Position numbers and translations under genes: made by a program. The notes below the pieces were generated by a model that worked only from the letters and a program-made list of their open reading frames with translations, ran no database searches and was not told where the DNA came from. A stretch of 64,000 nt of DNA from NCBI RefSeq assembly GCF_002277955.1, contig NZ_CP018477.1, positions 4,237,206 through 4,301,205 on the forward strand, read 5' to 3'. Positions 1-64,000 of the stretch are shown piece by piece. This stretch comes from Thermogutta terrifontis. GTDB taxonomy: Bacteria; Planctomycetota; Planctomycetia; Pirellulales; Thermoguttaceae. Numbering within the stretch: the first letter of the stretch is position 1; each line of letters begins with the position of its first letter.

Positions 1-290
1 TTGCGGAAGTCCTCTACCTCCTGTTTCAGCGCTGCGATCTGTTTTTCATACTCTTCCGCCGTCAGCACGGTTTCCTCGGCCGTGACCTGTTCCTGATCGG
101 CGGCCGAACCATTCGCGCTCATATCGGACTGCTTGTCCGCGGAATTACTCATGTTTTCCCTCTGAATCACCTCTGATTGATTTTCGTTTTCTGGCGACGG
201 CCCTTCCGCTTCAGCGGTGTTTTGCGTGACTGTCTGGGCCGCATGAACCTCTTGACGTTCTCGCTCTTCCTGTGTGCGACTGGTGGTCAT
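1..290 (-). CDS. grpE: GrpE nucleotide exchange factor, N-terminal part (runs off the window)
   Basis: The reading frame opens with ATG at 290 and stays open to the window edge, giving 96 residues. They are acidic and Gln/Glu-rich, and end in a coiled-coil-like stretch (EYEKQIAALKQEVEDFR) typical of the start of the GrpE long helix. GrpE releases ADP from DnaK in the DnaK-DnaJ-GrpE cycle. The conserved C-terminal beta domain lies outside the window, so the name rests on the coiled-coil start and on the position 93 bases downstream of dnaJ on the same strand. A second in-frame ATG at about 150 could be an alternative start. Confidence 0.7.
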   Translation of the reverse strand, partial: MTTSRTQEERERQEVHAAQTVTQNTAEAEGPSPENENQSEVIQRENMSNSADKQSDMSANGSAADQEQVTAEETVLTAEEYEKQIAALKQEVEDFR

Positions 291-383
291 GGCGGTAACT
301 CCTCTGCGGTGTCGGATATCCGAGGGCCAATCTGACACCCAAAGGCTCACCTGATGACCGAGGATGCAATTGCCGTGCCAGCG

Positions 384-1520
384 CTACGAGCGGCCGCCGA
401 GGTATTCCTTTATTTTTGCAAAAAAGCTTTTTCTCTCCGGTAAGACCTCGGTGTGTTCCAATTCCGCCAACTCGCGGATGAGGCGTTCGTACTGGGGGCT
501 GATTTTCTTCGGTACCTCGATATACACCTCCACAATGAGATCCCCACGACGTCTGGACCGGGTGGGCAGTCCCCGTCCAGAGAGCACAAATACAGCCCCG
601 CTTTGGGTCCCTGGTGGAATGGTCAGCGTGTCATGCCCTTCCAGAGTGGGAATCTCAACGGTAGCTCCGAGCACGGCCTGGCTGTAACTGATGGGAACCC
701 GGCAAACAAGGTTTGCCCCTTCACGCCGGAAGATGGGATGTTCCTTGATCCTCACCACACAGTAGCAATCACCCCGGGGACCGCCGGTGAGGCTGATTTC
801 CCCTTCGCCCGCCAGTCTCAACCGCGTGTTTTCATCGACCCCGGGCGGAATACGAACTTCCCGGGTGACAGTCTCCCGGACCACCCCCCGTCCGCGGCAT
901 TCTGGGCAGGGATCGCGAATCGTCTGACCGGCGCCCTGACACGCCGGGCAGTCTGTCTGTATGGTGATGAAACCAGCCGACTGACTTACCCGCCCGCGAC
1001 CTCCGCAATACCGACAGACTTCTGGTCGGGTTCCCGGCCGAGCACCTGAACCCTGACATCGCGAGCAGACGGCGTGCCGCTCGATGGAGACTGTCTTTGT
1101 CGCCCCATGGGCTACTTCCCACAGATCGAGCGTCACCTCACACAGAATGTCCTCCCCTTTGCGAACCGCGCGACGACGCCCAAAGCCTCCGAAAATGTCT
1201 CCGAATAGATCGTCGCCGAAAAAGCTGCTGAACAGATCGAAAATTTCGCTGACATCGTGAAATTCTCGCGGCTGGTAGGCCCCGGACAAACCCGCATGCC
1301 CATACCGATCATAGATCGCCCGCTTTTCCGGATTGCTGAGCACCTCGAAGGCCTCCGAGGCCTCTTTGAATTTTTCCACGGCGTCAGGGTCGCCGGGATT
1401 TCGGTCGGGGTGGTATTTCAGGGCGAGCTTCCGGTAGGCATCGGCAATTTCCTTGTCCGTAGCGTTCCGCGAGACACCAAGGATCTCGTAATAATCGCGT
1501 TTTTCCGACATCGTGGCCAT
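384..1520 (-). CDS. dnaJ: Chaperone protein DnaJ (Hsp40, type I)
   Basis: DnaJ is the co-chaperone that stimulates DnaK ATPase and delivers unfolded clients. The 378-residue product has the full type I layout. The J domain covers about residues 8-72 with HPD at 37-39. A Gly/Phe-rich linker with [14 protein letters not shown] follows at about 100-114. Four CxxCxGxG zinc motifs start near residues 152, 169, 191 and 205, and the C-terminal client-binding domains follow. ATG at 1511 ([12 protein letters not shown]) is an equally good start, because no clear ribosome site separates the two. It lies downstream of groES-groEL and upstream of grpE on the same strand. No dnaK is visible here. Confidence 0.96.
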
Positions 1521-1732
1521 GGCTCAGGCTGATCAGCGGGAACACAAAGAGACGATCCCCCGATTCCGCGCCACTTCGTGATTACGTCAACGTGTTCCCC
1601 AACGGTCAGACGTACCCGGGGATGTCCTAACTCGCGCTATTATATCACAGGATTGCTGCACTCCCTGTGGATGCTCACACCGTCGAGGAGATGCCTCGCG
1701 ATTTCGGTGAACATGCTCATAACAGGGAACAT

Positions 1733-1759
1733 GGGCCACCCCCATACCGGAGGTGGCCC
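1733..1759 (-). terminator. Hairpin downstream of groEL
   Basis: An 8-bp perfect inverted repeat, GGGCCACC (1733-1740) and GGTGGCCC (1752-1759), encloses an 11-nt loop. It lies 50 bases after the groEL stop, between groEL and dnaJ. There is no clear T-run, so it may attenuate or stabilise mRNA rather than act as a strong intrinsic terminator. Confidence 0.4.
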
Positions 1760-1808
1760 AATTCCACATTTTCGCTTTCGGACCCTCAGGCCGGGCAACG
1801 TCGCTTCA

Positions 1809-3428
1809 TCAGCGAACCACGCCTTCCACCGGCACCTCTTCCTCTTCGTCCTTGGGCACGTCCGTCACAAGGACTTCCGTCATGAGCATCAATCCTGCGA
1901 TACTCGCGGCGTTCTCCAGGGCGCAACGAACGACCTTGGTGGGGTCGATAATCCCGGCCTTGAACATGTCCACGTACTTCTTGGACATGGCATCGAAACC
2001 GACATTGGTGTCCTTTTCCAGGACCTCCTGGACCACCACCGAGCCGTCCAGACCGGCGTTCTCGGCGATTTGCTCAAGTGGCTTGGAAAGTGCCCGATAG
2101 ACGATGTCCACGCCGATCTTTTCGTCACCGCGAGCGTTGGCCCGTGCTTTTTCCACTGCTTCACGGCAGCGGAGGAGCGCCACACCCCCACCCGGCACGA
2201 TACCTTCCTCGGCGGCCGCCCGCACCGCGTGGAGTGCGTCTTCCACCCGGGCCTTGGTCTGCTTCATTTCGGCCTCCGTGGCACCACCGACCTGAATGAC
2301 CGCGACGCCACCAGACAGCTTGGCCAGCCGCTCCTGGTATTTCTCGCGATCATAGTCGCTGTCGGTGGTTTCGATGAGGTGCCGGAGTTGATCGCACCGG
2401 GCCTTGATGTCGGCAGGCTTGCCCGCACCTTCCACGATGGTCGTCTTTTCACGATCCACGGTGATCTTTTTGGCCCGGCCCAGATGCGTCAGCTCGACAT
2501 TTTCGAGCTTCATGCCGAGGTCCTCACTGATCAGCGTGCCACCGGTGAGGATGGCGATGTCACCCAGCATCGCCTTGCGCCGATCACCGAAGCCCGGCGC
2601 CTTCACCGCGCACACCTGGAGGACGCCACGGAGCTTGTTGACCACCAGAGCGGTGAGTGCTTCGCCCTCCACGTCCTCGGCAATGATCAACAGCGGCTTG
2701 CCGGTGTGAGCGACTTTTTCCAGAAGCGGGATCAATTCCCGAAGATTGCTGATTTTCTTCTCGTGGATGAGGATGTACGCATCCTCGAAATAGCAGTCCA
2801 TCTCGGGTACTCGGTTAATGAAGTACGGCGAGATGTACCCTTTATCGAACTGCATGCCTTCCACGATTTTGTAGGTCGTCTCGGCGGTCTTGCCTTCCTC
2901 AACAGTGATCACGCCGTCTTTACCGACCTTTTCCATCGCTTCGGCAAGCAGTTCGCCGATCTTGCGATCGTTATTTGCGCTGATCGCGCCGACATTGGCC
3001 AGGTCGTTTTTGCTCTCGACTTTCTTGGCAATCGTCATCAGGTGAGAAACGGCGGCCTCCACGGCGCGCTCAATTCCCCGACGGATGGCCGTCGGATTGC
3101 TCCCGGCAATGACGTTTCGCAGGCCCTCTTTGTAAATCGCTCGGGCCAGCACAGTCGCGGTCGTGGTTCCGTCGCCGGCCACATCCGACGTCTTGGACGC
3201 GACCTCCCTAACGAGTTTCGCGCCCATGTTTTCGAAACGATCTTCCAGCTCGACTTCTTTTGCCACGGTGACACCGTCTTTGGTCACCTGCGGCCCACCG
3301 TAGGACTTCGAAAGGATGACATTATGGCCGGCAGGACCAAGAGTCACCGCAACCAGATCAGCGAGTTTATCGACGCCGCGCAGGAGTTTCGCGCGGGCCT
3401 GATCCTGAAACAACAGTTGCTTTGCCAC
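1809..3428 (-). CDS. groEL: Chaperonin GroEL (60 kDa), first copy, partner of groES
   Basis: GroEL forms the double-ring ATP-driven folding chamber. The 539-residue length is normal and the chaperonin core is intact, with [14 protein letters not shown] and the ATP loop [14 protein letters not shown] in the equatorial domain, and GGGVALLR near the C-terminal third. The tail ends in [12 protein letters not shown] rather than the usual Gly-Gly-Met repeat. It follows groES by 53 bases on the same strand, the classic groESL operon order. The second chaperonin at 4073-5701 differs clearly in sequence, so the two are old paralogues and not a recent duplication. Confidence 0.97.
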
Positions 3429-3481
3429 GTCTGGGGCTCCTTATATCTGCAGGACCTCCCGATTGATATTCCCAACCGAAA

Positions 3482-3781
3482 TCACTTCACGATCTTCGCC
3501 AGCACGTCGGATTCACGGAGTATTTTGATTTCTTTGCCTTCGATCTCGATGTCCGTCCCTGCGTATTTTCCGAAGATCACTTCATCACCGACAGAGACAG
3601 ACATCTCCGTGCGTTTGCCGTTGTCGAGCAGACGGCCTGGCCCTACCGCCAGCACCCGTCCGCGTTGCGGTTTCTCCTTCGCCGTATCCGGCAGGACGAT
3701 ACCGCCCGGGGTCGTCTCTTCCGCTTCCAGAGGCTCCACAACAATCCGATCATCCAATGGCCGCAACTTGATTTCGCTCAT
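3482..3781 (-). CDS. groES: Co-chaperonin GroES (10 kDa)
   Basis: GroES is the heptameric lid of the GroEL chamber. The 99-residue product has the expected fold signature: [17 protein letters not shown] at the N-terminus, the mobile loop around [17 protein letters not shown], then GRVLAVGPG and the C-terminal [19 protein letters not shown] strand. It is the first gene of a groES-groEL pair. The 291-base gap before it, toward groEL2, should hold its promoter, but no CIRCE element (TTAGCACTC-N9-GAGTGCTAA) is visible there. Confidence 0.97.
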
Positions 3782-4072
3782 CGTCGCTCACCCTTTTTCC
3801 TGAAAACAACCTGACTCCGTTTGTTCCTGATTTCAACCGTACCCAAGAATCATTTACCGGTTCGTTGTGCAAACACCTTGGAAAGACAGGGGGACTGCTC
3901 ACCCATCCTCTGTTCCGACTGTCTTTCCGATCCGACCCCTGCAACAGGGCCGTGGAGAAGTTCGGCGACAATCGCCGAAGGTCTTTCTTCTCGACACCGG
4001 GCCGCGATTTCTTCCGCGACCCGAGACGCCGGTAATATGTCAATCCGAACGGCCGCTCGGCCGCCGGGTTGC

Positions 4073-5701
4073 TCAGTAGTCAAAGTCCTCGTCGTGATGA
4101 CCCGGCTTCTTGTCCGTTTCCTTCTTGGGAATCTCGGTAACGAGGCAAGAGGTGGTTAGGAGGAGACTCGCCACGCTGGCGGCGTTCTGAATCGCCACCC
4201 GAACCACCTTTGCCGGGTCAATGATACCCGCCTCGAACATGTCACAATACTGATCTTTTTCGGCGTCATAGCCTTCGTTTTTCTTCATCTTGCGAACCTG
4301 CGCCACCACCACCGCGCCGTCCTGGCCGGCATTTTCGGCAATGGTTCGCAGGGGCACCTCCAGGGCGGCTTCGACGATCTTCACGCCGAGGGCCTCATCC
4401 CCGGTGAGTTCGAGTTTTTCCAGGGCCTTCGCCGCCCTCAGGAGTGCCACACCGCCACCCGGCACGATTCCCTCTTCCAGGGCCGCCTGGGTTGCGGCCT
4501 TGGCATCTTCGATGAGGTATTTCCGCTCTTTCATCTCGGTTTCGGTGGCAGCGCCGACAAAGATCTGGGCCACGCCACCGGACAGTTTTGCTAATCGCTC
4601 CTGGAGTTTTTCGCGGTCGTAATCGCTGGTCGTCGTTTGCAGTTCTTTCTTGATCTGCTCACACCGACCTTCGATTTCCTCCTTGCTTCCCGCCCCACCG
4701 ATGATGGTAGTGTCATCCGCCGTGACGATGACTTTCTTGGCCTGCCCGAGATCGCTCAGCTTGACCGACTCAAGATTGATCCCGAGGTCTTTAAAGATGG
4801 CCTTTCCACCGGTGAGAATCGCGATATCTCCGAGCATCGCCTTGCGGCGCTCACCATAGGCGGGGGCCTTCACGGCACACACGCTGAGAATACCGCGGAG
4901 CTTGTTGACGACGAGCGTCGCCAGAGCCTCTCCTTCCACATCTTCGGCGATGATGAGCAGCGGCCGATTCGTCTTGGCCACTGCTTCGAGAAGCGGCACC
5001 AGCGATCGCGCATTGGAAATCTTGTCCTCATGAACCAGGATGTAGCACTTCTCCAGTTCGCAGGTCTGCTCTTCCTGATTGGTCACGAAGTGCGGGGAGA
5101 GGAAACCGCGGTCAAACTGCATCCCCTCGATGAATTCCACCGTGGTCTCGGCCTGTTTTCCTTCCTCCACCGTGATGGCGCCGTTCTTGCCGACTTTCAT
5201 GAAAGCGTCGGCCAACACAGCGCCGATGGAGGGATCGTTGTTGGCCGCGATGGTCGCAATCTGGGCGATTTCTTTGCGATTCTTTTCGTCCACAGGCTGC
5301 GCCATCTTCTTAATGGCCTCAACCACGGCATCCACGGCCTTGTGAATCCCCCGGCTGAGTGCCATGGGGTCCGCACCGGCCGCGATCATTTTCAGACCTT
5401 CCTTGAAGATGGCTTCAGCCAGAACCGTCGCCGTGGTCGTTCCATCACCCGCGACATCATTGGTTTTTGACGCTGCCTCGCGAACTAATCGGCAGGCCAG
5501 GTTCTCATTGGGGTCTTCCAGGTCGATGTCCTCTGCCACGGTCACGCCGTCCTTGGTCACCTTGGGTGACCCCCATCCTTTGTCCAGGATGGCATTGCGA
5601 CCCCTTGGACCAAGGGTGGCCTTAACGGCCATCGCCAATTTGGTAACACCTGCCGCTAACGCCTGTCGTGCCGACTGCTCGAAAACAAGGTTTTTCGCCA
5701 C
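4073..5701 (-). CDS. groEL: Chaperonin GroEL, second copy
   Basis: This is a complete 542-residue chaperonin with the ATP loop [18 protein letters not shown] and a normal apical domain. It ends in a charged tail ([12 protein letters not shown]) with no Gly-Gly-Met repeat. It lies upstream of groES-groEL on the same strand, separated by 291 bases, and has no groES of its own. Its long upstream region carries a sigma-54-type promoter match, so it may be regulated separately from groESL. Planctomycetes often carry several groEL copies. Extra copies in other phyla can be specialised for particular clients or stresses, but which role applies here cannot be read from the sequence. Confidence 0.95.
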
Positions 5702-5963
5702 TGGAAGATCCTCCTTTGCTCTCAGAATGCCACTTGTTTCCCGGACATGCCCGTTCGATCGGGGCGGTTCGTCGTACCACGCAAAACAAATGAGAGGGAG
5801 AACTCGCTCCCCTGTGCTTGCCGACGTTGGAGCGGGCCCAATTCAACCCGCCACGGATACTCGTTGTTTCCCCCTCCTTATTGGGGAACATCTCCCGCCG
5901 CAATAGCAAATTGTCCCGCCCCGCAATGGAGCGCGATGTGAAAACTGTCGCCGTTCGTGCGGT

Positions 5964-5978
5964 GCAAGCTGTGTGCCA
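5964..5978 (-). promoter_or_regulatory. Sigma-54 (-24/-12) type promoter match upstream of groEL2
   Basis: Read on the minus strand the sequence is TGGCACACAGCTTGC followed by A. The invariant GG and GC are 10 bases apart, as the sigma-54 consensus requires. It points toward groEL2, whose start is 263 bases downstream. A near match (TGGCACCCAATTTGG, with GG instead of GC at -12) lies a little further upstream at about 6075-6089. An rpoN gene is present at 46.5 kb. Confidence 0.5.
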
Positions 5979-6067
5979 AGACCCGTCTATTAGCGCAAGT
6001 AATGAATTGAGCGCAAATTAGGGACGCAACTCCAACCTGGGCGATCGCCCGTCTTGGCACAGCCTTT

Positions 6068-6090
6068 CCAAATTGGGTGCCAAATTGGCA
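6068..6090. promoter_or_regulatory. Tandem palindromic operator-like sites
   Basis: CCAAATTGG occurs twice (6068-6076 and 6080-6088), 12 bases apart. The second copy is the core of a perfect 13-base palindrome, TGCCAA-A-TTGGCA (6078-6090). Such paired dyads often bind a dimeric regulator. Which neighbour they serve is unknown. Confidence 0.4.
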
Positions 6091-6457
6091 GTTCGGGCCA
6101 TTCTGCCGGCTCATCCTGTTTGAGGGGTGCTCGCCGTCGTTCTGTCAAAAGGACGGTCCCATCTCCTCGGCGGTAGCGAATCTGTCAATTTAACCCGAAG
6201 AGGAGTCGCCACTTTTTGGTTTGACACCATCGCCCCATGACCTAGGCTTCTCATAGAGCCCCTTGGAAAGACGGTTGCGTGCCAGGTCCCAGAGCCTCGA
6301 TCACTCTTGACTGCGAGGAGTGGGAGAGGTTGCAGGTCGCTGATCCTGCTGAGTCGAACGCACAACCGAATTGACGGCGGCTATTCATAGGAAACTCGTC
6401 TGGCCATCTTTTCCGAACCCCGGAGAGTCGGCACCGCTGGACTGATGGTGAGCTGCT

Positions 6458-7186
6458 ATGGTCACATACCGTCCTGCATCGACCATTGAAGACTGGATTG
6501 CGGCCCTGCGACTGGTCTATCACACCTACGTTCGCGCAGGATTGATCGCCCCGAATAAGTACATGCTCCGGGTAACTCCCTATCACCTGCTGCCCACCAC
6601 CGACTTGTTTATTGCCTGCGAGGGACCGCGCGTCATTTTAACGATGTCCCTCGTGCGGGATGGAATCCTGGGAATCCCCGCGGAGGCGGTGTATCCTGAG
6701 GCGATTGGTGCACACCGCAAGGAACGCCGTGTTTTTGGGGAGGTGACATGCCTGGCCGGTGAGGAGATCGGCAACACCGGACTTTCGCACTTCATTGAGC
6801 TTGTTCGGTTACTCGCCCAATACGCCCGATTTACGGAACACCTCGACGAAGTCTTCATTGCCGTCCATCCCCGGCACGCGCTCTTCTACGAAAAGTTCTT
6901 GGGATTTGAACAGGTGGGCGACGTGAGAGAGTACCCCAGCGTGCAAAACCGGCCTGCCGTCCTTCTCTGTTTGGACGCCACCACCTTGCAGCAGCGTCAT
7001 CCGCGAGCCTACCAGATTCTTTTTGGTTCACCGCTATCAAAAGAACAGCTCTGGCCCGCGCGCCTTCCCGTCGAACACCGGCGCCTCCTGGAACCGTTCG
7101 TAGACAAAAGATTCGTCCCGGCGCCGCTGGCGGCCCATGCGGAATGGCAGACGAACGCAATCCCGCTGGCACAGACATCTCAATAA
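6458..7186 (+). CDS. N-acyl amino acid synthase FeeM-like (autoinducer-synthase-fold acyltransferase)
   Basis: The 242-residue protein follows the FeeM pattern, a GNAT/LuxI-like fold that uses acyl-ACP to make long-chain N-acyl amino acids. Supporting segments are YRPASTIEDW and LVYHTYVRAGLI at the N-terminus, RVFGEVTCLA mid-protein, FIAVHPRHALFYEKFLGFE (about residues 132-150) and PAVLLCLD. The last two match the acetyl-CoA/acyl-ACP-binding end of this family. No partner genes of known fee clusters, such as an acyl carrier protein, lie beside it. The substrate, and any signalling role, are inferred only from the family. Confidence 0.75.
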   Translation: MVTYRPASTIEDWIAALRLVYHTYVRAGLIAPNKYMLRVTPYHLLPTTDLFIACEGPRVILTMSLVRDGILGIPAEAVYPEAIGAHRKERRVFGEVTCLAGEEIGNTGLSHFIELVRLLAQYARFTEHLDEVFIAVHPRHALFYEKFLGFEQVGDVREYPSVQNRPAVLLCLDATTLQQRHPRAYQILFGSPLSKEQLWPARLPVEHRRLLEPFVDKRFVPAPLAAHAEWQTNAIPLAQTSQ

Positions 7187-7275
7187 GCGCGAAGACCAAA
7201 GGGGCTCCGTGCCTTTGAGGTGAAGGTCGGCATTACGTGTCTCCCGCCCTAACCCATCGCCAGTTTTCGTATCCT

Positions 7276-7562
7276 GTAGGGGCCATTCATGGATTGCCCT
7301 TATCAACCAGAAACCGGACTGTGCCCACGGTGCGCGATTGGTGAACTGGAAGATCCAATGCGGGAATAGACACCGGACAAGCAGCTTGCACCGGCAGAGG
7401 CTCCAGAAGGGCACGCTTGTCGTGCCCGCTGAAAGGCAAGGCATGGTCTAACGTTGAAATATGGACGTGAGAAGCACGTCCCTCCGGAGCAGTCCCCTTC
7501 CGCGCGCGAAACCCCTTGCACATAGGACGTTACAAGGATTGGGGGCAATTCACGAATTGCCG
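7276..7562. repeat. Composite palindromic intergenic repeat, copy 1
   Basis: Several short palindromes lie in the same order as at 21.96-22.2 kb and 40.3-40.5 kb. A degenerate GGGGCAATTC/GAATTGCCCC type dyad is at 7276-7302. GGGCACG-CTTGT-CGTGCCC is at 7409-7427. GGACGTG/CACGTCC is at 7463-7481, followed by CCTCCGG. A second AATTC/GAATT dyad is at 7540-7562. The spacer word GCATGGTCTAACGTTG is also shared with copy 2. The short frames through these repeats are not genes. Confidence 0.7.
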
Positions 7563-7699
7563 CAACAACACAGCCAGCGTTTTGCCTCTCACGGATCCTT
7601 GCAAAAACTGGGGCTGCGTCAGGTCGGTTTATGGTCGGACCCCCAACGGCGCGGGGCGCTGAGACCGGAGCCCGGCTGCACGCAGTCCCCGAATGGCCG

Positions 7700-8090
7700 G
7701 TAAAAATCGTGGCTGTGGAGGCTTTGTCCGGAGGACGTGGTCGGGAAGCGTTCTACTCCACCGTTGTCGAGGCAAAGGCGGAAGATGTGCTGACATCGAT
7801 GCTACTCCATGTGCTGGAGTGTGGAAGTGACCTTTCATGACAGCAAGCAGCACCTGGGATTGGAAGAACCCCCAAGAATGGAGCGAGCAGGCTCGAAGCC
7901 TTGGCCGCGATATGGCATGCAATCCATGCCAACGCGATGACAGAACTTGCGATAATTTACCCCAGAGGGTTGTAGGCGACTGGTGCGGGAGCAGCCCCAC
8001 CGTAGCAGAGGGCCACTACATATCTCTGGATACACTCTATCACGAGGCCGCCGGGCCTGAAGCAAACACCACACAGCAGCCCACTACCAA
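7700..8090 (+). pseudogene. Decayed IS transposase fragment (DDE type, C-terminal part)
   Basis: Three frames together spell a familiar transposase C-terminus. VEALSGGRGREAFYST begins near 7712 and AEDVLT follows. WSVEVTFHDSKQHLGLEEP is at about 7815-7871 in another frame, then PQEWSEQA. A possible EGHYISLDTLYHEA is near 8010-8055. The E in WSVEVTFHDSKQHLG matches the catalytic-region motif of IS701/DDE_5-like transposases. Frameshifts at about 7815 and in a C-run near 7870, plus later stops, show that it is dead. No inverted termini or target duplication are visible. It sits just before tRNA-Asn. Confidence 0.6.
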
Positions 8091-8216
8091 GGTAGCTGCG
8101 GCAGGCGAAGTAAATAGATGGCACGGCCAAGAAATTTGCCTATCCCACAAGGTGGACGCAACATGGAGTAGATAGGTAGCTAATAGCACGAGGTGGCACA
8201 ACGTGCTCCCCCTAAG

Positions 8217-8289
8217 CTCCCCGGCCAGGGCTCGAACCTGGGACCTGGCGGTTAACAGCCGCCCGCTCTACCTGCTGAGCTACCGGGGA
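8217..8289 (-). tRNA. tRNA-Asn (anticodon GTT)
   Basis: Read on the minus strand, the 73 bases fold as a complete tRNA. The acceptor stem is TCCCCGG (8289-8283) with CCGGGGA (8224-8218). The D arm is AGCTCAGCAGGTAGAGC, and the anticodon arm has loop CTGTTAA giving GTT. The T arm is CAGGTTCGAGCCCTG, and the discriminator is G. The CCA end is not encoded. Confidence 0.95.
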
Positions 8290-8314
8290 ATCTACCTGCC
8301 CAGCTACGAGGGAA
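8267..8314. repeat. 24-nt imperfect tandem duplication of the tRNA-Asn 5' end
   Basis: Bases 8267-8290, the end of the tRNA with D arm and acceptor strand, are repeated at 8291-8314 with four mismatches. The extra copy lies directly upstream of the tRNA 5' end. It may come from slippage, from leader processing structure, or from a past insertion event next to the transposase relic. Confidence 0.65.
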
Positions 8315-8880
8315 CTACTCGGCTTTAGAAAGGCAGTTCAAATCTACCCAGGCGGATAGCCGTTGCCCCTTCGGCCTCGGGGTCTCGGAGCCTATCCAAA
8401 AACCAAGCACCACCTGGAGATCCACATCAATTTCGAGGTTTTTGGATAGAACCTCAGCTCCCACCGTGGCCCAAGCGCTCCCAACACGCCCCGAACGCCG
8501 TTCCACCTGGCTCCCCTGTTTGCCATCCACCGGATATTTTATCCTAATGTCCCTTCCACCCTTGATCAAGGCCGGGACTATCAAGATTGGAGGTTGGAGG
8601 TTTAGATTGGGTCCGAAGCGGAGCCAGGGAATCTCTCGATGAATCTACAATTCAGCCGAGTTGCGGTTGGTCGATTCGCTTAGCGTCACGCCGAGGGGCC
8701 TGCTTAAGAGAATGGCGGCGTTCACGAACGTCGGGGTCTTGCTTCCTCGTTAACAGAAAAAAATACAACTACAGTTGGCAATAGAACCACCCGGTGGTTC
8801 TACGTGGGACGGAATGGCGACAGCAAGCAGCCCGCGATCCCTGCCACGGAAAGCTTTCAATAACCGTTCACCAAAAAGAT
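8315..8880. other. Non-coding stretch between tRNA-Asn and the PlsC gene
   Basis: No gene is supported. Two structures are visible. One is a 12-bp perfect inverted repeat, TATCCAAAAACC (8393-8404) with GGTTTTTGGATA (8437-8448). The other is a tight palindrome, AGAACCACC-C-GGTGGTTCT (8783-8801), which could act as a terminator-like hairpin or operator for the following gene. Confidence 0.4.
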
Positions 8881-9573
8881 ATGAAAGCTCAGGAGCGTCG
8901 CAACCACCATGCGATCAACCCTTACTGGTATGAGTTCAGCCGAGTCTTCGTCCGGCTTTGGGCGGCGCTCATGTTCCGAATCCGGTACTTTGGTGTCGAG
9001 AATGTCCCTCGCGAAGGTTCCCTCCTCGTCGTATCGAATCACCAGAGCCATCTCGATCCGCCTCTCATCGGGGCGGGTATTCCGCGGACGATGCACTACC
9101 TGGCCAGGAAGTCGCTCTTCCGCTTTCCTGGCTTTGCGCAGCTTATACGTTCCTATGGTGCGATCGCTCTTGATTTGAGCAATCCCCTGAGCGGTCTCAA
9201 AGAAGCCCTGGCCTGTCTGCAAAGCGGGGAAGCGGTCCTCATCTTCCCGGAAGGAACCCGATCACCCGACGGCGAGCTTCATCCCTTTCACAAAGGATTT
9301 CGGATGCTGGCGGTACGGTCTCAGGCGAGGATTCTTCCCACCGCTATTGAGGGTGCCTTCGCTGCCTGGCCGAAATGGAAAAAACTCCCCCGACCTGGGC
9401 GGGTCGCCGTGCGTTATGGCATGCCGTTGACCGCGGACGAGTATCTCCATCTGGACGAAGACGCGTTTCTGAGGCTCGTCGAAGATCGAGTTCGGGAATG
9501 CCTCTGGGAGCTGCGGAATACAGCGTTCCCCGCCGGCATACCCCGGCCAAGAGAGCAGAACGTGTTCTCCTGA
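8881..9573 (+). CDS. plsC: 1-acyl-sn-glycerol-3-phosphate acyltransferase (PlsC family)
   Basis: The enzyme transfers an acyl chain to lysophosphatidic acid or a related glycerolipid at the membrane. The family motifs are clear: the catalytic NHQSHLD block (HX4D, His54 and Asp59) and the substrate-binding FPEGTRS block at about 123-128. A hydrophobic N-terminal helix at about 20-35 fits a membrane-associated enzyme. The 230-residue length counts from ATG at 8881 (MKAQERR), which begins just before the conserved region. A longer frame from 8794 adds residues with no family resemblance. The gene stands alone between tRNA-Asn and a convergent lipoprotein gene. Confidence 0.88.
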   Translation: MKAQERRNHHAINPYWYEFSRVFVRLWAALMFRIRYFGVENVPREGSLLVVSNHQSHLDPPLIGAGIPRTMHYLARKSLFRFPGFAQLIRSYGAIALDLSNPLSGLKEALACLQSGEAVLIFPEGTRSPDGELHPFHKGFRMLAVRSQARILPTAIEGAFAAWPKWKKLPRPGRVAVRYGMPLTADEYLHLDEDAFLRLVEDRVRECLWELRNTAFPAGIPRPREQNVFS

Positions 9574-9617
9574 GGTAGCGCCGCTCTGGAAAGGGCGGCT
9601 GTCCGCAGCGCCGACAG

Positions 9618-12356
9618 TCACGGGCCACCCTGCGCGACCGACCAGGCGATGACCTGCCGCGGTGTCGCCACTACAAGCACAGGGACTCCCTCATGCTGAG
9701 CAACGGCCACGCCTGTGATCAGTTCGCCCCCGTTAAAACGGTCCACAAGCTGGCCAGCCTTATCCAGAATGTGGAGTGAACCATCCGCACCGACGAGAAT
9801 CCATTGCTCCGTGTTTCCAGGGACCACACGGCCATGCACGATTTGTTCCACTGGATACTGCACCATCCCCTTGGGGAGGGTGTACTTCCAGAGTTCGTCG
9901 CCGGCCAGGTTGAAGCCGAAGGCCTCCGTCTGGGCGAAGTCCTTGGGATCCAGCCCGCAGAGTTCGGCGGTTCCGTCCCCATCGAGGTCAGCGGCAGCCA
10001 GCCAGGCGATTGTTCGTCCGGGCACGATGATTTCTCCCAGCCGCTGGCCATCGTGGCTGATTTGCACTGCACTTCCACGGGATGTGTTTGTCACCAGGAA
10101 ACTCGGCGGTTGGCCCTGCGCTCCCGGCAGAACCCCGATGCGAAACGCGACCGCCGCTGTTCGGTTGCTCCATAACCGCTTTCCGTCCAGCGAGATCGCC
10201 TGGACACCGACAACCCCCAGGAATCCGATCACGGCTTCGAGATTTCCATCCGCATTGAGGTCAACGAGACGGACGTCCGCCATCCCTTCGTGGGGAGGCG
10301 TGCCCTCGCCGGGGTATCGGCCCAGTAGCTCGAATTGGTCATTGTAGATTGATAGTTGCTGAGAACCGAAGGACCAGCCCACGAAATACCGTTTTCCGGT
10401 GTTGTCCACTCCGCTTCGGAGGAAGTCGATTTTGTCCGGCGGCAGCGGTTTGAGGGGCCAACGGGATTTCACAGTGCCATCCCAACCGATCTCTGCCGCG
10501 GTATTGCCCTCCTCGACACAGATGACGCGATCGTTCCCCGCCGAGTCGGGAACAACGAGAAGATTGCCAGGCGCTTTAATGAGGGTGCACTTGAACAGGT
10601 CCACCAGCTTCAAGTGCTGCGGAGTGCTGGCAGGTGCCGGCTCGACAGTACTTGCGGCGGTGATCTCATCCAGGGCAAAGGTAAATAGGCCATGCTGTGA
10701 GGCCTCGTCCACAAGTCTGGCCAGCTCTTTTTTCATTTTTTCGAATCCTGCTTGCTCCTCCTCCACAAGGTTGACACCGCTGAGGAGCTTTTCCAGGGTT
10801 CCGCTCAGGCGGTCCACGAGGTCGATCGTCATGCCCAGATGATACGTTTGGACGACTCCTTCGGCATTGAGGATCACCAGGCAGGGCACGGTGACTTTAT
10901 TCTGTCGAAAAGTCGCCCCAAAGATTTTTTCCGAATCGTTGCGTGGATCGCGGAGAAGAGGCAGGGTGACCTGCCAGGATTGGAGCAGCTTGAGTAGCTC
11001 CTCATTTTTGACCGCCGGGCTATCGAGGGCATCCACCACGTGGTCCACGCTCACGGCGTAGAACGCCACTCGACCCGAAAACTGCTGAGCAACTGCCTGA
11101 ATCGCCTGGAGAACCGCCTGTGACCCGGGGTGGTTCCTGGACCAGAACTCCAGCACCACCGGTTTGCCCGCCAAGCTTGCTAGCGTAACTTTCTGACCAT
11201 TGGTGTCTTCAAATTCAAAGTCCGCCGGCCGGGTCCCCAGGTAGTCATACCCGTAGGGATGGAGCTCGGCGGTGATCCGAGCGTCCGACGGTACGGAAAA
11301 CACGAAGGCTTCCGGATTGATCGGCTTATTGACCACTGGGTCGATGAATTCTTCGTAGATCGCCAGATTCTGAAATCGCCCTCCATCGAAGCTCTGCCGC
11401 AGTCCTTCTGCGGGCAGGTCAACCCGGACGAGCAAGCGTGTGTCTCTGTCAATCCACAGGATGACATCCCCATCTTTGCGATGAATGCGCACCCGATCAC
11501 ACGTGAATGTGCCCGTGGTTCCAGGTGGAATAACCTCCTGCTTTTCACTGCGATAAAGCAAGGTTTTCAGGGGATCTTCTGCCACCAGCAAGACCAGAGG
11601 TGGGGGGAGCAAGCTATAAAGCTGACCGGGCCCCTGCATAAGGGCGTTCGCCAGTATGGTATCGGTGAATAAGGTCTTCAGATCGAACTTCTCGGGGGCC
11701 GGCACTTTGAGCACCTGACCGGGCAAAAACGCCACGTACCCCCAGAAATCTTTACCATCGCAAATGATCACTCCATCGCCTGCGATGAGCCGAAGTTTGT
11801 TGGGTCTTTCGAAGGCCGTCAGATAATTGACGCGGCTTTCCACCGGTTGACCGTTGTACGTCCCGCGAATGACGATGCGCCCCTGGTCGCCGTAACTGCT
11901 CGCGGATTGATAAACCTTCACCATTGCCTCAAGGATTTCCCTCGCTGATTGGGTGGACGGGGGAATCGCCTCCGGCTTAGCTGCGGGTTGCCCTACCTGT
12001 GGAGCGCCGCCGGAATCAGTCCCCGTTCGTGAGCCGGCCGGACTCGTGGGAACTGGTGGCTGCTGAGAGAGATTTTTGGCGGTCTGCGAGGAAGAATCCG
12101 CGGCTCGGGCGACTTCTTGTTCAGCCTCGGGTTTCGCCTTCTGTGCAGAGCACCCCGCCAAAACTGCCAGGCTCACAATCAGTAACAACAATCCGTTTCC
12201 AACCATCTTCCGGCGACCCGGCCATGCGGTTTTTGGGCCATTCGTTATCGCCGATCTCGTGAATTTAATTGCCACCGGATCACACGCTTTACGAGTAACT
12301 GTGACGGGGGCATCGAAGGGACGACGTTGACGAAAGTTGGCTGGATTGAGCATCAC
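9618..12356 (-). CDS. Large lipoprotein: LolA-like domain, thioredoxin-fold domain without cysteines, FG-GAP-like repeats
   Basis: The product is up to 912 residues. A lipobox (LAVLAGC, Cys at 69) follows a hydrophobic stretch preceded by GRRK, which suggests a membrane-anchored exported protein. ATG at 12206 would give a 19-residue signal but lose the basic residues, while the 12356 ATG has a GAGG site upstream. After a Ser/Pro/Gln-rich linker comes a DUF2092/LolA-like region at about 140-360. An AhpC/TSA-type domain follows at about 375-520, where the usual WCxxC position reads FWSRNHPGS. The C-terminal third (about 600-905) has VCBS/FG-GAP-like Asp-rich segments such as VDLNADGNLEAV and ADLDGDGTAELCG. 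The role is unknown. Confidence 0.75.
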   Translation of the reverse strand: MMLNPANFRQRRPFDAPVTVTRKACDPVAIKFTRSAITNGPKTAWPGRRKMVGNGLLLLIVSLAVLAGCSAQKAKPEAEQEVARAADSSSQTAKNLSQQPPVPTSPAGSRTGTDSGGAPQVGQPAAKPEAIPPSTQSAREILEAMVKVYQSASSYGDQGRIVIRGTYNGQPVESRVNYLTAFERPNKLRLIAGDGVIICDGKDFWGYVAFLPGQVLKVPAPEKFDLKTLFTDTILANALMQGPGQLYSLLPPPLVLLVAEDPLKTLLYRSEKQEVIPPGTTGTFTCDRVRIHRKDGDVILWIDRDTRLLVRVDLPAEGLRQSFDGGRFQNLAIYEEFIDPVVNKPINPEAFVFSVPSDARITAELHPYGYDYLGTRPADFEFEDTNGQKVTLASLAGKPVVLEFWSRNHPGSQAVLQAIQAVAQQFSGRVAFYAVSVDHVVDALDSPAVKNEELLKLLQSWQVTLPLLRDPRNDSEKIFGATFRQNKVTVPCLVILNAEGVVQTYHLGMTIDLVDRLSGTLEKLLSGVNLVEEEQAGFEKMKKELARLVDEASQHGLFTFALDEITAASTVEPAPASTPQHLKLVDLFKCTLIKAPGNLLVVPDSAGNDRVICVEEGNTAAEIGWDGTVKSRWPLKPLPPDKIDFLRSGVDNTGKRYFVGWSFGSQQLSIYNDQFELLGRYPGEGTPPHEGMADVRLVDLNADGNLEAVIGFLGVVGVQAISLDGKRLWSNRTAAVAFRIGVLPGAQGQPPSFLVTNTSRGSAVQISHDGQRLGEIIVPGRTIAWLAAADLDGDGTAELCGLDPKDFAQTEAFGFNLAGDELWKYTLPKGMVQYPVEQIVHGRVVPGNTEQWILVGADGSLHILDKAGQLVDRFNGGELITGVAVAQHEGVPVLVVATPRQVIAWSVAQGGP

Positions 12357-12694
12357 ACCATCCTCGGTTTCCGTGTCGACCTTCCTTACACCGACTTACT
12401 TCACCCTGCGGCCGTTTTAATTTCTCAGAAAGAGGGTTAAGCTGCGACAATCTTCATGGCGCGTTCTCGTCGGAGAACCACTCAGCCTAGCCAGATCCCC
12501 GAACTTCGGAACAACGCCAGCCCGGGCGATCACGTGGCCCGATCTCGGCGCTGCGGGCCGGCGGATCACGATGGGGGTTTCCGGAAACTCTCTCATCTTA
12601 GCAAATCCCGTGAGGTTGCGGCACGGGATTGCGCGATGGCTGAAAAGAAGTGAAAATAGATAAACGAGTTCCCGTTGGATGACAGGAGGACCTT
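12357..12694. other. Divergent intergenic region
   Basis: The 338 bases separate the minus-strand lipoprotein gene from the plus-strand LarA-like gene and should hold both promoters. No clear promoter, operator or RNA was recognised. GACAGGAGG at about 12680-12688 is a good ribosome site for the downstream gene at 12695. Confidence 0.35.
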
Positions 12695-14002
12695 ATGGCC
12701 TACCGGGTGCATTTCGGTGCAGAGCAATACGTCGAACTCCCGGAACTTCCCAGTATCTGGCAGGCAGAGCCCCCCGGGGCAACCGCCCAGCAGGTGCCGG
12801 ACCTGGAGGCGGCCATCCGCGACGCATTGGAAGGTCCCCTGGGGCTTCCCGCGCTTTCAGAATGCCTAACGGGCGACGACACCGTTGTACTTGCCGTTCG
12901 CCGGGGCACTCCCTGCAGTGACGCGATCATCAGCACGGTGGTTCAAGCGGTCCTCGACCGTCTGACTCCATCCCAGCCGGTTACCATTCTCCGCACGGAG
13001 GCCGACGCAGCAGCCCAACGGGGCGATCCGCGCCACCTGCTAAGTCCTGAACATGCCCGCCGGGTGATTATCAAAACTCACCAGGCGCACAAGGCCGAGG
13101 ATCTGGCCTATTTGGCCCGCCTCGAGGATGGCCGGGTGCTCCGGCTCAATCGGGTCCTCGTGGAAGCCGATGTCGTCATACCGATCGGCTGGACACAATC
13201 CCGCGGCACCTGGAATCGTTACAGCGCGTTTGGGGCGATTTTCCCCGCCTTTGCCGACCATTCCGCCCAACAAAGACACTGGCGGGAAGTTGTGGAACGA
13301 GTCCGCTACCGAAAGCTCAAACGGATGGGAAAGATCCGAGCCTCACCCATCCGAGCGGCAGGGAGCCTCAGTCGCGAAGCCGACTGGCTCTTGGGGACAC
13401 AATTCGCATTGGAAGCAGTCCCAGGACCGCTTGGCAAGGTCCTGCGAGTTATGGCGGGCGACGTCCAACGTGTGGCAAAAGAATCCCGGGAGGAGTTCCT
13501 TCGACAGTGGGGCCTTCCCGTGCAACGCCAAAGTGATGTGGTCATTGCGGGAGTGGACCACAACCCCGCTCACTCCGCGTGGGAAAACCTGGCGCAGGCG
13601 GCCTGGGCAGCAGCTCGGCTGGTCAACCCACGCGGGCAGATTATTCTCCTGGCGGATTGGGAGACACCGGGCGGAAGTTCGCCAGCCGTTGGGCTTTCCC
13701 CGAGCGAGGTAGCCACCCGGGGAAGCTGGACCGACGTGCTTCAGGAACTCGGTGACCCTGTGGTTCCATTCTGGCTGCTATCGCGGGTTCGGCGCCGTGC
13801 CAGTCTGTGCGTCTGGTCGCCGCGGCCGGTTTCTCAATCACTCTGGCGAGAATGGATTGACTGGCTGGGCATTGAAACATCCAACCGAGTGGAAGTACTC
13901 GAGCGGTGGGTGCGGTCAGCCAGATCGGTTACCCTGCTTTCTCATGCCACCCTGGTCTGTCCGCAGCGAATGTCTCCCCCACCGCGGGCTCCGGACCGGT
14001 GA
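12695..14002 (+). CDS. LarA-like (DUF2088) protein lacking the usual catalytic segment
   Basis: The 435-residue protein resembles lactate racemase LarA in its N-terminal half: IRDALEGPLGLPALSECLTGDDTVVLAV, then VVQAVLDRLTPSQPVTIL, then the ADVVIPIGW segment. Known LarA proteins then carry an H-x-GxSGGxKxxxPG type segment and Lys/His ligands for the nickel-pincer cofactor. Here the corresponding stretch reads TQSRGTWNRYSAFGAIFPAF, so the active-site pattern is missing. It is therefore probably a LarA-fold protein with another or lost activity. A strong ribosome site (AGGAGG) precedes the ATG. Its neighbour downstream is yggS. Confidence 0.6.
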   Translation: MAYRVHFGAEQYVELPELPSIWQAEPPGATAQQVPDLEAAIRDALEGPLGLPALSECLTGDDTVVLAVRRGTPCSDAIISTVVQAVLDRLTPSQPVTILRTEADAAAQRGDPRHLLSPEHARRVIIKTHQAHKAEDLAYLARLEDGRVLRLNRVLVEADVVIPIGWTQSRGTWNRYSAFGAIFPAFADHSAQQRHWREVVERVRYRKLKRMGKIRASPIRAAGSLSREADWLLGTQFALEAVPGPLGKVLRVMAGDVQRVAKESREEFLRQWGLPVQRQSDVVIAGVDHNPAHSAWENLAQAAWAAARLVNPRGQIILLADWETPGGSSPAVGLSPSEVATRGSWTDVLQELGDPVVPFWLLSRVRRRASLCVWSPRPVSQSLWREWIDWLGIETSNRVEVLERWVRSARSVTLLSHATLVCPQRMSPPPRAPDR

Positions 14003-14142
14003 GCGTGACATGACCGTCACTACACGCGGATAAAACGTTTTTTGAGAGGGCAGCCAACGTGGACGTCCAAAAAGCGTGTGGAAAGCCCCCACCGGCGAAG
14101 AGTGATCAAGGAATCTCATAAGCTTCCGAAAAGGACAAGTGG

Positions 14143-14856
14143 ATGGATACGACCAGCCTGCTGCGAAAGAATCTGGAAAGCATCCAGGAGAGAATCCGCG
14201 CCGCGGCGGAACGAGTGGGACGGTCCCCCGACGAGGTCCGCCTCGTTGCGGTCACCAAATATGTGGACGTGCCCGTGGTTCGCCAACTGGTGGAACTGGG
14301 ACAGCGGTCGTTGGGAGAAAGCCGTCCCCAGCAACTGTGGCAGCGCCACGCATTATTAGCCGATCTCCCCATCCAGTGGCACCTGGTGGGCCCTCTGCAA
14401 CGGAACAAGGTCCGCAAGACGCTCCCATGTGTTGAATGGATTCACTCCGTGGACTCGCTGTCCCTTTTGGCGGACATCAACCGGATCGCTGGAGAATTGG
14501 GATTACGGCCGAAGCTTCTATTGGAGGTCAACATCTCGCGGCACCCTTCCAAACATGGCTTTGCTCCAGAGATGATGGAAGAGATCATTTCGCAACTTGG
14601 AAACTTCCCCAACGTGACGATTTGTGGGCTGATGGCAATGGCGGGCGTAGAAGGGGATTTAGAGGGGGCCCGACGTGATTTCCGCGCCCTTCGCCAGTTG
14701 CGTGATCGGCTTTCCCCGTTAGCACCACCCCAGATTTCCCTGACAGAACTTTCTATGGGGATGAGCGGCGACTTCGAAATCGCCATTGAAGAAGGAGCGA
14801 CCATGGTAAGGATCGGTTGCGCTCTTTTCAAAGGTATCCTTGAGGAAGATTCATGA
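14143..14856 (+). CDS. yggS: YggS-family pyridoxal-phosphate homeostasis protein
   Basis: This is a PLP-binding protein with an alanine-racemase-like barrel. It buffers pyridoxal phosphate and has no proven enzymatic reaction. The 237-residue length is typical. The PLP lysine is Lys39 in LVAVTKYVD. Other family marks are LGESRPQQLWQR, WHLVGPLQRNKVRK, LLEVNISRHPSKHGF, GLMAMA, ELSMGMSGDFEIAIEEGATMVRIG. The last of these contains the phosphate-binding loop. It is followed directly by a yggU-like gene, a common arrangement. Confidence 0.95.
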   Translation: MDTTSLLRKNLESIQERIRAAAERVGRSPDEVRLVAVTKYVDVPVVRQLVELGQRSLGESRPQQLWQRHALLADLPIQWHLVGPLQRNKVRKTLPCVEWIHSVDSLSLLADINRIAGELGLRPKLLLEVNISRHPSKHGFAPEMMEEIISQLGNFPNVTICGLMAMAGVEGDLEGARRDFRALRQLRDRLSPLAPPQISLTELSMGMSGDFEIAIEEGATMVRIGCALFKGILEEDS

Positions 14857-14985
14857 GTGGTCACCGTGGCACGGCGGGTTTTACGCCGACTCGTGCCTCG
14901 ACCGGCCGGTGTGACTGTGTCTCCAAAACTATCTTCAATGGATCCATTCAAGGATTGCATCACCAGTGAACCGGGAATCTCTCGT

Positions 14986-15300
14986 ATGAATCCACCCGCG
15001 GATCATTCTGAAGGCTGTGTGCTGGAACTTAAAGTACATGCGGGAGCTCGCCGTAACGAGGTGCGATGGGAGTCGGACGAGCGTGTGAAAGTGTGGGTCA
15101 CACAGGCTCCGGAAAAAGGCAAGGCCAACCAGGCAGTGCTGGAAATCCTGGCGAAAAGCCTGGGGGTTCGGCCCTCCCAACTGGAAATCGTGTCGGGCCA
15201 AACTTCCCCCCACAAACGCATTCTTGTACGCGGATTAAACGCGCGGGAAGTTGCCCAACGATTGAAAGCCGGGGCACACACGGATCCTAAAACGGGGTGA
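14986..15300 (+). CDS. yggU: DUF167 / YggU family protein
   Basis: The small protein (104 residues from ATG 14986) matches the YggU fold. LELKVHAGARRNEV is followed by VKVWVTQAPEKGKANQAVLEILAKSLGV, then LEIVSGQTSPHKRILVRGL. The biochemical function of the family is not established. The frame is open back to a GTG at 14857 that touches the yggS stop. The 43 extra residues there have no family resemblance, and a GGGA sequence lies 10 bases before 14986, so the shorter start is preferred. Cotranscription with yggS is likely. Confidence 0.85.
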   Translation: MNPPADHSEGCVLELKVHAGARRNEVRWESDERVKVWVTQAPEKGKANQAVLEILAKSLGVRPSQLEIVSGQTSPHKRILVRGLNAREVAQRLKAGAHTDPKTG

Positions 15301-15423
15301 ATTTCGGTGGTTGGAGAGTTACGGCCCAAAATCTGCGAGGAGAAGTCTGTTTCAGATCGCACGAACACACGGCAAAATAGTCGTTTGACCAATTTGGCCA
15401 ACAGAAAAAAAGGGTTAACAGTA

Positions 15424-16131
15424 ATGGTGGAACAGATCGGGATACGCGAGGCAGTGGACCTGCAACCAGCCCCCGGCGCGGTTGTGTTCGATATGGATGG
15501 GCTGATGTTCAACACCGAGGACATCTACTTTGCCGTGGGGACGGAACTCCTTCGTCGCCGTGGCCACGTTTTTACCCGCGAACTCAGTGACGCCATGATG
15601 GGGCGTCCGCCCCAGGCAAGCTTCGAAATCATGATCCGCTGGCACAATCTTTCTGACGACTGGCAGACACTGGCTAGGGAGTCGGAGGACCTATTTATTG
15701 AGATGATCAAAGGACGAATCCAACCGATGCCAGGTCTGCTGGATCTGCTGGATGCGCTCGAGAGAGCGGGAATTCCCAAGGCCATTGCCACCAGCAGCAG
15801 CCGTCGAACACTTCAGGCCGTCCTGGGGACCTTTGAACTCGAACCCCGATTTCATTTCACCCTGACGGCGGAAGACGTTGAACGCGGCAAGCCCGATCCC
15901 GAGATTTACCTCAAGGCAGCCGCCCGATTCGGGTTGGAACCGGAAAGGGTGGTCGTGCTGGAAGACAGCGAGGCCGGTTGTCGAGCAGCGGCCGCGGCCG
16001 GTACAATAGCCATCGCCGTTCCTGGGCCCCACAGCGCACGGCACGATTTTTCGTCGGCCTACTTGATCGTTTCCAGTCTGGCCGATCCCAAACTGTACCA
16101 ACTCCTACGGCTCCCGGGACCGGTGCCGTGA
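15424..16131 (+). CDS. HAD-superfamily phosphatase, beta-phosphoglucomutase-like
   Basis: A 235-residue cap-type HAD hydrolase that probably acts on a small phosphorylated metabolite. Motif I is VVFDMDGLMFN (nucleophile Asp23, acid/base Asp25), motif II is the Ser/Thr-rich AIATSSSRR, motif III is Lys in GKPDPEIYLKAA, and motif IV is VLEDSEAGCRAA. The helical cap lies between motifs I and II. Start ATG 15424 is chosen because the family homology begins just after it. The frame extends upstream to 15307 without similarity. The substrate cannot be told from sequence. Confidence 0.88.
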   Translation: MVEQIGIREAVDLQPAPGAVVFDMDGLMFNTEDIYFAVGTELLRRRGHVFTRELSDAMMGRPPQASFEIMIRWHNLSDDWQTLARESEDLFIEMIKGRIQPMPGLLDLLDALERAGIPKAIATSSSRRTLQAVLGTFELEPRFHFTLTAEDVERGKPDPEIYLKAAARFGLEPERVVVLEDSEAGCRAAAAAGTIAIAVPGPHSARHDFSSAYLIVSSLADPKLYQLLRLPGPVP

Positions 16132-16225
16132 GGACATGCCTTTGCCCAGAGGAGTTGATTTCCCACCATTGCCGTCAAGAAAGTCTTGGCCGTGAGATGC
16201 ATCCAGGAGTAGGGAGAACACACGC

Positions 16226-17578
16226 ATGAGCCGCACACTGACATTACACATCGCAGTGGCGCTTATCGCCGCAGTCATTACAAATTTGCCCCGAGGGCTG
16301 AGAGCGGCGGAGGAGAGCGACGAGCTGTGGCAAACGGCCGAGGAACGGATCGAAAAATACCGAAAAGGCGATATTGAAATGGTGGTCATTCTCGACGGCC
16401 AACCCGTCCCGGACGCGGAAGTAACCATCGAACAGACGCGGCATGCCTTTCTTTTTGGCTGCAATATTTTCAACTGGGGCAGGATCGAAGACCCCAAGCT
16501 GGAAGAGGCCTACCGTCAGCGTTTTGCCGAGATTTTCAACTATGCCACCGTGGGTTTTTACTGGCCGTCGTATGAATGGCGGCAGGGTGAACCATCACAT
16601 GAATATGCACGACGGGTCGCTGAATGGTGTCGTGAGCATGGCATCGTGGTAAAAGGCCATCCGCTGGCATGGAACTTTGCCGATCCGGCGTGGCTGCCCG
16701 ACGATCCCAAGGAGATTCTTCGCCTTCAGCTTGCACGCATCGAGGATTGCGTATCCCGATTTGCCGGCCTCATCGACCGCTGGGACGTCGTCAACGAAGC
16801 CACGGAGTTCGACCGAACGTCGTTCCAGCAGCGGGCTCCCAAAATGACAAGGATGTGGCAGGAAGTGGGACAGGTTGAATTCACAAAACTCTGTTTTGAC
16901 CGAGCTCGAAAGGCCAACCCCGATGCCACGCTGATCATTAATGATTACGTCACCAGCCCAAAATACGAACGGCTGCTGGAACAACTGGTGGACAATCAAA
17001 ACCACCCGATCTTTGATGTGATCGGGATTCAAAGCCACATGCATGGGGGCACCTGGTCCAACAGACAGATCTGGGAAGTTTGCGAGCGATTCTCCCGATT
17101 CAAGGCGCCTCTCCATTTCACCGAAACCACCATTCTCTCCGGTCAACGGGGGTGGGAACGTCCCCGTCCGTGGGTCACCACTCCCGAAGGGGAGGAATAT
17201 CAAGCCCGAGAAGTTGTCCGATTTTACACCATGCTATTCTCACATCCAGCGGTTCAGGCGATCACGTGGTGGGATTTTTCCGATTATCGCGCGTGGCAGG
17301 GGGCCCCGGCGGGACTCCTCCGACGAGATATGTCCCCCAAGCCCGCCTACACGGAGCTCTACAAACTCATCAAGCAGAAATGGTGGACCAAAGAAACAGC
17401 AAAGACGGATGAGGCGGGACGCATCAAGTTCCGCGGATTTGCCGGAGAGTACAAAGTTCAAGTGAGCAAAGAGGGGGTCGCGGCACGGGAAATGAACGTC
17501 CGTGTCGAAGCTGGCTCCACCACCTCAATTCGGGTTGAACTGCAACCGCGGCAAACAGCCTATAACACCCTTCGGTGA
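16226..17578 (+). CDS. Glycoside hydrolase family 10 protein (endo-1,4-beta-xylanase-like), secreted
   Basis: The enzyme would hydrolyse beta-1,4-xylan outside the cytoplasm. The N-terminal 28 residues form a signal peptide ending near LRAAEE. A short Ig/CBM-like segment at about 45-80 precedes the GH10 barrel. GHPLAWN at 144-150, the acid/base Glu191 in WDVVNEA, IQSHMHGG near 268-274 and the nucleophile Glu300 in LHFTETT are all present. The C-terminal 70 residues (about 390-450) look like a small beta-sandwich. The 450-residue length fits the planctomycete members. No other polysaccharide-degrading gene is adjacent. Confidence 0.88.
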   Translation: MSRTLTLHIAVALIAAVITNLPRGLRAAEESDELWQTAEERIEKYRKGDIEMVVILDGQPVPDAEVTIEQTRHAFLFGCNIFNWGRIEDPKLEEAYRQRFAEIFNYATVGFYWPSYEWRQGEPSHEYARRVAEWCREHGIVVKGHPLAWNFADPAWLPDDPKEILRLQLARIEDCVSRFAGLIDRWDVVNEATEFDRTSFQQRAPKMTRMWQEVGQVEFTKLCFDRARKANPDATLIINDYVTSPKYERLLEQLVDNQNHPIFDVIGIQSHMHGGTWSNRQIWEVCERFSRFKAPLHFTETTILSGQRGWERPRPWVTTPEGEEYQAREVVRFYTMLFSHPAVQAITWWDFSDYRAWQGAPAGLLRRDMSPKPAYTELYKLIKQKWWTKETAKTDEAGRIKFRGFAGEYKVQVSKEGVAAREMNVRVEAGSTTSIRVELQPRQTAYNTLR

Positions 17579-17643
17579 GCCAGCTAACGCCGCTGCGGTG
17601 TCGGATTGCTCATCAAATCGGGGCCGTGCCTCTCGATGGTTGG

Positions 17644-17988
17644 TTACTGCTCCGGGCACACCCGGGCAGCGTGGCACAATTGAATGAGCCGATCGAGGTT
17701 TTGCCGAACTTCTTCGTAGGGTGCTTCGTTTCGGATCGCGAGTTCCACCGTTGCGGCTGCTTCCGTGATCACCGGAAAGCCGTAACTTCCGGCAGCGCCT
17801 TTGAGCTGGTGGACCGCCCGGCGCAGCTCCTCGAAATTTCCGGCGGTGAAAAGCTCTTCGTAAACGGCCGTTCGAAAGGGCATCTCCTGCACAAACATTT
17901 CAATGAGGTCCCGTAAGTCCGGGTCGGTACCCAACTCGGAATAGATCTCTCTGTATTCTGTCGCTGTCATTGGTCGCCTATCCGCCAT
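17644..17988 (-). CDS. HPt (histidine phosphotransfer) domain protein
   Basis: A single-domain phosphorelay protein of 114 residues. The phosphoacceptor is His60 in RRAVHQLKGAAGSYGF, the characteristic helix of HPt domains. It would shuttle phosphate between a hybrid histidine kinase and a response regulator, neither of which is encoded nearby. ATG 17988 is preferred because GAGGGG lies about 9 bases upstream. A GTG at 18009 would add seven residues. It is convergent with the xylanase-like gene. Confidence 0.9.
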   Translation of the reverse strand: MADRRPMTATEYREIYSELGTDPDLRDLIEMFVQEMPFRTAVYEELFTAGNFEELRRAVHQLKGAAGSYGFPVITEAAATVELAIRNEAPYEEVRQNLDRLIQLCHAARVCPEQ

Positions 17989-18426
17989 CGGAACCCATCC
18001 CCTCAACACAAGTGCTTTTTAAAGACTTCTGAAATCCCCTTCCTTTACCTTTTTGGACATACTGCCTTCCCTTTACATGCAATCTAGCTTACGGCAGACG
18101 CTGAAATCGGAAGATTGCGAAAATTTCTCAGGACTGCCGTTCCGGAGTCTGCCTTAAAACCAGATCCAAAGCCCCCAGCTCGGTAGTCGAAAGACGAGAC
18201 GTGAGAAGCATTCAGGCCCCCACTGACCGAGAAATCGCCAAGCTCGTTACAGGCTGTACTGCCGCTAATTTTTGAGCCTGATCGACCTAGAAGAAAGAGT
18301 AAGCGAGGGCAAATGAATAAAATGCCGCATCTGGCGAGACGATACAAAATGATAGCCACACGCGAATTGGATAACGTGAACGGTGTTGGGTGTTTCCGTA
18401 ACTCGTATCAGAGGAGATTGTTTCCC
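17989..18426. other. Divergent upstream region of the HPt gene and the cysteine-rich protein gene
   Basis: About 440 bases, noticeably AT-richer than the genes around it. The pairs CGGCAG/CTGCCG and GGCAGACTCC-like segments at about 18090-18160 can pair, but no known RNA is recognised. A strong ribosome site (GAGGAG) stands about 10 bases before the ATG at 18427. Confidence 0.35.
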
Positions 18427-19002
18427 ATGAAGCGTGTCACACTTTACAGTGCCGCGGTCCTCGGTGCCCTCACCATTGGGCTGGCCTTGAGCTCCGCTCA
18501 GGCCTCGACTCTCTTCGGCGGTGGTGCATGCGCCCCAGCATGTGAGAAACCGGCCTGCGAAGCCGCTTGCGAACCGGCCTGTGCCCCGGTTTGTCGGCCG
18601 GGTCTGCTCGCCCGTATTCGCGCACATCACCTGGCCAAGCAAGCCTGCTGCGAGGCATGCGCTCCTGCTTGCGAGAAACCCGCCTGTGAACCCTGCAAAC
18701 CGGCCTGCGAGCCACCGGCCTGCGAACCCGCTTGTGAACCCTGCTGCCGTCCTGGCCTGCTCGCCCGCATTCGGGCCCATCACCAGGCGAAGCGTGCCTG
18801 CCGCGAGGCCTGCGCCCCCGCTTGTGAGAAACCCGCTTGCGAGCCCTGCAAACCGGCATGCGAAAAACCGGCATGCGAAGCGGCCTGCGCCCCTGTGTGC
18901 AAGCCTGTTCGGGTTCACCATCACCGTGTTCGTCGCGTGATCTGCAACCCGTGCGCTCCGGCTTGCGAAAAGCCCGCTTGCGAGCAACCCTGCGGCTGCT
19001 GA
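18427..19002 (+). CDS. Secreted cysteine/proline-rich repeat protein
   Basis: The 191-residue product starts with a clear signal peptide (about residues 1-26, ending SSAQA). The mature part is a low-complexity repeat of ACEKPACE-type units with Cys every four residues or so, about 32 Cys in about 165 residues. A longer module begins CRPGLLARIRAHHxAK, contains CAPACEKPACEPCKPACE, and occurs twice. A third, His/Arg-rich spacer (VRVHHHRVRRV) precedes the last Cys block. No enzyme motif is seen. The protein is probably cross-linked by disulfides or binds metal outside the cytoplasm. A strong ribosome site and a perfect terminator frame it as a monocistronic, probably well expressed gene. Confidence 0.8.
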   Translation: MKRVTLYSAAVLGALTIGLALSSAQASTLFGGGACAPACEKPACEAACEPACAPVCRPGLLARIRAHHLAKQACCEACAPACEKPACEPCKPACEPPACEPACEPCCRPGLLARIRAHHQAKRACREACAPACEKPACEPCKPACEKPACEAACAPVCKPVRVHHHRVRRVICNPCAPACEKPACEQPCGC

Positions 19003-19066
19003 TCACATAAAACCGGACGATCGGGACCAAATCCACTGACGTGCTACCCGAGACGCCAGTAACTCT

Positions 19067-19103
19067 CCCGGGCGACCATTCAAGAGGTCGCCCGGGCTTT
19101 TTT
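19067..19103 (+). terminator. Intrinsic terminator of the cysteine-rich protein gene
   Basis: A perfect 11-bp stem, CCCGGGCGACC (19067-19077) with GGTCGCCCGGG (19086-19096), has an 8-nt loop and is followed by a run of six T (19098-19103). It lies 65 bases after the stop codon. Confidence 0.93.
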
Positions 19104-19177
19104 GAGCGCCAACTGCCGGGTTCCGGTTAAACCGGACCCAATCGCGATTACGAAGACTCGGAGCGATGAACAATTCA

Positions 19178-20137
19178 TCATTCGGGAAACAATCGCGTGG
19201 AGAGATAGCGCTCGCCCAGGTCCGGGAGGACCACGACGATCAATTTTCCGGCGTTTTCTGGCCGCTTGGCCACCTGAAGAGCCGCCCAAGCAGCCGCCCC
19301 AGAACTGATGCCGCACATGAAGCCCTCCATTCGCGCCAGAGCCCGGGAGGTTTCCATTGCGGCTTCATCTTCCACGCAAATGACTTCGTCGATCACGGAC
19401 AGATTGAGCACGTCGGGAATGAACCCCGCCCCGATCCCCTGGATGCCGTGCTTGCCCGGCTTGATTGGTTGACCGGATAGCTTTTGCGTGATGACGGGGC
19501 TGTTGGCAGGTTCTACAGCGATGACCTTGACACCTGGTTTACGGGCCTTGAGGACCTCCCCGACGCCGGTGATAGTTCCGCCCGTGCCGACCCCCGCCAC
19601 AAAAATGTCCACTTGCCCGCCCGTGTCCCGCCAGATCTCCTCCGCCGTAGTCCGCCGGTGAATTTCCGGGTTGGCGGGATTCTTGAACTGCTGTGGCATG
19701 TAAAAGTTCGGGTTTTCCTTGACTAACTCCTCTGCCTTTCTCACCGCTCCCGGCATTCCCTCCGCAGCGGGCGTCAGAATCAACTCAACACCGAAGGCTT
19801 TCAGCAACCGCCTCCGCTCGAGGCTCATACTTTCTGGCATCGTGACGGCCAGCTTGTAACCGCGAGCGGCGCAGACGTAAGCGAGACCGATGCCTGTGTT
19901 GCCGCTGGTAGGCTCGATAATTACGGTGTCCTCTTTGATGAGCCCCTGCTTTTCCGCCGCTTCGATCATGGCCCAGGCGATACGGTCCTTGACACTCCAA
20001 AGAGGATTCATGTTTTCCAGTTTGGCCGCCACAGTGGCACCGCACCCCGCCGTAATCCTCCGCAGACGGACCAAGGGCGTGTTCCCGATGCATTGCGTGA
20101 TCTCATCAAACACTTTTCCAGATGCTGCGGCGTTCAT
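19178..20137 (-). CDS. cysK: Cysteine synthase A (O-acetylserine sulfhydrylase)
   Basis: The enzyme makes L-cysteine from O-acetylserine and sulfide in the cytoplasm with PLP. The 319-residue product has the PLP lysine (Lys50 in [10 protein letters not shown]), the substrate loop TSGNTGIG, the phosphate-binding GTGGTITG and the C-terminal SGAAAWAAL segment. ATG 20137 is preferred over a longer frame to 20197 because GAGGGG stands 7 bases upstream and homology starts here. Its neighbour is the cysteine-rich protein, which is suggestive but may be chance because the genes are convergent. Confidence 0.95.
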
Positions 20138-20381
20138 GGAAAATCCCCTCGAAACGTCGGAAAAACAGTTTTCAGAAACGGTCCAGCCATCCGGCACCTT
20201 CGTATTTCAAACATTTATGATAATCATAGTGGTGTTTTGCTTCGCATTCAAGCCCGAATTGAAGGTTCACAAAGACACTCGGAGCGCATTATTCTCCTCA
20301 CTCCAGCGCCGGTATGCCGATAACGACGGGACCGGCCCTAGCCTCCAGTGGGGATGACGCTGCCAAAGTGCCGAATTTCGT

Positions 20382-21770
20382 TTATGGCCTGACTAGCGGC
20401 TTGCCGTCAACGTTCGGCAGATCGATACCCAGAATGGCTGCGATGGTTGGTGCAATATCAACGATTTGCACCTTGCCCAAATCTGTCCCGGGGTTAATAC
20501 CCGGCCCCCAAACGACGCACATGGCCAGCATATCGGGCTGGTCGGGCAAATACCCGTGAGTTCCCCCGACACTCGGCCTGGAGACCACCAGGTCATTGCC
20601 CGTTGCTGTCTCTGAAAAGGCGTAGCCCGACTCCGCGGCCAGCCAGAGATCTGGACATCTGGGTTCGTTTTCAGGCAACGCCTGACCCACTTTCTCGATT
20701 TGCTCCGGGCCAATAACGGCTTGAATACCTTCCACCTGCTGGAATTCCTTTTCCAGTTGCGCGATCAAGGCTGATCGATTAGCCTCATCGAGGATGTAGA
20801 CACCGGCTCCCCCGCCCTGCGACATGCACCAGGCTTTTCCTGGGCCAAACTTTCCATCTTTTTCTTCCAAGAGGTTCAGCTTTCTCAAAAGAACATTCGG
20901 CTGAATGAGCTTCTGGTACGGGAAGAATCCGTGATCCGAGCAGACAATCAGATACGTACTTCGGGCATGGGGCGAGGCGGCAATTGCGTCCACGATGTCG
21001 CGAATGCGGTCATCCGCGTAACTGGCACACCAGTACGCATCATCCGAGCGCGGCCCGGACCGATGTTGCACGTGATCCGGTTCCACCAGGTGAATCATCA
21101 CCAAGTTAGGCTGATGTTCCAGCAGAAGTTGGCGCGTCATTCTTGTGTAGAGCCAATCGCGTGGCACACCGCCGCCACTTTCTCGACACCACCGACCGTG
21201 ACTGTCCACCGGGAGCCCCATTTTGCGGAGCTCTGCAATCCAGCTCGGTGTGCCAAACTGGGTCCAAGCATCGTCGCCCGGCATGTCCGGAGCGCTGTAG
21301 TGCAGCGTGCGGGCGTTTCTCGTCACCGGCCAGAGGACTCCTGCTGTGACCAGCCCGGCCTTGTAGGCAGCATCGTAAATCGTTGGCACCCGAAAAGCCT
21401 GTTCCTTGTCATACACCGGGTCGCAGAGCAGAGTCACCTTCTGGCGCGTTTGCCGATCGAGAAAATCGTTGGCGATCACTCCGTGTTTTCCCGGCCAAAC
21501 CCCTGTCGAAAGCGTTGCGTGGGCAGCCCACGTGACCGATGGGAAGACTGTTACCATTCCCCGAGCACTCGCCCCCTCCTTCGCCAGACGCCGGATGGTG
21601 GGCATGTCCGCCCGCGGGTCGTCAAGATAGAAATGTGCCAAACCATCCACGCTGACCAGGACGACCGTTCGGTCCTTCCGAGGCTCGGCAGCCCTGGTAG
21701 TGATGAACCCACCCGCCGCTGTAACGGCAACAATCGCCAGCAAACACGCCTGGAAAGTGCGACGTTTCAT
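20382..21770 (-). CDS. Type I phosphodiesterase / nucleotide pyrophosphatase family protein, exported
   Basis: An alkaline-phosphatase-superfamily hydrolase of 462 residues with an N-terminal signal peptide (about 1-28). The metal site and nucleophile region are visible: VVLVSVDGLAHFYLDD (first metal Asp), then TVFPSVTWAAHATLSTG, with the Thr of SVTW as likely nucleophile. Later come HLVEPDHVQHRSGP, IVCSDHGFFPYQ and GGTHGYLPDQPDMLAM, which supply the remaining Asp/His ligands. It would cleave phosphodiester or pyrophosphate bonds in the periplasm. The natural substrate is unknown. Confidence 0.87.
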   Translation of the reverse strand: MKRRTFQACLLAIVAVTAAGGFITTRAAEPRKDRTVVLVSVDGLAHFYLDDPRADMPTIRRLAKEGASARGMVTVFPSVTWAAHATLSTGVWPGKHGVIANDFLDRQTRQKVTLLCDPVYDKEQAFRVPTIYDAAYKAGLVTAGVLWPVTRNARTLHYSAPDMPGDDAWTQFGTPSWIAELRKMGLPVDSHGRWCRESGGGVPRDWLYTRMTRQLLLEHQPNLVMIHLVEPDHVQHRSGPRSDDAYWCASYADDRIRDIVDAIAASPHARSTYLIVCSDHGFFPYQKLIQPNVLLRKLNLLEEKDGKFGPGKAWCMSQGGGAGVYILDEANRSALIAQLEKEFQQVEGIQAVIGPEQIEKVGQALPENEPRCPDLWLAAESGYAFSETATGNDLVVSRPSVGGTHGYLPDQPDMLAMCVVWGPGINPGTDLGKVQIVDIAPTIAAILGIDLPNVDGKPLVRP

Positions 21771-21957
21771 TCCGCAAACCTCCGCTTACCGGACCACCCG
21801 ACTGCATAACTCCCGTCGGCCGCGCATTCTATGGCCAAGCTTTTTCCAAAACAAGTCGCTCGACAGGAATGCCGGGCTCCTCAACACGACAATCAGCCAT
21901 CAAATTTGACCCATCGCCACTTTTAAAAACCTTGCCAAGCCACGGTCACAATATACC

Positions 21958-22206
21958 GTTGGGGGCAATTCCTGATCACAGTGTGCCGTACAGGCAACCC
22001 ATGATCAGAGAACGCTGTAGGGACAATTCATGAATTGCCCCTGCCGGTTCAGGAGAAAGCACAAAATGGATGATCCAGATATTAGAAATTGCCCTGACAA
22101 ATGGTTGTCCCGGAGCAGTCGCTCGGCAGGATACGTTTGTCCTGCCCGCGAAATCCCGAGGCATGGCCTAATGTTGGAAAGCGGACGTGACAAGCACGTC
22201 CCTCCG
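21958..22206. repeat. Composite palindromic intergenic repeat, copy 2
   Basis: The layout matches copy 1. A partial GGGGCAATTC element is at 21960. A full GGGACAATTC/GAATTGCCCC dyad is at 22017-22042. A degenerate C-type stem (GGATACGTTTGTCCTGCCC) is at about 22129-22147. The shared word GCATGGCCTAATGTTGGAAA follows, then GGACGTG/CACGTCC (22183-22201) with CCTCCGG. The rest of the 674-base gap between genes shows nothing recognisable. Confidence 0.7.
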
Positions 22207-22444
22207 GCTTGAATCCGGCTCCCATGCGAATCCAAGTGTCTTCATCGCGAGAACAGTGGGGATAAGACAGACATCAAAAAGTGTAGGCACTGGTCGCTCC
22301 GTTGCGAGCGAAGTCCTCACAGAAGCCGGGCGAGCCTGTCGGCAAACCGCAACTCCCAACCTGATCGAGCCCATCACTCAGCCGCGACGTCAAATGCGAA
22401 AATTCTCGTCACCGGGAGGCTCATCGAGCGTCCCACGAGCCTGG

Positions 22445-23188
22445 TCACCGGAGCGTGATCGCCTTGGCGAGTGGCTGGAGGATCGATTCGATGACGTATT
22501 GGTCGATCACCGCCCTGCCCGTCTTGGCCAGCAGATCCAGCGTTTGGACAAAGCCATTCTGCCCGGCCAAACATCCATAATAGCGGCATGTCACATAAAC
22601 GCTGACCTGTTCTTCCGGGTACTCTTGGGTCCGTACGTGGTAGTCATTGGTCCGTGTTTCCACACTGATGCGGCACTGGAGGCGGCAATCGCGATCGAAT
22701 GCCAGGGTGATGGAAGGCTCATAATGGACCACCTGGGCCGAGGGAATTTCCAGAGAGCGCTCAAATGCCAGGGGAACACCCAGTGCATCGGCAACCAACT
22801 GGTTATGATTTCCCTGATACGTAAAATCAAAGCCAAACAGGAGATCGATGGCCTCGCAGTCCAGAGGGCTGAGCGACAGATGATATGGTGCTACTTCCAG
22901 AATGAGGCGATGGAACTGGAGGGCGGTCTCCACTGACTCGGGGTTCACATGTCCCGCACTGAGACGCCTGGGCTCCAGCGTCAGCCATCGGTACGAGCTC
23001 TCCACCTTATCTTCTTCCAGGACGATCTCCGATCGATCCCGGGCATAAAAGTTTTTCATCCCCGGAAAGGAGCGTTGAATTCGCTCGAAGAAATGAATGA
23101 GGGTCTCCCGATGGGATGGGAGCGTCAGCGCCGTGTTGAGGGTTAAATTGATGTAATGATCATCACAGAGATGATGATAGGTTTCCAT
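22445..23188 (-). CDS. Conserved protein of unknown function
   Basis: A 247-residue soluble protein with no signal peptide or membrane segment. It opens with METYHHLCDDHYINLTLNT, then FFERIQRSFPGMKNFYARD and a central LSLSPLDCEAIDLLFGFDF stretch. Acidic and aromatic residues are frequent. I recognise the general pattern as one that recurs in planctomycete genomes, but I know of no function. It stands alone, transcribed away from the DNA repair methyltransferase gene. Confidence 0.75.
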   Translation of the reverse strand: METYHHLCDDHYINLTLNTALTLPSHRETLIHFFERIQRSFPGMKNFYARDRSEIVLEEDKVESSYRWLTLEPRRLSAGHVNPESVETALQFHRLILEVAPYHLSLSPLDCEAIDLLFGFDFTYQGNHNQLVADALGVPLAFERSLEIPSAQVVHYEPSITLAFDRDCRLQCRISVETRTNDYHVRTQEYPEEQVSVYVTCRYYGCLAGQNGFVQTLDLLAKTGRAVIDQYVIESILQPLAKAITLR

Positions 23189-23451
23189 AGCGACCGGGTG
23201 CTGTTCCTACCAAGGGTTCGTGAGCACTTCCTCAATCCCGCGCTCCCCGCAAGAGGCACCGGCTTAAAAAGCGCGAGTATAAAACCTGGCCGACAGGCTT
23301 GTCAAAGCCCCATGATCGGGGTAGTTTGCACCGATATTTTACGGGGAAAACCTCCGGGTCTTTGCCCTATCACCTGTTTATTGTAAGCTGTTTGGCCGGG
23401 TTTCCAAACTGCTAAAACAGGCCGGCCAGATGACTTTCCTATCGAGTCGAG

Positions 23452-24156
23452 ATGCAAACTGAGTGCCAATTCATCTGCTGTAGAGGTTTCCCGGGCTGGT
23501 TCGGGTTCGCGCTGAATGGTGAACATGTGATTTGCGGCACTCTCGGCGCTGCCACGACCACCGAATTATTGGAGGATCTCTCCAGCAAAACCGCGGAGCT
23601 GTGCGTTCCGGTCAGTCCCGCCGATTGTGCCGCACTGGCGACCTTTCTGGCCGGGCTGCACGCGCGGGCGGTGCCTCGAGAATCACCCACTTGCCCCGCG
23701 CCAAGGTTATACGTTGTTAATCCCTGCCGTCGGCCCTCATGCGCAGCCGAGTTGAGCGATCTCTCTTCCAACCGATGGACACTGATCCACCAAATGACAA
23801 CACTCCTTGCGGAGTACCTGGCCGGGCATCCGGTGGACTTTTCTGATGTTCCTGTGGATCTGTCGCGCTGCTCGCCTTTCACCCGCCGCGTCCTGGAGGC
23901 GTGTCGGTCGATTCCCTACGGGGAAACACGAAGCTACAAACAGCTTGCCGAGTGCGTTGGTGAACCTCGGGCCAGTCGGGCTGTCGGCCAGGCCCTTGCC
24001 CGCAATCCCGTCCCCCTTATCATTCCATGCCATCGGGTGATCTCCACGTCGGGGAAACTTTGCGGTTTTACCGCCCGCGGGGGCACAGCAATAAAAGCTC
24101 GGTTGTTGGCATGGGAGGCCCGGCACAGGCGCGACACCCAGGATCTCCGTCCTTGA
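23452..24156 (+). CDS. ogt: Methylated-DNA-[protein]-cysteine S-methyltransferase
   Basis: A suicide repair protein that removes O6-alkyl groups from guanine in DNA. The C-terminal domain has the helix-turn-helix SIPYGETRSYKQLAE, the arginine finger region GEPRASRAVGQALARNP and the acceptor Cys193 in IIPCHRVI. The N-terminal part (about 1-110) is a Cys-containing ribonuclease-like domain that matches the family only loosely. The 234-residue length is somewhat longer than the usual 160-190. It is divergent from the preceding unknown gene. Confidence 0.93.
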   Translation: MQTECQFICCRGFPGWFGFALNGEHVICGTLGAATTTELLEDLSSKTAELCVPVSPADCAALATFLAGLHARAVPRESPTCPAPRLYVVNPCRRPSCAAELSDLSSNRWTLIHQMTTLLAEYLAGHPVDFSDVPVDLSRCSPFTRRVLEACRSIPYGETRSYKQLAECVGEPRASRAVGQALARNPVPLIIPCHRVISTSGKLCGFTARGGTAIKARLLAWEARHRRDTQDLRP

Positions 24157-24401
24157 ACAACTGGATTCAAGGCAGGTTGGAAGGAAAAGTCTTGACGGGG
24201 TGATAAAATACCGCGAACAGGCGATGCCACCCCGGGTTGGGAAATTGCTTTGACAACCGCGCCAGAAGTCTCTCCGCGACGACGTTCGACGAGACCATCA
24301 AATCGCGCGGCGGAATCTGGCCAACTGTGCGGAAAATCTGAGTATTTTGCGACTGTCTAACGAGTTGAAAACGGTTTTGGTTTAAGCCGACGGAGTTGCC
24401 C

Positions 24402-24815
24402 ATGAACGACATCACTCTCAGCGTGGCCCAAAAGGCACTTGAGGCCGCCATCAAGAAGGCCGAGGAGCTTGGCACGAAGATGGACATCGCCATTGTGGAT
24501 GCGGGTGCCAATTTGAAGGCCTTCGTGCGGATGGACGGTGCGTGGCTCGGATCGATTGATATCGCCATCCGAAAGGCTCGAACGGCCAGATTTTTCGACA
24601 TGGAAACCGGCGAGATTGGAAAACTTTCACAGCCTGGCGGTCCCCTGTACCATATTGAACACTCCAATGGCGGGTTGATTACGTTTCCGGGCGGTATCCC
24701 GATTCGCAATTCGCAGGGAGAAGTCATCGGCGGAATTGGTGTCTCGGGCAGCACCGTGGAGAATGACCACGCCGTCGCTCTGGCAGGAGTGGAAGCCATC
24801 CGCTCGCTGATCTGA
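24402..24815 (+). CDS. GlcG/HbpS family (DUF336) protein
   Basis: A 137-residue single-domain protein of the heme-degradation/GlcG-like fold. [19 protein letters not shown] begins it, then [34 protein letters not shown], then [30 protein letters not shown]. Members bind heme or corrinoid, or sit in glycolate operons, and their function is often unclear. No signal peptide is present. ATG 24402 is chosen because CGGAG stands about 8 bases upstream. A TTG six bases earlier is possible. Confidence 0.88.
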
Positions 24816-24946
24816 CGCGGAAAATGAAGCGACGCTCAGGTCAGCGCGACCGGGCGCCGGTCAGAAAACAGGCATGTGAACGGCCATCGGCCAGAACTGC
24901 CAACGCGGTTGGCGTTTGGTCACTGGCCGTCCCGATCTAGAAACTG

Positions 24947-25630
24947 TCAGGCTGGGGCGGGCTGCTCCGGTCTAGCCGGCAAAATGCGCACTCGTCGCCC
25001 CACTACCTGGATACGATCCTCAGCCAGGAGTTGGAGCGCCTCGATGAGGGCCTCGGTCTCCAGTTTGAGCACGCGGGCCTCAAGCTTTTCCACCGTGTCA
25101 TCGGGTTCCACGGGGGTCCACTTCTGGATAATGACCGGGCCGTTGTTGTACTCCTGATCGAGAAAGAAGACCGTGCACCCGGTCACCTTGACCCCATGTT
25201 CGAGCACCGCCTCGTGAACCCGGCGGCCAAAGTACCCCTGCCCGCAAAAAGCTGGGGCTAAAGCTGGATGGGTGCCGATAACACGGTTTTGAAATTCGGG
25301 AGTGATCGTGAGGCGGATGGCAAACCCCGCCATGATGATGTACTCGGCACCCACTTCCTTGCAACGCTGATAAATCGCAGCACTGTATGCATCGGAGCTG
25401 TCATAGTCTTTTCTTTCAATGACCTCCGCCGGAATGCCCATGAATTCCGCGTACTGAAGCCCACTGGCGTTGGGAGTGCTGGCAATCACCAGGCGGACGT
25501 CGATTGGCACCCGGCCTTCATCGACGGCCTTGAGGAGATCGCGGAGTGTTCTTCCAGTACCGGAAATCAGCACAGCAACAGGCAAGATGCGGACGTCACC
25601 GGCCATACTCAGTTCCTCGTGAGGGCTCAA
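24947..25630 (-). CDS. PurN-like phosphoribosylglycinamide formyltransferase with altered active site
   Basis: The Rossmann-type formyltransferase fold is clear: VAVLISGTGRTLRDLL, then VRLVIASTPNASGL, YIIMAGFAIRL, and FFLDQEYNNGPVIIQK. PurN transfers a formyl group from 10-formyl-THF to GAR in purine synthesis. In the usual motif NIHPSLLP, Asn106 and His108 are catalytic. Here the segment reads VIGTHPALAPAF, so His is kept and Asn is replaced by Gly. The Asp of FLDQ (equivalent to Asp144) is retained. The phosphate loop is SGTGRTL instead of SGxGSNL. It could be a variant PurN or a formyltransferase for another amine. The length of 227 residues is normal. Confidence 0.75.
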   Translation of the reverse strand: MSPHEELSMAGDVRILPVAVLISGTGRTLRDLLKAVDEGRVPIDVRLVIASTPNASGLQYAEFMGIPAEVIERKDYDSSDAYSAAIYQRCKEVGAEYIIMAGFAIRLTITPEFQNRVIGTHPALAPAFCGQGYFGRRVHEAVLEHGVKVTGCTVFFLDQEYNNGPVIIQKWTPVEPDDTVEKLEARVLKLETEALIEALQLLAEDRIQVVGRRVRILPARPEQPAPA

Positions 25631-26009
25631 ACATCCAAAAAAGAGTTATCCGCGGTGTCCCTTCAGCCGCTCCATTGTATCAAAAGCGGGACGGCTGATC
25701 GGGCTGCACCGGCCTTATGGCATCCAGGAGACATATTGCGGCAAGGCTTTGGTGCTACCAATGTACTTGTGTGGTCTTTCCAAAAGGGGCATGTCCTGTT
25801 TCGGTCGCAATACGGGAATAAGAACTATGGCGGGCAGGGACCGTGAAAAGCTGACTGGACAGGGAACTCGCTGTGAGTGGGTTGTTGGAGTGCCACGAAA
25901 GAAACTGGGCTATAGCTATACTGGTGGAGCGAAACCCATTTTGTCATGCTGGTTGTACCGGGAGTGAGAAAAATTTGCCTGCAGGTTGACACCGCGGAAA
26001 GGTTGAGCG
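25631..26009. other. Intergenic region between purN-like and ECF sigma genes
   Basis: About 380 bases between divergent genes with no credible coding frame. It presumably holds both promoters, but no match that I would defend is visible. Confidence 0.3.
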
Positions 26010-26558
26010 TTGCCATCGCGGACGCAAGGCCAAAACGAGGATAGAAATGAGGTTTTTGTCCGGCTTCTGGCGGGGATTCAGCGCAGGTTATTCCTTTATG
26101 TGATGGTACTTGTGGCTGACCCCCAGGAGGCCGAGGAGATCGTCCAGGACGTCAGCGTCGTTTTGTGGCAGCGATTCGAGGATTTCCGTCCGGAAGAAGA
26201 TTTTTTCCGGTGGGCGTGTGGGATTGCCCGCCATGAAGTCCTGAAGCACCGGCAGCGCTCGGCCCGAGCGGCAAGGCCTTTTTCGCCGGAGTTTTTGGAG
26301 CAGATTGCCAACCACGCGGTCAGTGTGGTGGAGACCGCCGACGAAAGGCGTGAAGCCCTGCGGGAGTGCCTGCACGAACTTCAACCGCATCATCGCGAAT
26401 TGTTGAACCAGAGGTACTTTCAGCAGATGAGTACCGAGCAGATCGCTCAACTCCGTGGGAAGTCGGTCGAGGCGATTCGCCGCATGCTGCATCGCATTCG
26501 CATGGCCGTGTTGAAATGTATCCAGCAGAAACTACGCACGGCGGAAGAAGCCGCATGA
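26010..26558 (+). CDS. ECF-type RNA polymerase sigma factor (planctomycete family)
   Basis: A 182-residue sigma-70-family factor with region 2 and region 4 only. Region 2 includes FLYVMVLVADPQEAEEIVQDVSVVLWQRFEDF and FFRWACGIARHEVLKHRQR. Region 4 includes LNQRYFQQMSTEQIAQLRGKSVEAIRRMLHRIRMAVLKC, with the helix-turn-helix. This matches the Rhodopirellula/Verrucomicrobium-type ECF group. The start is a TTG in this frame. The next gene, 33 bases downstream, encodes a FecR/LamG membrane protein, the usual partner. The pair probably forms a surface-signal response. Confidence 0.92.
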   Translation: MPSRTQGQNEDRNEVFVRLLAGIQRRLFLYVMVLVADPQEAEEIVQDVSVVLWQRFEDFRPEEDFFRWACGIARHEVLKHRQRSARAARPFSPEFLEQIANHAVSVVETADERREALRECLHELQPHHRELLNQRYFQQMSTEQIAQLRGKSVEAIRRMLHRIRMAVLKCIQQKLRTAEEAA

Positions 26559-26591
26559 GAAGAGCGTGATGAGGTTCGGAACCGACCAGAA

Positions 26592-28304
26592 ATGCCCATG
26601 AACTCCGAAGAACGCGCCGCCCTCTGCCAGCTCGTGGATGCCCTCGTCGAAGGGCGGGGTACGGAGGAAGACGTCCGCCGCCTCGAGGAACTGGTGCGCA
26701 CTCCCGAGGGCAGAGAGCTCTACATCGAGTACGTGCTGCTCCTCGGGGAACTCCACTGGGGCACAGGCGGGCTGCTCGATGTCCCCGATCCGCGGATGCG
26801 CGCCGAGTTTTCTGCGATCACCGCCGACGCCTGCGAAAAAGAATGTTCCGCCGATCGGGTAAAAGTAACCCGACGGCTGCTTGCGTGGGGGCTTGTCGGG
26901 ATGGCCACCGCCCTGAGCCTTTGTGTCGTTCTGCTCTGGCGCTGGCATGCCTTCCGCCAGCCGGAAACGACTCCCCAACAGGGCTCGCAGGTCGCCACCT
27001 GCGTGGGCATCTTCGAAGCAGATTTTGAGACCCCCGGTTACACGGTGGGCAGTCCGCTCAAGTCCGGCGATGTTGTCCGCCTCCGGTCGGGCCTGGCAGC
27101 TTGGCGAGATCGCCATGGCACGACCTGGACTCTCGAAGGGCCTGCCACCCTCCAGATTGACGAAGCACAAGGCGTAACCCTCGGTGCTGGAAGAATAGTG
27201 GTCCAGCTCGCGCCGGGCTGTCATGATTTTCTGGTGAAAACACCCCATGCCAGAGTTGTGGATCGCGGCACGAGCTTCGCCGTGGAAGTAACATCGAAGG
27301 CGACCTGCGTTCACGTGCTGGCGGGGAAGGTGGCCTTGCAACTCCCCCGGCCGGATGGCGAAGCTGGTCGGGAGATCCGAAAAGGAGAGGCGGCGAGGGT
27401 CGGGCCTGACGGCCGAGTGGTCACCATTCCCTGGCGCGGCGACCGTTTTTGGACACAGATTCCGAAGAAGGGGTCTGTGACCGCCTGGCGTTATCTGGCC
27501 CTGCACGATCCACACATCTGGCTATTGGCCGACTTTGAGCAGGAAACCGCTGCCCTGTACGACCGCACCAGTGGGCGCACTTGTGCCGTTTTACCCGTCA
27601 GGATGCGTGGTACGTTTTCGGACGTCTCCGCGCAATGGGCAGTCGGATATGGGGGGCAATCGCAGGCCGCGCGAGCCATGAGGGCCACTCGGGATGGTAA
27701 TTCCGGTGGGCTGGGATGGCAGAGCGAGGAGCCGGTCATTTTTCCGACTCGTTTCACCGCGGAGATCATTTTCCGGTTTGATGGCTGGCCAGATGAATCG
27801 CCAGAGGCCGTAGGAAGTCTCCTCGCCACACGCCAGGACGCAGACCGGTGCGGGTTTCTGCTTGCGGCGGTGCCATCGGAAACCGGGCACCCAAGCGAGG
27901 CCACTTTAGTGCACCTGCTTTCGGCTACCGAAAACTGGGCCCAGACCCGCGGCCGCCTGATTGCGGGGCACTGGTATTTGGGCGCTGTAATCGTTCGCAT
28001 AGATCGAGATCAAAATAAATCGCACATCAGCACCTACCTTCAGGATTTGACAGCTCACGGCAAACTGGAAAAAGTTTTCGACGGATGGGTATCCGGCACC
28101 GTGCCGTCCGGGCCGCTGGGAATTGGCAAGGGGTTTGATGCCCGGCTGGCCCACGCGTACCCATTTCCCGGCGCGATTGATGAAGTCTGTTTCTACAATG
28201 AAGAAATGAAGGAGGAATCAATCCAACGTCGTGCGGACTTCCTTATTTCCCATGCAACACCTGCGGGAGCGATCCCGCTGCCCAACCAAACGCCGGAGGA
28301 ATGA
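26592..28304 (+). CDS. FecR and LamG domain membrane protein, likely regulator of the adjacent sigma factor
   Basis: A 570-residue single-pass protein. The cytoplasmic N-terminal part (about 1-90) is helical and acidic, with DALVEGRGTEEDVRRLEELV and YIEYVLLLGELHW, as in planctomycete anti-sigma-like proteins. One membrane helix lies at about 97-117. A FecR domain follows (about 140-290), with GDVVRLRSGLAAW and FLVKTPHARVVDRGTSFAVEV. The C-terminal half is a LamG/concanavalin-A-like sandwich, with FTAEIIFRF, AIDEVCFYNEEM. It probably senses an extracellular ligand and controls the ECF factor. No zinc anti-sigma HxxxCxxC motif is seen. Confidence 0.85.
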   Translation: MPMNSEERAALCQLVDALVEGRGTEEDVRRLEELVRTPEGRELYIEYVLLLGELHWGTGGLLDVPDPRMRAEFSAITADACEKECSADRVKVTRRLLAWGLVGMATALSLCVVLLWRWHAFRQPETTPQQGSQVATCVGIFEADFETPGYTVGSPLKSGDVVRLRSGLAAWRDRHGTTWTLEGPATLQIDEAQGVTLGAGRIVVQLAPGCHDFLVKTPHARVVDRGTSFAVEVTSKATCVHVLAGKVALQLPRPDGEAGREIRKGEAARVGPDGRVVTIPWRGDRFWTQIPKKGSVTAWRYLALHDPHIWLLADFEQETAALYDRTSGRTCAVLPVRMRGTFSDVSAQWAVGYGGQSQAARAMRATRDGNSGGLGWQSEEPVIFPTRFTAEIIFRFDGWPDESPEAVGSLLATRQDADRCGFLLAAVPSETGHPSEATLVHLLSATENWAQTRGRLIAGHWYLGAVIVRIDRDQNKSHISTYLQDLTAHGKLEKVFDGWVSGTVPSGPLGIGKGFDARLAHAYPFPGAIDEVCFYNEEMKEESIQRRADFLISHATPAGAIPLPNQTPEE

Positions 28305-28444
28305 AGCGCCGAGGATTGCTCACATGGAGGAAATACACCACTTGGACAAACCGAGGCTGAAAAGCGGGTTGTCCAGTGGACAATCGGGGTCGGAACAGAG
28401 AGTCGTTGTGTCGTAGCGTTAGTGACAACACGCGAGGTGCCATT

Positions 28445-30001
28445 ATGAACCGCCGATTGCGAACACATTCCCGCCGGGAGTTTCTCCAGGTGACCGGTCT
28501 GAGCTGGGTTATCGGGCAGGCGGGCGGAGTGGCCGTGCCAGCCCTCGTGTTCGGAGAAGAGAATTCAGGCCCGATCGACTGCGGTCCACCCCCCAAAGCG
28601 GCACCGCAACACCGCACCGGGGGTGAATCATTCCCGCCGCTCCCGCTCCCCGTCACACCTTTGCGGCGGACTGAGAAAAAACGGCCGCCAAGTCCGCCCG
28701 CTCTGATCGGAAAAATGGCCCTTGGAAGTGTCCGATGGATCACCCGAGATGGCAAGCGGGTGATGTACCGAGACTGGATGACAGACCCCGCTGACGTCAA
28801 TACGCTCCTTGAATGGACGAATGAAAAACTGGGAATTCATTATCGCGCGGTCGAAACAGACTTCGCCCATTTCTCTTTCGACCCTCGCGAGCTGCCCGCG
28901 CTCTTATTCGCCGGTCACAACAGCTTCCAGTTGACGGACGATGTCCGCGCAAAGCTCGCCCGATATGTCATGGATGGCGGGACCATCATTGGCGACGCGT
29001 GTTGCGGGTGGAACGATTTCGCGGAATCGTTCCGTCGTGAGATGGAGCTGATCTTCCCCGGCCGGCCTTTGCGGAAAATGCTTCCCGAAGAGCCGGTGTT
29101 TTCTTCCTATTACAAACTGGGCAACTTCACCTACCAGAAGGCGGATGGCTCTCGGTACGACGACGCTCCGTGCCTGGAGTCGATTGACTTCGGCTGCCGT
29201 TCTGGGGTTATCTTTTCGCCGGCCGATATGACATGCGGCTGGGACGGTCACGACCATCCTCGCGGCCTGCGACTCGTCATCGACCTGGCACGGCAGGTAG
29301 GGGCCAATTTGATCACCTACATCTTGGGAAGTTACCAACTGGCACGATTCCTGAGCACCACCAAGGTGTACTACGAAGCCGAGGCCCCGACACGGGACGA
29401 TTTCGTCTTCGCGCAGATCATGCACGAGGGCGACTGGGATCCCGACCCGTCGGCCGTCCACAACCTGCTCAAGTACGCTCGCGACAATTCCACCCTGGAG
29501 GTCAAATTCAAGCGGCAGAACATCCGCCTTACCGATCCTCAGGCAGCCAATTATCCGCTTCTTTACATGACAGGACACCGGGAATTCGTCTGGAACAACG
29601 ACGAAGTCGCTTTTCTCCAACGGTATTTGAAGGCTGGAGGCCTGCTTTTGGCCGACGCCTGCTGCGGACGGATGTCGTTCGATATGGGATTTCGGCGGGA
29701 AATTGCGAAAGTCTTCCCGGACGCCAAGCTCGAAAAAATCCCTCTCGATCACCCAATTTATCACAACCTGTTCGACATCCAGGAGGTGGAATACACACCG
29801 CGCGTTCGGGAGGACTTCGGCAATATCAATACGCCGGAGTTGGAAGGCATCAGCATCGATGGCCGACTGGCCGTCATTTACAGCCGATTTGACCTGGGGA
29901 ATGGTTGGGAACAATTCCCCCACCCGTATTCCTATGGCCTCAAAGACGATTCAGCGCTAAAAATTGGCACGAACGTGATTGTGTACGCCATCACGCACTG
30001 A
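28445..30001 (+). CDS. Tat-exported protein with two DUF4159 domains
   Basis: A 518-residue protein. The N-terminus has a twin-arginine signal (HSRREFLQVTG) and a hydrophobic stretch, so export in a folded state is expected. Two similar halves follow. The first has ALLFAGHNSFQLTDDVR, MDGGTIIGDACCGWNDF and YKLGNF. The second has LLYMTGHREFVWNNDE, LKAGGLLLADACCGRMSF and IQEVEYTPR. Each carries the DACCG core of DUF4159, a domain of unknown function with a glutamine-amidotransferase-like fold. ATG 28445 is preferred over an upstream frame at 28376 because the Tat motif then lies correctly. It may be cotranscribed with the sigma/FecR pair. Confidence 0.85.
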   Translation: MNRRLRTHSRREFLQVTGLSWVIGQAGGVAVPALVFGEENSGPIDCGPPPKAAPQHRTGGESFPPLPLPVTPLRRTEKKRPPSPPALIGKMALGSVRWITRDGKRVMYRDWMTDPADVNTLLEWTNEKLGIHYRAVETDFAHFSFDPRELPALLFAGHNSFQLTDDVRAKLARYVMDGGTIIGDACCGWNDFAESFRREMELIFPGRPLRKMLPEEPVFSSYYKLGNFTYQKADGSRYDDAPCLESIDFGCRSGVIFSPADMTCGWDGHDHPRGLRLVIDLARQVGANLITYILGSYQLARFLSTTKVYYEAEAPTRDDFVFAQIMHEGDWDPDPSAVHNLLKYARDNSTLEVKFKRQNIRLTDPQAANYPLLYMTGHREFVWNNDEVAFLQRYLKAGGLLLADACCGRMSFDMGFRREIAKVFPDAKLEKIPLDHPIYHNLFDIQEVEYTPRVREDFGNINTPELEGISIDGRLAVIYSRFDLGNGWEQFPHPYSYGLKDDSALKIGTNVIVYAITH

Positions 30002-30058
30002 TGCGCTGGGCGTGACGGCGGACCACTGAATAGGCATTCTAGCCGGGGACGGCCAGGT

Positions 30059-31087
30059 TCACGGTCGAAGAATCACTTTGAGCAGGGGCTGTTTTCTCTG
30101 GTAGAGCTGGTCGAACCAGTAAGGGCCCTCTTCCAGGGGCGCGACTGCACTGATGAGGGGGTCCACTGTTACAACTCCCCGGGCCAATAAATCCAGGCAA
30201 CGGGGATAATCTCCCTGTGATGCACAGGATCCCAGCAGCGTCAGTTCGCGGGTAACCACTGCTTGTAGGAGAAGTGTAGTCTGAGGGGCCAGATTGCCAA
30301 CAAGAACCACCCGGCCGCCTTTTTCCACATTTTCCACTGCTGATCGGACGGTCTCGTCGATGCCCACCGCGTCGAAAACGAGCGTGATCCTTTTGCCTCC
30401 CGTCCCTTTGGAGAGTTCTTCCCGCCAGGATTCATGCGGGGAAAAAACGGCAGTGGCTCCCGCCCGACGCACAAGCTCCTGGCGAAACGGATCCGGTTCC
30501 AGGACCACAATGTCACTGGCTCCGGCAACCTTGACCAGTTGTACGATCAGCGAACCGATCATTCCGCCACCAATCACGAGGACCGTCTCGCCAAGCCGAA
30601 GATCCCCGCGATCCACAGCGTGCAGGGCCACGGAAAGCGGTTCGATCAAGGCGGCCTGTTCGAAAGAAACACTGTCTGGGAGACGATAGGCGATGTGTTC
30701 CGGAACGACCACATATTCGGCGAACGCCCCGTCCCGTCGGTACTCAGCACAAGACACTCCCAGAACACGGCGGTTGTCGCAGAGATTAACCCGCCCCTGT
30801 CGGCAAAACTCACAGCGACCGCAATAAATTGTGGAGTCGAAAGTCACCCGATCACCTGGGCGAAATTGCGTCACACCCTCACCGGTCTTTGCCACAACCC
30901 CCGAGGCTTCGTGACCCATGATGATCGGCGGTCGCCTGCGTCCCGTGCTGCCGTCGAACCCGTGGACATCGCTCCCACAAATGCCACAGGCCTTAACTCT
31001 CACGAGAATCTCTCCCGCCCCAGGTTCAGGCACTGGAACATCCTGGATTTCCAATTGCTTGTAAGCGGTTAGCACGAGCGCTTTCAC
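30059..31087 (-). CDS. Zinc-dependent alcohol/polyol dehydrogenase (MDR family)
   Basis: A 342-residue medium-chain dehydrogenase that oxidises an alcohol or sugar alcohol with NAD(P). The catalytic zinc ligands are Cys in CGICGSDVHG and His in MGHEASGVV. The structural zinc lobe has four cysteines in CGRCEFCRQGRVNLC. The nucleotide-binding loop is VLVIGGGMIGSL. Overall it resembles threonine, sorbitol or galactitol-1-phosphate dehydrogenases, and the substrate is not decidable. It is convergent with the DUF4159 gene. Confidence 0.9.
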   Translation of the reverse strand: MKALVLTAYKQLEIQDVPVPEPGAGEILVRVKACGICGSDVHGFDGSTGRRRPPIIMGHEASGVVAKTGEGVTQFRPGDRVTFDSTIYCGRCEFCRQGRVNLCDNRRVLGVSCAEYRRDGAFAEYVVVPEHIAYRLPDSVSFEQAALIEPLSVALHAVDRGDLRLGETVLVIGGGMIGSLIVQLVKVAGASDIVVLEPDPFRQELVRRAGATAVFSPHESWREELSKGTGGKRITLVFDAVGIDETVRSAVENVEKGGRVVLVGNLAPQTTLLLQAVVTRELTLLGSCASQGDYPRCLDLLARGVVTVDPLISAVAPLEEGPYWFDQLYQRKQPLLKVILRP

Positions 31088-32037
31088 TTGGAGGCTTCCT
31101 TCAGGTCAAGGACTTGATTGCTGCAATACCTCGGTTCTTCAACCGCTTTTGTTTTTTAGACCCCCAAAGCCGCAGGCTGTTCCCGTCGGCGATCTTGGGT
31201 CCGAAACTTGATGCTGAGGAATCCGATTCACTGTGTCAAGCGGCGGCAAGGCTGGGTCATCCCCACATTTCTGCTGCTAAAAAGCGGCACTGACCTGGAG
31301 AACGTCTTGGGCGGCGTCGGGCACGACAAGCGTGCCCCTCCGGAATTTCGGAGGCACCTTCGGGAGGGACCTGCCTGTCAGGTCCGTTTTTGCCATTCGG
31401 AGGCGCGTGCTTTTCACGTCTTTATAACACGAGGAGTCCATATTCGGAGGGACCTGCTCGTCAGGTCCGCCGTGCAACGTTCGATGATCCATCCCTATCA
31501 TCGGGCACGACAAGCGTGCCCCTCCGTGTGCGACGGATGCCGTGGAAGGCGTCCCTCCAATAGATGCCACTTGCACTCCGACCAATCGCGCTACCAAAGT
31601 CCGAATCCTGAGAAGCGCTCGAATGTCCATAACCACTGGCGGGCCCGGTTCTACCCGTGCCACGCGCTGGTAGGGGCAATTCATGAATTACCCCTATCGA
31701 GATCTGATCCACTCCCACGTCTCAGCCACTTGCAGAAACCCGCGGCTCTGCTGTTCCGACTTCTGCAAGCAAGTGGTATTTCCCGTCCCGCCTCATGTCC
31801 TCTTATCCGCGGGATGCGGACACATCGCGAAGGGCTTCTTCCAGCCACGCCCGTGCTGGTACCATGATCGCAGCGCAAGTTAAAATGAAGAGGGGAGCTT
31901 ACGGCCAGAGATCGCCATTCAGGTCGCGTATGGCGAGCCTGTGGGCGGGAGAGTGTTCGGGTCGGTACCTCGGCGGGTAAGGTCGTAAGCTTGTGCGCAT
32001 CATCCGGAGCAGAGATTTCTGAGGCGAGAGGTCAAGC
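31088..32037. repeat. 950-bp intergenic region with composite palindromic repeats, copy 3
   Basis: Dispersed palindromes fill 31317-31697 and no gene is credible. GGGCACG/CGTGCCC stems are at 31319-31336 and 31502-31520. GGACCTG/CAGGTCC type stems are near 31366-31384 and 31449-31467. GGGGCAATTC/GAATTACCCC is at 31672-31693. CTCCGG words follow several of them. Units appear in the opposite order to copies 1 and 2. The 340 bases before the next gene show nothing recognisable. Confidence 0.65.
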
Positions 32038-33813
32038 ATGACCGACAAGTTGCCTTTGCCCGATGAACAGCAGCCACCGCAAGGATCACCACCGGCGGGG
32101 CAGGGTTCTGGAACACCACCGCCACTGCCTGCGGAGAGTACCCCCTCGGCGGGAAACGTTCGTGAAGGAACAAAGAATATCTCAGCAGGGAAGGTGGTTC
32201 GTCCTTCCCAGGGGAACGCCGTCCGACCGCGAAGTGAGCCCACCCAGAAAGGCACCACTCAGGGATCCGCCACAGCAGTTGCGGCGGCTGCAAGAGGCGC
32301 TCAGGCTGAGAGTAGTGAGGAAGAGAAAAAAGGGCGGAGCCTGCTGTGGGAGATCCTCCACTGGATGCCGAGTTGGTTCGTGAGCATGGTCGTGCATGCT
32401 GTGGCCTTGCTGGTCATGGCCATGATCACGATCCCCGGCCCTCGTGAAACCACCGCCCAAACGCTGGTGGTTGCTCCCGGTCAGAACGAACAACTGGAAG
32501 AGGTGGAAGAGCTTCTCGATGAGCCTCCGCAGGACATCAACCTGGCCACCGATCTGTCCCCGGTGGAAGTAGCCAGTAACGTGGACAGTTCCCAGGACGT
32601 CTCACCGTTCAACGATGAAACGGCAGCCATGGCCTCAGTGGAGCTCAGCCCCATCGGCGTGGAACATGCCCCGCAAACGGACCTGCTGTCCAACCTGGGT
32701 GCCTTGAGCGGCGACGCCTTTTCAGGTCGTGGGGCTGGCAAGGAACGCCTCGCACGGTTGGGTGGTGCTACCGAGGGCAGCGAGCGCGCTGTCGCTCTGG
32801 CCCTCCAGTGGCTGGCCAATCATCAACTCCCGGATGGTGGCTGGAGCTTTGACCACACCAAAGCTGGCGGGTGCAATGGCCAGTGCCGTAACCCGGGCAA
32901 TCTTCCGGAAGCCAGAGCGGCGGCCACCGCCCTTGCCCTTCTGCCATTCCTCGGTTCTGGACAAACCCACCGAGAAGGAAAATACGCCAAAAACGTGCGC
33001 GCGGGGCTTTACTTCCTGATCACCAACCGAATGAAAATTTCCCCCGAGGGTGGCAGTTTCCTGGAAAACGGCGGCAACATGTACTCCCAGGGGCTAGCTT
33101 CCATCGTGTTGTGCGAGGCCTATGGAATGACCCATGATAAGGTCCTGGCGGCTCCCGCCCAGCAGGCGCTCAATTTCATTTGTAACGCACAAGACCCCGT
33201 GGGAGGTGGCTGGCGGTATCAACCTCGGCAAAAAGGGGACACATCGGTTGTCGGCTGGCAGTTGATGGCTCTCAAAAGCGGCGCCATGGCGTATCTGCAG
33301 GTCCCCAAGGTGACCATTCAGAAGGCCCAGGTCTTTCTCGATTCGGTGCAATCCGATGGCGGAGCCGCTTACGGATATCTGGATCCAGGGGAAGGTCCCG
33401 CCACCACGGCCATCGGTCTTTTGTGCCGGATGTATCTCGGCTGGGACAAGGACAATCCCGCGCTGGTCAAGGGAATTCAACGACTGAGCAAATGGGGACC
33501 ATCCACCAGCAAGAGCGGGCCGAGCCGAAACAACTTTTATTACAACTATTATGCGACTCAGGTTATGCGTCACTGGGAGGGAGAAGAGTGGAAGCAATGG
33601 AACGCCGTGATGCGCGATTACCTTGTGCAAACGCAGGCTCAAAAGGGTCATGAAGCGGGAAGCTGGTTTTTTGAGGACAGCAGCGATCACGGAAAAGAAC
33701 GGGGTGGGCGTCTTTACTTCACGGCAATGGCCACGATGATCCTCGAGGTGTATTACCGCTACATGCCCCTCTATCGCAAGCAGACGACGGCCGAGGCATT
33801 CCCGCTTGACTGA
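32038..33813 (+). CDS. Squalene-cyclase/prenyltransferase-repeat membrane protein (not a recognisable cyclase)
   Basis: A 591-residue protein. The first 110 residues are Pro/Gln/Ser-rich and disordered. A membrane helix (about 118-140, WFVSMVVHAVALLVMAMITI) follows, then an acidic linker. The C-terminal 330 residues form an alpha-toroid, with ALQWLANHQLPDGGWSFD, NFICNAQDPVGGGWRYQP, FLDSVQSDGGAAYGY, i.e. the QxxxGxW-type repeats of prenyltransferases and squalene cyclases. The catalytic DXDD of squalene-hopene cyclase is absent, with DTSVVGWQ in the nearest position. A structural or binding role is more likely than cyclisation. It precedes the isoprenoid genes but lies convergent to ispH. Confidence 0.8.
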   Translation: MTDKLPLPDEQQPPQGSPPAGQGSGTPPPLPAESTPSAGNVREGTKNISAGKVVRPSQGNAVRPRSEPTQKGTTQGSATAVAAAARGAQAESSEEEKKGRSLLWEILHWMPSWFVSMVVHAVALLVMAMITIPGPRETTAQTLVVAPGQNEQLEEVEELLDEPPQDINLATDLSPVEVASNVDSSQDVSPFNDETAAMASVELSPIGVEHAPQTDLLSNLGALSGDAFSGRGAGKERLARLGGATEGSERAVALALQWLANHQLPDGGWSFDHTKAGGCNGQCRNPGNLPEARAAATALALLPFLGSGQTHREGKYAKNVRAGLYFLITNRMKISPEGGSFLENGGNMYSQGLASIVLCEAYGMTHDKVLAAPAQQALNFICNAQDPVGGGWRYQPRQKGDTSVVGWQLMALKSGAMAYLQVPKVTIQKAQVFLDSVQSDGGAAYGYLDPGEGPATTAIGLLCRMYLGWDKDNPALVKGIQRLSKWGPSTSKSGPSRNNFYYNYYATQVMRHWEGEEWKQWNAVMRDYLVQTQAQKGHEAGSWFFEDSSDHGKERGGRLYFTAMATMILEVYYRYMPLYRKQTTAEAFPLD

Positions 33814-33894
33814 GGTCGAATCCGTGTGGTCGTCAAGCCCGGAACAGGCACGACAGGTGTGCGTGGCTGGAGTCTTGTTTCTCGCCGAGGTTGC

Positions 33895-34830
33895 CTAATG
33901 GGAAGGCACCAGGCGCAATTCGGCGGGCAGGGGAAAGTGGACGTGCTCTTCCCGCAAAAAGACCTCTTCCACGGTGGCCCCGAATTTCTCCTGTAATAGT
34001 CGGATGCACTCCTGAACGAGATGTTCGGGGGCGCTGGCACCCGCTGTGAGTCCCACCGTTTCTTTTCCTGCAAACCAAGCCAGATCAATCTCCTGCGGAC
34101 CATCAACAAGATAGGCGGGAATCCCAGTGGAGGCAGCAATTTCTGCCAAGCGACGGCTGTTGGAACTGTTCTGGCTGCCGACTACGAGAAAAACATCACA
34201 TTGAGGGGCGATGGCGAGAACCGCTTCCTGCCGGTTCTGAGTCGCATAGCAGATGTCGTCCTTGGCCGGTCCCACGAGTTTGGGAAATCGTTCCCGCAGC
34301 CGAGCCACAATCTGCGCTGCGTCCAGAATGGAAAGGGTCGTTTGGGTTGTATAGGCAACTTTGTCGGGATCCGGCACTTCCACGGTCTCGGCCTCCGCCA
34401 CTGATTGAATGAGGCGAATGGCGTGGGGGGCCTCACCCAGGGTACCGATCACTTCGTCATGGCCGGCATGCCCAATCAAAAAAATGGTGTAGCCCTGGTC
34501 CGCAAACCGCCGGACTTCCCGATGGACCTTTGTCACCAGTGGACACGTCGCGTCGATCGTCCGGAGTTGCCGCTGCCTGGCCTTTTCCCGCACCTCGGGC
34601 GACACCCCGTGGGCAGAAAACACAAGCACGCTGCCCGGTGGTACCTCGTCAATATCATTGACGAAAATCACCCCGCGATTGGAAAATGTTTGCACCACAT
34701 GTTGATTGTGAACGATCTCGTGAAACACGTAGAGCGGCGTGCCAAACCACTGGAGCGCCGTTTCTACGGTCTCAATCGCCATGTTTACCCCCGCACAAAA
34801 CCCGCGAGGAAAGGCCAAAAGGATTCGCAT
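33895..34830 (-). CDS. ispH: 4-hydroxy-3-methylbut-2-enyl diphosphate reductase
   Basis: IspH is the last step of the MEP pathway and reduces HMBPP to IPP and DMAPP on a [4Fe-4S] cluster. The three cluster cysteines are present at about 12 (RGFCAGV), 96 (DATCPLV) and 194 (DICYATQNRQ). The conserved HEIVHNQHVV and SAHGVSPEV segments are intact. The 311-residue length counts from ATG 34830, which has AGGTG 7 bases upstream. A 171-base gap separates it from the divergent hpnC, so a shared control region for isoprenoid supply and squalene synthesis is plausible. Confidence 0.96.
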   Translation of the reverse strand: MRILLAFPRGFCAGVNMAIETVETALQWFGTPLYVFHEIVHNQHVVQTFSNRGVIFVNDIDEVPPGSVLVFSAHGVSPEVREKARQRQLRTIDATCPLVTKVHREVRRFADQGYTIFLIGHAGHDEVIGTLGEAPHAIRLIQSVAEAETVEVPDPDKVAYTTQTTLSILDAAQIVARLRERFPKLVGPAKDDICYATQNRQEAVLAIAPQCDVFLVVGSQNSSNSRRLAEIAASTGIPAYLVDGPQEIDLAWFAGKETVGLTAGASAPEHLVQECIRLLQEKFGATVEEVFLREEHVHFPLPAELRLVPSH

Positions 34831-35001
34831 CGTTTTCACCTGTTTCTCGGAGGCTTCCACAAGCAATACTCAACTTGCGAAGATGCTTCCCATATACTGG
34901 AAAATGGCTCGCGCAGGCGGTGCGATCGCGTGCCTCCAGGGTATTCTCACGCGATTTTGCTTTTTCCCAACCGGTGGCGGTCAATGCAGGGAAGTCTGTT
35001 C

Positions 35002-35991
35002 ATGACATCGCAACAGCCCAGTTCTACCGCGCCCTCACTGCCGCCAGGTCAGGCCACGGCAGAGCGGGCCCGTTTTCTCCGCGACTTCCACCAATATGGT
35101 CCGTTTGCCCAGTATGAGCCACCGTCGCTCCGGTACAGCCAGAGATACTGCCGCCGTCTGACCCGCCAGCATTATGAGAATTTTACCGTGGTGAGCTGGT
35201 TTGTGCCCCGCGGTTTACGTCAGCATTTTTGTAATATTTACGCCTGGTGCCGATGGGCAGATGATCTGGCGGACGAAATCTTCTCGCAAAAGGACAGCCT
35301 GATGCTTCTCGACTGGTGGCAGCGGGAACTGATGTCCTGTTACCGGGGCCATCCCCGCCATCCTGTGGCCGTTGCTCTTCAGGATACTGTGACCACTTTT
35401 CAGATTCCCCCAGAACCGTTTTTGGATTTACTGGTTGCCTTCCGGCAGGATCAGGAAATCCGTCGCTACGAGACATTCGAAGAGCTTCTGAAATACTGTC
35501 GCTACTCGGCCAATCCGGTGGGACGGTTGGTGCTGTACCTCGCTCGGTGTCACACGCCGGAGCGTGTCACGCTGTCTGATTTCGTGTGCACGGGACTGCA
35601 ACTTGCCAACTTCTGGCAAGATGTGGGAGAAGACTGGCATCGCGGTCGGATGTACATTCCCCTAGCGGAATGCCGCCGCGTTGGTTACACCGAGGAAATG
35701 TGGCAACGGCGGGAATTCAACCCGGCGTTCCGGACCCTCATGAGAGGACTTGTGGAAGAGGCCGCCGTATTCCTCCGCCGCGGTGGGCAGCTCGTGGAAC
35801 TGATGCCCCGGCAGTGGCGCGTGCCTGTTCTGCTCTTCGTCCGGGGCGGTCTCAAGATTCTCCAGGCGATTGCCGCAATCGACTACAATGTATGGCAAAC
35901 TCGACCAACGCTCAGCCGATGGACAAAACTCACTCTCATGATGCAAAGCTGGTGGGATGTGCTGTGGCACAAAACCGGGATGAACAAATAG
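35002..35991 (+). CDS. hpnC: Presqualene/hydroxysqualene synthase HpnC
   Basis: HpnC works in the three-step bacterial squalene route from farnesyl diphosphate (HpnD, HpnC, HpnE). The 329-residue product has both aspartate-rich Mg-diphosphate motifs, WADDLADE and DVGEDWHRGRMYIP, plus RYCRRLTRQHYENFTVVSW at the start and YCRYSANPVGRLVLYL. ATG 35002 has AGGGA upstream. The frame is open further back over ispH antisense, but those residues are not family-like. It is the first gene of hpnC-hpnD-hpnE. Confidence 0.92.
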   Translation: MTSQQPSSTAPSLPPGQATAERARFLRDFHQYGPFAQYEPPSLRYSQRYCRRLTRQHYENFTVVSWFVPRGLRQHFCNIYAWCRWADDLADEIFSQKDSLMLLDWWQRELMSCYRGHPRHPVAVALQDTVTTFQIPPEPFLDLLVAFRQDQEIRRYETFEELLKYCRYSANPVGRLVLYLARCHTPERVTLSDFVCTGLQLANFWQDVGEDWHRGRMYIPLAECRRVGYTEEMWQRREFNPAFRTLMRGLVEEAAVFLRRGGQLVELMPRQWRVPVLLFVRGGLKILQAIAAIDYNVWQTRPTLSRWTKLTLMMQSWWDVLWHKTGMNK

Positions 35992-36992
35992 ATTCTCTCT
36001 GTACTGATGACGCGATTTATCGCGCAATCATTACCGACACCTATCCGGTTTGTCACGCGATATGTCAGAGGGCACGATCCAGTTTCCTGCCCGCCATCCG
36101 CCTGCTGGGCCGTGAGCAAGCCCACGCCATGGAAATCATCTACGCTTATTGCCGCTTCACGGACGACCTCGCAGATGAACTCCCGGCCGCTGAGGCCAGG
36201 CGTTATCTTCAATCGTGGAAGTCGATGATCGATCATCGGCTTGGATCTTCGTTTCTTCCCGCTCCGGCTTCCGAGCTCAGCGTTTTGTCCGAGGCTGCGA
36301 CCGTGCCGAAAGACGCGCTCGTTCTGGCTTCCGGCGTGGCAGCCGTCGTCAAGCACTACGGCATTCCACCCCGGTACGTTCTGGAAGTCATCGAAGGAGT
36401 GGAGCAAGACATCGACTTTCGCCCGCCTAAGAGTTTCGCCGAACTGGAACAGTACTGCGCCCGGGTTGCTTCAGCGGTGGGGGTGGCCTGTCTCTACATC
36501 TGGGGTTTTAAAGGCCGGGAGGTTCCTTCCCAAGCCCACGACTGTGGAGTGGCCTTCCAGTTGACCAACATCCTGCGGGACCTGCGTGAGGATGCGGAAC
36601 GAGGACGGATCTACATTCCGGCTGACGAACTGAACTCCTTTGGATGTAATGGGGACGATATTCTCAAAGGAGTGATGACGCCGGCCTGGAGTGATCTTCT
36701 CGACTTTCAGTTCAAAAGGACGGAATGTTTCTACCAGAGTGCGTCGGAGTTGTTCCAGTTTCTCAGCGATCGGGGGCGAAAAGTTTTCGGTTTGATGTTC
36801 TCCACCTACTACGCGCTTTTTCAAAAGCTCCGTCGCAATAAGCATCGCCTTTTCCGGCAGAAACTGAAGCTGCCACGCTGGCACAAAATTTGGCTGCTGG
36901 CCCGCTGGAGTTTGGCACCGCCCCGCTCTCTTCCCATCGTTGACGGGGCAACAAATTCTCGTCCTCCGGCCATCTCACCATCAACGGGGTGA
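35892..36992 (+). CDS. hpnD: Presqualene diphosphate synthase HpnD
   Basis: HpnD condenses two farnesyl diphosphates to presqualene diphosphate. Motifs are ARSSFLPAIRLLGREQAHAMEIIYAYCRFTDDLADE-type sequence near the start and the second Asp motif DLREDAERGRIYIP. YCARVASAVGVACLYIWG and FQLTNILRDL match the family. Starts at 35892 or 35919 both overlap the hpnC end by 70-100 bases. Homology begins about 40 residues in, so the true start is uncertain. The C-terminal 40 residues are Pro/Arg-rich. Overlap with hpnC and a 9-base gap to hpnE indicate a single operon. Confidence 0.9.
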   Translation: MANSTNAQPMDKTHSHDAKLVGCAVAQNRDEQIDSLCTDDAIYRAIITDTYPVCHAICQRARSSFLPAIRLLGREQAHAMEIIYAYCRFTDDLADELPAAEARRYLQSWKSMIDHRLGSSFLPAPASELSVLSEAATVPKDALVLASGVAAVVKHYGIPPRYVLEVIEGVEQDIDFRPPKSFAELEQYCARVASAVGVACLYIWGFKGREVPSQAHDCGVAFQLTNILRDLREDAERGRIYIPADELNSFGCNGDDILKGVMTPAWSDLLDFQFKRTECFYQSASELFQFLSDRGRKVFGLMFSTYYALFQKLRRNKHRLFRQKLKLPRWHKIWLLARWSLAPPRSLPIVDGATNSRPPAISPSTG

Positions 36993-37001
36993 AGCCGCGT
37001 C

Positions 37002-38429
37002 ATGGACCGAAGAGCGGAGCAGGAGAGACTGCGTATTGCCATCGTCGGTGGGGGTCTTGCCGGCCTGGCCACAGCATGGTTTCTTCGGAACACTGGGTGC
37101 GAAATTACTCTTTTTGAAGCCCGGCGTGTCCTGGGAGGCCGTGTCAGATCCATCACCGACCCCGAGATGGGCCAGACGATCGACACCTGTCAGCACGTCG
37201 CGTTGGGTTGCTGCACGGAGTTCCTCCGCTTTTGCCGGCAGATGAATGCGCTCGACCTATTTGTCAGACACCGCACCCTCTTCTTTACAGATGCCGGCGG
37301 CACGATTTGTCGCTTCCGGGCTGCCCCTGGATTACCCGCTCCCTTCCATTTGCTGCCCACCCTCTTGCGGTTCAAGCTGGTTTCGCCCACTGAACGGCTG
37401 GCGCTCCTTCGCGCGGCCTGGACTCTCTGGAGAGGCGAAAGTAATCCTGCTCACTCGTCAGACAGTGAGCTGACCGAGTCGTTTTTGCGGCGGATGGGTC
37501 AATCAGAACTGCTCCTGCGGATGTTCTGGGGGCCTCTACTCGTCAGCGCGACCAGCGAAACCCTGGATCGGATTCCGCTCCCTCTTGCGCGAATGATCAT
37601 TCGCGAGGTCTTCATAAAAAACCGGCATGGGCACGAATTGTGGATCCCGCGTGTACCTCTCGGCGTGTTGTGTGATGTCCATTTTCGGGGCCGTCTCGAA
37701 ACCGCAGGGGTGCGTATCCTTTCGGGACGGTCTGTCCGCGGAATTTCACGATCTCATAATGGCTGGTGCCTTCATTTTGGAGATGGTCGGACAGAAAATT
37801 TTACTGCCGTGGTGCTGGCCGTCCCCTGGTGGGTTGCGACTCGGCTTCTGCCGGCGGAAATCGTAACCAAGATTCTTCCCGGGTGGCCGGCGTCTCGCTC
37901 TCGAACATCTCCGGAGGCCTGTGCGATCACCGGTGTGCATTTGTGGTTCGATCGGCCGGGCTTTTCTCTCCCGCACGCGGTGTTGCCCTATGCGCTTTCA
38001 CAATGGGTGTTTCGACCTCCTTTCGCCGACATGTCTCAAGGCCAATCGGTTGCCTCGGTTGGCGATTCCGCCTCGGCAAAATCGCCCTGGTACTGCCACG
38101 TTGTGATCAGCGCGTCGCATCGGCTGGCCCCCGGCTCGCCGGAAGAGTGTCGCGAGCAAGTCGTTAGGGAGTTGCAGAGCACCTTCTCTGCCCTTCGATC
38201 CGCGAGACTGCTGGCCGGCCGCGCGATCACAGAGCCAGCGGCCGTGCTCTCTCCAGGTCGAGAGTGGGATCACCGCCGACCGCCGCAAGATACCGGCATC
38301 CCGGGGCTTGTTTTGGCGGGTGATTGGACGGCGACGGGCTGGCCCGGCACCATGGAGAGCGCGGTTCGCAGTGCCCAATTGGCCAGCGCGGTCCTCTCCA
38401 AGTTTATGCAGTCCCTGTCAAGCCGGTAA
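37002..38429 (+). CDS. hpnE: Hydroxysqualene dehydroxylase HpnE (FAD-dependent)
   Basis: HpnE reduces hydroxysqualene to squalene. The 475-residue flavoprotein starts with the dinucleotide-binding motif RIAIVGGGLAGLATAWFLRN and the second FAD loop FEARRVLGGRVRS. It ends with the amine-oxidase-type GLVLAGDWTATGWPGTMESAVRSA. QHVALGCCTEFLRF and LWFDRPGFSLPHAVLPYA are as in squalene-associated FAD proteins. It follows hpnD directly. In planctomycetes the squalene made this way can feed hopanoid, sterol or C30 carotenoid synthesis. No downstream cyclase or desaturase of those pathways is in the window. Confidence 0.93.
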   Translation: MDRRAEQERLRIAIVGGGLAGLATAWFLRNTGCEITLFEARRVLGGRVRSITDPEMGQTIDTCQHVALGCCTEFLRFCRQMNALDLFVRHRTLFFTDAGGTICRFRAAPGLPAPFHLLPTLLRFKLVSPTERLALLRAAWTLWRGESNPAHSSDSELTESFLRRMGQSELLLRMFWGPLLVSATSETLDRIPLPLARMIIREVFIKNRHGHELWIPRVPLGVLCDVHFRGRLETAGVRILSGRSVRGISRSHNGWCLHFGDGRTENFTAVVLAVPWWVATRLLPAEIVTKILPGWPASRSRTSPEACAITGVHLWFDRPGFSLPHAVLPYALSQWVFRPPFADMSQGQSVASVGDSASAKSPWYCHVVISASHRLAPGSPEECREQVVRELQSTFSALRSARLLAGRAITEPAAVLSPGREWDHRRPPQDTGIPGLVLAGDWTATGWPGTMESAVRSAQLASAVLSKFMQSLSSR

Positions 38430-38522
38430 TAAGCGAGAAATACTCGGCTCCGGAGAAAGCCGTGATCCCCGCCCGAGGCGGTGCGTCCAGGCGTCCTAAT
38501 TGTGGTTGCCGATTCCGGCCTG

Positions 38523-40145
38523 TCAGTGGTAGTTGGGGGGAACGGCTCCGTAGGACCAGGGGGTGGTGACGGGGGTCACCCGTGGTGGTTCCGGCACTGG
38601 CCCCGGCGTCAACTGGTGCGCCAGCTCCAACAGTGTGTCCCGGATTTGGTTACCGGCTTTAAAATCTAGATTGCTGTAGGCTGTAAGCCGGGTTTCATAG
38701 CCGCCACCATGCGGCCCGAAGGCCTCTTCCGTGGGCACATAGCCCACACAGCCGTTGGCCAGTTCGACCGGCATGGTGTATGGGAATTTAGAACCTGCTT
38801 TTAATTCCAGGCCATACTGGCAGAAGTATTCGGCAGGATTGGCCAGTATTACAAGCGGACCGATCTGGATGGCCTGCAACTCCACGGTGGCTTCTGGCTC
38901 AACCTTCAGTTTGGCGTCAAGCAGCACCGTCTGCACGGCGAAAATCCACTCGGTGGCCCCAACTTCCTTGGGGTCTTTTTTCGTCAGGCCCAGGCATTCC
39001 TCCACGCGTTTGGGGTCGGGCCGACGCCGGGGAATGGTGAGTGTGGTGCTGCGATAGTCTATAGGGGCGAGATTGCCCCGCGGAATCAAAAGCAACGTTT
39101 TCACTGCTTCGGCGCCCACCCGGCCGCCCACTCGCTGAGCCCATTCCTCACCCGTGGGGTTTTGAAAAGGGCTGAGATTGTCTACCTGCGTGACATCCCC
39201 GGAGCACCCCTGAAGAAAGACAACCACCACGTCGGGCCCATAAAAGCCACGAATCACCTTTTCCATGTAATAAATCCAGTTGGCCGATATGCCGCCGGGA
39301 TTCGTCGTCGCATGGCAGGTGTAGTGGACCACGCAACCTTCCAACTTTCCGTCGGGCGACCACGCCCCCAGAACGAGAACCTCCGGATCAGTTGGCCCCG
39401 CCACTTCCACAATATCGGGATTGAGCTGGCCGGGATGTGTGAACGTCAAGCCGTTTTTCATCCGGAATCGGCGGTTGAAAGCAACTTTGTCCTCGATACC
39501 TCGACCGACACCGCAAACGAGCGGATGCCTCTTTTCCCACGCCTCGCAAATCGCATCGACCGTGGCCTTTTCCATCTTCTCCAAGTAACGGCTGTCCGCC
39601 GTGGACGCCACCTCATAGGCCAGATGTTTGACCCAGTCGTCTGCATGGTCGTACTCGCCCGGCAACACCATACCACTGGGTCCACCGGAATGTGTATGCG
39701 ACGCGGCCAGCAGAATCGCTTCCGGTTTGAGGGCACATCGCCGGGCAACTTCGTCACGAATCCGCTTGACGCTTGGCTCGCGGATGATCAGTACATCGAG
39801 CCCCACCAGGGCCACAGCCTTCTGCCCGTCGTCGAACACCGCCGCTCGCGCTTTACAGGGATCGTGAAACGTCCGGTGATAAACTTTGCCATACCCCCCG
39901 GGTTGCTCCATGCCAAGTTCTGGACTGATGTCGCGCTCCGCAAAGCCCACTTTCAAAACAGGCTGAGCAGTTTCCGCCCAGAGCAGTGACTTCTCGCTCC
40001 AGCCGGCGAGCACCCCAAGGATTATCCCGCCCACGACAATGATAAGGATTCCACGGAAACTTAAACTGCGGAAGGCCGGAGAGGGCCTCCATCCGTGAAG
40101 GACACGCCCACTCGCTGGTCGGCTACCTGGTCGCTGGTGTGTCAT
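38523..40145 (-). CDS. Neutral/alkaline ceramidase-like exported hydrolase
   Basis: A 540-residue protein of the neutral ceramidase N-terminal family (zinc amidase fold). The N-terminal 60 residues contain one hydrophobic helix (RGILIIVVGGIILGVLAGW), which serves as signal or anchor. The family begins at LKVGFAERDISPELGMEQPGGYG. The zinc-binding AASHTHSGGPSG (about residue 165) is intact, and VHYTCHATTNPGG supplies another conserved His. The C-terminal Ig-like domain of true ceramidases is absent. Many planctomycete members are present in genomes without sphingolipids, so the substrate is unknown. ATG 40145 has a very strong AGAGGAGGTGG site. Confidence 0.87.
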   Translation of the reverse strand: MTHQRPGSRPASGRVLHGWRPSPAFRSLSFRGILIIVVGGIILGVLAGWSEKSLLWAETAQPVLKVGFAERDISPELGMEQPGGYGKVYHRTFHDPCKARAAVFDDGQKAVALVGLDVLIIREPSVKRIRDEVARRCALKPEAILLAASHTHSGGPSGMVLPGEYDHADDWVKHLAYEVASTADSRYLEKMEKATVDAICEAWEKRHPLVCGVGRGIEDKVAFNRRFRMKNGLTFTHPGQLNPDIVEVAGPTDPEVLVLGAWSPDGKLEGCVVHYTCHATTNPGGISANWIYYMEKVIRGFYGPDVVVVFLQGCSGDVTQVDNLSPFQNPTGEEWAQRVGGRVGAEAVKTLLLIPRGNLAPIDYRSTTLTIPRRRPDPKRVEECLGLTKKDPKEVGATEWIFAVQTVLLDAKLKVEPEATVELQAIQIGPLVILANPAEYFCQYGLELKAGSKFPYTMPVELANGCVGYVPTEEAFGPHGGGYETRLTAYSNLDFKAGNQIRDTLLELAHQLTPGPVPEPPRVTPVTTPWSYGAVPPNYH

Positions 40146-40320
40146 GCTTCCACCTCCTCTGGCTGGGATCACTTTGAAACTGGCGAGTGCGGAGACATTC
40201 CAGGTGAGTTTTGCCTCCCCATTTGATAACCGACGAGCGCTGCCCCGGCAAGTGTAGCCCAGGCTGGCCCATCCTCAGTTTTTGCAAAGATTTTGCACAA
40301 GGGTCAACGCGCAGCGTGCT

Positions 40321-40670
40321 GTAAGGGCAATTCATGAATTTGCCCCTACCGTTTGAGCGAACAGTCAGAGCCCGGTCGATGAATTGGATTATCCAAACGT
40401 TGCAATGTGCACCCGACAAGCCATCTCTGCGAACAACTCTTCACAGGGGCACTCCTGTCACGCCCGACGAGAGGGCTCGATGATCAAACGGACCTGACAA
40501 GCACGTCCCTCGGAAGTGGATCCCGTGGAAAAAGGTCCCTCCGATGGGTGTTTCGGAGGGGCACGCTCGTCGTGCCCGATGATGCGAAATGGAGCATCCA
40601 ACGTTAAACGGCGGACCTGACAGGCAAGTCCCTGCGGAGTTTCTTCGGAGGGGCACGCTTGTTGTACCCG
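40321..40670. repeat. Composite palindromic intergenic repeat, copy 4
   Basis: GGGCAATTC/GAATTTGCCC is at 40325-40345. GGGGCACTCCTGTCACGCCC is at about 40445-40464. GGACCTGACAAGCACGTCC is at 40490-40508. GGGGCACGCTCGTCGTGCCC is at about 40563-40582, GGACCTGACAGGCAAGTCC near 40614-40632, and GGGGCACGCTTGTTGTACCC near 40651-40670. CTCCGG-like words link the units. The remaining bases of the 707-base gap show no gene. Confidence 0.7.
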
Positions 40671-40852
40671 GGGAACTCAATCTCGCTTCCAGGCGAAACC
40701 ATGTGAGCGTCCGCGTCCCCATCGCCAGTGGAAAAGGGGCAATTTGTCGCGACAAGACCGGATAGGAAATATTCACGCTGCTGGTGTAGAATCGTGGAAG
40801 GAGCTTCGATATATCTTGCAAAAAAAAACTTCTCAGGGGAGGTCGTGGAGAA

Positions 40853-41911
40853 ATGACGTTTAAGGACACTTGTTTTCGGAGAATAGCTTTTGCTGTCCTT
40901 AATCGGGGTCGCATGGTCGCCATTCCCACAGGACACATCGTTTGTTGGAGCGTTCTTGTGGGCAGCCTCCTTCTGACTTTGGGTTGTACTCCGCGACAGG
41001 AAGTCTCTCCCTCCAACACTTCCTTTGAGCACCGCGACGCCGCCGCAGTACCCGGCCCACCCCTGGAAAAAGGAGCACCCGCCGGGGCATCTTCTCCAAC
41101 GGGCCATTCGCCCCGCGCCGCCTCCCGTGACTCCCTCCGTGATGTTGACGCCCAGACTCTGACCGCAGCCCTCCGAGCGGCAAACCCCGGCTTCACGGGC
41201 GAGGCCGTTGTGGAAAACCAGGATGGCGTGATTGTTGTCGCCATCAATGCGCCCGAGGTTCGCGACATCTCACCGCTAGCCGGTCTGCGAATTCACAAGC
41301 TGGACCTCTATCAGTGTTCGGTCAGTGATCTCACGCCCCTGTCGGGACTGCCTCTGGAAGCGCTGGCGCTGGACCGAACAAAGGTCACCGATTTGAGGCC
41401 GCTCAGCGGCATGCCGCTCCAGTACCTCTCGCTCAGCGAGACCGATGTGAGCGATCTGACTCCGCTGGCAGGATGTCCATTGAAACAGCTCAACCTTGTC
41501 CGCACGAAAGTGTCCGACCTTTCTCCTCTGGTCCGGTGTCCCCTGGAGACGCTCTGGCTTAATGAAACGCCGGTGAAAGACCTTTTCCCGCTTCGCCATG
41601 TACCGCTTGTCAGTCTCACCATCGCGGGCACCCCTGTGGAAGATCTGTCGCCGCTGAAAGGCATGCCCCTCAGACGGCTGCATATCGCGCGGTCGCAGGT
41701 CACGGATCTGACCCCTCTTCGCTGGTTGCGTCTGGAACGCCTGGTTTTCACGCCATCGCGAATCAAAACGGGTCTGGACATCGTGCGAAATATGCCCACG
41801 CTGCGAGAGATCGGAACCGCATTCGGGGAATCAGACTGGGGAATCGAAGACCGTCTGATGCCGCCCGACGAATTCTGGGCACTCTACGACGCCGGAAAGA
41901 TTACGGAGTGA
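40853..41911 (+). CDS. Leucine-rich-repeat lipoprotein
   Basis: A 352-residue exported protein. A hydrophobic segment with lipobox LLLTLGC (Cys45) predicts a lipid anchor. A start at 40913 would place the Cys at 25, but the 40853 ATG has the better GGGGAGG site. A Pro/Ser/Ala-rich linker follows. About eight leucine-rich repeats of 23 residues follow (about 135-320), of the form VSDLTPLxGxPLExLxLxxTx, forming a solenoid for protein or ligand binding. No enzyme domain is seen. The gene stands alone after the repeat-filled gap. Confidence 0.82.
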   Translation: MTFKDTCFRRIAFAVLNRGRMVAIPTGHIVCWSVLVGSLLLTLGCTPRQEVSPSNTSFEHRDAAAVPGPPLEKGAPAGASSPTGHSPRAASRDSLRDVDAQTLTAALRAANPGFTGEAVVENQDGVIVVAINAPEVRDISPLAGLRIHKLDLYQCSVSDLTPLSGLPLEALALDRTKVTDLRPLSGMPLQYLSLSETDVSDLTPLAGCPLKQLNLVRTKVSDLSPLVRCPLETLWLNETPVKDLFPLRHVPLVSLTIAGTPVEDLSPLKGMPLRRLHIARSQVTDLTPLRWLRLERLVFTPSRIKTGLDIVRNMPTLREIGTAFGESDWGIEDRLMPPDEFWALYDAGKITE

Positions 41912-41973
41912 CCGTATCTCTGGCAACCTTGTGCCTAAATTTCCGGCAGTAAAGAATGGGCAATCGACCAGGA

Positions 41974-43560
41974 CTACTTTTGTTTCTCACAGGAGGCCAA
42001 TTCCAGCGCCTGAAGGAGACGTCTCGCTTTGTGCCAGGTTTCCCGGTATTCGGCATAAGGATCGGATCGTGCCACGATCCCCCCGCCCACCGAAAAGATA
42101 CACCAGTCCCGCCAGCAGAGGATTGTCCGAATGAGAATATTGAGGTCCGCCGAGCCGTCCAACCCAATATAGCCGAGGCTGCCACAGTAGGGACCGCGGA
42201 CATGTGGTTCGAGTTCTGCGATGATTTCCATCGCCCGAGGCTTGGGAGCGCCAGTCACGGAGCCACCTGGAAAGCAAGCGGCCAGCAGGTCAAAAGCATC
42301 GTTCTGCGGTTTCAGGTCTCCCTCGATGACCGAGACAAGATGAAAGACGCCGGCGTAGCGTTCCAAGCGGCACAGGCTTGTCACGTGGACACTTTCCGGC
42401 AGACAAACGCGGGACAAATCATTCCGCAGCAAGTCAGTGATCATAATGTTCTCCGCCCGATCTTTCGCCGAGGCCAGCAATTCCGCGGCGATCGCGGCAT
42501 CCGTGTCTGGAACTCCTGTTCGGGCACGTGTCCCTTTGATGGGTCTCGTTTCCACATGGCCTTTTGTCACGCGGAGGAACCTCTCGGGCGAGGCACTGAG
42601 AAGCTGGGCGTGCCCGAAATCAAAGTAGGCAGCGAAAGGGGCTGGGTTAACCTGGCGAAGGTGGCGGTACAGGATCAACGGGTCTGCTGGCTTCGGTGTT
42701 GCCAGACGCTGGGCAAGATTGACCTGAAAAACATCTCCCGCCCAGATGTAGTCCACGGCTTTTCGCACTGCGTTCAAGTATTCCTCGGCCGAAAAATTAC
42801 TCGTCAGCGGCAGTTCAAAGGGGACGTCATTGATTGCCACGGGGAGCTGCTTTTGCAGTGTCTGGTCAGTTTCCGTGGGACAATTGGCCAATCCCTGCCC
42901 GGAGAAATGCCCATCCTTGTGAGAGGAATGCACCCAGCCGTGAAGCCTCTCCTGTGCTAGGCCAATTGATGAACTCTCTATCTCACCGAGTTTCTCTGCC
43001 TCAGAGAGCAGTTTCTGGAAGAAGTCGAGACGTGCTCGCGCCCGCTCTTTACGGTCCTCGCCCGGCTCACAGGGAATGCCCTGAGAGATAAGCCAGGCTC
43101 GCTGATGCCAGTGATCAGCGGCCAGGACAACGTCGTAAAGGCCCACGGCCCACAGCGGCCAGCCGCAGTCATCGGTTTGTGCCGGTGCCACATCCTCGAA
43201 CGCGCGGTTGAGTTCGTAACTCCAAAAGCCGGCCAAACCGCCCTGAAACGGTGGCAGATCCTCCCGTGCCGGCTGACGGAACTCGCGCGCATGGCCGGCG
43301 AGTTTGCGGAACGCCACCGCTGCTTGCTCTCCCGTCGCAGTGGAGGGAAGGAGGAAGAATTCCTGGGGATCGGCCATCAAAAACGAGTACCGCGCAAGTG
43401 AACGGTCATCGGCAGCCCCCCGCGGTGAATCGAGAAAAAGGACGTAGGGCAGACGGGAAAACGCGGCAAGCAGACGGTCCCAATTGGGCCACGAAACTTC
43501 CACTACAAGGGGAAAATCAAGCGAGGTCACGAGTGAGCTGTCTTTCCCGTTTCCGAACAC
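41974..43560 (-). CDS. pabB: Aminodeoxychorismate synthase component I
   Basis: PabB aminates chorismate to 4-amino-4-deoxychorismate, the first step to p-aminobenzoate for folate and related pterins. The 528-residue chorismate-binding enzyme carries DVFQVNLAQRL, SASPERFLRV, PIKGTRAR (about 318), MITDLLRNDLSRV and FPGGSVTGAPKPRAMEII. The Lys in PIKGT is the PabB type, where anthranilate synthase has Ala. The start overlaps the end of the DUF6513 gene by 34 bases on the same strand, so the two are probably translationally coupled. No pabA or pabC is in the window. Confidence 0.92.
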   Translation of the reverse strand: MFGNGKDSSLVTSLDFPLVVEVSWPNWDRLLAAFSRLPYVLFLDSPRGAADDRSLARYSFLMADPQEFFLLPSTATGEQAAVAFRKLAGHAREFRQPAREDLPPFQGGLAGFWSYELNRAFEDVAPAQTDDCGWPLWAVGLYDVVLAADHWHQRAWLISQGIPCEPGEDRKERARARLDFFQKLLSEAEKLGEIESSSIGLAQERLHGWVHSSHKDGHFSGQGLANCPTETDQTLQKQLPVAINDVPFELPLTSNFSAEEYLNAVRKAVDYIWAGDVFQVNLAQRLATPKPADPLILYRHLRQVNPAPFAAYFDFGHAQLLSASPERFLRVTKGHVETRPIKGTRARTGVPDTDAAIAAELLASAKDRAENIMITDLLRNDLSRVCLPESVHVTSLCRLERYAGVFHLVSVIEGDLKPQNDAFDLLAACFPGGSVTGAPKPRAMEIIAELEPHVRGPYCGSLGYIGLDGSADLNILIRTILCWRDWCIFSVGGGIVARSDPYAEYRETWHKARRLLQALELASCEKQK

Positions 43561-44990
43561 CCTTTAACAGACCGACGCCGGGCCAGTCGCCGAATTCGCC
43601 TCTCCCGCGGAGAAGGCTCTGCCACTGTATGAAGCCCCCAGTGCAGGGCTTCATCCTGCCAGTAATTCTTTCCGAGTTGACGGGCAATAGCGGCCTTGCA
43701 CAGTTCGTATCCGAGATAAAAAGCGGTATCCGGATCCAATGGGCGTCCGGCATCCTTCGCGGCGTCGGTGATCGCTTCAAACAGTTCGTAGGGATCGGAG
43801 GACTGCAACTCCCGGCCGAAAGCCCATGCACACAGTTGGTTCGCCTTCACAAACAACCGGGGGGACGGATCCCGAATCTGCTCCCGCAACTGCTGCCAGT
43901 ACTCCTCATTTCCATTGTTAATGTGGTGATCACGAAGCATGGCCAGGGAAGAGTCCAGACTCCGCAGCGACACGTGATACCGCTGGGCACAGTGGACCAT
44001 CCTTCGGATCACGTCACACTCGCGCACCGAGGTCCGGGCGGTGTTGACCTCCTGGGTTGTCAGGATCCATCTGGCGCCGATCTCCTGGGCAAATCCCAGC
44101 AAGAGGAGCAGAAGCGGTCCCGCATCCGCGGCCGAGTGGAAGAGGACCGAACACAGATCAAGAGCCAACGGAATGTCCGGCCAGATATGGCGGGCCTCCA
44201 CACTCCGCAGCATACTCTGGGTGAATCCCAAACCGACCGGAACCAACGACTGTTTGAGAATCGTCGGCCTGCGAATCTTTCTCAATGACTCCAGCGTTTC
44301 TTCCACACCCTCCCAGGTACCCGGCAGATAGGGCTCAATCACAAGATTCGTCTGCTCGGGCAAGTCTTCAGGCACTTCCAGCAACGGCTCAACAAAATCT
44401 GCACCCGCCGCAAGTGCTGCCTGCCATGTGGAGAGCTCGAGAGTCCTTACCCAAACCTTATGCCCATGTGAATGCAAAGCCTTGATGATCTTGGCAAACT
44501 GCGGTCGAGGCTCTCGATCCTCATGCCACAGGCCAATGACGTCAGCTCCATCGGCCACCAACCGATCTGCCAGATCGAGCAAAGTGGGAAGGGGAACGTC
44601 GGCGGCATCCTTGACCACGGCCACAATCCGCAGCGAGTACTCATCCTGCGGTAAGCACGGCCGATGACGCCTCCGAAAATATTCAGGAAGGTCGTGCAGG
44701 TCGTTCGGACCGCGTTCCACGGGGATTCTTAACTTGGCTTCCAGTTCGTGAGGGTCGCCCGAACATCGCCCCGGCAGCAGCACCCGGGTCGCTTCGGGAG
44801 GTACCTTCAACCGTTCCGCAATCCAGGGCACGCTCATCAGCCCGGCAATGCTGATGGGCATCACAGCCACCGAGTACTGAAAGTCATAACTGCTGGCCAG
44901 ATCGGGCAGCATACGCCGCAGCAACGGTTCCGCGAGACGTCCGGTGACGAACAGAAAATGTTCCGAAAAACCACGGTCTGCGGAATCCAT
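43527..44990 (-). CDS. DUF6513 / dihydropteroate-synthase-related protein
   Basis: A 487-residue cytoplasmic protein. The middle part resembles the pterin-binding barrel of dihydropteroate synthase: RIVAVVKDAADVPLPTLLDLADRLVADGADVIGLW, KHSLV-like SLVPVGLGF, LALDLCSVLFHSAADAGPLLLLLLGFAQEIGARWILTTQEVNTARTS. The N-terminal 130 residues match the DUF6513 region (FVTGRLAEPLLRRMLP). Relatives are found with tetrahydromethanopterin-linked C1 genes in methylotrophs, archaea and planctomycetes. Its overlap with pabB supports a role in pterin cofactor synthesis, perhaps coupling a pterin to an aryl amine. The exact reaction is inferred. Confidence 0.75.
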   Translation of the reverse strand: MDSADRGFSEHFLFVTGRLAEPLLRRMLPDLASSYDFQYSVAVMPISIAGLMSVPWIAERLKVPPEATRVLLPGRCSGDPHELEAKLRIPVERGPNDLHDLPEYFRRRHRPCLPQDEYSLRIVAVVKDAADVPLPTLLDLADRLVADGADVIGLWHEDREPRPQFAKIIKALHSHGHKVWVRTLELSTWQAALAAGADFVEPLLEVPEDLPEQTNLVIEPYLPGTWEGVEETLESLRKIRRPTILKQSLVPVGLGFTQSMLRSVEARHIWPDIPLALDLCSVLFHSAADAGPLLLLLLGFAQEIGARWILTTQEVNTARTSVRECDVIRRMVHCAQRYHVSLRSLDSSLAMLRDHHINNGNEEYWQQLREQIRDPSPRLFVKANQLCAWAFGRELQSSDPYELFEAITDAAKDAGRPLDPDTAFYLGYELCKAAIARQLGKNYWQDEALHWGLHTVAEPSPRERRIRRLARRRSVKGCSETGKTAHS

Positions 44991-45707
44991 GGCGTCCCTC
45001 CGGAGGTATTCTTCTCTTCAACGCACCAGCCGTCACATGCGCCGGGAGGCTTCTTCCGCGGCCGGTGTACCGCCGCTCGGAGAGCGGTCGTCTCTTGTTG
45101 CGATGGTAGCGCCGGCCCCTGCCACAAAAGGGCGCGGTGCCTGGAATCGTCAACACCCGACAGCCAGCCTGCCCGACAGAGGTGACTCTTGTCGGGGGAG
45201 TTGGCAGGTCACGCAAATCTTACCGGGTCGATCATCTTATTCTACTCGCAGGCCGCCTCTTCCTGCCACCACAGTTTTATCGAAAGCGATGGCCGTTGTG
45301 ACAGGGCCGTCTGCACGCGGCGGACAAAATGAGGCGACAAGCGTGCCACTGCGAATGCCCCGAAGCGCCCCTCCCGTCACGTCCGCATTTTAGCGGTAGA
45401 TTATCCGGTCGTTTTGGGGCCTTTCAGGGGCAAAACGCTTGCCAGGTCGGTTGTTACCTTTTCTCCGCTTATCCCGAGCAATGGCATTTGTCCATTCTCT
45501 TTATAGCCCACCACGTAGGTCACATGACGGGCTTGAGTGCCCCGTTACCGCGGTTTAATCCGGTGGCACAAAAAGGTAGAATTCTTTAGCCTGACCGCGG
45601 TGGCGCCGGGCGGGTCATCAGGGGTTCGAGAGGAAGTAACCTGAAACGGCATTGGAAACGTGCTGACTCAGCCGACACACCCGGTACAGGCGGAAGAGGA
45701 GGTTCCG
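44991..45707. other. Divergent intergenic region upstream of recR
   Basis: About 717 bases with no credible gene. It should contain promoters for the DUF6513-pabB pair (minus) and recR (plus). A TTGAGT-N15-TTTAAT pair near 45531-45557 is a possible weak promoter for recR. No SRP RNA was found, although that gene often lies near recR. Confidence 0.35.
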
Positions 45708-46307
45708 GTGGCAGAGTTGACAGAATCGGTCACTCGGTTGATCGAACATTTGACGCGACTTCCCGGGATTGGTCGGAAGTCCGCGGAGCGGATCGCTTAC
45801 CACCTCCTGCGGGTAAGCAAGGACGAGGCCCTGGCCCTTGCGGAGGCAATTCGGAACGTTAAAGAAAACGTCCGCTACTGTACGGTGTGTTACAACCTGG
45901 CAGAGGGGGAACTCTGCCGGATCTGCCAGGATCCCACCAGGGATCGTGGACTGCTTTGTGTCGTGGAGCAACCTCAGGATTTGATGGCAATCGAGCAAAC
46001 AGGGGCTTACCGGGGCCTGTATCACGTATTACTGGGGCGGATTTCACCGTTGGACGGCATCGGCCCGGAACAACTGACGATTGATGCCTTGGTCCAACGG
46101 GTGCGACAGGGGCAAATTCGGGAAGTCATCATGGCGACCAACCCGACTGTGGAGGGAGACGGCACCGCTCTGTATATCTCCAACCAACTGGCAGATACGG
46201 GAGTTACCATCACGCGACTGGCACGAGGAATCACCCCGGGAAGCGTGATCCAGTTCGCCAATCGCGAGATCTTGACCGATGCCTTAGTGGGACGCCAGAA
46301 ATTGTGA
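45708..46307 (+). CDS. recR: Recombination mediator protein RecR
   Basis: RecR helps RecO load RecA onto SSB-coated single-stranded DNA gaps. The 200-residue protein has the N-terminal helix-hairpin-helix LTRLPGIGRKSAERIAYHLL, and a four-Cys zinc finger (CTVCYNLAEGELCRIC, at about 54-69). The TOPRIM domain has LLCVVEQPQDLMAIE, and the Walker-like MATNPTVEGDGTALYIS lies further on. The GTG start at 45708 is chosen because GAGGAGG stands 6 bases before it and the length then matches the family. The stop overlaps the next small frame by four bases. Confidence 0.96.
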   Translation: MAELTESVTRLIEHLTRLPGIGRKSAERIAYHLLRVSKDEALALAEAIRNVKENVRYCTVCYNLAEGELCRICQDPTRDRGLLCVVEQPQDLMAIEQTGAYRGLYHVLLGRISPLDGIGPEQLTIDALVQRVRQGQIREVIMATNPTVEGDGTALYISNQLADTGVTITRLARGITPGSVIQFANREILTDALVGRQKL

Positions 46308-46513
46308 CTTTCAGCACCCTAGCCACCATGGGATATCGAAGACGTCGGAATGCCTGGTTTGGTCATCGATATGGACAGTTCGTCCGTATCGGGCAATTGG
46401 CGGAGGCACGCGGTGTCGCGCTGCCAAACGGGCAAGCTCTTGATTTGGATGCCTTCTCACGATTAAAGGGACGCTTTCCCCAAGATTGCGCTTTTCAGAA
46501 AGATGAGGCCTGA
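46304..46513 (+). CDS. Small unrecognised protein between recR and rpoN
   Basis: A 69-residue basic protein (61 residues if ATG 46328 is used) with MGYRRRRNAWFGHRYGQF and LAEARGVALPNGQALDLDAF. It begins with a GTG overlapping the recR stop (GTGA) and ends 3 bases before the rpoN ATG. The tight packing suggests it is translated. I do not recognise the family and it has no membrane segment. It may also simply be an open spacer. Confidence 0.42.
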   Translation: MTFSTLATMGYRRRRNAWFGHRYGQFVRIGQLAEARGVALPNGQALDLDAFSRLKGRFPQDCAFQKDEA

Positions 46514-46516
46514 GCT

Positions 46517-48073
46517 ATGAGAATGTCGCTTGGCCATCACTTAAGACAGGTCCAAAAACAAGTTCAAAAGCAGATACTCTCGCCACGGATGATCCAGTCC
46601 ATGGAGATTTTGCAACTTCCACTCCATGACCTGGAGCAGCGCGTGGCGCAGGAACTTGCGGAAAACCCCGCCCTGGAAATCGAAGAATCGCAGGAACAGG
46701 AACTCGAGGAAGAGCCCCGGCTGGAAGAAGAGGAAGAACGCACGGATACCGCTCGCTCCGACTTGGAGCGCGAGTTCGTCGTGAGTGAGGAGAATTCCGC
46801 GGAAGAGTTTAGCCGGCTCGTCGAAATGGAGAGGGAGATTCCGGAGTATTTCGAGGAGGAGATGAGCCGCCCTTCTCGGGATCGGATCGAGGAGTACTCC
46901 GAGCGCTATCACGACATGATGGCAAATCTTCCCGACCACAACCCCACGCTCCAGGATCACCTCCTCGATCAACTGGCCTGGTATGATCTCGATCCTCAAA
47001 CCCGCGAACTTGCTGAGAAAATCATTTCCAACCTGGATGAAAACGGTTACCTGCAAACGAGTCTCCAGGACCTGTTGGGACCAAATGCTACTGAGGAGGA
47101 TATCCAACGGGCTGAAAAGGCCCTCAAAATCGTGCAGGAACTCGATCCGCCGGGTGTGGGTGCCCGCGATCTTAAGGAATGTTTATTGCTGCAACTGGAT
47201 CCGGACAGTCCAGATTACAATGACCTCAAGCTGCTCATTTCAGAGTACCTGGAAGATATCGAGCACAACCGGCTTCCGCAAATCGCCAAGAAAACGCGCT
47301 GGTCACTGGAGCACATCCACGAACTGTTGGAAGCCCTTCGCAAGCTGAATCCCAAACCGGGGCTGCAGTTCCGAAGTGAGACAGTCTTGCCCGTGACTCC
47401 CGATGTCTATGTCGAAGAGACTGAAGATGGGCGATTCATCGCGAGGGTGGAAGGGGGCGATCTGCCCCGACTTCAAATCAACCGGGGCCTGCTGCAAAGT
47501 CTCGAGCGGCAGAATCTGTCCAAGGAAGAGAGGGAGTATATCAAGAACAAGATCGAGCGGGCCAAATGGATCATCGACGGGATTGAGCAGCGCAAGCGAA
47601 CACTGCAGCGGGTCGCTCAGGCGATCATCGATCATCAGGAAAAATTCCTGCGGGAAGGTCCCGAACACATCGAGCCGCTCAAAATGCAACAAATCGCCGA
47701 CAAGCTCGGTATCCACGTGACAACGGTCAGTCGGGCGGTCGATGACAAATGGATTCAAACCCCTCAGGGGCTTTTCCCCCTGCGCCGATTTTTCTGCGGA
47801 GGAAAGGTCAACCCAGAGGGTGAAGAAGTGGCCTGGGACGTGGTTCGGCTGAAAGTCAAGGAGTTGATTGACCGCGAAGATAAGGCCAACCCCCTCAGCG
47901 ATGAAGAAATCGTCAGGGAGCTCGCCAAACAGGGCATCCACGTCAAACGCCGAACGGTGACCAAATATCGTGAAGAAATGGGAATTCCGAGTTCCCGGGA
48001 GCGGCGGGACTGGGTCTCGTTCGAGCAGAAGAAGAAAGCCCGCCAGCAGGGATCGGGAAAGCAGGGCCAGTGA
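46517..48073 (+). CDS. rpoN: RNA polymerase sigma-54 factor
   Basis: RpoN directs RNA polymerase to -24/-12 promoters and needs enhancer-binding ATPase activators. The 518-residue factor has region I (KQILSPRMIQSMEILQLPLHDLEQRVAQELAENPALEI), an acidic region II, the core-binding region III and the DNA-binding domain with a helix-turn-helix (DKLGIHVTTVSRAVDDKWIQTPQGLFPLRRFF). The diagnostic RpoN box is near the C-terminus (KRRTVTKYREEMGIPSS). A possible target promoter is seen upstream of groEL2. It probably forms one transcript with recR and the small gene. Confidence 0.96.
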   Translation: MRMSLGHHLRQVQKQVQKQILSPRMIQSMEILQLPLHDLEQRVAQELAENPALEIEESQEQELEEEPRLEEEEERTDTARSDLEREFVVSEENSAEEFSRLVEMEREIPEYFEEEMSRPSRDRIEEYSERYHDMMANLPDHNPTLQDHLLDQLAWYDLDPQTRELAEKIISNLDENGYLQTSLQDLLGPNATEEDIQRAEKALKIVQELDPPGVGARDLKECLLLQLDPDSPDYNDLKLLISEYLEDIEHNRLPQIAKKTRWSLEHIHELLEALRKLNPKPGLQFRSETVLPVTPDVYVEETEDGRFIARVEGGDLPRLQINRGLLQSLERQNLSKEEREYIKNKIERAKWIIDGIEQRKRTLQRVAQAIIDHQEKFLREGPEHIEPLKMQQIADKLGIHVTTVSRAVDDKWIQTPQGLFPLRRFFCGGKVNPEGEEVAWDVVRLKVKELIDREDKANPLSDEEIVRELAKQGIHVKRRTVTKYREEMGIPSSRERRDWVSFEQKKKARQQGSGKQGQ

Positions 48074-48276
48074 TTGCCGATCCGCACGGGTGGCTTTGTG
48101 CGAGGTACGCCCCGCCGGGTACAGCCGTCGTCCTATGTTGCCATGGAGCCCAGCGAAGTTAGTATAATACGTCATTCTTGGGATCCATTCGGCCGGCCCT
48201 GCCGGAGCGGCGAAAGGGGCCGGCTCTGAGTTCGATCGAACAAAGTTCTCTCCGCACAAGGGAAAAGGAGCTCTGG

Positions 48277-49335
48277 ATGGATAGTGATGCTCGAGAATTT
48301 CTGACACGCTTGCTGGAGACTCCCAGTCCGTCTGGATATGAGCGCCCTGTTCAGGACGTGATTCGGGAATACACGAAGCGTTTTGCAGATGAAGTTAAAA
48401 CAGATTTTCACGGCAACGTGATCGCAGTGCGGAATCCCGCGGCCCCGTTTCGCGTGATGCTGGCGGGACACTGCGATCAGATCGGGCTGATCGTCCAGTA
48501 CATTGATGATGATGGATTCATTTATTTCCAGTCCATTGGCGGTTGGGATGTGAGCGTTCTCATCGGTCAGCGGGTGACCATTTGGTCAGACAGCGGGCCG
48601 ATTCCCGGCGTCATCGGCCGTAAGCCAATCCATCTCCTCTCGGAGGAGGAGCGAAAGGCCGTGCCCAAAATGAAGGACCTGTGGATCGACATTGGCGCGG
48701 CGTCCAAGTCGGAAGCAACGCAAAAAGTTCGGATCGGAGATCCCATCACGATCGAGCTGGCCTCTCGCGAACTGTGGAACAACCGTCTTATTTCCTCCGG
48801 CCTGGATGACAAGTCAGGAGCCTGGGTCGTGATCGAGGCCCTGCGACGCATCGACGGAAACAAACTTCAGTCGGCCTGCTATTCTGTGGCAACGGTGCAG
48901 GAAGAGCTGGGGCTTCGCGGAGCGCGGACAAGCGCGTTTGGGATCGATCCCCATGTTGGTGTGGCCGTGGACGTGACCTTCGCCACGGATTGCCCAAGCA
49001 TGGAAAAGAAGGAGGAAGGAGAAATCAAACTCGGGAAAGGGCCGGTGATCTATCGCGGTCCCAACATGAATCCGCGTGTGGTGGAGCGACTGATTCAGGT
49101 GGCCGAGGCAAACAACATCCCCTACCAACTGGCGGCAGCGGGAAAAGCGACGGGAACGGACGCCAACGCCATCCAGGTCAACCGTGCTGGAGTGGCTACC
49201 GGATTAATCAGCGTCCCCAACCGATATATGCACAGTCCTGTGGAAATGATATCCCTGGACGACCTGGACGCCGCCGCAACACTCCTGGCCCGGTTTGTGG
49301 AATCAATTTCCCCTCAGGACGATTTCGTCCCCTGA
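48277..49335 (+). CDS. M42 family zinc aminopeptidase
   Basis: A cytosolic dinuclear-metal aminopeptidase of the TET type, which trims short peptides as a large oligomer. The 352-residue product has MLAGHCDQIGLIVQYIDDDGFIYFQSIGGWD, the bridging Asp in ISSGLDDKSGA, the catalytic Glu pair in ATVQEELGLRGAR, DVTFATDCP and VPNRYMHSPVEM with the last His. ATG 48277 has AAGGAG 7 bases upstream. It is separate from rpoN by about 200 bases with no obvious terminator. Confidence 0.93.
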   Translation: MDSDAREFLTRLLETPSPSGYERPVQDVIREYTKRFADEVKTDFHGNVIAVRNPAAPFRVMLAGHCDQIGLIVQYIDDDGFIYFQSIGGWDVSVLIGQRVTIWSDSGPIPGVIGRKPIHLLSEEERKAVPKMKDLWIDIGAASKSEATQKVRIGDPITIELASRELWNNRLISSGLDDKSGAWVVIEALRRIDGNKLQSACYSVATVQEELGLRGARTSAFGIDPHVGVAVDVTFATDCPSMEKKEEGEIKLGKGPVIYRGPNMNPRVVERLIQVAEANNIPYQLAAAGKATGTDANAIQVNRAGVATGLISVPNRYMHSPVEMISLDDLDAAATLLARFVESISPQDDFVP

Positions 49336-49467
49336 GTGCAAAAAATAAACACAAGTGGTGATCCGCTGGAGAGTCAGGAACGGTCTCCCCCATCATGACG
49401 GAGACAGAATAACGGTCCGAAGCCGCGGAGAATGAAAGCCAGTATCGTTTGACTTGAGGCCAGACCG

Positions 49468-50235
49468 GTGGCACCCGTAAAACGTGCAATCATCAGCGAT
49501 ATCCACAGCAATCTAGAGGCCCTTCAGGCAGTCCTCGAAGACATCAAGCAGCAGGGCGTGGAGGAGATTTACTGTCTGGGCGACATCGTGGGTTATGGAC
49601 CCAATCCCCGGGAATGCATCGATCTGGTCATGAAGCACTGCAAGGTGTGCCTGCTGGGTAACCACGATCAGGGTGCGCTGTTTGATCCCGAGGGATTCAA
49701 CGTGGGGGCGGAGAGGGCGATTTTCTGGACCCGGCAGCAGCTCGAGGAGCATGGCGGGAACCCAGTGGAGGCACATCGGCGGTGGGATTATCTCGGTGAA
49801 CGGCCGCGGATTCACCGGGAAGGCCCCATCGTCTATGTTCACGGCTCGGTGAGAAACCCGCTCAATGAGTACGTTTTTCCGGAAGATATTTACACCCCGG
49901 CGAAATTACAAAAGCTCTTCGCCCTTATTGAGAAGTGTTCCTTCCAGGGACATACTCATACACCCGGGGTATTCACCGACAGCATTGAATTCTTTTCCCC
50001 GCAGGAACTGGAAAACGGCGAATTCGACCTGGATTCGGTGGAAAAGGCCATGATCAATGTGGGATCGGTCGGCCAGCCGCGGGACGGTGACCCCCGCGCA
50101 TGCTATGTCATTCAGGAGGGGAATCGCGTTCGTTTTCGCCGCGTTCCGTACGACGTGGAAAAAACAATAGAGAAGATCTACGCTGTTCCAGACCTCGATA
50201 ACTTCTTGGGAGACCGGCTTCGCGACGGCCGGTAA
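49468..50235 (+). CDS. Calcineurin-like metallophosphoesterase
   Basis: A 255-residue cytoplasmic dinuclear-metal phosphoesterase. The full motif set is present: [12 protein letters not shown] (DxH), [12 protein letters not shown] (GDxxGYG), [10 protein letters not shown] (GNHD), [20 protein letters not shown] (GHTH) and [15 protein letters not shown] at the end. It is of the type seen as protein or small-molecule phosphatases in many bacteria, and the substrate is open. The start is a GTG. It precedes a short protein and a DUF1559 gene on the same strand. Confidence 0.92.
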
Positions 50236-50389
50236 CCGTTTGACAGAGCGCGGCGCGAGTAAAGTGGTCATTTCACCGGTCGAAAAATACGCGTTGCCGC
50301 GCTGGTGTATCAGCAAATAAAATGGGATTGCGCACGCGGCGAGGAGTCTCCCTGCTGTTCATCCCGGCTCGTTCAGTCCCCAACAGGGA

Positions 50390-50833
50390 ATGAAAATCAA
50401 AGGCTGGCGAAATCCGTTTGTGCTTCTGATCGCTGGATGGTACACCATCACGGCGGTAGGAAGCCTGTTTTTGCACCGCCTCTCCGGAATCGAGGCGACG
50501 CTCGGGGCATATTCCGCCGGCCATCTGCCTTGCACTCGCGATTGCACCCTGGATTCGGCTGCCGGGTTCAGCCGGGCGGATCTTCCTGCGGACGATTGCC
50601 AAAAGAACTTCGAGCCTGGTTTGCAATCGTCCGGCAAGCAAACTGTTCACGACGCGAATTCCTGCCATATTTGTCAGTTCCAGATCCAGCCTCGAGCTCC
50701 CGTCGCCACGTTCGCGGTTATTTTGCCACTTGTATTGAATTGGTGGAGCCCACTCGTCAATTTCACCGAGGTCGTGGCTCGCCCTGCATCCCCGTGGCAC
50801 AGCCGCGCTCCACCTGTTCCCAACCTCGTCTGA
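50390..50833 (+). CDS. Small protein with a CxxC motif, partner of the DUF1559 gene
   Basis: A 147-residue protein with an N-terminal hydrophobic segment (FVLLIAGWYTITAVGSLFL), a Cys/Asp-rich middle part, a HDANSCHICQFQIQ motif (about 88-101), a second hydrophobic segment (TFAVILPLVLNWW) and a C-terminal RAPPVPN tail. The HxxxxCxxCQF pattern resembles small DUF2946-like planctomycete proteins that bind metal, often encoded next to DUF1559 genes. No experimental role is known to me. It lies 200 bases before the DUF1559 gene. Confidence 0.65.
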   Translation: MKIKGWRNPFVLLIAGWYTITAVGSLFLHRLSGIEATLGAYSAGHLPCTRDCTLDSAAGFSRADLPADDCQKNFEPGLQSSGKQTVHDANSCHICQFQIQPRAPVATFAVILPLVLNWWSPLVNFTEVVARPASPWHSRAPPVPNLV

Positions 50834-51035
50834 TAAACTCTGGATTCCATCTGCCGGGAGTACCCATCGGGGTGAGTCGCTCCCCGGTCGTCCCAGCCCA
50901 CCACATCACGTGAGAACCTGGAAGCACTGCTCCAAGAAAAGAGCACGTCGTGGCGGAGTCACCACATCATCTCGTGTCCTCAGGTCATCGCATTATCCGA
51001 GGAAAACCTTTCCAAGAAAGAACAGGAGAGCGATC

Positions 51036-52022
51036 ATGAACGTGGTTCCTAAGGATAACCCAAAACATGGACTTTGCGTGGCTTTCGGTCTTGTGCAGAA
51101 GCGGCCGAGACGCCGGGCCTTCACGCTGGTGGAACTGCTGGTGGTTATCGCGATCATCGGGCTGCTGATTGGGCTATTATTGCCGGCCGTGCAGGCGGCA
51201 CGAGAGGCGGCCCGGCGAGCGGAATGTTCGAACAACCTCAAGCAAATCGGCTTGGCCATCCACATGTACCACGACACCCACCGCACATTACCGGCGGGCT
51301 GGGCGGCCTACACACCCGATGGACGGCAGCCGATGGTCAATGGCTCGCCGGGCTGGGCCTGGGCGGCCGTGATCCTTCCTTATCTGGAACAAATGGGGCT
51401 CTATCAAGGTGGCATTCACTTAGAGGCCCCCATTTATGATCCGATCAACGAGGCGGCCATCAAAACGTTTATCAGCGTGTATCGCTGCCCGTCTGATATT
51501 AACAGCAACGAAAAAGTGTTTGAAGCCCACAAGCTCCACGAAGGTCACGAGCACGGCGAAGAACACGAAGGCGAAGAATACGATGAACTGCTGATTGCGC
51601 GTTCCAACTACGTGGCGTGCTTCGGGACGACGGACATCCACGTGTGCGACCATTTGCTGCCCGGCACGCGGTGCGAGGGCAACGGGACTTTCTTTCACAA
51701 CAGTTTTTTAACACTGGCCTCTATCACGGACGGAACCAGCCAAACCTTTTTGGTGGGTGAGCGTACCGTGGCACTGGGCTACGCCACATGGTGCGGTGTC
51801 CTGCCGGGTGATGCCTGTGCACCGGCCGGGGTTCTTGCTTCTGCCGAATATCCACCGAACTTGAAACAGGCGCATGCCCACAATTTCAGCAGCCAGCATC
51901 CCCAGGGGGCGAACTTTCTTCTGGGCGACGGCTCGGTGAGGATGATCAGTCAGACCATCGACCTGAATGTTTTCCACGCCCTGGCCACACCTGCCGGTGG
52001 AGAAACACCGGGACCCTTCTGA
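51036..52022 (+). CDS. DUF1559 protein with prepilin-type N-terminus (type II pseudopilin-like)
   Basis: A 328-residue exported protein. The prepilin cleavage and methylation signal RRAFTLVELLVVIAIIGLLIGLLLPAVQAAREAARR is at about 25-62, so it is assembled through a type IV pilus or type II secretion-like machine after processing. The DUF1559 core begins at CSNNLKQIGLAIHMYHDTH. A His/Glu-rich loop (EGHEHGEEHEGEEYDE) interrupts the middle. The H-X9-DG signature is HPQGANFLLGDGSV. Strong AGGAG site 8 bases before ATG 51036. DUF1559 proteins occur in dozens of copies in planctomycetes, and their role is poorly known. Confidence 0.93.
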   Translation: MNVVPKDNPKHGLCVAFGLVQKRPRRRAFTLVELLVVIAIIGLLIGLLLPAVQAAREAARRAECSNNLKQIGLAIHMYHDTHRTLPAGWAAYTPDGRQPMVNGSPGWAWAAVILPYLEQMGLYQGGIHLEAPIYDPINEAAIKTFISVYRCPSDINSNEKVFEAHKLHEGHEHGEEHEGEEYDELLIARSNYVACFGTTDIHVCDHLLPGTRCEGNGTFFHNSFLTLASITDGTSQTFLVGERTVALGYATWCGVLPGDACAPAGVLASAEYPPNLKQAHAHNFSSQHPQGANFLLGDGSVRMISQTIDLNVFHALATPAGGETPGPF

Positions 52023-52082
52023 CGCACCTTTCGCGGAGTGCCCAAGCTGTACACTCGGCGAGTGGCTGGCCCCATTAACGGT

Positions 52083-52116
52083 CCGCGGGGATGGCTGAAA
52101 GATCACCCCGCGGTTT
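52083..52116 (+). terminator. Terminator-like hairpin after the DUF1559 gene
   Basis: An 8-bp perfect stem, CCGCGGGG (52083-52090) and CCCCGCGG (52106-52113), is followed by TTTGTATT. A second hairpin, TTTGTGC-T-GCCT-CACC-AGGC-GCACAAA (52141-52167), lies closer to the end of the converging cpaE gene and could serve either strand. Confidence 0.65.
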
Positions 52117-52223
52117 GTATTGCTTCACCCGTGACACTATTTTGTGCTGCCTCACCAGGCGCACAAACCGTCCCCGCAAGGTCTCCGGGATAGGCTTTTT
52201 ACGTAACGGATGAGACTGATGGC

Positions 52224-53420
52224 TCAGGTTTTGGCGAAGAGTTTGAACAAACCTGCACGGCCCGGTTTCTTACTCGTTTCCTTGGCCTGCTCGCCGCAGA
52301 GGGCCTCTGCCAGTCCCACGATAGCGGTTGTCACGGCGGAGCGCGGTGCACATTCCAGGAGCGGCACGCCGTTATTGCGGGCTTCACTGCACGCGCGATA
52401 ATCGTTGGGAATCTGCCAGAAGATCTCGCGACCAATGATCTCCTGGGCCTTCTTGAGATTGATCTGCCCGCTGTCCATTCCCAGCCGATTGACGACGATT
52501 TTGACCTTCTCGGCCATGCCCGGCATGTTACTGAAGGACATCATCAATCGCACCACGTTGCGGAGGCAGGGCAGGTCAAGCTGCGTGACCAGCAGCACGT
52601 GCTGGGCCATCTCCAGGGCCATCATGTCAACCGGGGTAAACGCCTTGGAGAGATCCAGCACAAGATGCGTGAAACTGGCCTTCAGCAAGCCGATAACCCG
52701 CTGGAGATCTTCCGCGCTGATCAGAGAGACATCCTCGAGTTGCACGGGACGGGGGAGCAGAAACAATCCTGAAGCGTGCTTGGTCAGGGACCGTTTGAGA
52801 AGCGAAAAGTCGAGCCGGGTGACGTTCTGCGCGACATCGACGATCGTGTAATCAGGAATTGCGTCCAGGAGCACATCGGCATCACCCAAACAGAGATCCA
52901 GGTCGGCCAGAACCACCGTGTTCTTGTCGTTGCGGGCCAAAGCACAACCCAAATTGACGGCAATTGTGGAAACCCCTACGCCCCCTGTCACCCCCGCCAC
53001 GGCAATGACCGTGGATCCCCGCGCCTTGGAGTCTCCCTGACCGAACCGCCGTTCCTGAATCCGGTTGATGGCTGCCAGCAGATCGTCGATGCGGACAGGC
53101 TGAAGGAGGAATTCCTTGGCCCCCGCACGCATCGCCTGAAGAATCACCGTGCCATCGTGGGTGGAACTGACAACGAAAATGGCGCAGTCCGGCAATTGCT
53201 GGCTAACTCGCGACACCAGCTCCAGCGCCCGCTCTCGATCATGATCGATGGCGACGATCCCAATATCGGGCTGAGTCTGCGCCACCACATCACTGAAAAA
53301 CTCGTAACGTGAGCACTCCGCCTCCAGCCAAATCATGTCAAGCCCCAACAGGAGCCTCTTGAGTTCGTCCCGCCCCGTATCGTTGGGGTCCACGATGGCC
53401 ACTCGCAGAACGTTACTCAT
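52224..53420 (-). CDS. cpaE: CpaE/TadZ pilus assembly ATPase-like protein
   Basis: CpaE/TadZ localises the Flp/Tad pilus machine. The 398-residue protein has an N-terminal receiver-like domain (about 5-125) with AIVDPNDTGRDELKRLL and VVSSTHDGTVILQAMRAGAKEFLLQP. The ParA/MinD-like ATPase has a deviant Walker A, VAGVTGGVGVST, then VVLADLDLCLGDADVLL and LVLDLSKAFTP. In the receiver domain the phosphoacceptor position is IAIDHD. It is the last gene of the minus-strand Tad cluster here, 364 bases after cpaC. cpaF, tadB and tadC, which usually follow, are not in the window. Confidence 0.92.
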   Translation of the reverse strand: MSNVLRVAIVDPNDTGRDELKRLLLGLDMIWLEAECSRYEFFSDVVAQTQPDIGIVAIDHDRERALELVSRVSQQLPDCAIFVVSSTHDGTVILQAMRAGAKEFLLQPVRIDDLLAAINRIQERRFGQGDSKARGSTVIAVAGVTGGVGVSTIAVNLGCALARNDKNTVVLADLDLCLGDADVLLDAIPDYTIVDVAQNVTRLDFSLLKRSLTKHASGLFLLPRPVQLEDVSLISAEDLQRVIGLLKASFTHLVLDLSKAFTPVDMMALEMAQHVLLVTQLDLPCLRNVVRLMMSFSNMPGMAEKVKIVVNRLGMDSGQINLKKAQEIIGREIFWQIPNDYRACSEARNNGVPLLECAPRSAVTTAIVGLAEALCGEQAKETSKKPGRAGLFKLFAKT

Positions 53421-53784
53421 AAGCCAGCCAGCACCTTTGCTCGAAGGAAGTTAATCAAAACGGTTGCGGAATTTGATCCTCAACCTCCCGATGACGCTGC
53501 GAGGCAAGCCCTCGGATCGTCCGCCCTATCCGGAGCTCTGCTGCTAATGCCAAAAACAGAGCTGACAGGGTGGAAGGAGGCTGCTTCGCCAGTCACTCTT
53601 CGGCACACTCTCCCCCCACCATTAAATATGGGTCACTTTTTGATAAGATGCGAAAAAATTGGGTGCGAGGAACGAGCAAAAGCCGATGGTGTGATCGGCC
53701 GTTGGCATCCACACCGGCGATAACTTGGGCCGTGTCGATTCTGGTGTGAAACCTGTTGAATCCGGGCTCTTCCGGGTGGATGGA
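53421..53784. other. Gap between cpaC and cpaE
   Basis: 364 bases with no credible gene on either strand. The gap is long for an operon and may contain a separate promoter for cpaE. An AT-rich patch around 53620-53650 (minus) could be part of it. Confidence 0.35.
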
Positions 53785-55530
53785 TCAGTTGTCGTATCCG
53801 ATGTCACCCTTAAATCCCGGCAAGCTGCCCGGGGAAGCCGGTTTGCTCTGCGCACCCGCGGTTTGCGCAACCGGACGTGTTCTGGACGTGGTGGGCGTCA
53901 CCACTCCCTGCTTGCCGAAACTGACAGGGGCACCTGTCGGTGCTGAGGACTGGGCGCCTGAGGACACCGGGGGCAGCGGGGCGGGAGGGGCGAGTTCAGG
54001 GGCGGCTGGTGCCGCAGGCCCAGCAGGTGTCGGCTGAGGAAGTGGTGTCGGTTGATTGTCCCGCAAAATCGTCGCCTGTCCAGCCTGTTTAATGTCTTCG
54101 ATTTGAGCCGAACCGCTGTTTTCCGGTGGGCAACACCGCGGGACTTCGATGTAGCCCTTCATGTAAAGTTCCCAATCGCTAGGACTGGCGGTTTGGGTAC
54201 CCGGTCCACATGGGGGTACCTCCTCCGGATTCATCGCATCGACAAGTTCAGGGGTCACAAGGATGAGGAGTTCGATGTCGTTGTTCTGCTCGGCCACCCG
54301 CCTGAATGCCGCGCCGATGTAGGGAACATCCGAAAGAAACGGCACACCGCGACGCTGGGCTTCGACACGGGTCTCCACCAATCCCGCAATGGCGAGGGTT
54401 TGTCCCGCTTGCATTTCCACACCGGTATCTACTTCTCGGACCCGAAGCCCCGGCACTGTCGTCGAATTGATGACCACACTTCGAGAAGTATCGATCTCAC
54501 TGACCCGCGGACGCACTTCCAGCCGGATCCGGCCATTACCCAAGACAATTGGGACAAAATCCACCTGGGTGCCATACTTCTTGTATTCGATGGAGACCGT
54601 GCCCAGGCTCTGCGGGACGATGATGGGAAATTCCCCGCCGACCTGGAAGAAGGCCGGCCGACCGCTCACCGTCACAAGGGTTGGTTCGGCGAGAACCTTC
54701 ATGAGATTGTCCTGGCGGAGGGCCTCGAGTACGCCGAAAAACGCGTCGTTCCCGTCAAGCACACTGAAGAAAAACGTTTCGCCGCCGGACGTGAAGGCAC
54801 TCGCCGCGGTACCACTCCCAGCATTCCCCGGGGCCACTCCCGTGAGCAGGCCGCTGACGCTGGACCGAATGACGTTCTGCCCGGAAATCTGGCTCCAGTC
54901 GAAACCGAGTGAGCGGAGTTTGGTCCGGGAGACTTCCATGACCTTCACGTGGAGAAGCACTTCATGGACGCCGCCCAGCGTTAGATTGTTGATCACCCGG
55001 GGATAGTACTCCTCGGCAATCTGGACGATGCGGCTGACGTGCTCCTGCTGGTCCACGTAGCCGGAAAGGAGGACGCCGCTGGCAATCGGAGTGACTTTGA
55101 TCGAGCAGTTGGGAAACTGCGCCTTCAGGAGCATCTCCAGCTCCCGGGCGTCCCCGAACACAATCACATCCACAGTATAGATGTTGCCCTGATCGTCCCA
55201 TAAATTGACCTGGGTTACGCCAGGCTTTTTGGCAAATATCTGAATCTGATTGGGGGAAAGGGCGGTGAGGTCCAGGATTTCAGGGTTGTTCACCTGGGCC
55301 TGCGGAATCCGCCTGTCCAACGTGAGAATCCGGCTCGTATTGACGGTCAGTTCCTGGCGCTGTGAGGGACCGGTGACGCGGCAAACAACGCCATTTCCGG
55401 TGCTTTGGCCGGATGGGACAGGGGAACCACCCTCAAAAGAATACGTGTTACCGCCTGGGTGCAGCAGCAGAGCGAAAATCAGCGCGAGCAGCCCACTCAA
55501 TTTAGCAAAGTGGGGGAGATGCCTGATCAT
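53785..55530 (-). CDS. cpaC: CpaC/RcpA outer-membrane secretin of the Flp/Tad pilus
   Basis: CpaC forms the outer-membrane ring through which the Flp pilus passes. The 581-residue protein has a signal peptide (about 1-30) and the pilus-formation N-terminal domain, with SRILTLDRRIPQAQVNNPEILDLTALSPNQI. A BON/secretin N1 part includes NCSIKVTPIASGVLLSGYVDQQEH. The secretin C-domain has VLAEPTLVTVSGRPAFFQVGGEFPI, GTQVDFVPIVLGNGRIRLEVRP and GVPFLSDVPYIGAAFR. The last 100 residues are a Pro/Ala-rich disordered tail. It follows cpaB by about 170 bases on the same strand. Confidence 0.94.
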   Translation of the reverse strand: MIRHLPHFAKLSGLLALIFALLLHPGGNTYSFEGGSPVPSGQSTGNGVVCRVTGPSQRQELTVNTSRILTLDRRIPQAQVNNPEILDLTALSPNQIQIFAKKPGVTQVNLWDDQGNIYTVDVIVFGDARELEMLLKAQFPNCSIKVTPIASGVLLSGYVDQQEHVSRIVQIAEEYYPRVINNLTLGGVHEVLLHVKVMEVSRTKLRSLGFDWSQISGQNVIRSSVSGLLTGVAPGNAGSGTAASAFTSGGETFFFSVLDGNDAFFGVLEALRQDNLMKVLAEPTLVTVSGRPAFFQVGGEFPIIVPQSLGTVSIEYKKYGTQVDFVPIVLGNGRIRLEVRPRVSEIDTSRSVVINSTTVPGLRVREVDTGVEMQAGQTLAIAGLVETRVEAQRRGVPFLSDVPYIGAAFRRVAEQNNDIELLILVTPELVDAMNPEEVPPCGPGTQTASPSDWELYMKGYIEVPRCCPPENSGSAQIEDIKQAGQATILRDNQPTPLPQPTPAGPAAPAAPELAPPAPLPPVSSGAQSSAPTGAPVSFGKQGVVTPTTSRTRPVAQTAGAQSKPASPGSLPGFKGDIGYDN

Positions 55531-55698
55531 CCGTGATCACCCTATCGTAATGAGGTTTTGGCACTCCAATAACAACAGCGTCGCGATTGGAATCTCTCCG
55601 CATCCATGCATTGAGTCCAACCGGCGCAACACTCCCTAGTCCTTATCGGCAAAAGTCGAGCAACTGGTAAATTTGATTCAATTCTGCGGTCCAAGACG

Positions 55699-56820
55699 TC
55701 ACTGATCGCTGCCCCGCTCTGGAACTGGGCTATCCGTTGGAGGATGCAAGTCCCCATCTTGAGGTGGGGCGCTTTCTGAGGTTGGCGGTGCGGCCGTCGG
55801 AGCGGGCTCACCGGCGGGTAAGGCAGAACCTCCGTTGTTCGCGGCCCGCCAGATCGTTCCCATCGCGTCCGGCCAAACGTGGTCCGTATCAGCCTCCAGC
55901 ACCACGTCATTCACCTGAGAACCGAGGAGGAGTCGCATAGCCCAGGTTTGGCCACCTGAGCCCCTGGTGGAGACGGGAGTGGCACGGGCAGAATTGGTCT
56001 GGTTGCTCAGGAACTGGGCGAAAGCGTCCTCTTTTCCAGGGGGTTCACTTCCCGGGACGATCTCTTTTTCCGGATCCCCTCCTTGGGTGGGAAGTCCCAG
56101 CAACTCCATGGGATCAACCCCCTTGGTTTCCACCGGATCATTGTCCCCCAGACCCCGCATGACCAGACGAATCTGGCCAAGTTCCGTCGCCGCAGTCAAA
56201 ATTTCTGCTTGCTCCGGAGTCACCAGGAGGGAAACCGTCTTGGCCTGAATCGATTTTTGATTCTTCTCGTCACCGGTCAAGGCGTATTTGTCATCAACGG
56301 CAAAAACTCTAACGTTCTGCAAAATTGTTCTGGTGTAATCCTTGGGGATGCCCTTGGAAGGCATGGCGGGGAAATGCACGACCACATCCACGCGGTCGCT
56401 GGGCCGTAACATGCTAGCACTACCGCTAACCGGGTCCACCTTCACCGAAACCACACGGTAACCTTTGGGAATCCATGGGGCAGCGCCCGCATCGACGGCC
56501 CCTTTCTCGAGCAACTGGGCGTCCAGAATGGGAGAACCCTTGTAGATTTTGGTTTTGGTGCGTCGTCCCTCGACGTCCTCCACCTTAAACAGCGCACCCT
56601 CTGGAATTTTGCTCTTTGGCCAGTCTTCCAGTTTAATTTGGGTAATCTTTACAGGATCCCCCATGGGAATATCTTCGGCCGCCACCACAATCGCTTTCAT
56701 TTCGACAACGGGTGCTGGGGTAGCTCGATCCCGTGTGGCCAGCACCTGCTGTACTCCAACCGCAGCCACCAACCCGCAACCAAGTGCCAGTGCCAGAAAG
56801 AAGATCGACCTTGTGCGCAT
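55699..56820 (-). CDS. cpaB: CpaB/RcpC Flp pilus assembly protein
   Basis: CpaB is a periplasmic SAF-domain protein needed for Flp pilus assembly. The 373-residue product has an N-terminal signal/anchor (RSIFFLALALGCGLVAAVGVQQV) and an SAF domain, with IVVAAEDIPMGDPVKITQI, PILDAQLLEKGA, GYRVVSVKVDP. The RcpC-like part follows, with LRPSDRVDVVVHF, LLVTPEQAEILTAATELGQIRLVMRG. A Pro/Ser/Ala-rich tail follows. Gene order cpaA-tadE-cpaB-cpaC-cpaE is preserved. Confidence 0.93.
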   Translation of the reverse strand: MRTRSIFFLALALGCGLVAAVGVQQVLATRDRATPAPVVEMKAIVVAAEDIPMGDPVKITQIKLEDWPKSKIPEGALFKVEDVEGRRTKTKIYKGSPILDAQLLEKGAVDAGAAPWIPKGYRVVSVKVDPVSGSASMLRPSDRVDVVVHFPAMPSKGIPKDYTRTILQNVRVFAVDDKYALTGDEKNQKSIQAKTVSLLVTPEQAEILTAATELGQIRLVMRGLGDNDPVETKGVDPMELLGLPTQGGDPEKEIVPGSEPPGKEDAFAQFLSNQTNSARATPVSTRGSGGQTWAMRLLLGSQVNDVVLEADTDHVWPDAMGTIWRAANNGGSALPAGEPAPTAAPPTSESAPPQDGDLHPPTDSPVPERGSDQ

Positions 56821-56874
56821 ACGACAGAATCTCGCCTTTTCTGGAGGATCGACAAAACAATCATTGGGGCGTGT

Positions 56875-57414
56875 TCACTGCACGGCTTCCCGCCGCATGG
56901 TTGTTGTGGCGCGCAGCTCCACCCCCCCTAAAAACATTGGCGAGGGAAGCCAACTCACTTGACGAAAAGGCACAGTAACCGTAACAGTCACCGGCTCCCC
57001 GTAACCCGCAGAATCGATCGGATCCGGCGTAACCGTTACAGTTGCCGAGCGAATTCCTCCGCTGGCCAGGTAATTTTCCACCACGCTGATGACTTCTGCC
57101 GTGGTGGCCCCTTGAATGATCGCCCGACGAGCACCCTCCCGCGACGCGTTGGTGATCACCTGCTGGACCATCACCATGCGGCCAAACTCGATGAGGCCCA
57201 GCACCAGCAGGAAGAAAATAGGAGCCACAACGGCAAACTCCACCACCGCTACCCCAGCAGGACGCCCGCAGTCGCCGCATTTTTTGCGCCGGCCTGGCTC
57301 TCCATCACGCTGGGCGGTCCGTGGCTTGGTTCGACACTTCCTCGCGAAAAGACGCTCGAAGATTTCTCGGTCAGGAAGCACCGCATGGAAAGAGAAGACG
57401 TTCCTGGCTCGCAT
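56875..57414 (-). CDS. tadE: TadE-like pseudopilin
   Basis: TadE family proteins are minor pseudopilins of the Tad pilus. The 179-residue protein has a basic, Cys-containing leader (RRKKCGDCGRPAG) and then the diagnostic GVAVVEFAVVAPIFFLLVLGLIEFGRMVMVQQVITNASREGARRAI helix, starting near residue 52. A beta-rich C-terminus ends with RATTTMRREAVQ. It lies 16 bases after cpaA and 54 bases before cpaB. Confidence 0.92.
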   Translation of the reverse strand: MRARNVFSFHAVLPDREIFERLFARKCRTKPRTAQRDGEPGRRKKCGDCGRPAGVAVVEFAVVAPIFFLLVLGLIEFGRMVMVQQVITNASREGARRAIIQGATTAEVISVVENYLASGGIRSATVTVTPDPIDSAGYGEPVTVTVTVPFRQVSWLPSPMFLGGVELRATTTMRREAVQ

Positions 57415-57430
57415 AGATCCACCTCACCAT

Positions 57431-58027
57431 TCAAACGGGGAAAAGCATACCGTTGACAAGAAAATACGCAATCGTGCCGATGGCGATTGGTATCCCATAG
57501 GGCAGAAGAAGCATTCGCGGTTTCCGCTCGGCTGCCAGCTCGGCCAACCGTTCAGGGTGCCGAACCACGAGAATCTCATAGAGAATAGCAAAAAACTGCC
57601 GCGTGTGTTTCCAGGCGGCTCCCCGTGCAATCACCATGGCGACTGCGATCACGGCACCCACAATGACGGTGATCACGAACGCCCAGAGCGTGTGTGTCAT
57701 GCCGATCCAGGCCCCCACTCCCGCCAGGAGTTTCACATCGCCCGCCCCCATTCCTCCGATAGCGTAGGCCGGGAGCAGCAGCCCCAACCCCACTGCGGTA
57801 CCTAAGAGGCTCGACCACACGCCGGGCCAGCCAAACCAGAGTCCACTCATCACCCAGCCGCTGATAATCAAGGGAAATGTAAGCCAGTTGGGAACCTTGA
57901 GCTTGGTCCCGTCAATCCAGGCGGCCCAAACCAACACCACGCTGACAAACCAGCAGATTCCCCAAACGGTCCAGGGATGGTTTGATGCTTGGAGTACGCG
58001 TTCCAGCATTTGATCACACTCCGTCAA
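57431..58027 (-). CDS. cpaA: Prepilin peptidase CpaA/TadV (A24 family)
   Basis: The aspartic protease that cleaves Flp prepilin and pseudopilin leaders. The 198-residue polytopic protein has the two catalytic Asp motifs: AAWIDGTKLKVPNWLT (about 35-50) and GGMGAGDVKLLAG (GxGD, about 91-103). About five hydrophobic helices are seen. It precedes tadE with a 16-base gap. The N-methyltransferase domain of PilD-type enzymes is absent, as normal for TadV. Confidence 0.93.
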   Translation of the reverse strand: MTECDQMLERVLQASNHPWTVWGICWFVSVVLVWAAWIDGTKLKVPNWLTFPLIISGWVMSGLWFGWPGVWSSLLGTAVGLGLLLPAYAIGGMGAGDVKLLAGVGAWIGMTHTLWAFVITVIVGAVIAVAMVIARGAAWKHTRQFFAILYEILVVRHPERLAELAAERKPRMLLLPYGIPIAIGTIAYFLVNGMLFPV

Positions 58028-58219
58028 AAGTGCCCTACGGTGCTCTTGATGGTGTCTTCATTGCAACGTTTTTTAATAAGACGATCCGCCCATAAAAACT
58101 TGGCGCGGTCGCCTCTCGACATTGATCATTCGCTTCGCACTTCATGGGATCCCACAGAACAATTCGCGTGCGCCTCCTTGGGGAAACCTCCATCGGCACA
58201 CAGTTCCCCTGCCGGGTCA

Positions 58220-58330
58220 TCACATCCGGACTGTCAGCAGGTATTGGAGGACGGCCGCCAGAAGCGTCAGCCACAGGACGAACAGCGAAAAGGCCTCGCT
58301 CGCCAGTTCGGGAGGAATAGCTGGATTCAT
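58220..58330 (-). CDS. 36-residue membrane ORF between flp and cpaA
   Basis: A short frame from ATG 58330 to TGA 58220 encodes MNPAIPPELASEAF followed by a single hydrophobic helix (SLFVLWLTLLAAVLQYLL) and TVRM. GAGGAG lies 9 bases before the ATG. It sits between the flp terminator and cpaA on the same strand, so it should be the first gene of the cpaA-tadE-cpaB transcript. I do not know a family. It could be a small pilus-linked membrane peptide. Confidence 0.6.
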   Translation of the reverse strand: MNPAIPPELASEAFSLFVLWLTLLAAVLQYLLTVRM

Positions 58331-58428
58331 GGTCGAATCTCCTCAGTCGGGATTGACATCGTTTAAACTCGATCTTTTGGGGTGAATACATGATCCGTGC
58401 GTGATCTCTCTATGAAAAAGTGTAGGTC

Positions 58429-58467
58429 AAAAAAACACCCCTCGGAGCGATTTTTGACTCCGAGGGG
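58429..58467 (-). terminator. Intrinsic terminator of the flp gene
   Basis: On the minus strand CCCCTCGGAG/CTCCGAGGGG (58467-58458 and 58447-58438) forms a perfect 10-bp stem with a 10-nt loop. It is followed by GTG and seven T (58435-58429). It lies 65 bases after the flp stop and separates high-level pilin expression from the assembly genes. Confidence 0.93.
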
Positions 58468-58531
58468 CGATGTCATCCCGCTCTACGGCCCGACTCTCCG
58501 GACCAGAGCCCGCCGGCCATGTCAGCAGACA

Positions 58532-58720
58532 TCAGTTGCCGGTTGTGCTCTGGATGGAGTCGGTCACGCTTTGGAAGGTGTCACGCGCGGCGGTACCCAG
58601 AGATGAGATCGCCGTGAGACAGACGATCACGATCAGGGCCAGCATCACCGCGTACTCCACAGCGGTCGGGCCATCTTCCGAGACGAGGAAACGGTGCAAC
58701 TTCTGAGCAAGCGACTTCAT
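58532..58720 (-). CDS. flp: Flp family type IVb pilin
   Basis: The major subunit of the Flp/Tad adhesive pilus. The 62-residue preprotein has a short basic leader (MKSLAQKLHRFLVSEDG), the G/xxxxE-type cleavage region GPTAVEYAVMLALIVIVCLTAISSLG with Glu and Tyr at the conserved positions, and a small C-terminus. ATG 58720 has a GGAGGA site 5 bases upstream. Its 5' leader is about 500 bases long and contains a GEMM-I riboswitch. Its own terminator follows. It is the first gene of the Tad cluster. Confidence 0.95.
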   Translation of the reverse strand: MKSLAQKLHRFLVSEDGPTAVEYAVMLALIVIVCLTAISSLGTAARDTFQSVTDSIQSTTGN

Positions 58721-58751
58721 ACAGTTCCTCCAAGACAAGCGGGACATGTGA

Positions 58752-58986
58752 TCAGCCTTGATCCTCTTTCAAGACCGATCCAGGAAAAGGGGGATCGACG
58801 GTACACGCCACGCTCCCGTGACGCCGGCCTGTCCCGTACCGTCTGCATCCCGACAACACCCAAAACCGATGCCTCTTCCCCGTAGGCCGCGATGCCCGTC
58901 CGCCGTATCGGCAGACGCGCCTCGCCGTCCCCGGCACGTCCCGGTTGTCGGCAGGCAGAAGCCTGAAGGTCAGCCTTCAGACCGCA
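58752..58986 (-). other. Structured RNA leader between the riboswitch and flp
   Basis: Several perfect stems can form in the transcript. CTGAAGG/CCTTCAG is at 58963-58980, with a 4-nt loop. CCGACAAC (58951-58944) can pair with GTTGTCGG (58857-58850). An 8-bp GACGGTAC/GTACCGTC pair is near 58788-58844. None is followed by a U-run, so control may be at translation or RNA stability rather than by intrinsic termination. No coding frame is credible. Confidence 0.5.
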
Positions 58987-59079
58987 TCATCCCTTCGGCA
59001 GCCCGGCGACCGGATGCGACCACCCGGCCCGTAGCTTTGCGCCCCGGCCTTACGACCGGTTTGCCTTTATCGAGGATGA
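58987..59079 (-). promoter_or_regulatory. Cyclic-di-GMP-I riboswitch (GEMM-I)
   Basis: Read on the minus strand the 93 bases contain the GEMM-I core in order. P1 is UCAUCCU/GGGAUGA (59079-59073 with 58993-58987). GGCAAACC follows. P2 is CCGGUC-GUAA-GGCCGG, capped by a GNRA loop. Then come GCGCAAAGC with the ligand-stacking A, ACGGGCC, a P3 arm, and GGUCGCCGGGCUGCC. The base equivalent to G20 of the Vibrio Vc2 RNA is G, as in c-di-GMP rather than cGAMP binders. It lies 266 bases before the flp start, within its leader. Confidence 0.88.
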
Positions 59080-59224
59080 GGCGACAGGCCGTTGGCGACA
59101 GGGCTCTCGGGGACCACCCACCGAGTTGCCAACCCTGTCTGGCGACGACCCTTCGGCCGTCCTCTCGGCAGCCCATCGAGTCCAGCGTCTTCTCGCTCAC
59201 TCTCAAAGGCCGCCTCTGTAATGA

Positions 59225-59252
59225 AAAATAGGTCATGTATTCGGCTTGTCAA
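59225..59252 (-). promoter_or_regulatory. flp: Sigma-70-type promoter for the riboswitch-flp transcript
   Basis: On the minus strand TTGACA (59252-59247) and TATTTT (59230-59225) are 16 bases apart. A start near 59218 would give a leader of about 140 bases before the riboswitch and about 500 bases before flp. The bases between (59080-59218) are also rich in possible stems, for example GACAGGG/CCCTGTC near 59100-59150. Confidence 0.6.
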
Positions 59253-59382
59253 ACGAAAAACTTTAGATCGCCACCAAGAAACAGAGGCCTCGATTGTAAC
59301 TATGGACGACCTGTTCTTTCCACATTAACGCTGGAAGGGATTACACCGCGCCGCAACACGGCTCGGCAATCTCGTTTTTAGC

Positions 59383-60513
59383 TTAAGCGAGAGTGGAAGC
59401 AGCTTGCTCGGCAGGATTGGCCCTCAGGTTTTGAGACGCCTTTCCCGCCTCTCTCCAGAGTTCTCTCAACTGGGCGAGGAGAGATCGACGAATCGTCTGC
59501 CGATAGGGCGAATCGCTGGGGAGTTCCGCCATCAACCGCCGGTGGGCCTTGCCGAGATTGTGGTAGGGCATCGAGGGAAACAAATGGTGCACGGCGTGGT
59601 AGCGGAGTCCCACAGGTGCCCATAATTCGGCAATCCACCAGCGATAGGGGTAATTCAGGGAGTCAAGGACCTGCTCGGAAAATTCCACCGGATGCGGCTC
59701 GAAGGCGTACCGGTGCGCTCCAAGCGTCCGCAGGGCGTTGATGAGCACGACAAGCACGGCTGTGGCATACGCCTGGATGAGGAACGGGATCGGCCACCGT
59801 CCCAGGAAAATCGGCGGCACAAGGAACACCCCCCACACCCAGAGAAAGCATAGCGCTTCCTGCACTCTGATCCAAAACAATTCGCGAGGCGTGGGTTCCG
59901 GCCGGATATACTTCGGGTCAATCACCATGGAAGACGCATGGGCATGGACCCAGGCCCGAAAACGAGAACTGGTCCATGCCAGCGGGCTCAGGATAGCAAA
60001 ACGAACCACGACAAGCGGCGGAATGATAAAGCTGGTCAAAAGATACTTGACGATTTCCCAACGCGGTCGCCGGGCAAAGGGTAGATACTCTCCATCGCGA
60101 TCGGTGGCATACGTGGTCTTGCGATGGTGGTCATGGTGCGTCTGGTACACAAACGAAGGGAGGAGAAACGGGGTTCCACACAGTATGTTCCATACGACCT
60201 TGAACGCAGTCATCACCCCCCGGGGAAAATGCACAATTTCGTGAATGAACAACGCCGCACGATAGTATGCCAGGGCCGATACCACAAAACACACCGCCTG
60301 CTGCGGCGAAAACAGCGGAGTCCGACGTACGAGCGCAAAGCACACCGAGCCCACCACAAAAGACACAAGAAAGTCCACCCAGTAAATAAGGGGGTTACGG
60401 GCAAACAAATCATGAACAATACGCTTGGCCTCTACGGGTGAAAATGCAGAGGGCGAGGATTCGACGACCTCAGCCCCAAACTCTTCGCGGTTGAGCGTTT
60501 TTCCAGATGACAT
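59383..60513 (-). CDS. Fatty acid desaturase family protein (membrane di-iron)
   Basis: A 376-residue membrane di-iron oxygenase. Histidine boxes are HEIVH (91-95), HHDHH (126-130) and YHAVHHLFPSMPYHN (near 300), as in acyl-lipid desaturases and related hydroxylases. About five hydrophobic helices lie around residues 45-65, 75-95, 105-125 and 185-260. It could introduce a double bond into membrane lipid acyl chains or act on a carotenoid-like substrate. ATG 60513 is chosen. A frame open to 60705 runs through an AT-rich, promoter-like stretch and adds no family residues. It is convergent in function with neither neighbour and seems monocistronic. Confidence 0.87.
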   Translation of the reverse strand: MSSGKTLNREEFGAEVVESSPSAFSPVEAKRIVHDLFARNPLIYWVDFLVSFVVGSVCFALVRRTPLFSPQQAVCFVVSALAYYRAALFIHEIVHFPRGVMTAFKVVWNILCGTPFLLPSFVYQTHHDHHRKTTYATDRDGEYLPFARRPRWEIVKYLLTSFIIPPLVVVRFAILSPLAWTSSRFRAWVHAHASSMVIDPKYIRPEPTPRELFWIRVQEALCFLWVWGVFLVPPIFLGRWPIPFLIQAYATAVLVVLINALRTLGAHRYAFEPHPVEFSEQVLDSLNYPYRWWIAELWAPVGLRYHAVHHLFPSMPYHNLGKAHRRLMAELPSDSPYRQTIRRSLLAQLRELWREAGKASQNLRANPAEQAASTLA

Positions 60514-60973
60514 CGCGTTCGACCCGCTGTATCGTGAGACCCTGAACTTCGACAAAGCCTTTCCACGCAATTTGGCTCGCTTGATCTTTTCCGAGTGGCG
60601 AAACTCGTTTTCGGTTACATTTGCCACTGCCGTTGAAAAATTATTATAATTCTGCCACACAAAATAGTGGTGTATTTTTCCCATTCTTCTTGCCGTTATG
60701 CTCATTTTGTGCTCAGGTTAAATCTGCGTTCGCCTGGGGGCTGAAAAACAGGCAACGCGGGCTCGGCGAACGCTGTTCTTTACTGCTCGACGAATACCGC
60801 ACCTCGAACGACGGTAAATGGGATTTCGGTTGCCCAAAAGCCGGCCCACCATCGTAACCCCACCGTGCGGTTGCCAGGCTAGGCAAACCGGCCAATAATG
60901 CAGATCGGGCTACCCCACACGAACCTGCTTTCCCGGCAAGGCTTCCCGTGTCCACGCTCCGGAGGATATTCGC
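60514..60973. other. Divergent AT-rich intergenic region upstream of the desaturase and znuA
   Basis: 460 bases with no gene. A TATAAT (minus strand, near 60650) in a markedly AT-rich patch is a likely promoter element for the desaturase. The half toward znuA would hold a Zur- or metal-dependent promoter, but no clear Zur box is visible. Confidence 0.4.
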
Positions 60974-62014
60974 GTGTCTCGCAATCTGACTTCGATTTTG
61001 TCTGGAATATTGATCCTCGCGCCCCTTGTTGGTTGGGGATGCCGGGTTGACGATCGGGAAAAGAACGACGGTCCGATGACAGTGGCTGTCACAGTTCCCC
61101 CCCAAAAATGGTTGGTAAGTCAAATCGGGGGGGAAAAAGTCTCGTGCGTCGTGCTGATCCCGGCCAATCAGGACCCGCACACGTTCACAGGCACCGACGC
61201 CGACGCTGCCCGGCTGGCACGCTGTCGGGTGTTTTTTTCCATTGGGCTTCCCGTGGAAAACAGCCCCTGGTGCCGCGCCATCTCCCAGCAGAGCGGTCTT
61301 CGCGTTGTCTCCCTCGCCGATGCTGCCCATTTCCACAGAAACTCTGCACCACCCGTACAGAAGGTCGCAGGGGAAACCGAATCGCATTTGGACGAAGCCG
61401 CCACGCGTTCCGACGCCGGCACCGAGGACGCATCCGATCACACTTCGGAGGGTACCAAATCCCCCGAAAATGAGCGGCACCAGAGGGACGAACATGACCA
61501 TGAAGTTTTTCTTCACACCTGGCTCAGCCCAAGACGCCTCGTAGCCATGGGGGAAATTGTGGCGCAAACCCTGGAAGAGCTCGACCCATCCAACGGGGCG
61601 TTATACCGAAACAACTGGAAGCGATTACGGTCGCAATTGCTTCAATTGGACGAGGAGTTGCGGGAAAAACTTGCCCCGCTGAAGGGGCAGGAGTTCTTTG
61701 TGTTTCATCCCGCGTGGGAGTGCTTTGCCGCGGATTATGGGCTGGTTCAGGTAGCGCTGGAATCGCACGGAAAAGAACCGTCGGACCGCGAGATCACCGA
61801 ACTCCAGCGTCGGGCCCAGCGGGCGCGAATCAAAGTGATGCTCGTCCAACCGCAGATTTCCTCTCGCGCAGCGCGCGCTGTTGCAGAAGCGGCGGGGCTG
61901 CGACTTGTAACCGTCAATCCTCTGGCCGAGGACGTCCCCCGCGAACTGCGGCACGTTGCTGAAACCCTCGTGTCGGCGTATCGTGAAAGAATAAAGAGCA
62001 GTAACGCGGAATAG
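60974..62014 (+). CDS. znuA: Zinc/manganese ABC transporter substrate-binding lipoprotein (ZnuA-like)
   Basis: The periplasmic or lipid-anchored metal-binding part of a cluster A-I importer. The 346-residue product, from a GTG start, has a lipobox LAPLVGWGC (Cys23). VAVTVPPQKWLVSQIGGEKV and NQDPHTFTGTDADAARL give the first His ligand, HTWLSPRRLVAMG the second, and VFHPAWECFAADYGL the third. A long insertion at about 110-175 is rich in His, Asp and Glu (EHDHE at its end), the zinc-capturing loop seen in ZnuA. znuC and znuB follow. Confidence 0.93.
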   Translation: MSRNLTSILSGILILAPLVGWGCRVDDREKNDGPMTVAVTVPPQKWLVSQIGGEKVSCVVLIPANQDPHTFTGTDADAARLARCRVFFSIGLPVENSPWCRAISQQSGLRVVSLADAAHFHRNSAPPVQKVAGETESHLDEAATRSDAGTEDASDHTSEGTKSPENERHQRDEHDHEVFLHTWLSPRRLVAMGEIVAQTLEELDPSNGALYRNNWKRLRSQLLQLDEELREKLAPLKGQEFFVFHPAWECFAADYGLVQVALESHGKEPSDREITELQRRAQRARIKVMLVQPQISSRAARAVAEAAGLRLVTVNPLAEDVPRELRHVAETLVSAYRERIKSSNAE

Positions 62015-62053
62015 TGAGCAAGCGTTTCCCGCAGTCGGCAACTCTCTGCCGGC

Positions 62054-62959
62054 ATGCTTTCTCCGAAAACGGGTGAACCGATGGCCGCTGTTGCCCCCCT
62101 GACAAAAACATCCCCTGATCCGTCGTTTGCCACACCGAACGTGGTAGGGCGGCTGGAGCATGTGACGTTTTCCTATCGTTCGCCCACGGGTGGTCTGTTG
62201 GAGCCGGTTCTTCAAGATATCTCGCTGGAGATCTATCAAGACGACTTTTTGGGAATCATCGGCCCGAACGGTGGGGGAAAAACGACGCTGCTGAAAATTA
62301 TTTTGGGGCTTTTGGAACCGCAACAGGGAACGGTGACCGTCTTCGGCAAACCGCCACGCGAGGTCCGACACCTCATCGGCTACGTACCCCAGCACGCCAA
62401 AGTGGATACCTCTGTTTCCGCATGCGTACTGGATATTGTGCTCGCCGGTCGGATTTGCCATTCGCGGTGGGGTTTTCTTTATGGTCGGACGGACCGCGAA
62501 AAGGCCTTGGCTGCGCTTCGATTAACGGGGACGGCCGATCTGGCCCACCGGCGACTTGCCACGCTTTCGGGAGGGCAGCGCCAGCGCGTTTTAATAGCGC
62601 GGGCCCTCGCCGCTGAACCCAAATTGCTGCTTTTGGATGAACCCACGGCAGGAGTTGATCCCTACGTCGAACAGAATTTGACGGACCTGCTCCATGCCCT
62701 GAACGAACAGCTCCCCATCGTCATTGTCAGCCATGACATCGGCTTCGTTTCCACGCATCTCAAGCGGGTCGCGTGCCTCAATCGGCGACTCACCGTGCAC
62801 TCGGCCGCAGAGGTGACGCGATCGACCATGGCCGCCTTTTACGGAGAGCACGTGCACCTCGTCCACCACGCTCCCTGCTGTCCGTTGAACGATCCTGGAT
62901 GCGATCACGGTTGTGTTCCGGTTCCATCCGCAACAGGTCGAAAGATGGAGGAGCCATGA
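62054..62959 (+). CDS. znuC: Zinc/manganese ABC transporter ATP-binding protein (ZnuC-like)
   Basis: The ATPase of the metal importer. The 301-residue protein has Walker A (GPNGGGKTTL, about 70-79), a Q-loop (YVPQHAKVD), the ABC signature LSGGQRQRVLIARAL and Walker B LLLLDEPTAGVDP with the following VSHDIGFVS. The last 35 residues form an unusual His/Cys-rich tail with HLVHHAPCC and CDHGC. The start may also be the ATG ten codons in (MAAVAP). Its stop overlaps the znuB start (ATGA). Confidence 0.95.
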   Translation: MLSPKTGEPMAAVAPLTKTSPDPSFATPNVVGRLEHVTFSYRSPTGGLLEPVLQDISLEIYQDDFLGIIGPNGGGKTTLLKIILGLLEPQQGTVTVFGKPPREVRHLIGYVPQHAKVDTSVSACVLDIVLAGRICHSRWGFLYGRTDREKALAALRLTGTADLAHRRLATLSGGQRQRVLIARALAAEPKLLLLDEPTAGVDPYVEQNLTDLLHALNEQLPIVIVSHDIGFVSTHLKRVACLNRRLTVHSAAEVTRSTMAAFYGEHVHLVHHAPCCPLNDPGCDHGCVPVPSATGRKMEEP

Positions 62960-63801
62960 CGGAATTCTTTCACGACCTTTCCGTCAACCCATTTCTGATC
63001 AATGGACTGGTGGCGGGCGTTTTGGCAGGACTGGCCTGCGGTATCATTGGGCCGTATGTGATCACAAAGAGAATCGTTTTTCTCGCCGGGGCTATCGCTC
63101 ACATTGCAGTGGGGGGAGTCGGCATCGCGCTTTTTCTGAAATACAGTGGCGGTTCCTATTTCAGTGGTCTGGAACCGGTTCACGGTGCCACCGCCATTGC
63201 CCTTTTGGCCGCTATCATCATTGGCGTCATTAACGAAAAGCGGGCGGAACATGCAGACACTCTCATTGGCGCGCTCTGGGCGGTAAGTATGGCTCTGGGA
63301 ATCCTGCTCATCAAGTACACGCCCGGATATCAGGGCGAGTTGATGAGCTATTTGTTCGGCAACCTGGCCTATGTGACACGGTCCCAACTCGCCTGGATGG
63401 CGATTCTGGATTTGGTGATCCTCGCGACCGTGCTCCTTTTTCACAAGCAATTCATGGCGGTGTGTCTGGATCAGCAGCTTGCGACCCTGCAACGCGTACC
63501 CGTACTCGCCATCAACTTGCTGCTACTCTGTTTGGTCGCGCTCACCGTCATCTGTTTGACTCAGGTGGTGGGCCTGATACTGGTGATTGCTCTTTTGAGT
63601 CTGCCTGCTGCTACAGTTGCCCGCTTTGTCATCGGCATGCCCGCGCTGCTGGCCGGTGCCACGCTCCTGGGGATACTGATCACCACAGTTCCCCGCATTG
63701 CGGTGTACGGGACAGCGGTCAGCCCCGAATCCGCCATTGTTCTGGCGGCCGGCGGGGTCTACCTGGTGAGCCTTCTCATGACGCGGCGCGTCCCCGAATG
63801 A
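62956..63801 (+). CDS. znuB: Zinc/manganese ABC transporter permease (ZnuB-like)
   Basis: The membrane channel of the importer. The 281-residue protein has about eight hydrophobic helices and the family patterns INGLVAGVLAGLACGIIGPYVITKRIVFLAGAIAHIAVGGVGIAL, ALWAVSMALGILLI and LTQVVGLILVIALLSLPAATVARF. The ATG at 62956 overlaps the znuC stop and is preceded by GGAGGAG, so the two are coupled. This is the standard znuA-znuC-znuB order. Confidence 0.94.
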   Translation: MTEFFHDLSVNPFLINGLVAGVLAGLACGIIGPYVITKRIVFLAGAIAHIAVGGVGIALFLKYSGGSYFSGLEPVHGATAIALLAAIIIGVINEKRAEHADTLIGALWAVSMALGILLIKYTPGYQGELMSYLFGNLAYVTRSQLAWMAILDLVILATVLLFHKQFMAVCLDQQLATLQRVPVLAINLLLLCLVALTVICLTQVVGLILVIALLSLPAATVARFVIGMPALLAGATLLGILITTVPRIAVYGTAVSPESAIVLAAGGVYLVSLLMTRRVPE

Positions 63802-63837
63802 GCCAAAGTCGCTCACTCCCCTCTCGCGCGGACAACG

Positions 63838-64000
63838 TCATTCTGCCAGGGCTGCCACCGCCAGTTCCTGGAATGCCTCGCGCACAGGTGAGGCATCGGA
63901 GTTGGGAAAATTGGTCCTCTGAACGAGCAGGATAAAGATCATTTTGCGCTGCGGGTCGATCCAGCCCTGTGTTCCAAAGGCCCCGCCGTGGCCGAATGTC
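63838..64000 (-). CDS. Serine hydrolase / class C beta-lactamase family protein, C-terminal end (runs off the window)
   Basis: The last 54 codons before TGA at 63838 are visible. They read TFGHGGAFGTQGWIDP followed by KMIFILLVQRTNFPN. The HGG motif (KTG-equivalent third box of the beta-lactamase/esterase family) with FGTQGWIDP is diagnostic for the beta-lactamase-like serine hydrolases common in planctomycetes. The nucleophile SxxK lies outside the window. It is convergent with znuB. Confidence 0.85.
   Translation of the reverse strand, partial: TFGHGGAFGTQGWIDPQRKMIFILLVQRTNFPNSDASPVREAFQELAVAALAE

Follow-up and report, generated by a model that had tools for sequence, protein, structure and literature searches.

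In the leader of the flp pilin gene of Thermogutta terrifontis, a c-di-GMP-I-type riboswitch is well supported because of the covariance-model scores, the covariation of its helices and its linkage to flp in related genomes, the best-fitting family for the aptamer being the subfamily c-di-GMP-I-GGC (RF03167). The whole stretch of DNA analyzed, of 64,000 nucleotides, is called the window. Comparison between relatives shows, at the level of sequence, the aptamer with its conserved link to flp and also a locus-specific complementarity between the 5' strand of helix P1 and a downstream motif, referred to as anti-P1. From this we infer riboswitch control of flp, where P1 versus anti-P1 is most likely the switch, with a moderately supported switching partner. 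The whole explanation, in which a leader with a c-di-GMP aptamer acts through P1 and anti-P1 as an ON switch for flp, is considered probable.

The aptamer and its place before flp

A first-pass annotation of the window had proposed a c-di-GMP-I riboswitch at 59079-58987 of the minus strand, located between a TTGACA-N16-TATTTT promoter and flp, and both the RNA and its place were recovered. A cmscan search with Rfam 15 over 58700-59300 gave a full-length RF03167 match at 59074-58993 (minus strand) with 74.4 bits and E 8.1e-18, the cut-off being 59 bits, and RF01051, the model for which the annotation had recommended a search, scored 70.9 bits at the same place, above its cut-off of 35 bits. The genome, a single contig of 4,810,751 bases, has one RF01051 match, before flp, and both RF03167 and our own aptamer model R2 match only at the flp aptamer. 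The features of the locus are the following:

59225..59252, minus strand: sigma-70-type promoter TTGACA-N16-TATTTT, with a like pattern in the flp leaders of relatives
59071..59082, minus strand: P1 5' strand and its upstream extension, GCCUCAUCCUCG, which would also serve as 5' strand in the putative anti-P1 helix
58993..59074, minus strand: c-di-GMP-I-GGC aptamer, from RF03167 and RF01051 scores and covariation
58988..58997, minus strand: P1 3' strand, CGAAGGGAUG, from aptamer covariation
58871..58881, minus strand: putative anti-P1 3' strand, GGGGAAGAGGC, from locus-specific complementarity and the predicted fold of 58860-59095
58791..58852, minus strand: element 2, a conserved RNA hairpin with the bulge ACAGGCC here, from the match of model R1, covariation and relatives
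58725..58731, minus strand: ribosome-binding site GGAGGAA, from sequence
58532..58720, minus strand: flp, Flp/Fap pilin of 62 aa (PF04964, E 4e-9)
57431-58027, minus strand: prepilin peptidase, tad gene behind flp (Pfam)
56875-57414, minus strand: TadE, tad gene behind flp (Pfam)
55699-56820, minus strand: RcpC/CpaB, tad gene behind flp (Pfam)
53785-55530, minus strand: secretin, tad gene behind flp (Pfam)
52224-53420, minus strand: CpaE-like protein, tad gene behind flp (Pfam)

All the parts listed in the first-pass annotation are present, namely P1 (CAUCCUCG/CGAAGGGAUG, 59078-59071 with 58997-58988), followed by GGCAAACC, P2, CGCAAAGC, the P3 arm and GGGCTGCC. The P2 loop of the window is GUAA, a GNRA tetraloop, which by eye is kept on P2 by most, not all, relatives. 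In an alignment of 32 sequences, 94.1% of the cells in the aptamer helices are paired and 15 of the 26 pairs are changed on both sides, the covariation being 0.203 against 0.142 (sd 0.008) for shuffles and at most 0.101 for slid versions. Moreover, the equivalents of the ligand-contact positions G20, A47 and C92, in what we take to be Vc2 numbering, were mapped by hand and are invariant in 32/32 aligned aptamers, in agreement with the G assigned earlier to the first of them. An A at the G20 position marks cGAMP-binding riboswitches. Also, five GGDEF matches are found in the genome, and the three displayed carry by pattern the GGEEF and GHxxGD signatures, of which one residue presumably tells against cGAMP synthesis in these domains.

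Upstream of the aptamer, the segment 58500-59400 has two promoter-like sites against 0.2 expected from shuffles. A pattern search, run without a chance control, detected a promoter-like pattern in 50 of the 54 flp leaders with enough upstream sequence. In 45 of the 50, the pattern precedes the aptamer by 120-180 nt, and in 37 of the 50 it carries the extension GAC[AC]TA. Between promoter and aptamer (59211-59083), additional hairpins are predicted by folding (GACAGGG...CCCUGUC), and the length of this part of the leader is similar in most relatives, its sequence, by eye, not. The flp start at 58720 lies about 270 nt past the aptamer; a second in-frame ATG is present at 58747, 27 nt away, and GGAGGAA stands just before the ATG at 58720. 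A window search detected no intrinsic terminator in the leader. Among the nine Pfam-scanned ORFs of the tad cluster (52224-58720), CpaF, TadB and TadC are absent. The closest named Flp record is that of a Thermogutta MAG, with 95%.

The search for the same arrangement in relatives, suggested in the first-pass annotation, revealed a frequent association. In 63 of 99 genomes, a set that contains the own one, the RF03167 model finds 87 matches at E up to 0.001; 52 of these genomes are above the cut-off, and 14 control genomes have no match. In 58 of the 87 loci, a profile made from the Flp of the window detects an Flp ORF that closely follows the aptamer in the same orientation. Conversely, 89 Flp genes above the Pfam cut-off are found in 63 of the 99 genomes, and 58 of them are preceded on their own strand, at no more than 700 nt, by RF03167 (median distance 266.5 nt), with at least one aptamer-preceded gene in 49 of the 63 genomes. 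Within 700 nt, RF03167 is missing for the remaining 31/89, and for at least one of these (in genome G025) R2 recovers an aptamer on the same contig that RF03167 missed. For the best 80 of 498 named Flp loci, a set that overlaps the 99 genomes, R2 detects an aptamer in 54, of which 27 are identical to ones already counted; the aptamer-bearing loci include those of Bythopirellula polymerisocia, Botrimarina colliarenosi, Lacipirellula limnantheis and Adhaeretor mobilis. One contig binned as Candidatus Nealsonbacteria (L096) encodes a planctomycete-like Flp (77% identity) and is perhaps mis-binned. In a sample of the phylum, RF03167 occurs in 135 of 392 genomes, 81 being above the cut-off, and in the family labeled f63 (G147, G168, G219, G313 and others) many genomes have at least 11 matches each.

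In the 29 of 87 RF03167 loci without an Flp ORF just downstream (among L013-L085), the longest ORF was chosen as the downstream gene; it matches PF13400 (Tad) in 19 of the 29 and Tad_C in 18, and at single loci it encodes surface proteins with RTX repeats or Ig/cadherin repeats. By eye, at least 10 of these leaders have a short hairpin GCAACC...GGUUGC right after the aptamer and directly before the ATG, which looks like a sequestration of the ribosome-binding site. Also, some genomes with an flp aptamer have extra copies before Tad proteins (for example, G008, G016, G039, G043 and G057). Planctomycetes frequently switch between a swimming and an attached state, and no account tying their pilus production to c-di-GMP was found in the literature searched. 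The aptamers before flp (49 of 63 genomes) and before Tad proteins would constitute a small, testable c-di-GMP regulon, for which T. terrifontis, a cultured thermophile with a single aptamer copy, would offer a clean test.

The aptamer is of a known kind, and its conserved place before flp was not found reported. The annotation had considered the circuit undescribed in a planctomycete, which does not stand for the RNA, because the genome paper of T. terrifontis R1 (Front Microbiol 2017;8:2140, PMC5673643) names in a list, for the same strain, a single cyclic di-GMP-I riboswitch (RF01051), and stands for the flp position in the literature searched. The entry agrees with the flp aptamer in family, genome and the single match there; however, it is a name in a list, given in the available text with neither place nor target and with the word "pilin" occurring 0 times, and the position before flp comes from the present analysis. 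The same paper states that on xanthan gum, set against trehalose in its RNA-seq, flagellar and pilus proteins were for the most part up-regulated. Literature searches by title on riboswitches, c-di-GMP, Tad pili and planctomycetes found no published riboswitch before flp, and the texts on c-di-GMP-I-GGC that were searched for the name do not mention planctomycetes. Compared with riboswitches of the c-di-GMP-I (GEMM-I, RF01051) and RF03167 families, the flp aptamer shares a full-length match above both cut-offs, the GNRA-capped P2 and the mapped contacts, whereas the aptamers found here are, in one order, mostly tied to flp and Tad genes, and the leader is long and includes both a putative anti-P1 strand and a distinct conserved hairpin.

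A proposed P1/anti-P1 switch and its direction

Residues 59082-59071 (GCCUCAUCCUCG) are complementary to the purine-rich segment 58881-58871 (GGGGAAGAGGC), located 3' of the aptamer at about 110 nt in the window, the putative helix comprising 10 pairs that flank an A-A mismatch and include one G-U. Transcription from the promoter at 59252-59225 would produce a leader of ~500 nt, if its start is placed from the promoter, holding the GGC-type aptamer, the anti-P1 strand, the conserved hairpin and the ribosome-binding site. In the absence of ligand, the P1 5' strand would pair with the anti-P1 motif and P1 would be undone. Binding of c-di-GMP would hold P1 and leave the anti-P1 motif free, and this ligand-bound state would permit flp expression, the pilin being made at high c-di-GMP. 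In fold predictions, the free fold of the isolated segment 58860-59095 contains anti-P1, and a fold constrained to P1 is less stable by 11.7 kcal/mol at 37 °C, by 7.6 at 60 °C and by 6.4 at 65 °C; the predicted fold of the whole 507-nt leader has neither a clean P1 nor a clean anti-P1.

Direction is not readable from the family, since class I c-di-GMP switches of both signs exist (PMC6366702). An ON switch appears to be favored with fair confidence because of the role of the Tad/Flp pilus and because a pilin riboswitch that is ON is reported elsewhere (PMC6366702). This is the class II riboswitch Cdi-2-4, located before the type IV pilin gene pilA1, which is ON with ligand and which resembles the present case in being a c-di-GMP riboswitch before a major pilin gene. 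However, Cdi-2-4 is a class II RNA from a Gram-positive host that affects a type IV pilus through transcription termination (PMC6366702), whereas the flp leader has a class I aptamer, a Tad/Flp pilus and no terminator found. The opposite sign, where c-di-GMP stabilizes P1 and lowers flp expression and the anti-P1 pairing is the permissive state, is less likely but deserves serious weight: the sequence gives no direction, and the seven functional class I switches reported for C. difficile are all OFF, one from B. thuringiensis being ON (PMC6366702). Nonetheless, adhesion is generally expected to go up with c-di-GMP, and in Caulobacter an enzyme that makes c-di-GMP leads to more Tad pilus-mediated attachment when induced at a low level and to less when induced more strongly (PMC6581867).

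Evidence for the pairing and for a regulatory role

Segments like the P1 5' strand and anti-P1 occur in many flp leaders, and the anti-P1 motif was anchored with a plain sequence alignment that predates the discovery of the pairing. In 31 distinct loci, the anchored duplexes of each locus with its own partner average -18.48 kcal/mol, compared with -16.16 (sd 0.47) when the partners are permuted (z -4.97, 0/5000), and in 47 loci z is -5.51; P1 itself gives z -2.42 in the same test. The controls are null, z being -0.20 further upstream (n=31), -0.50 for the Shine-Dalgarno region (n=24) and -0.36 for element 2 (n=24). For 29 loci of another choice, anti-P1 has z -4.27 and the other partners are null. 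Also without signal are the first 30 nt of the transcript against the P1 5' segment (z -0.03) and the anti-P1 strand against the 60 nt after element 2 (z -0.23). Sequestration of the Shine-Dalgarno sequence by the P1 5' strand (UCCUC with GAGGA) was considered and rejected, own pairs being no better than permuted ones (z -0.50), in a test of low power because the motif hardly varies.

When the partner was searched over 150 nt with no anchor, the signal is weaker, with z -2.29 (63/5000) in 27 further named loci and z -1.82 (185/5000) in 54 loci; in the named set, z is -0.76 when the outer half is taken by itself. With another scoring, the unanchored values are 1.94 and 1.97, or 3.42 (1/5000) combined, and 2.24 (72/5000) for the 40 most different segments. 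In shuffles within each locus, the own pairing is among the best 5 of 100 in 9 of 31 loci when the P1 side is shuffled and in 15 of 31 when the other side is. By columns, the covariation of anti-P1 in 27 sequences is modest, 0.206 against 0.171 (sd 0.016), reached in 8 of 500 shuffles, with slid versions at or below 0.131; for changes on both sides, the figure is 77 of 500, five distant rows looking misaligned in the alignment. Neither scanning the registers nor searching for a helix column by column pointed to a single clear register, in our opinion because the length of the internal loop varies.

These results bear on whether the complementarity is a by-product of two conserved motifs, one pyrimidine-rich and one purine-rich, and not a helix, which we consider unlikely. 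For this reading speak the conservation of both motifs, the strength of cross-locus duplexes (-16.2 kcal/mol) and the weaker unanchored, shuffled and column-wise tests. However, own pairs beat permuted ones in 5000/5000 draws, and some distant relatives have another sequence on both sides, for example L134, where UGCGUCAUCAUCCUCG faces CGAGAUGAUACGCA.

An aptamer with no regulatory effect on flp, being a relic or acting on another transcript, is improbable. Its distance of about 270 nt from the start codon, the failure to find either a terminator or Shine-Dalgarno sequestration in the leader and the flp leaders that have no aptamer are consistent with such a case, but the similar spacing from promoter to aptamer in 45/50 leaders with a promoter-like pattern, the covarying aptamer helices and the locus-specific complementarity of anti-P1 speak for selection on the whole leader. 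Finally, sensing of another dinucleotide such as 3',3'-cGAMP is very improbable in view of the G at the G20 equivalent in 32/32 hand-mapped sequences and the signatures of three of the five GGDEF domains, even though cGAMP-binding GEMM-Ib riboswitches exist (PMC8835794).

Element 2, a second conserved hairpin

Element 2 is a hairpin located after the anti-P1 strand and ahead of the ribosome-binding site. It is about 60-70 nt long and has three stacked stems, and its 5' bulge carries a near-invariant GCAGGCC. Its structure score in 16 seed sequences is 0.453 against 0.241 (sd 0.022) for shuffles and at most 0.152 for slid versions, a score that leans towards structure because the seed was picked for clean structure. 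RNAalifold on a first wide alignment recovered the upper stem (7 pairs) only. The copy in the window, outside the seed, matches our model R1 at E 5.9e-4.

R1 detects element 2 at E up to 0.01 in 42 of the 58 flp loci, 16 of them being seeds, and in none of the 29 flp-less aptamer loci; at E <0.001, it matches 28 of the best 80 of 498 named Flp loci, a set that overlaps the former. Over the 99 genomes, 34 matches are found in 33 genomes, the weak match of the window not being among them, and all 34 are located 92-116 nt before an Flp match, 16 being seeds, which were taken from flp leaders by choice, and 18 not. In the 392 genomes of the phylum sample, with 13 candidates scored per genome, one genome has a match, and it belongs to the own family.

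No match to element 2 was found among the 4227 models of Rfam 15 over 58700-59300 at E up to 10, nor in 18 related loci at E up to 1. The comparison covered the Rfam models; the Rhodopirellula-1 motif (2010) appears in PMC2864571 without an Rfam number. Element 2 is best described as a candidate new RNA family, uncatalogued, whose position is precise and which also occurs naturally in leaders that lack the aptamer, and it deserves its own study.

Three flp leaders (L198, L199 and L201) have element 2 with no aptamer match at E up to 10, which refutes element 2 as an obligate expression platform of the aptamer. Element 2 is a separate element of the flp leader, found both beside the aptamer and in its absence. 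The GCCUG of the aptamer was ruled out by eye as a pairing partner of GCAGGCC, because the aptamer side varies and GCAGGCC hardly does, and either arm of element 2 against the 60 nt after it gives no pairing signal (z 0.08 and -0.62). That the leader is a two-input RNA device, where element 2 also senses a second ligand or a pilus-assembly protein, is a doubtful proposal; if true, the pilin output would depend on both c-di-GMP and a second signal.

In L198, a like promoter and CATTACAGAGGC lead directly into element 2. The motif AGAGGC stands at 59217-59212 and 58876-58871 of the window, and in several leaders it is found both close to where the transcript presumably begins and within the anti-P1 motif. 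The aptamer-less leader of L198 looks like the loss of the stretch between two AGAGGC copies, and since the motif stands at both places, loss of the riboswitch by recombination between them is conceivable, as a guess.
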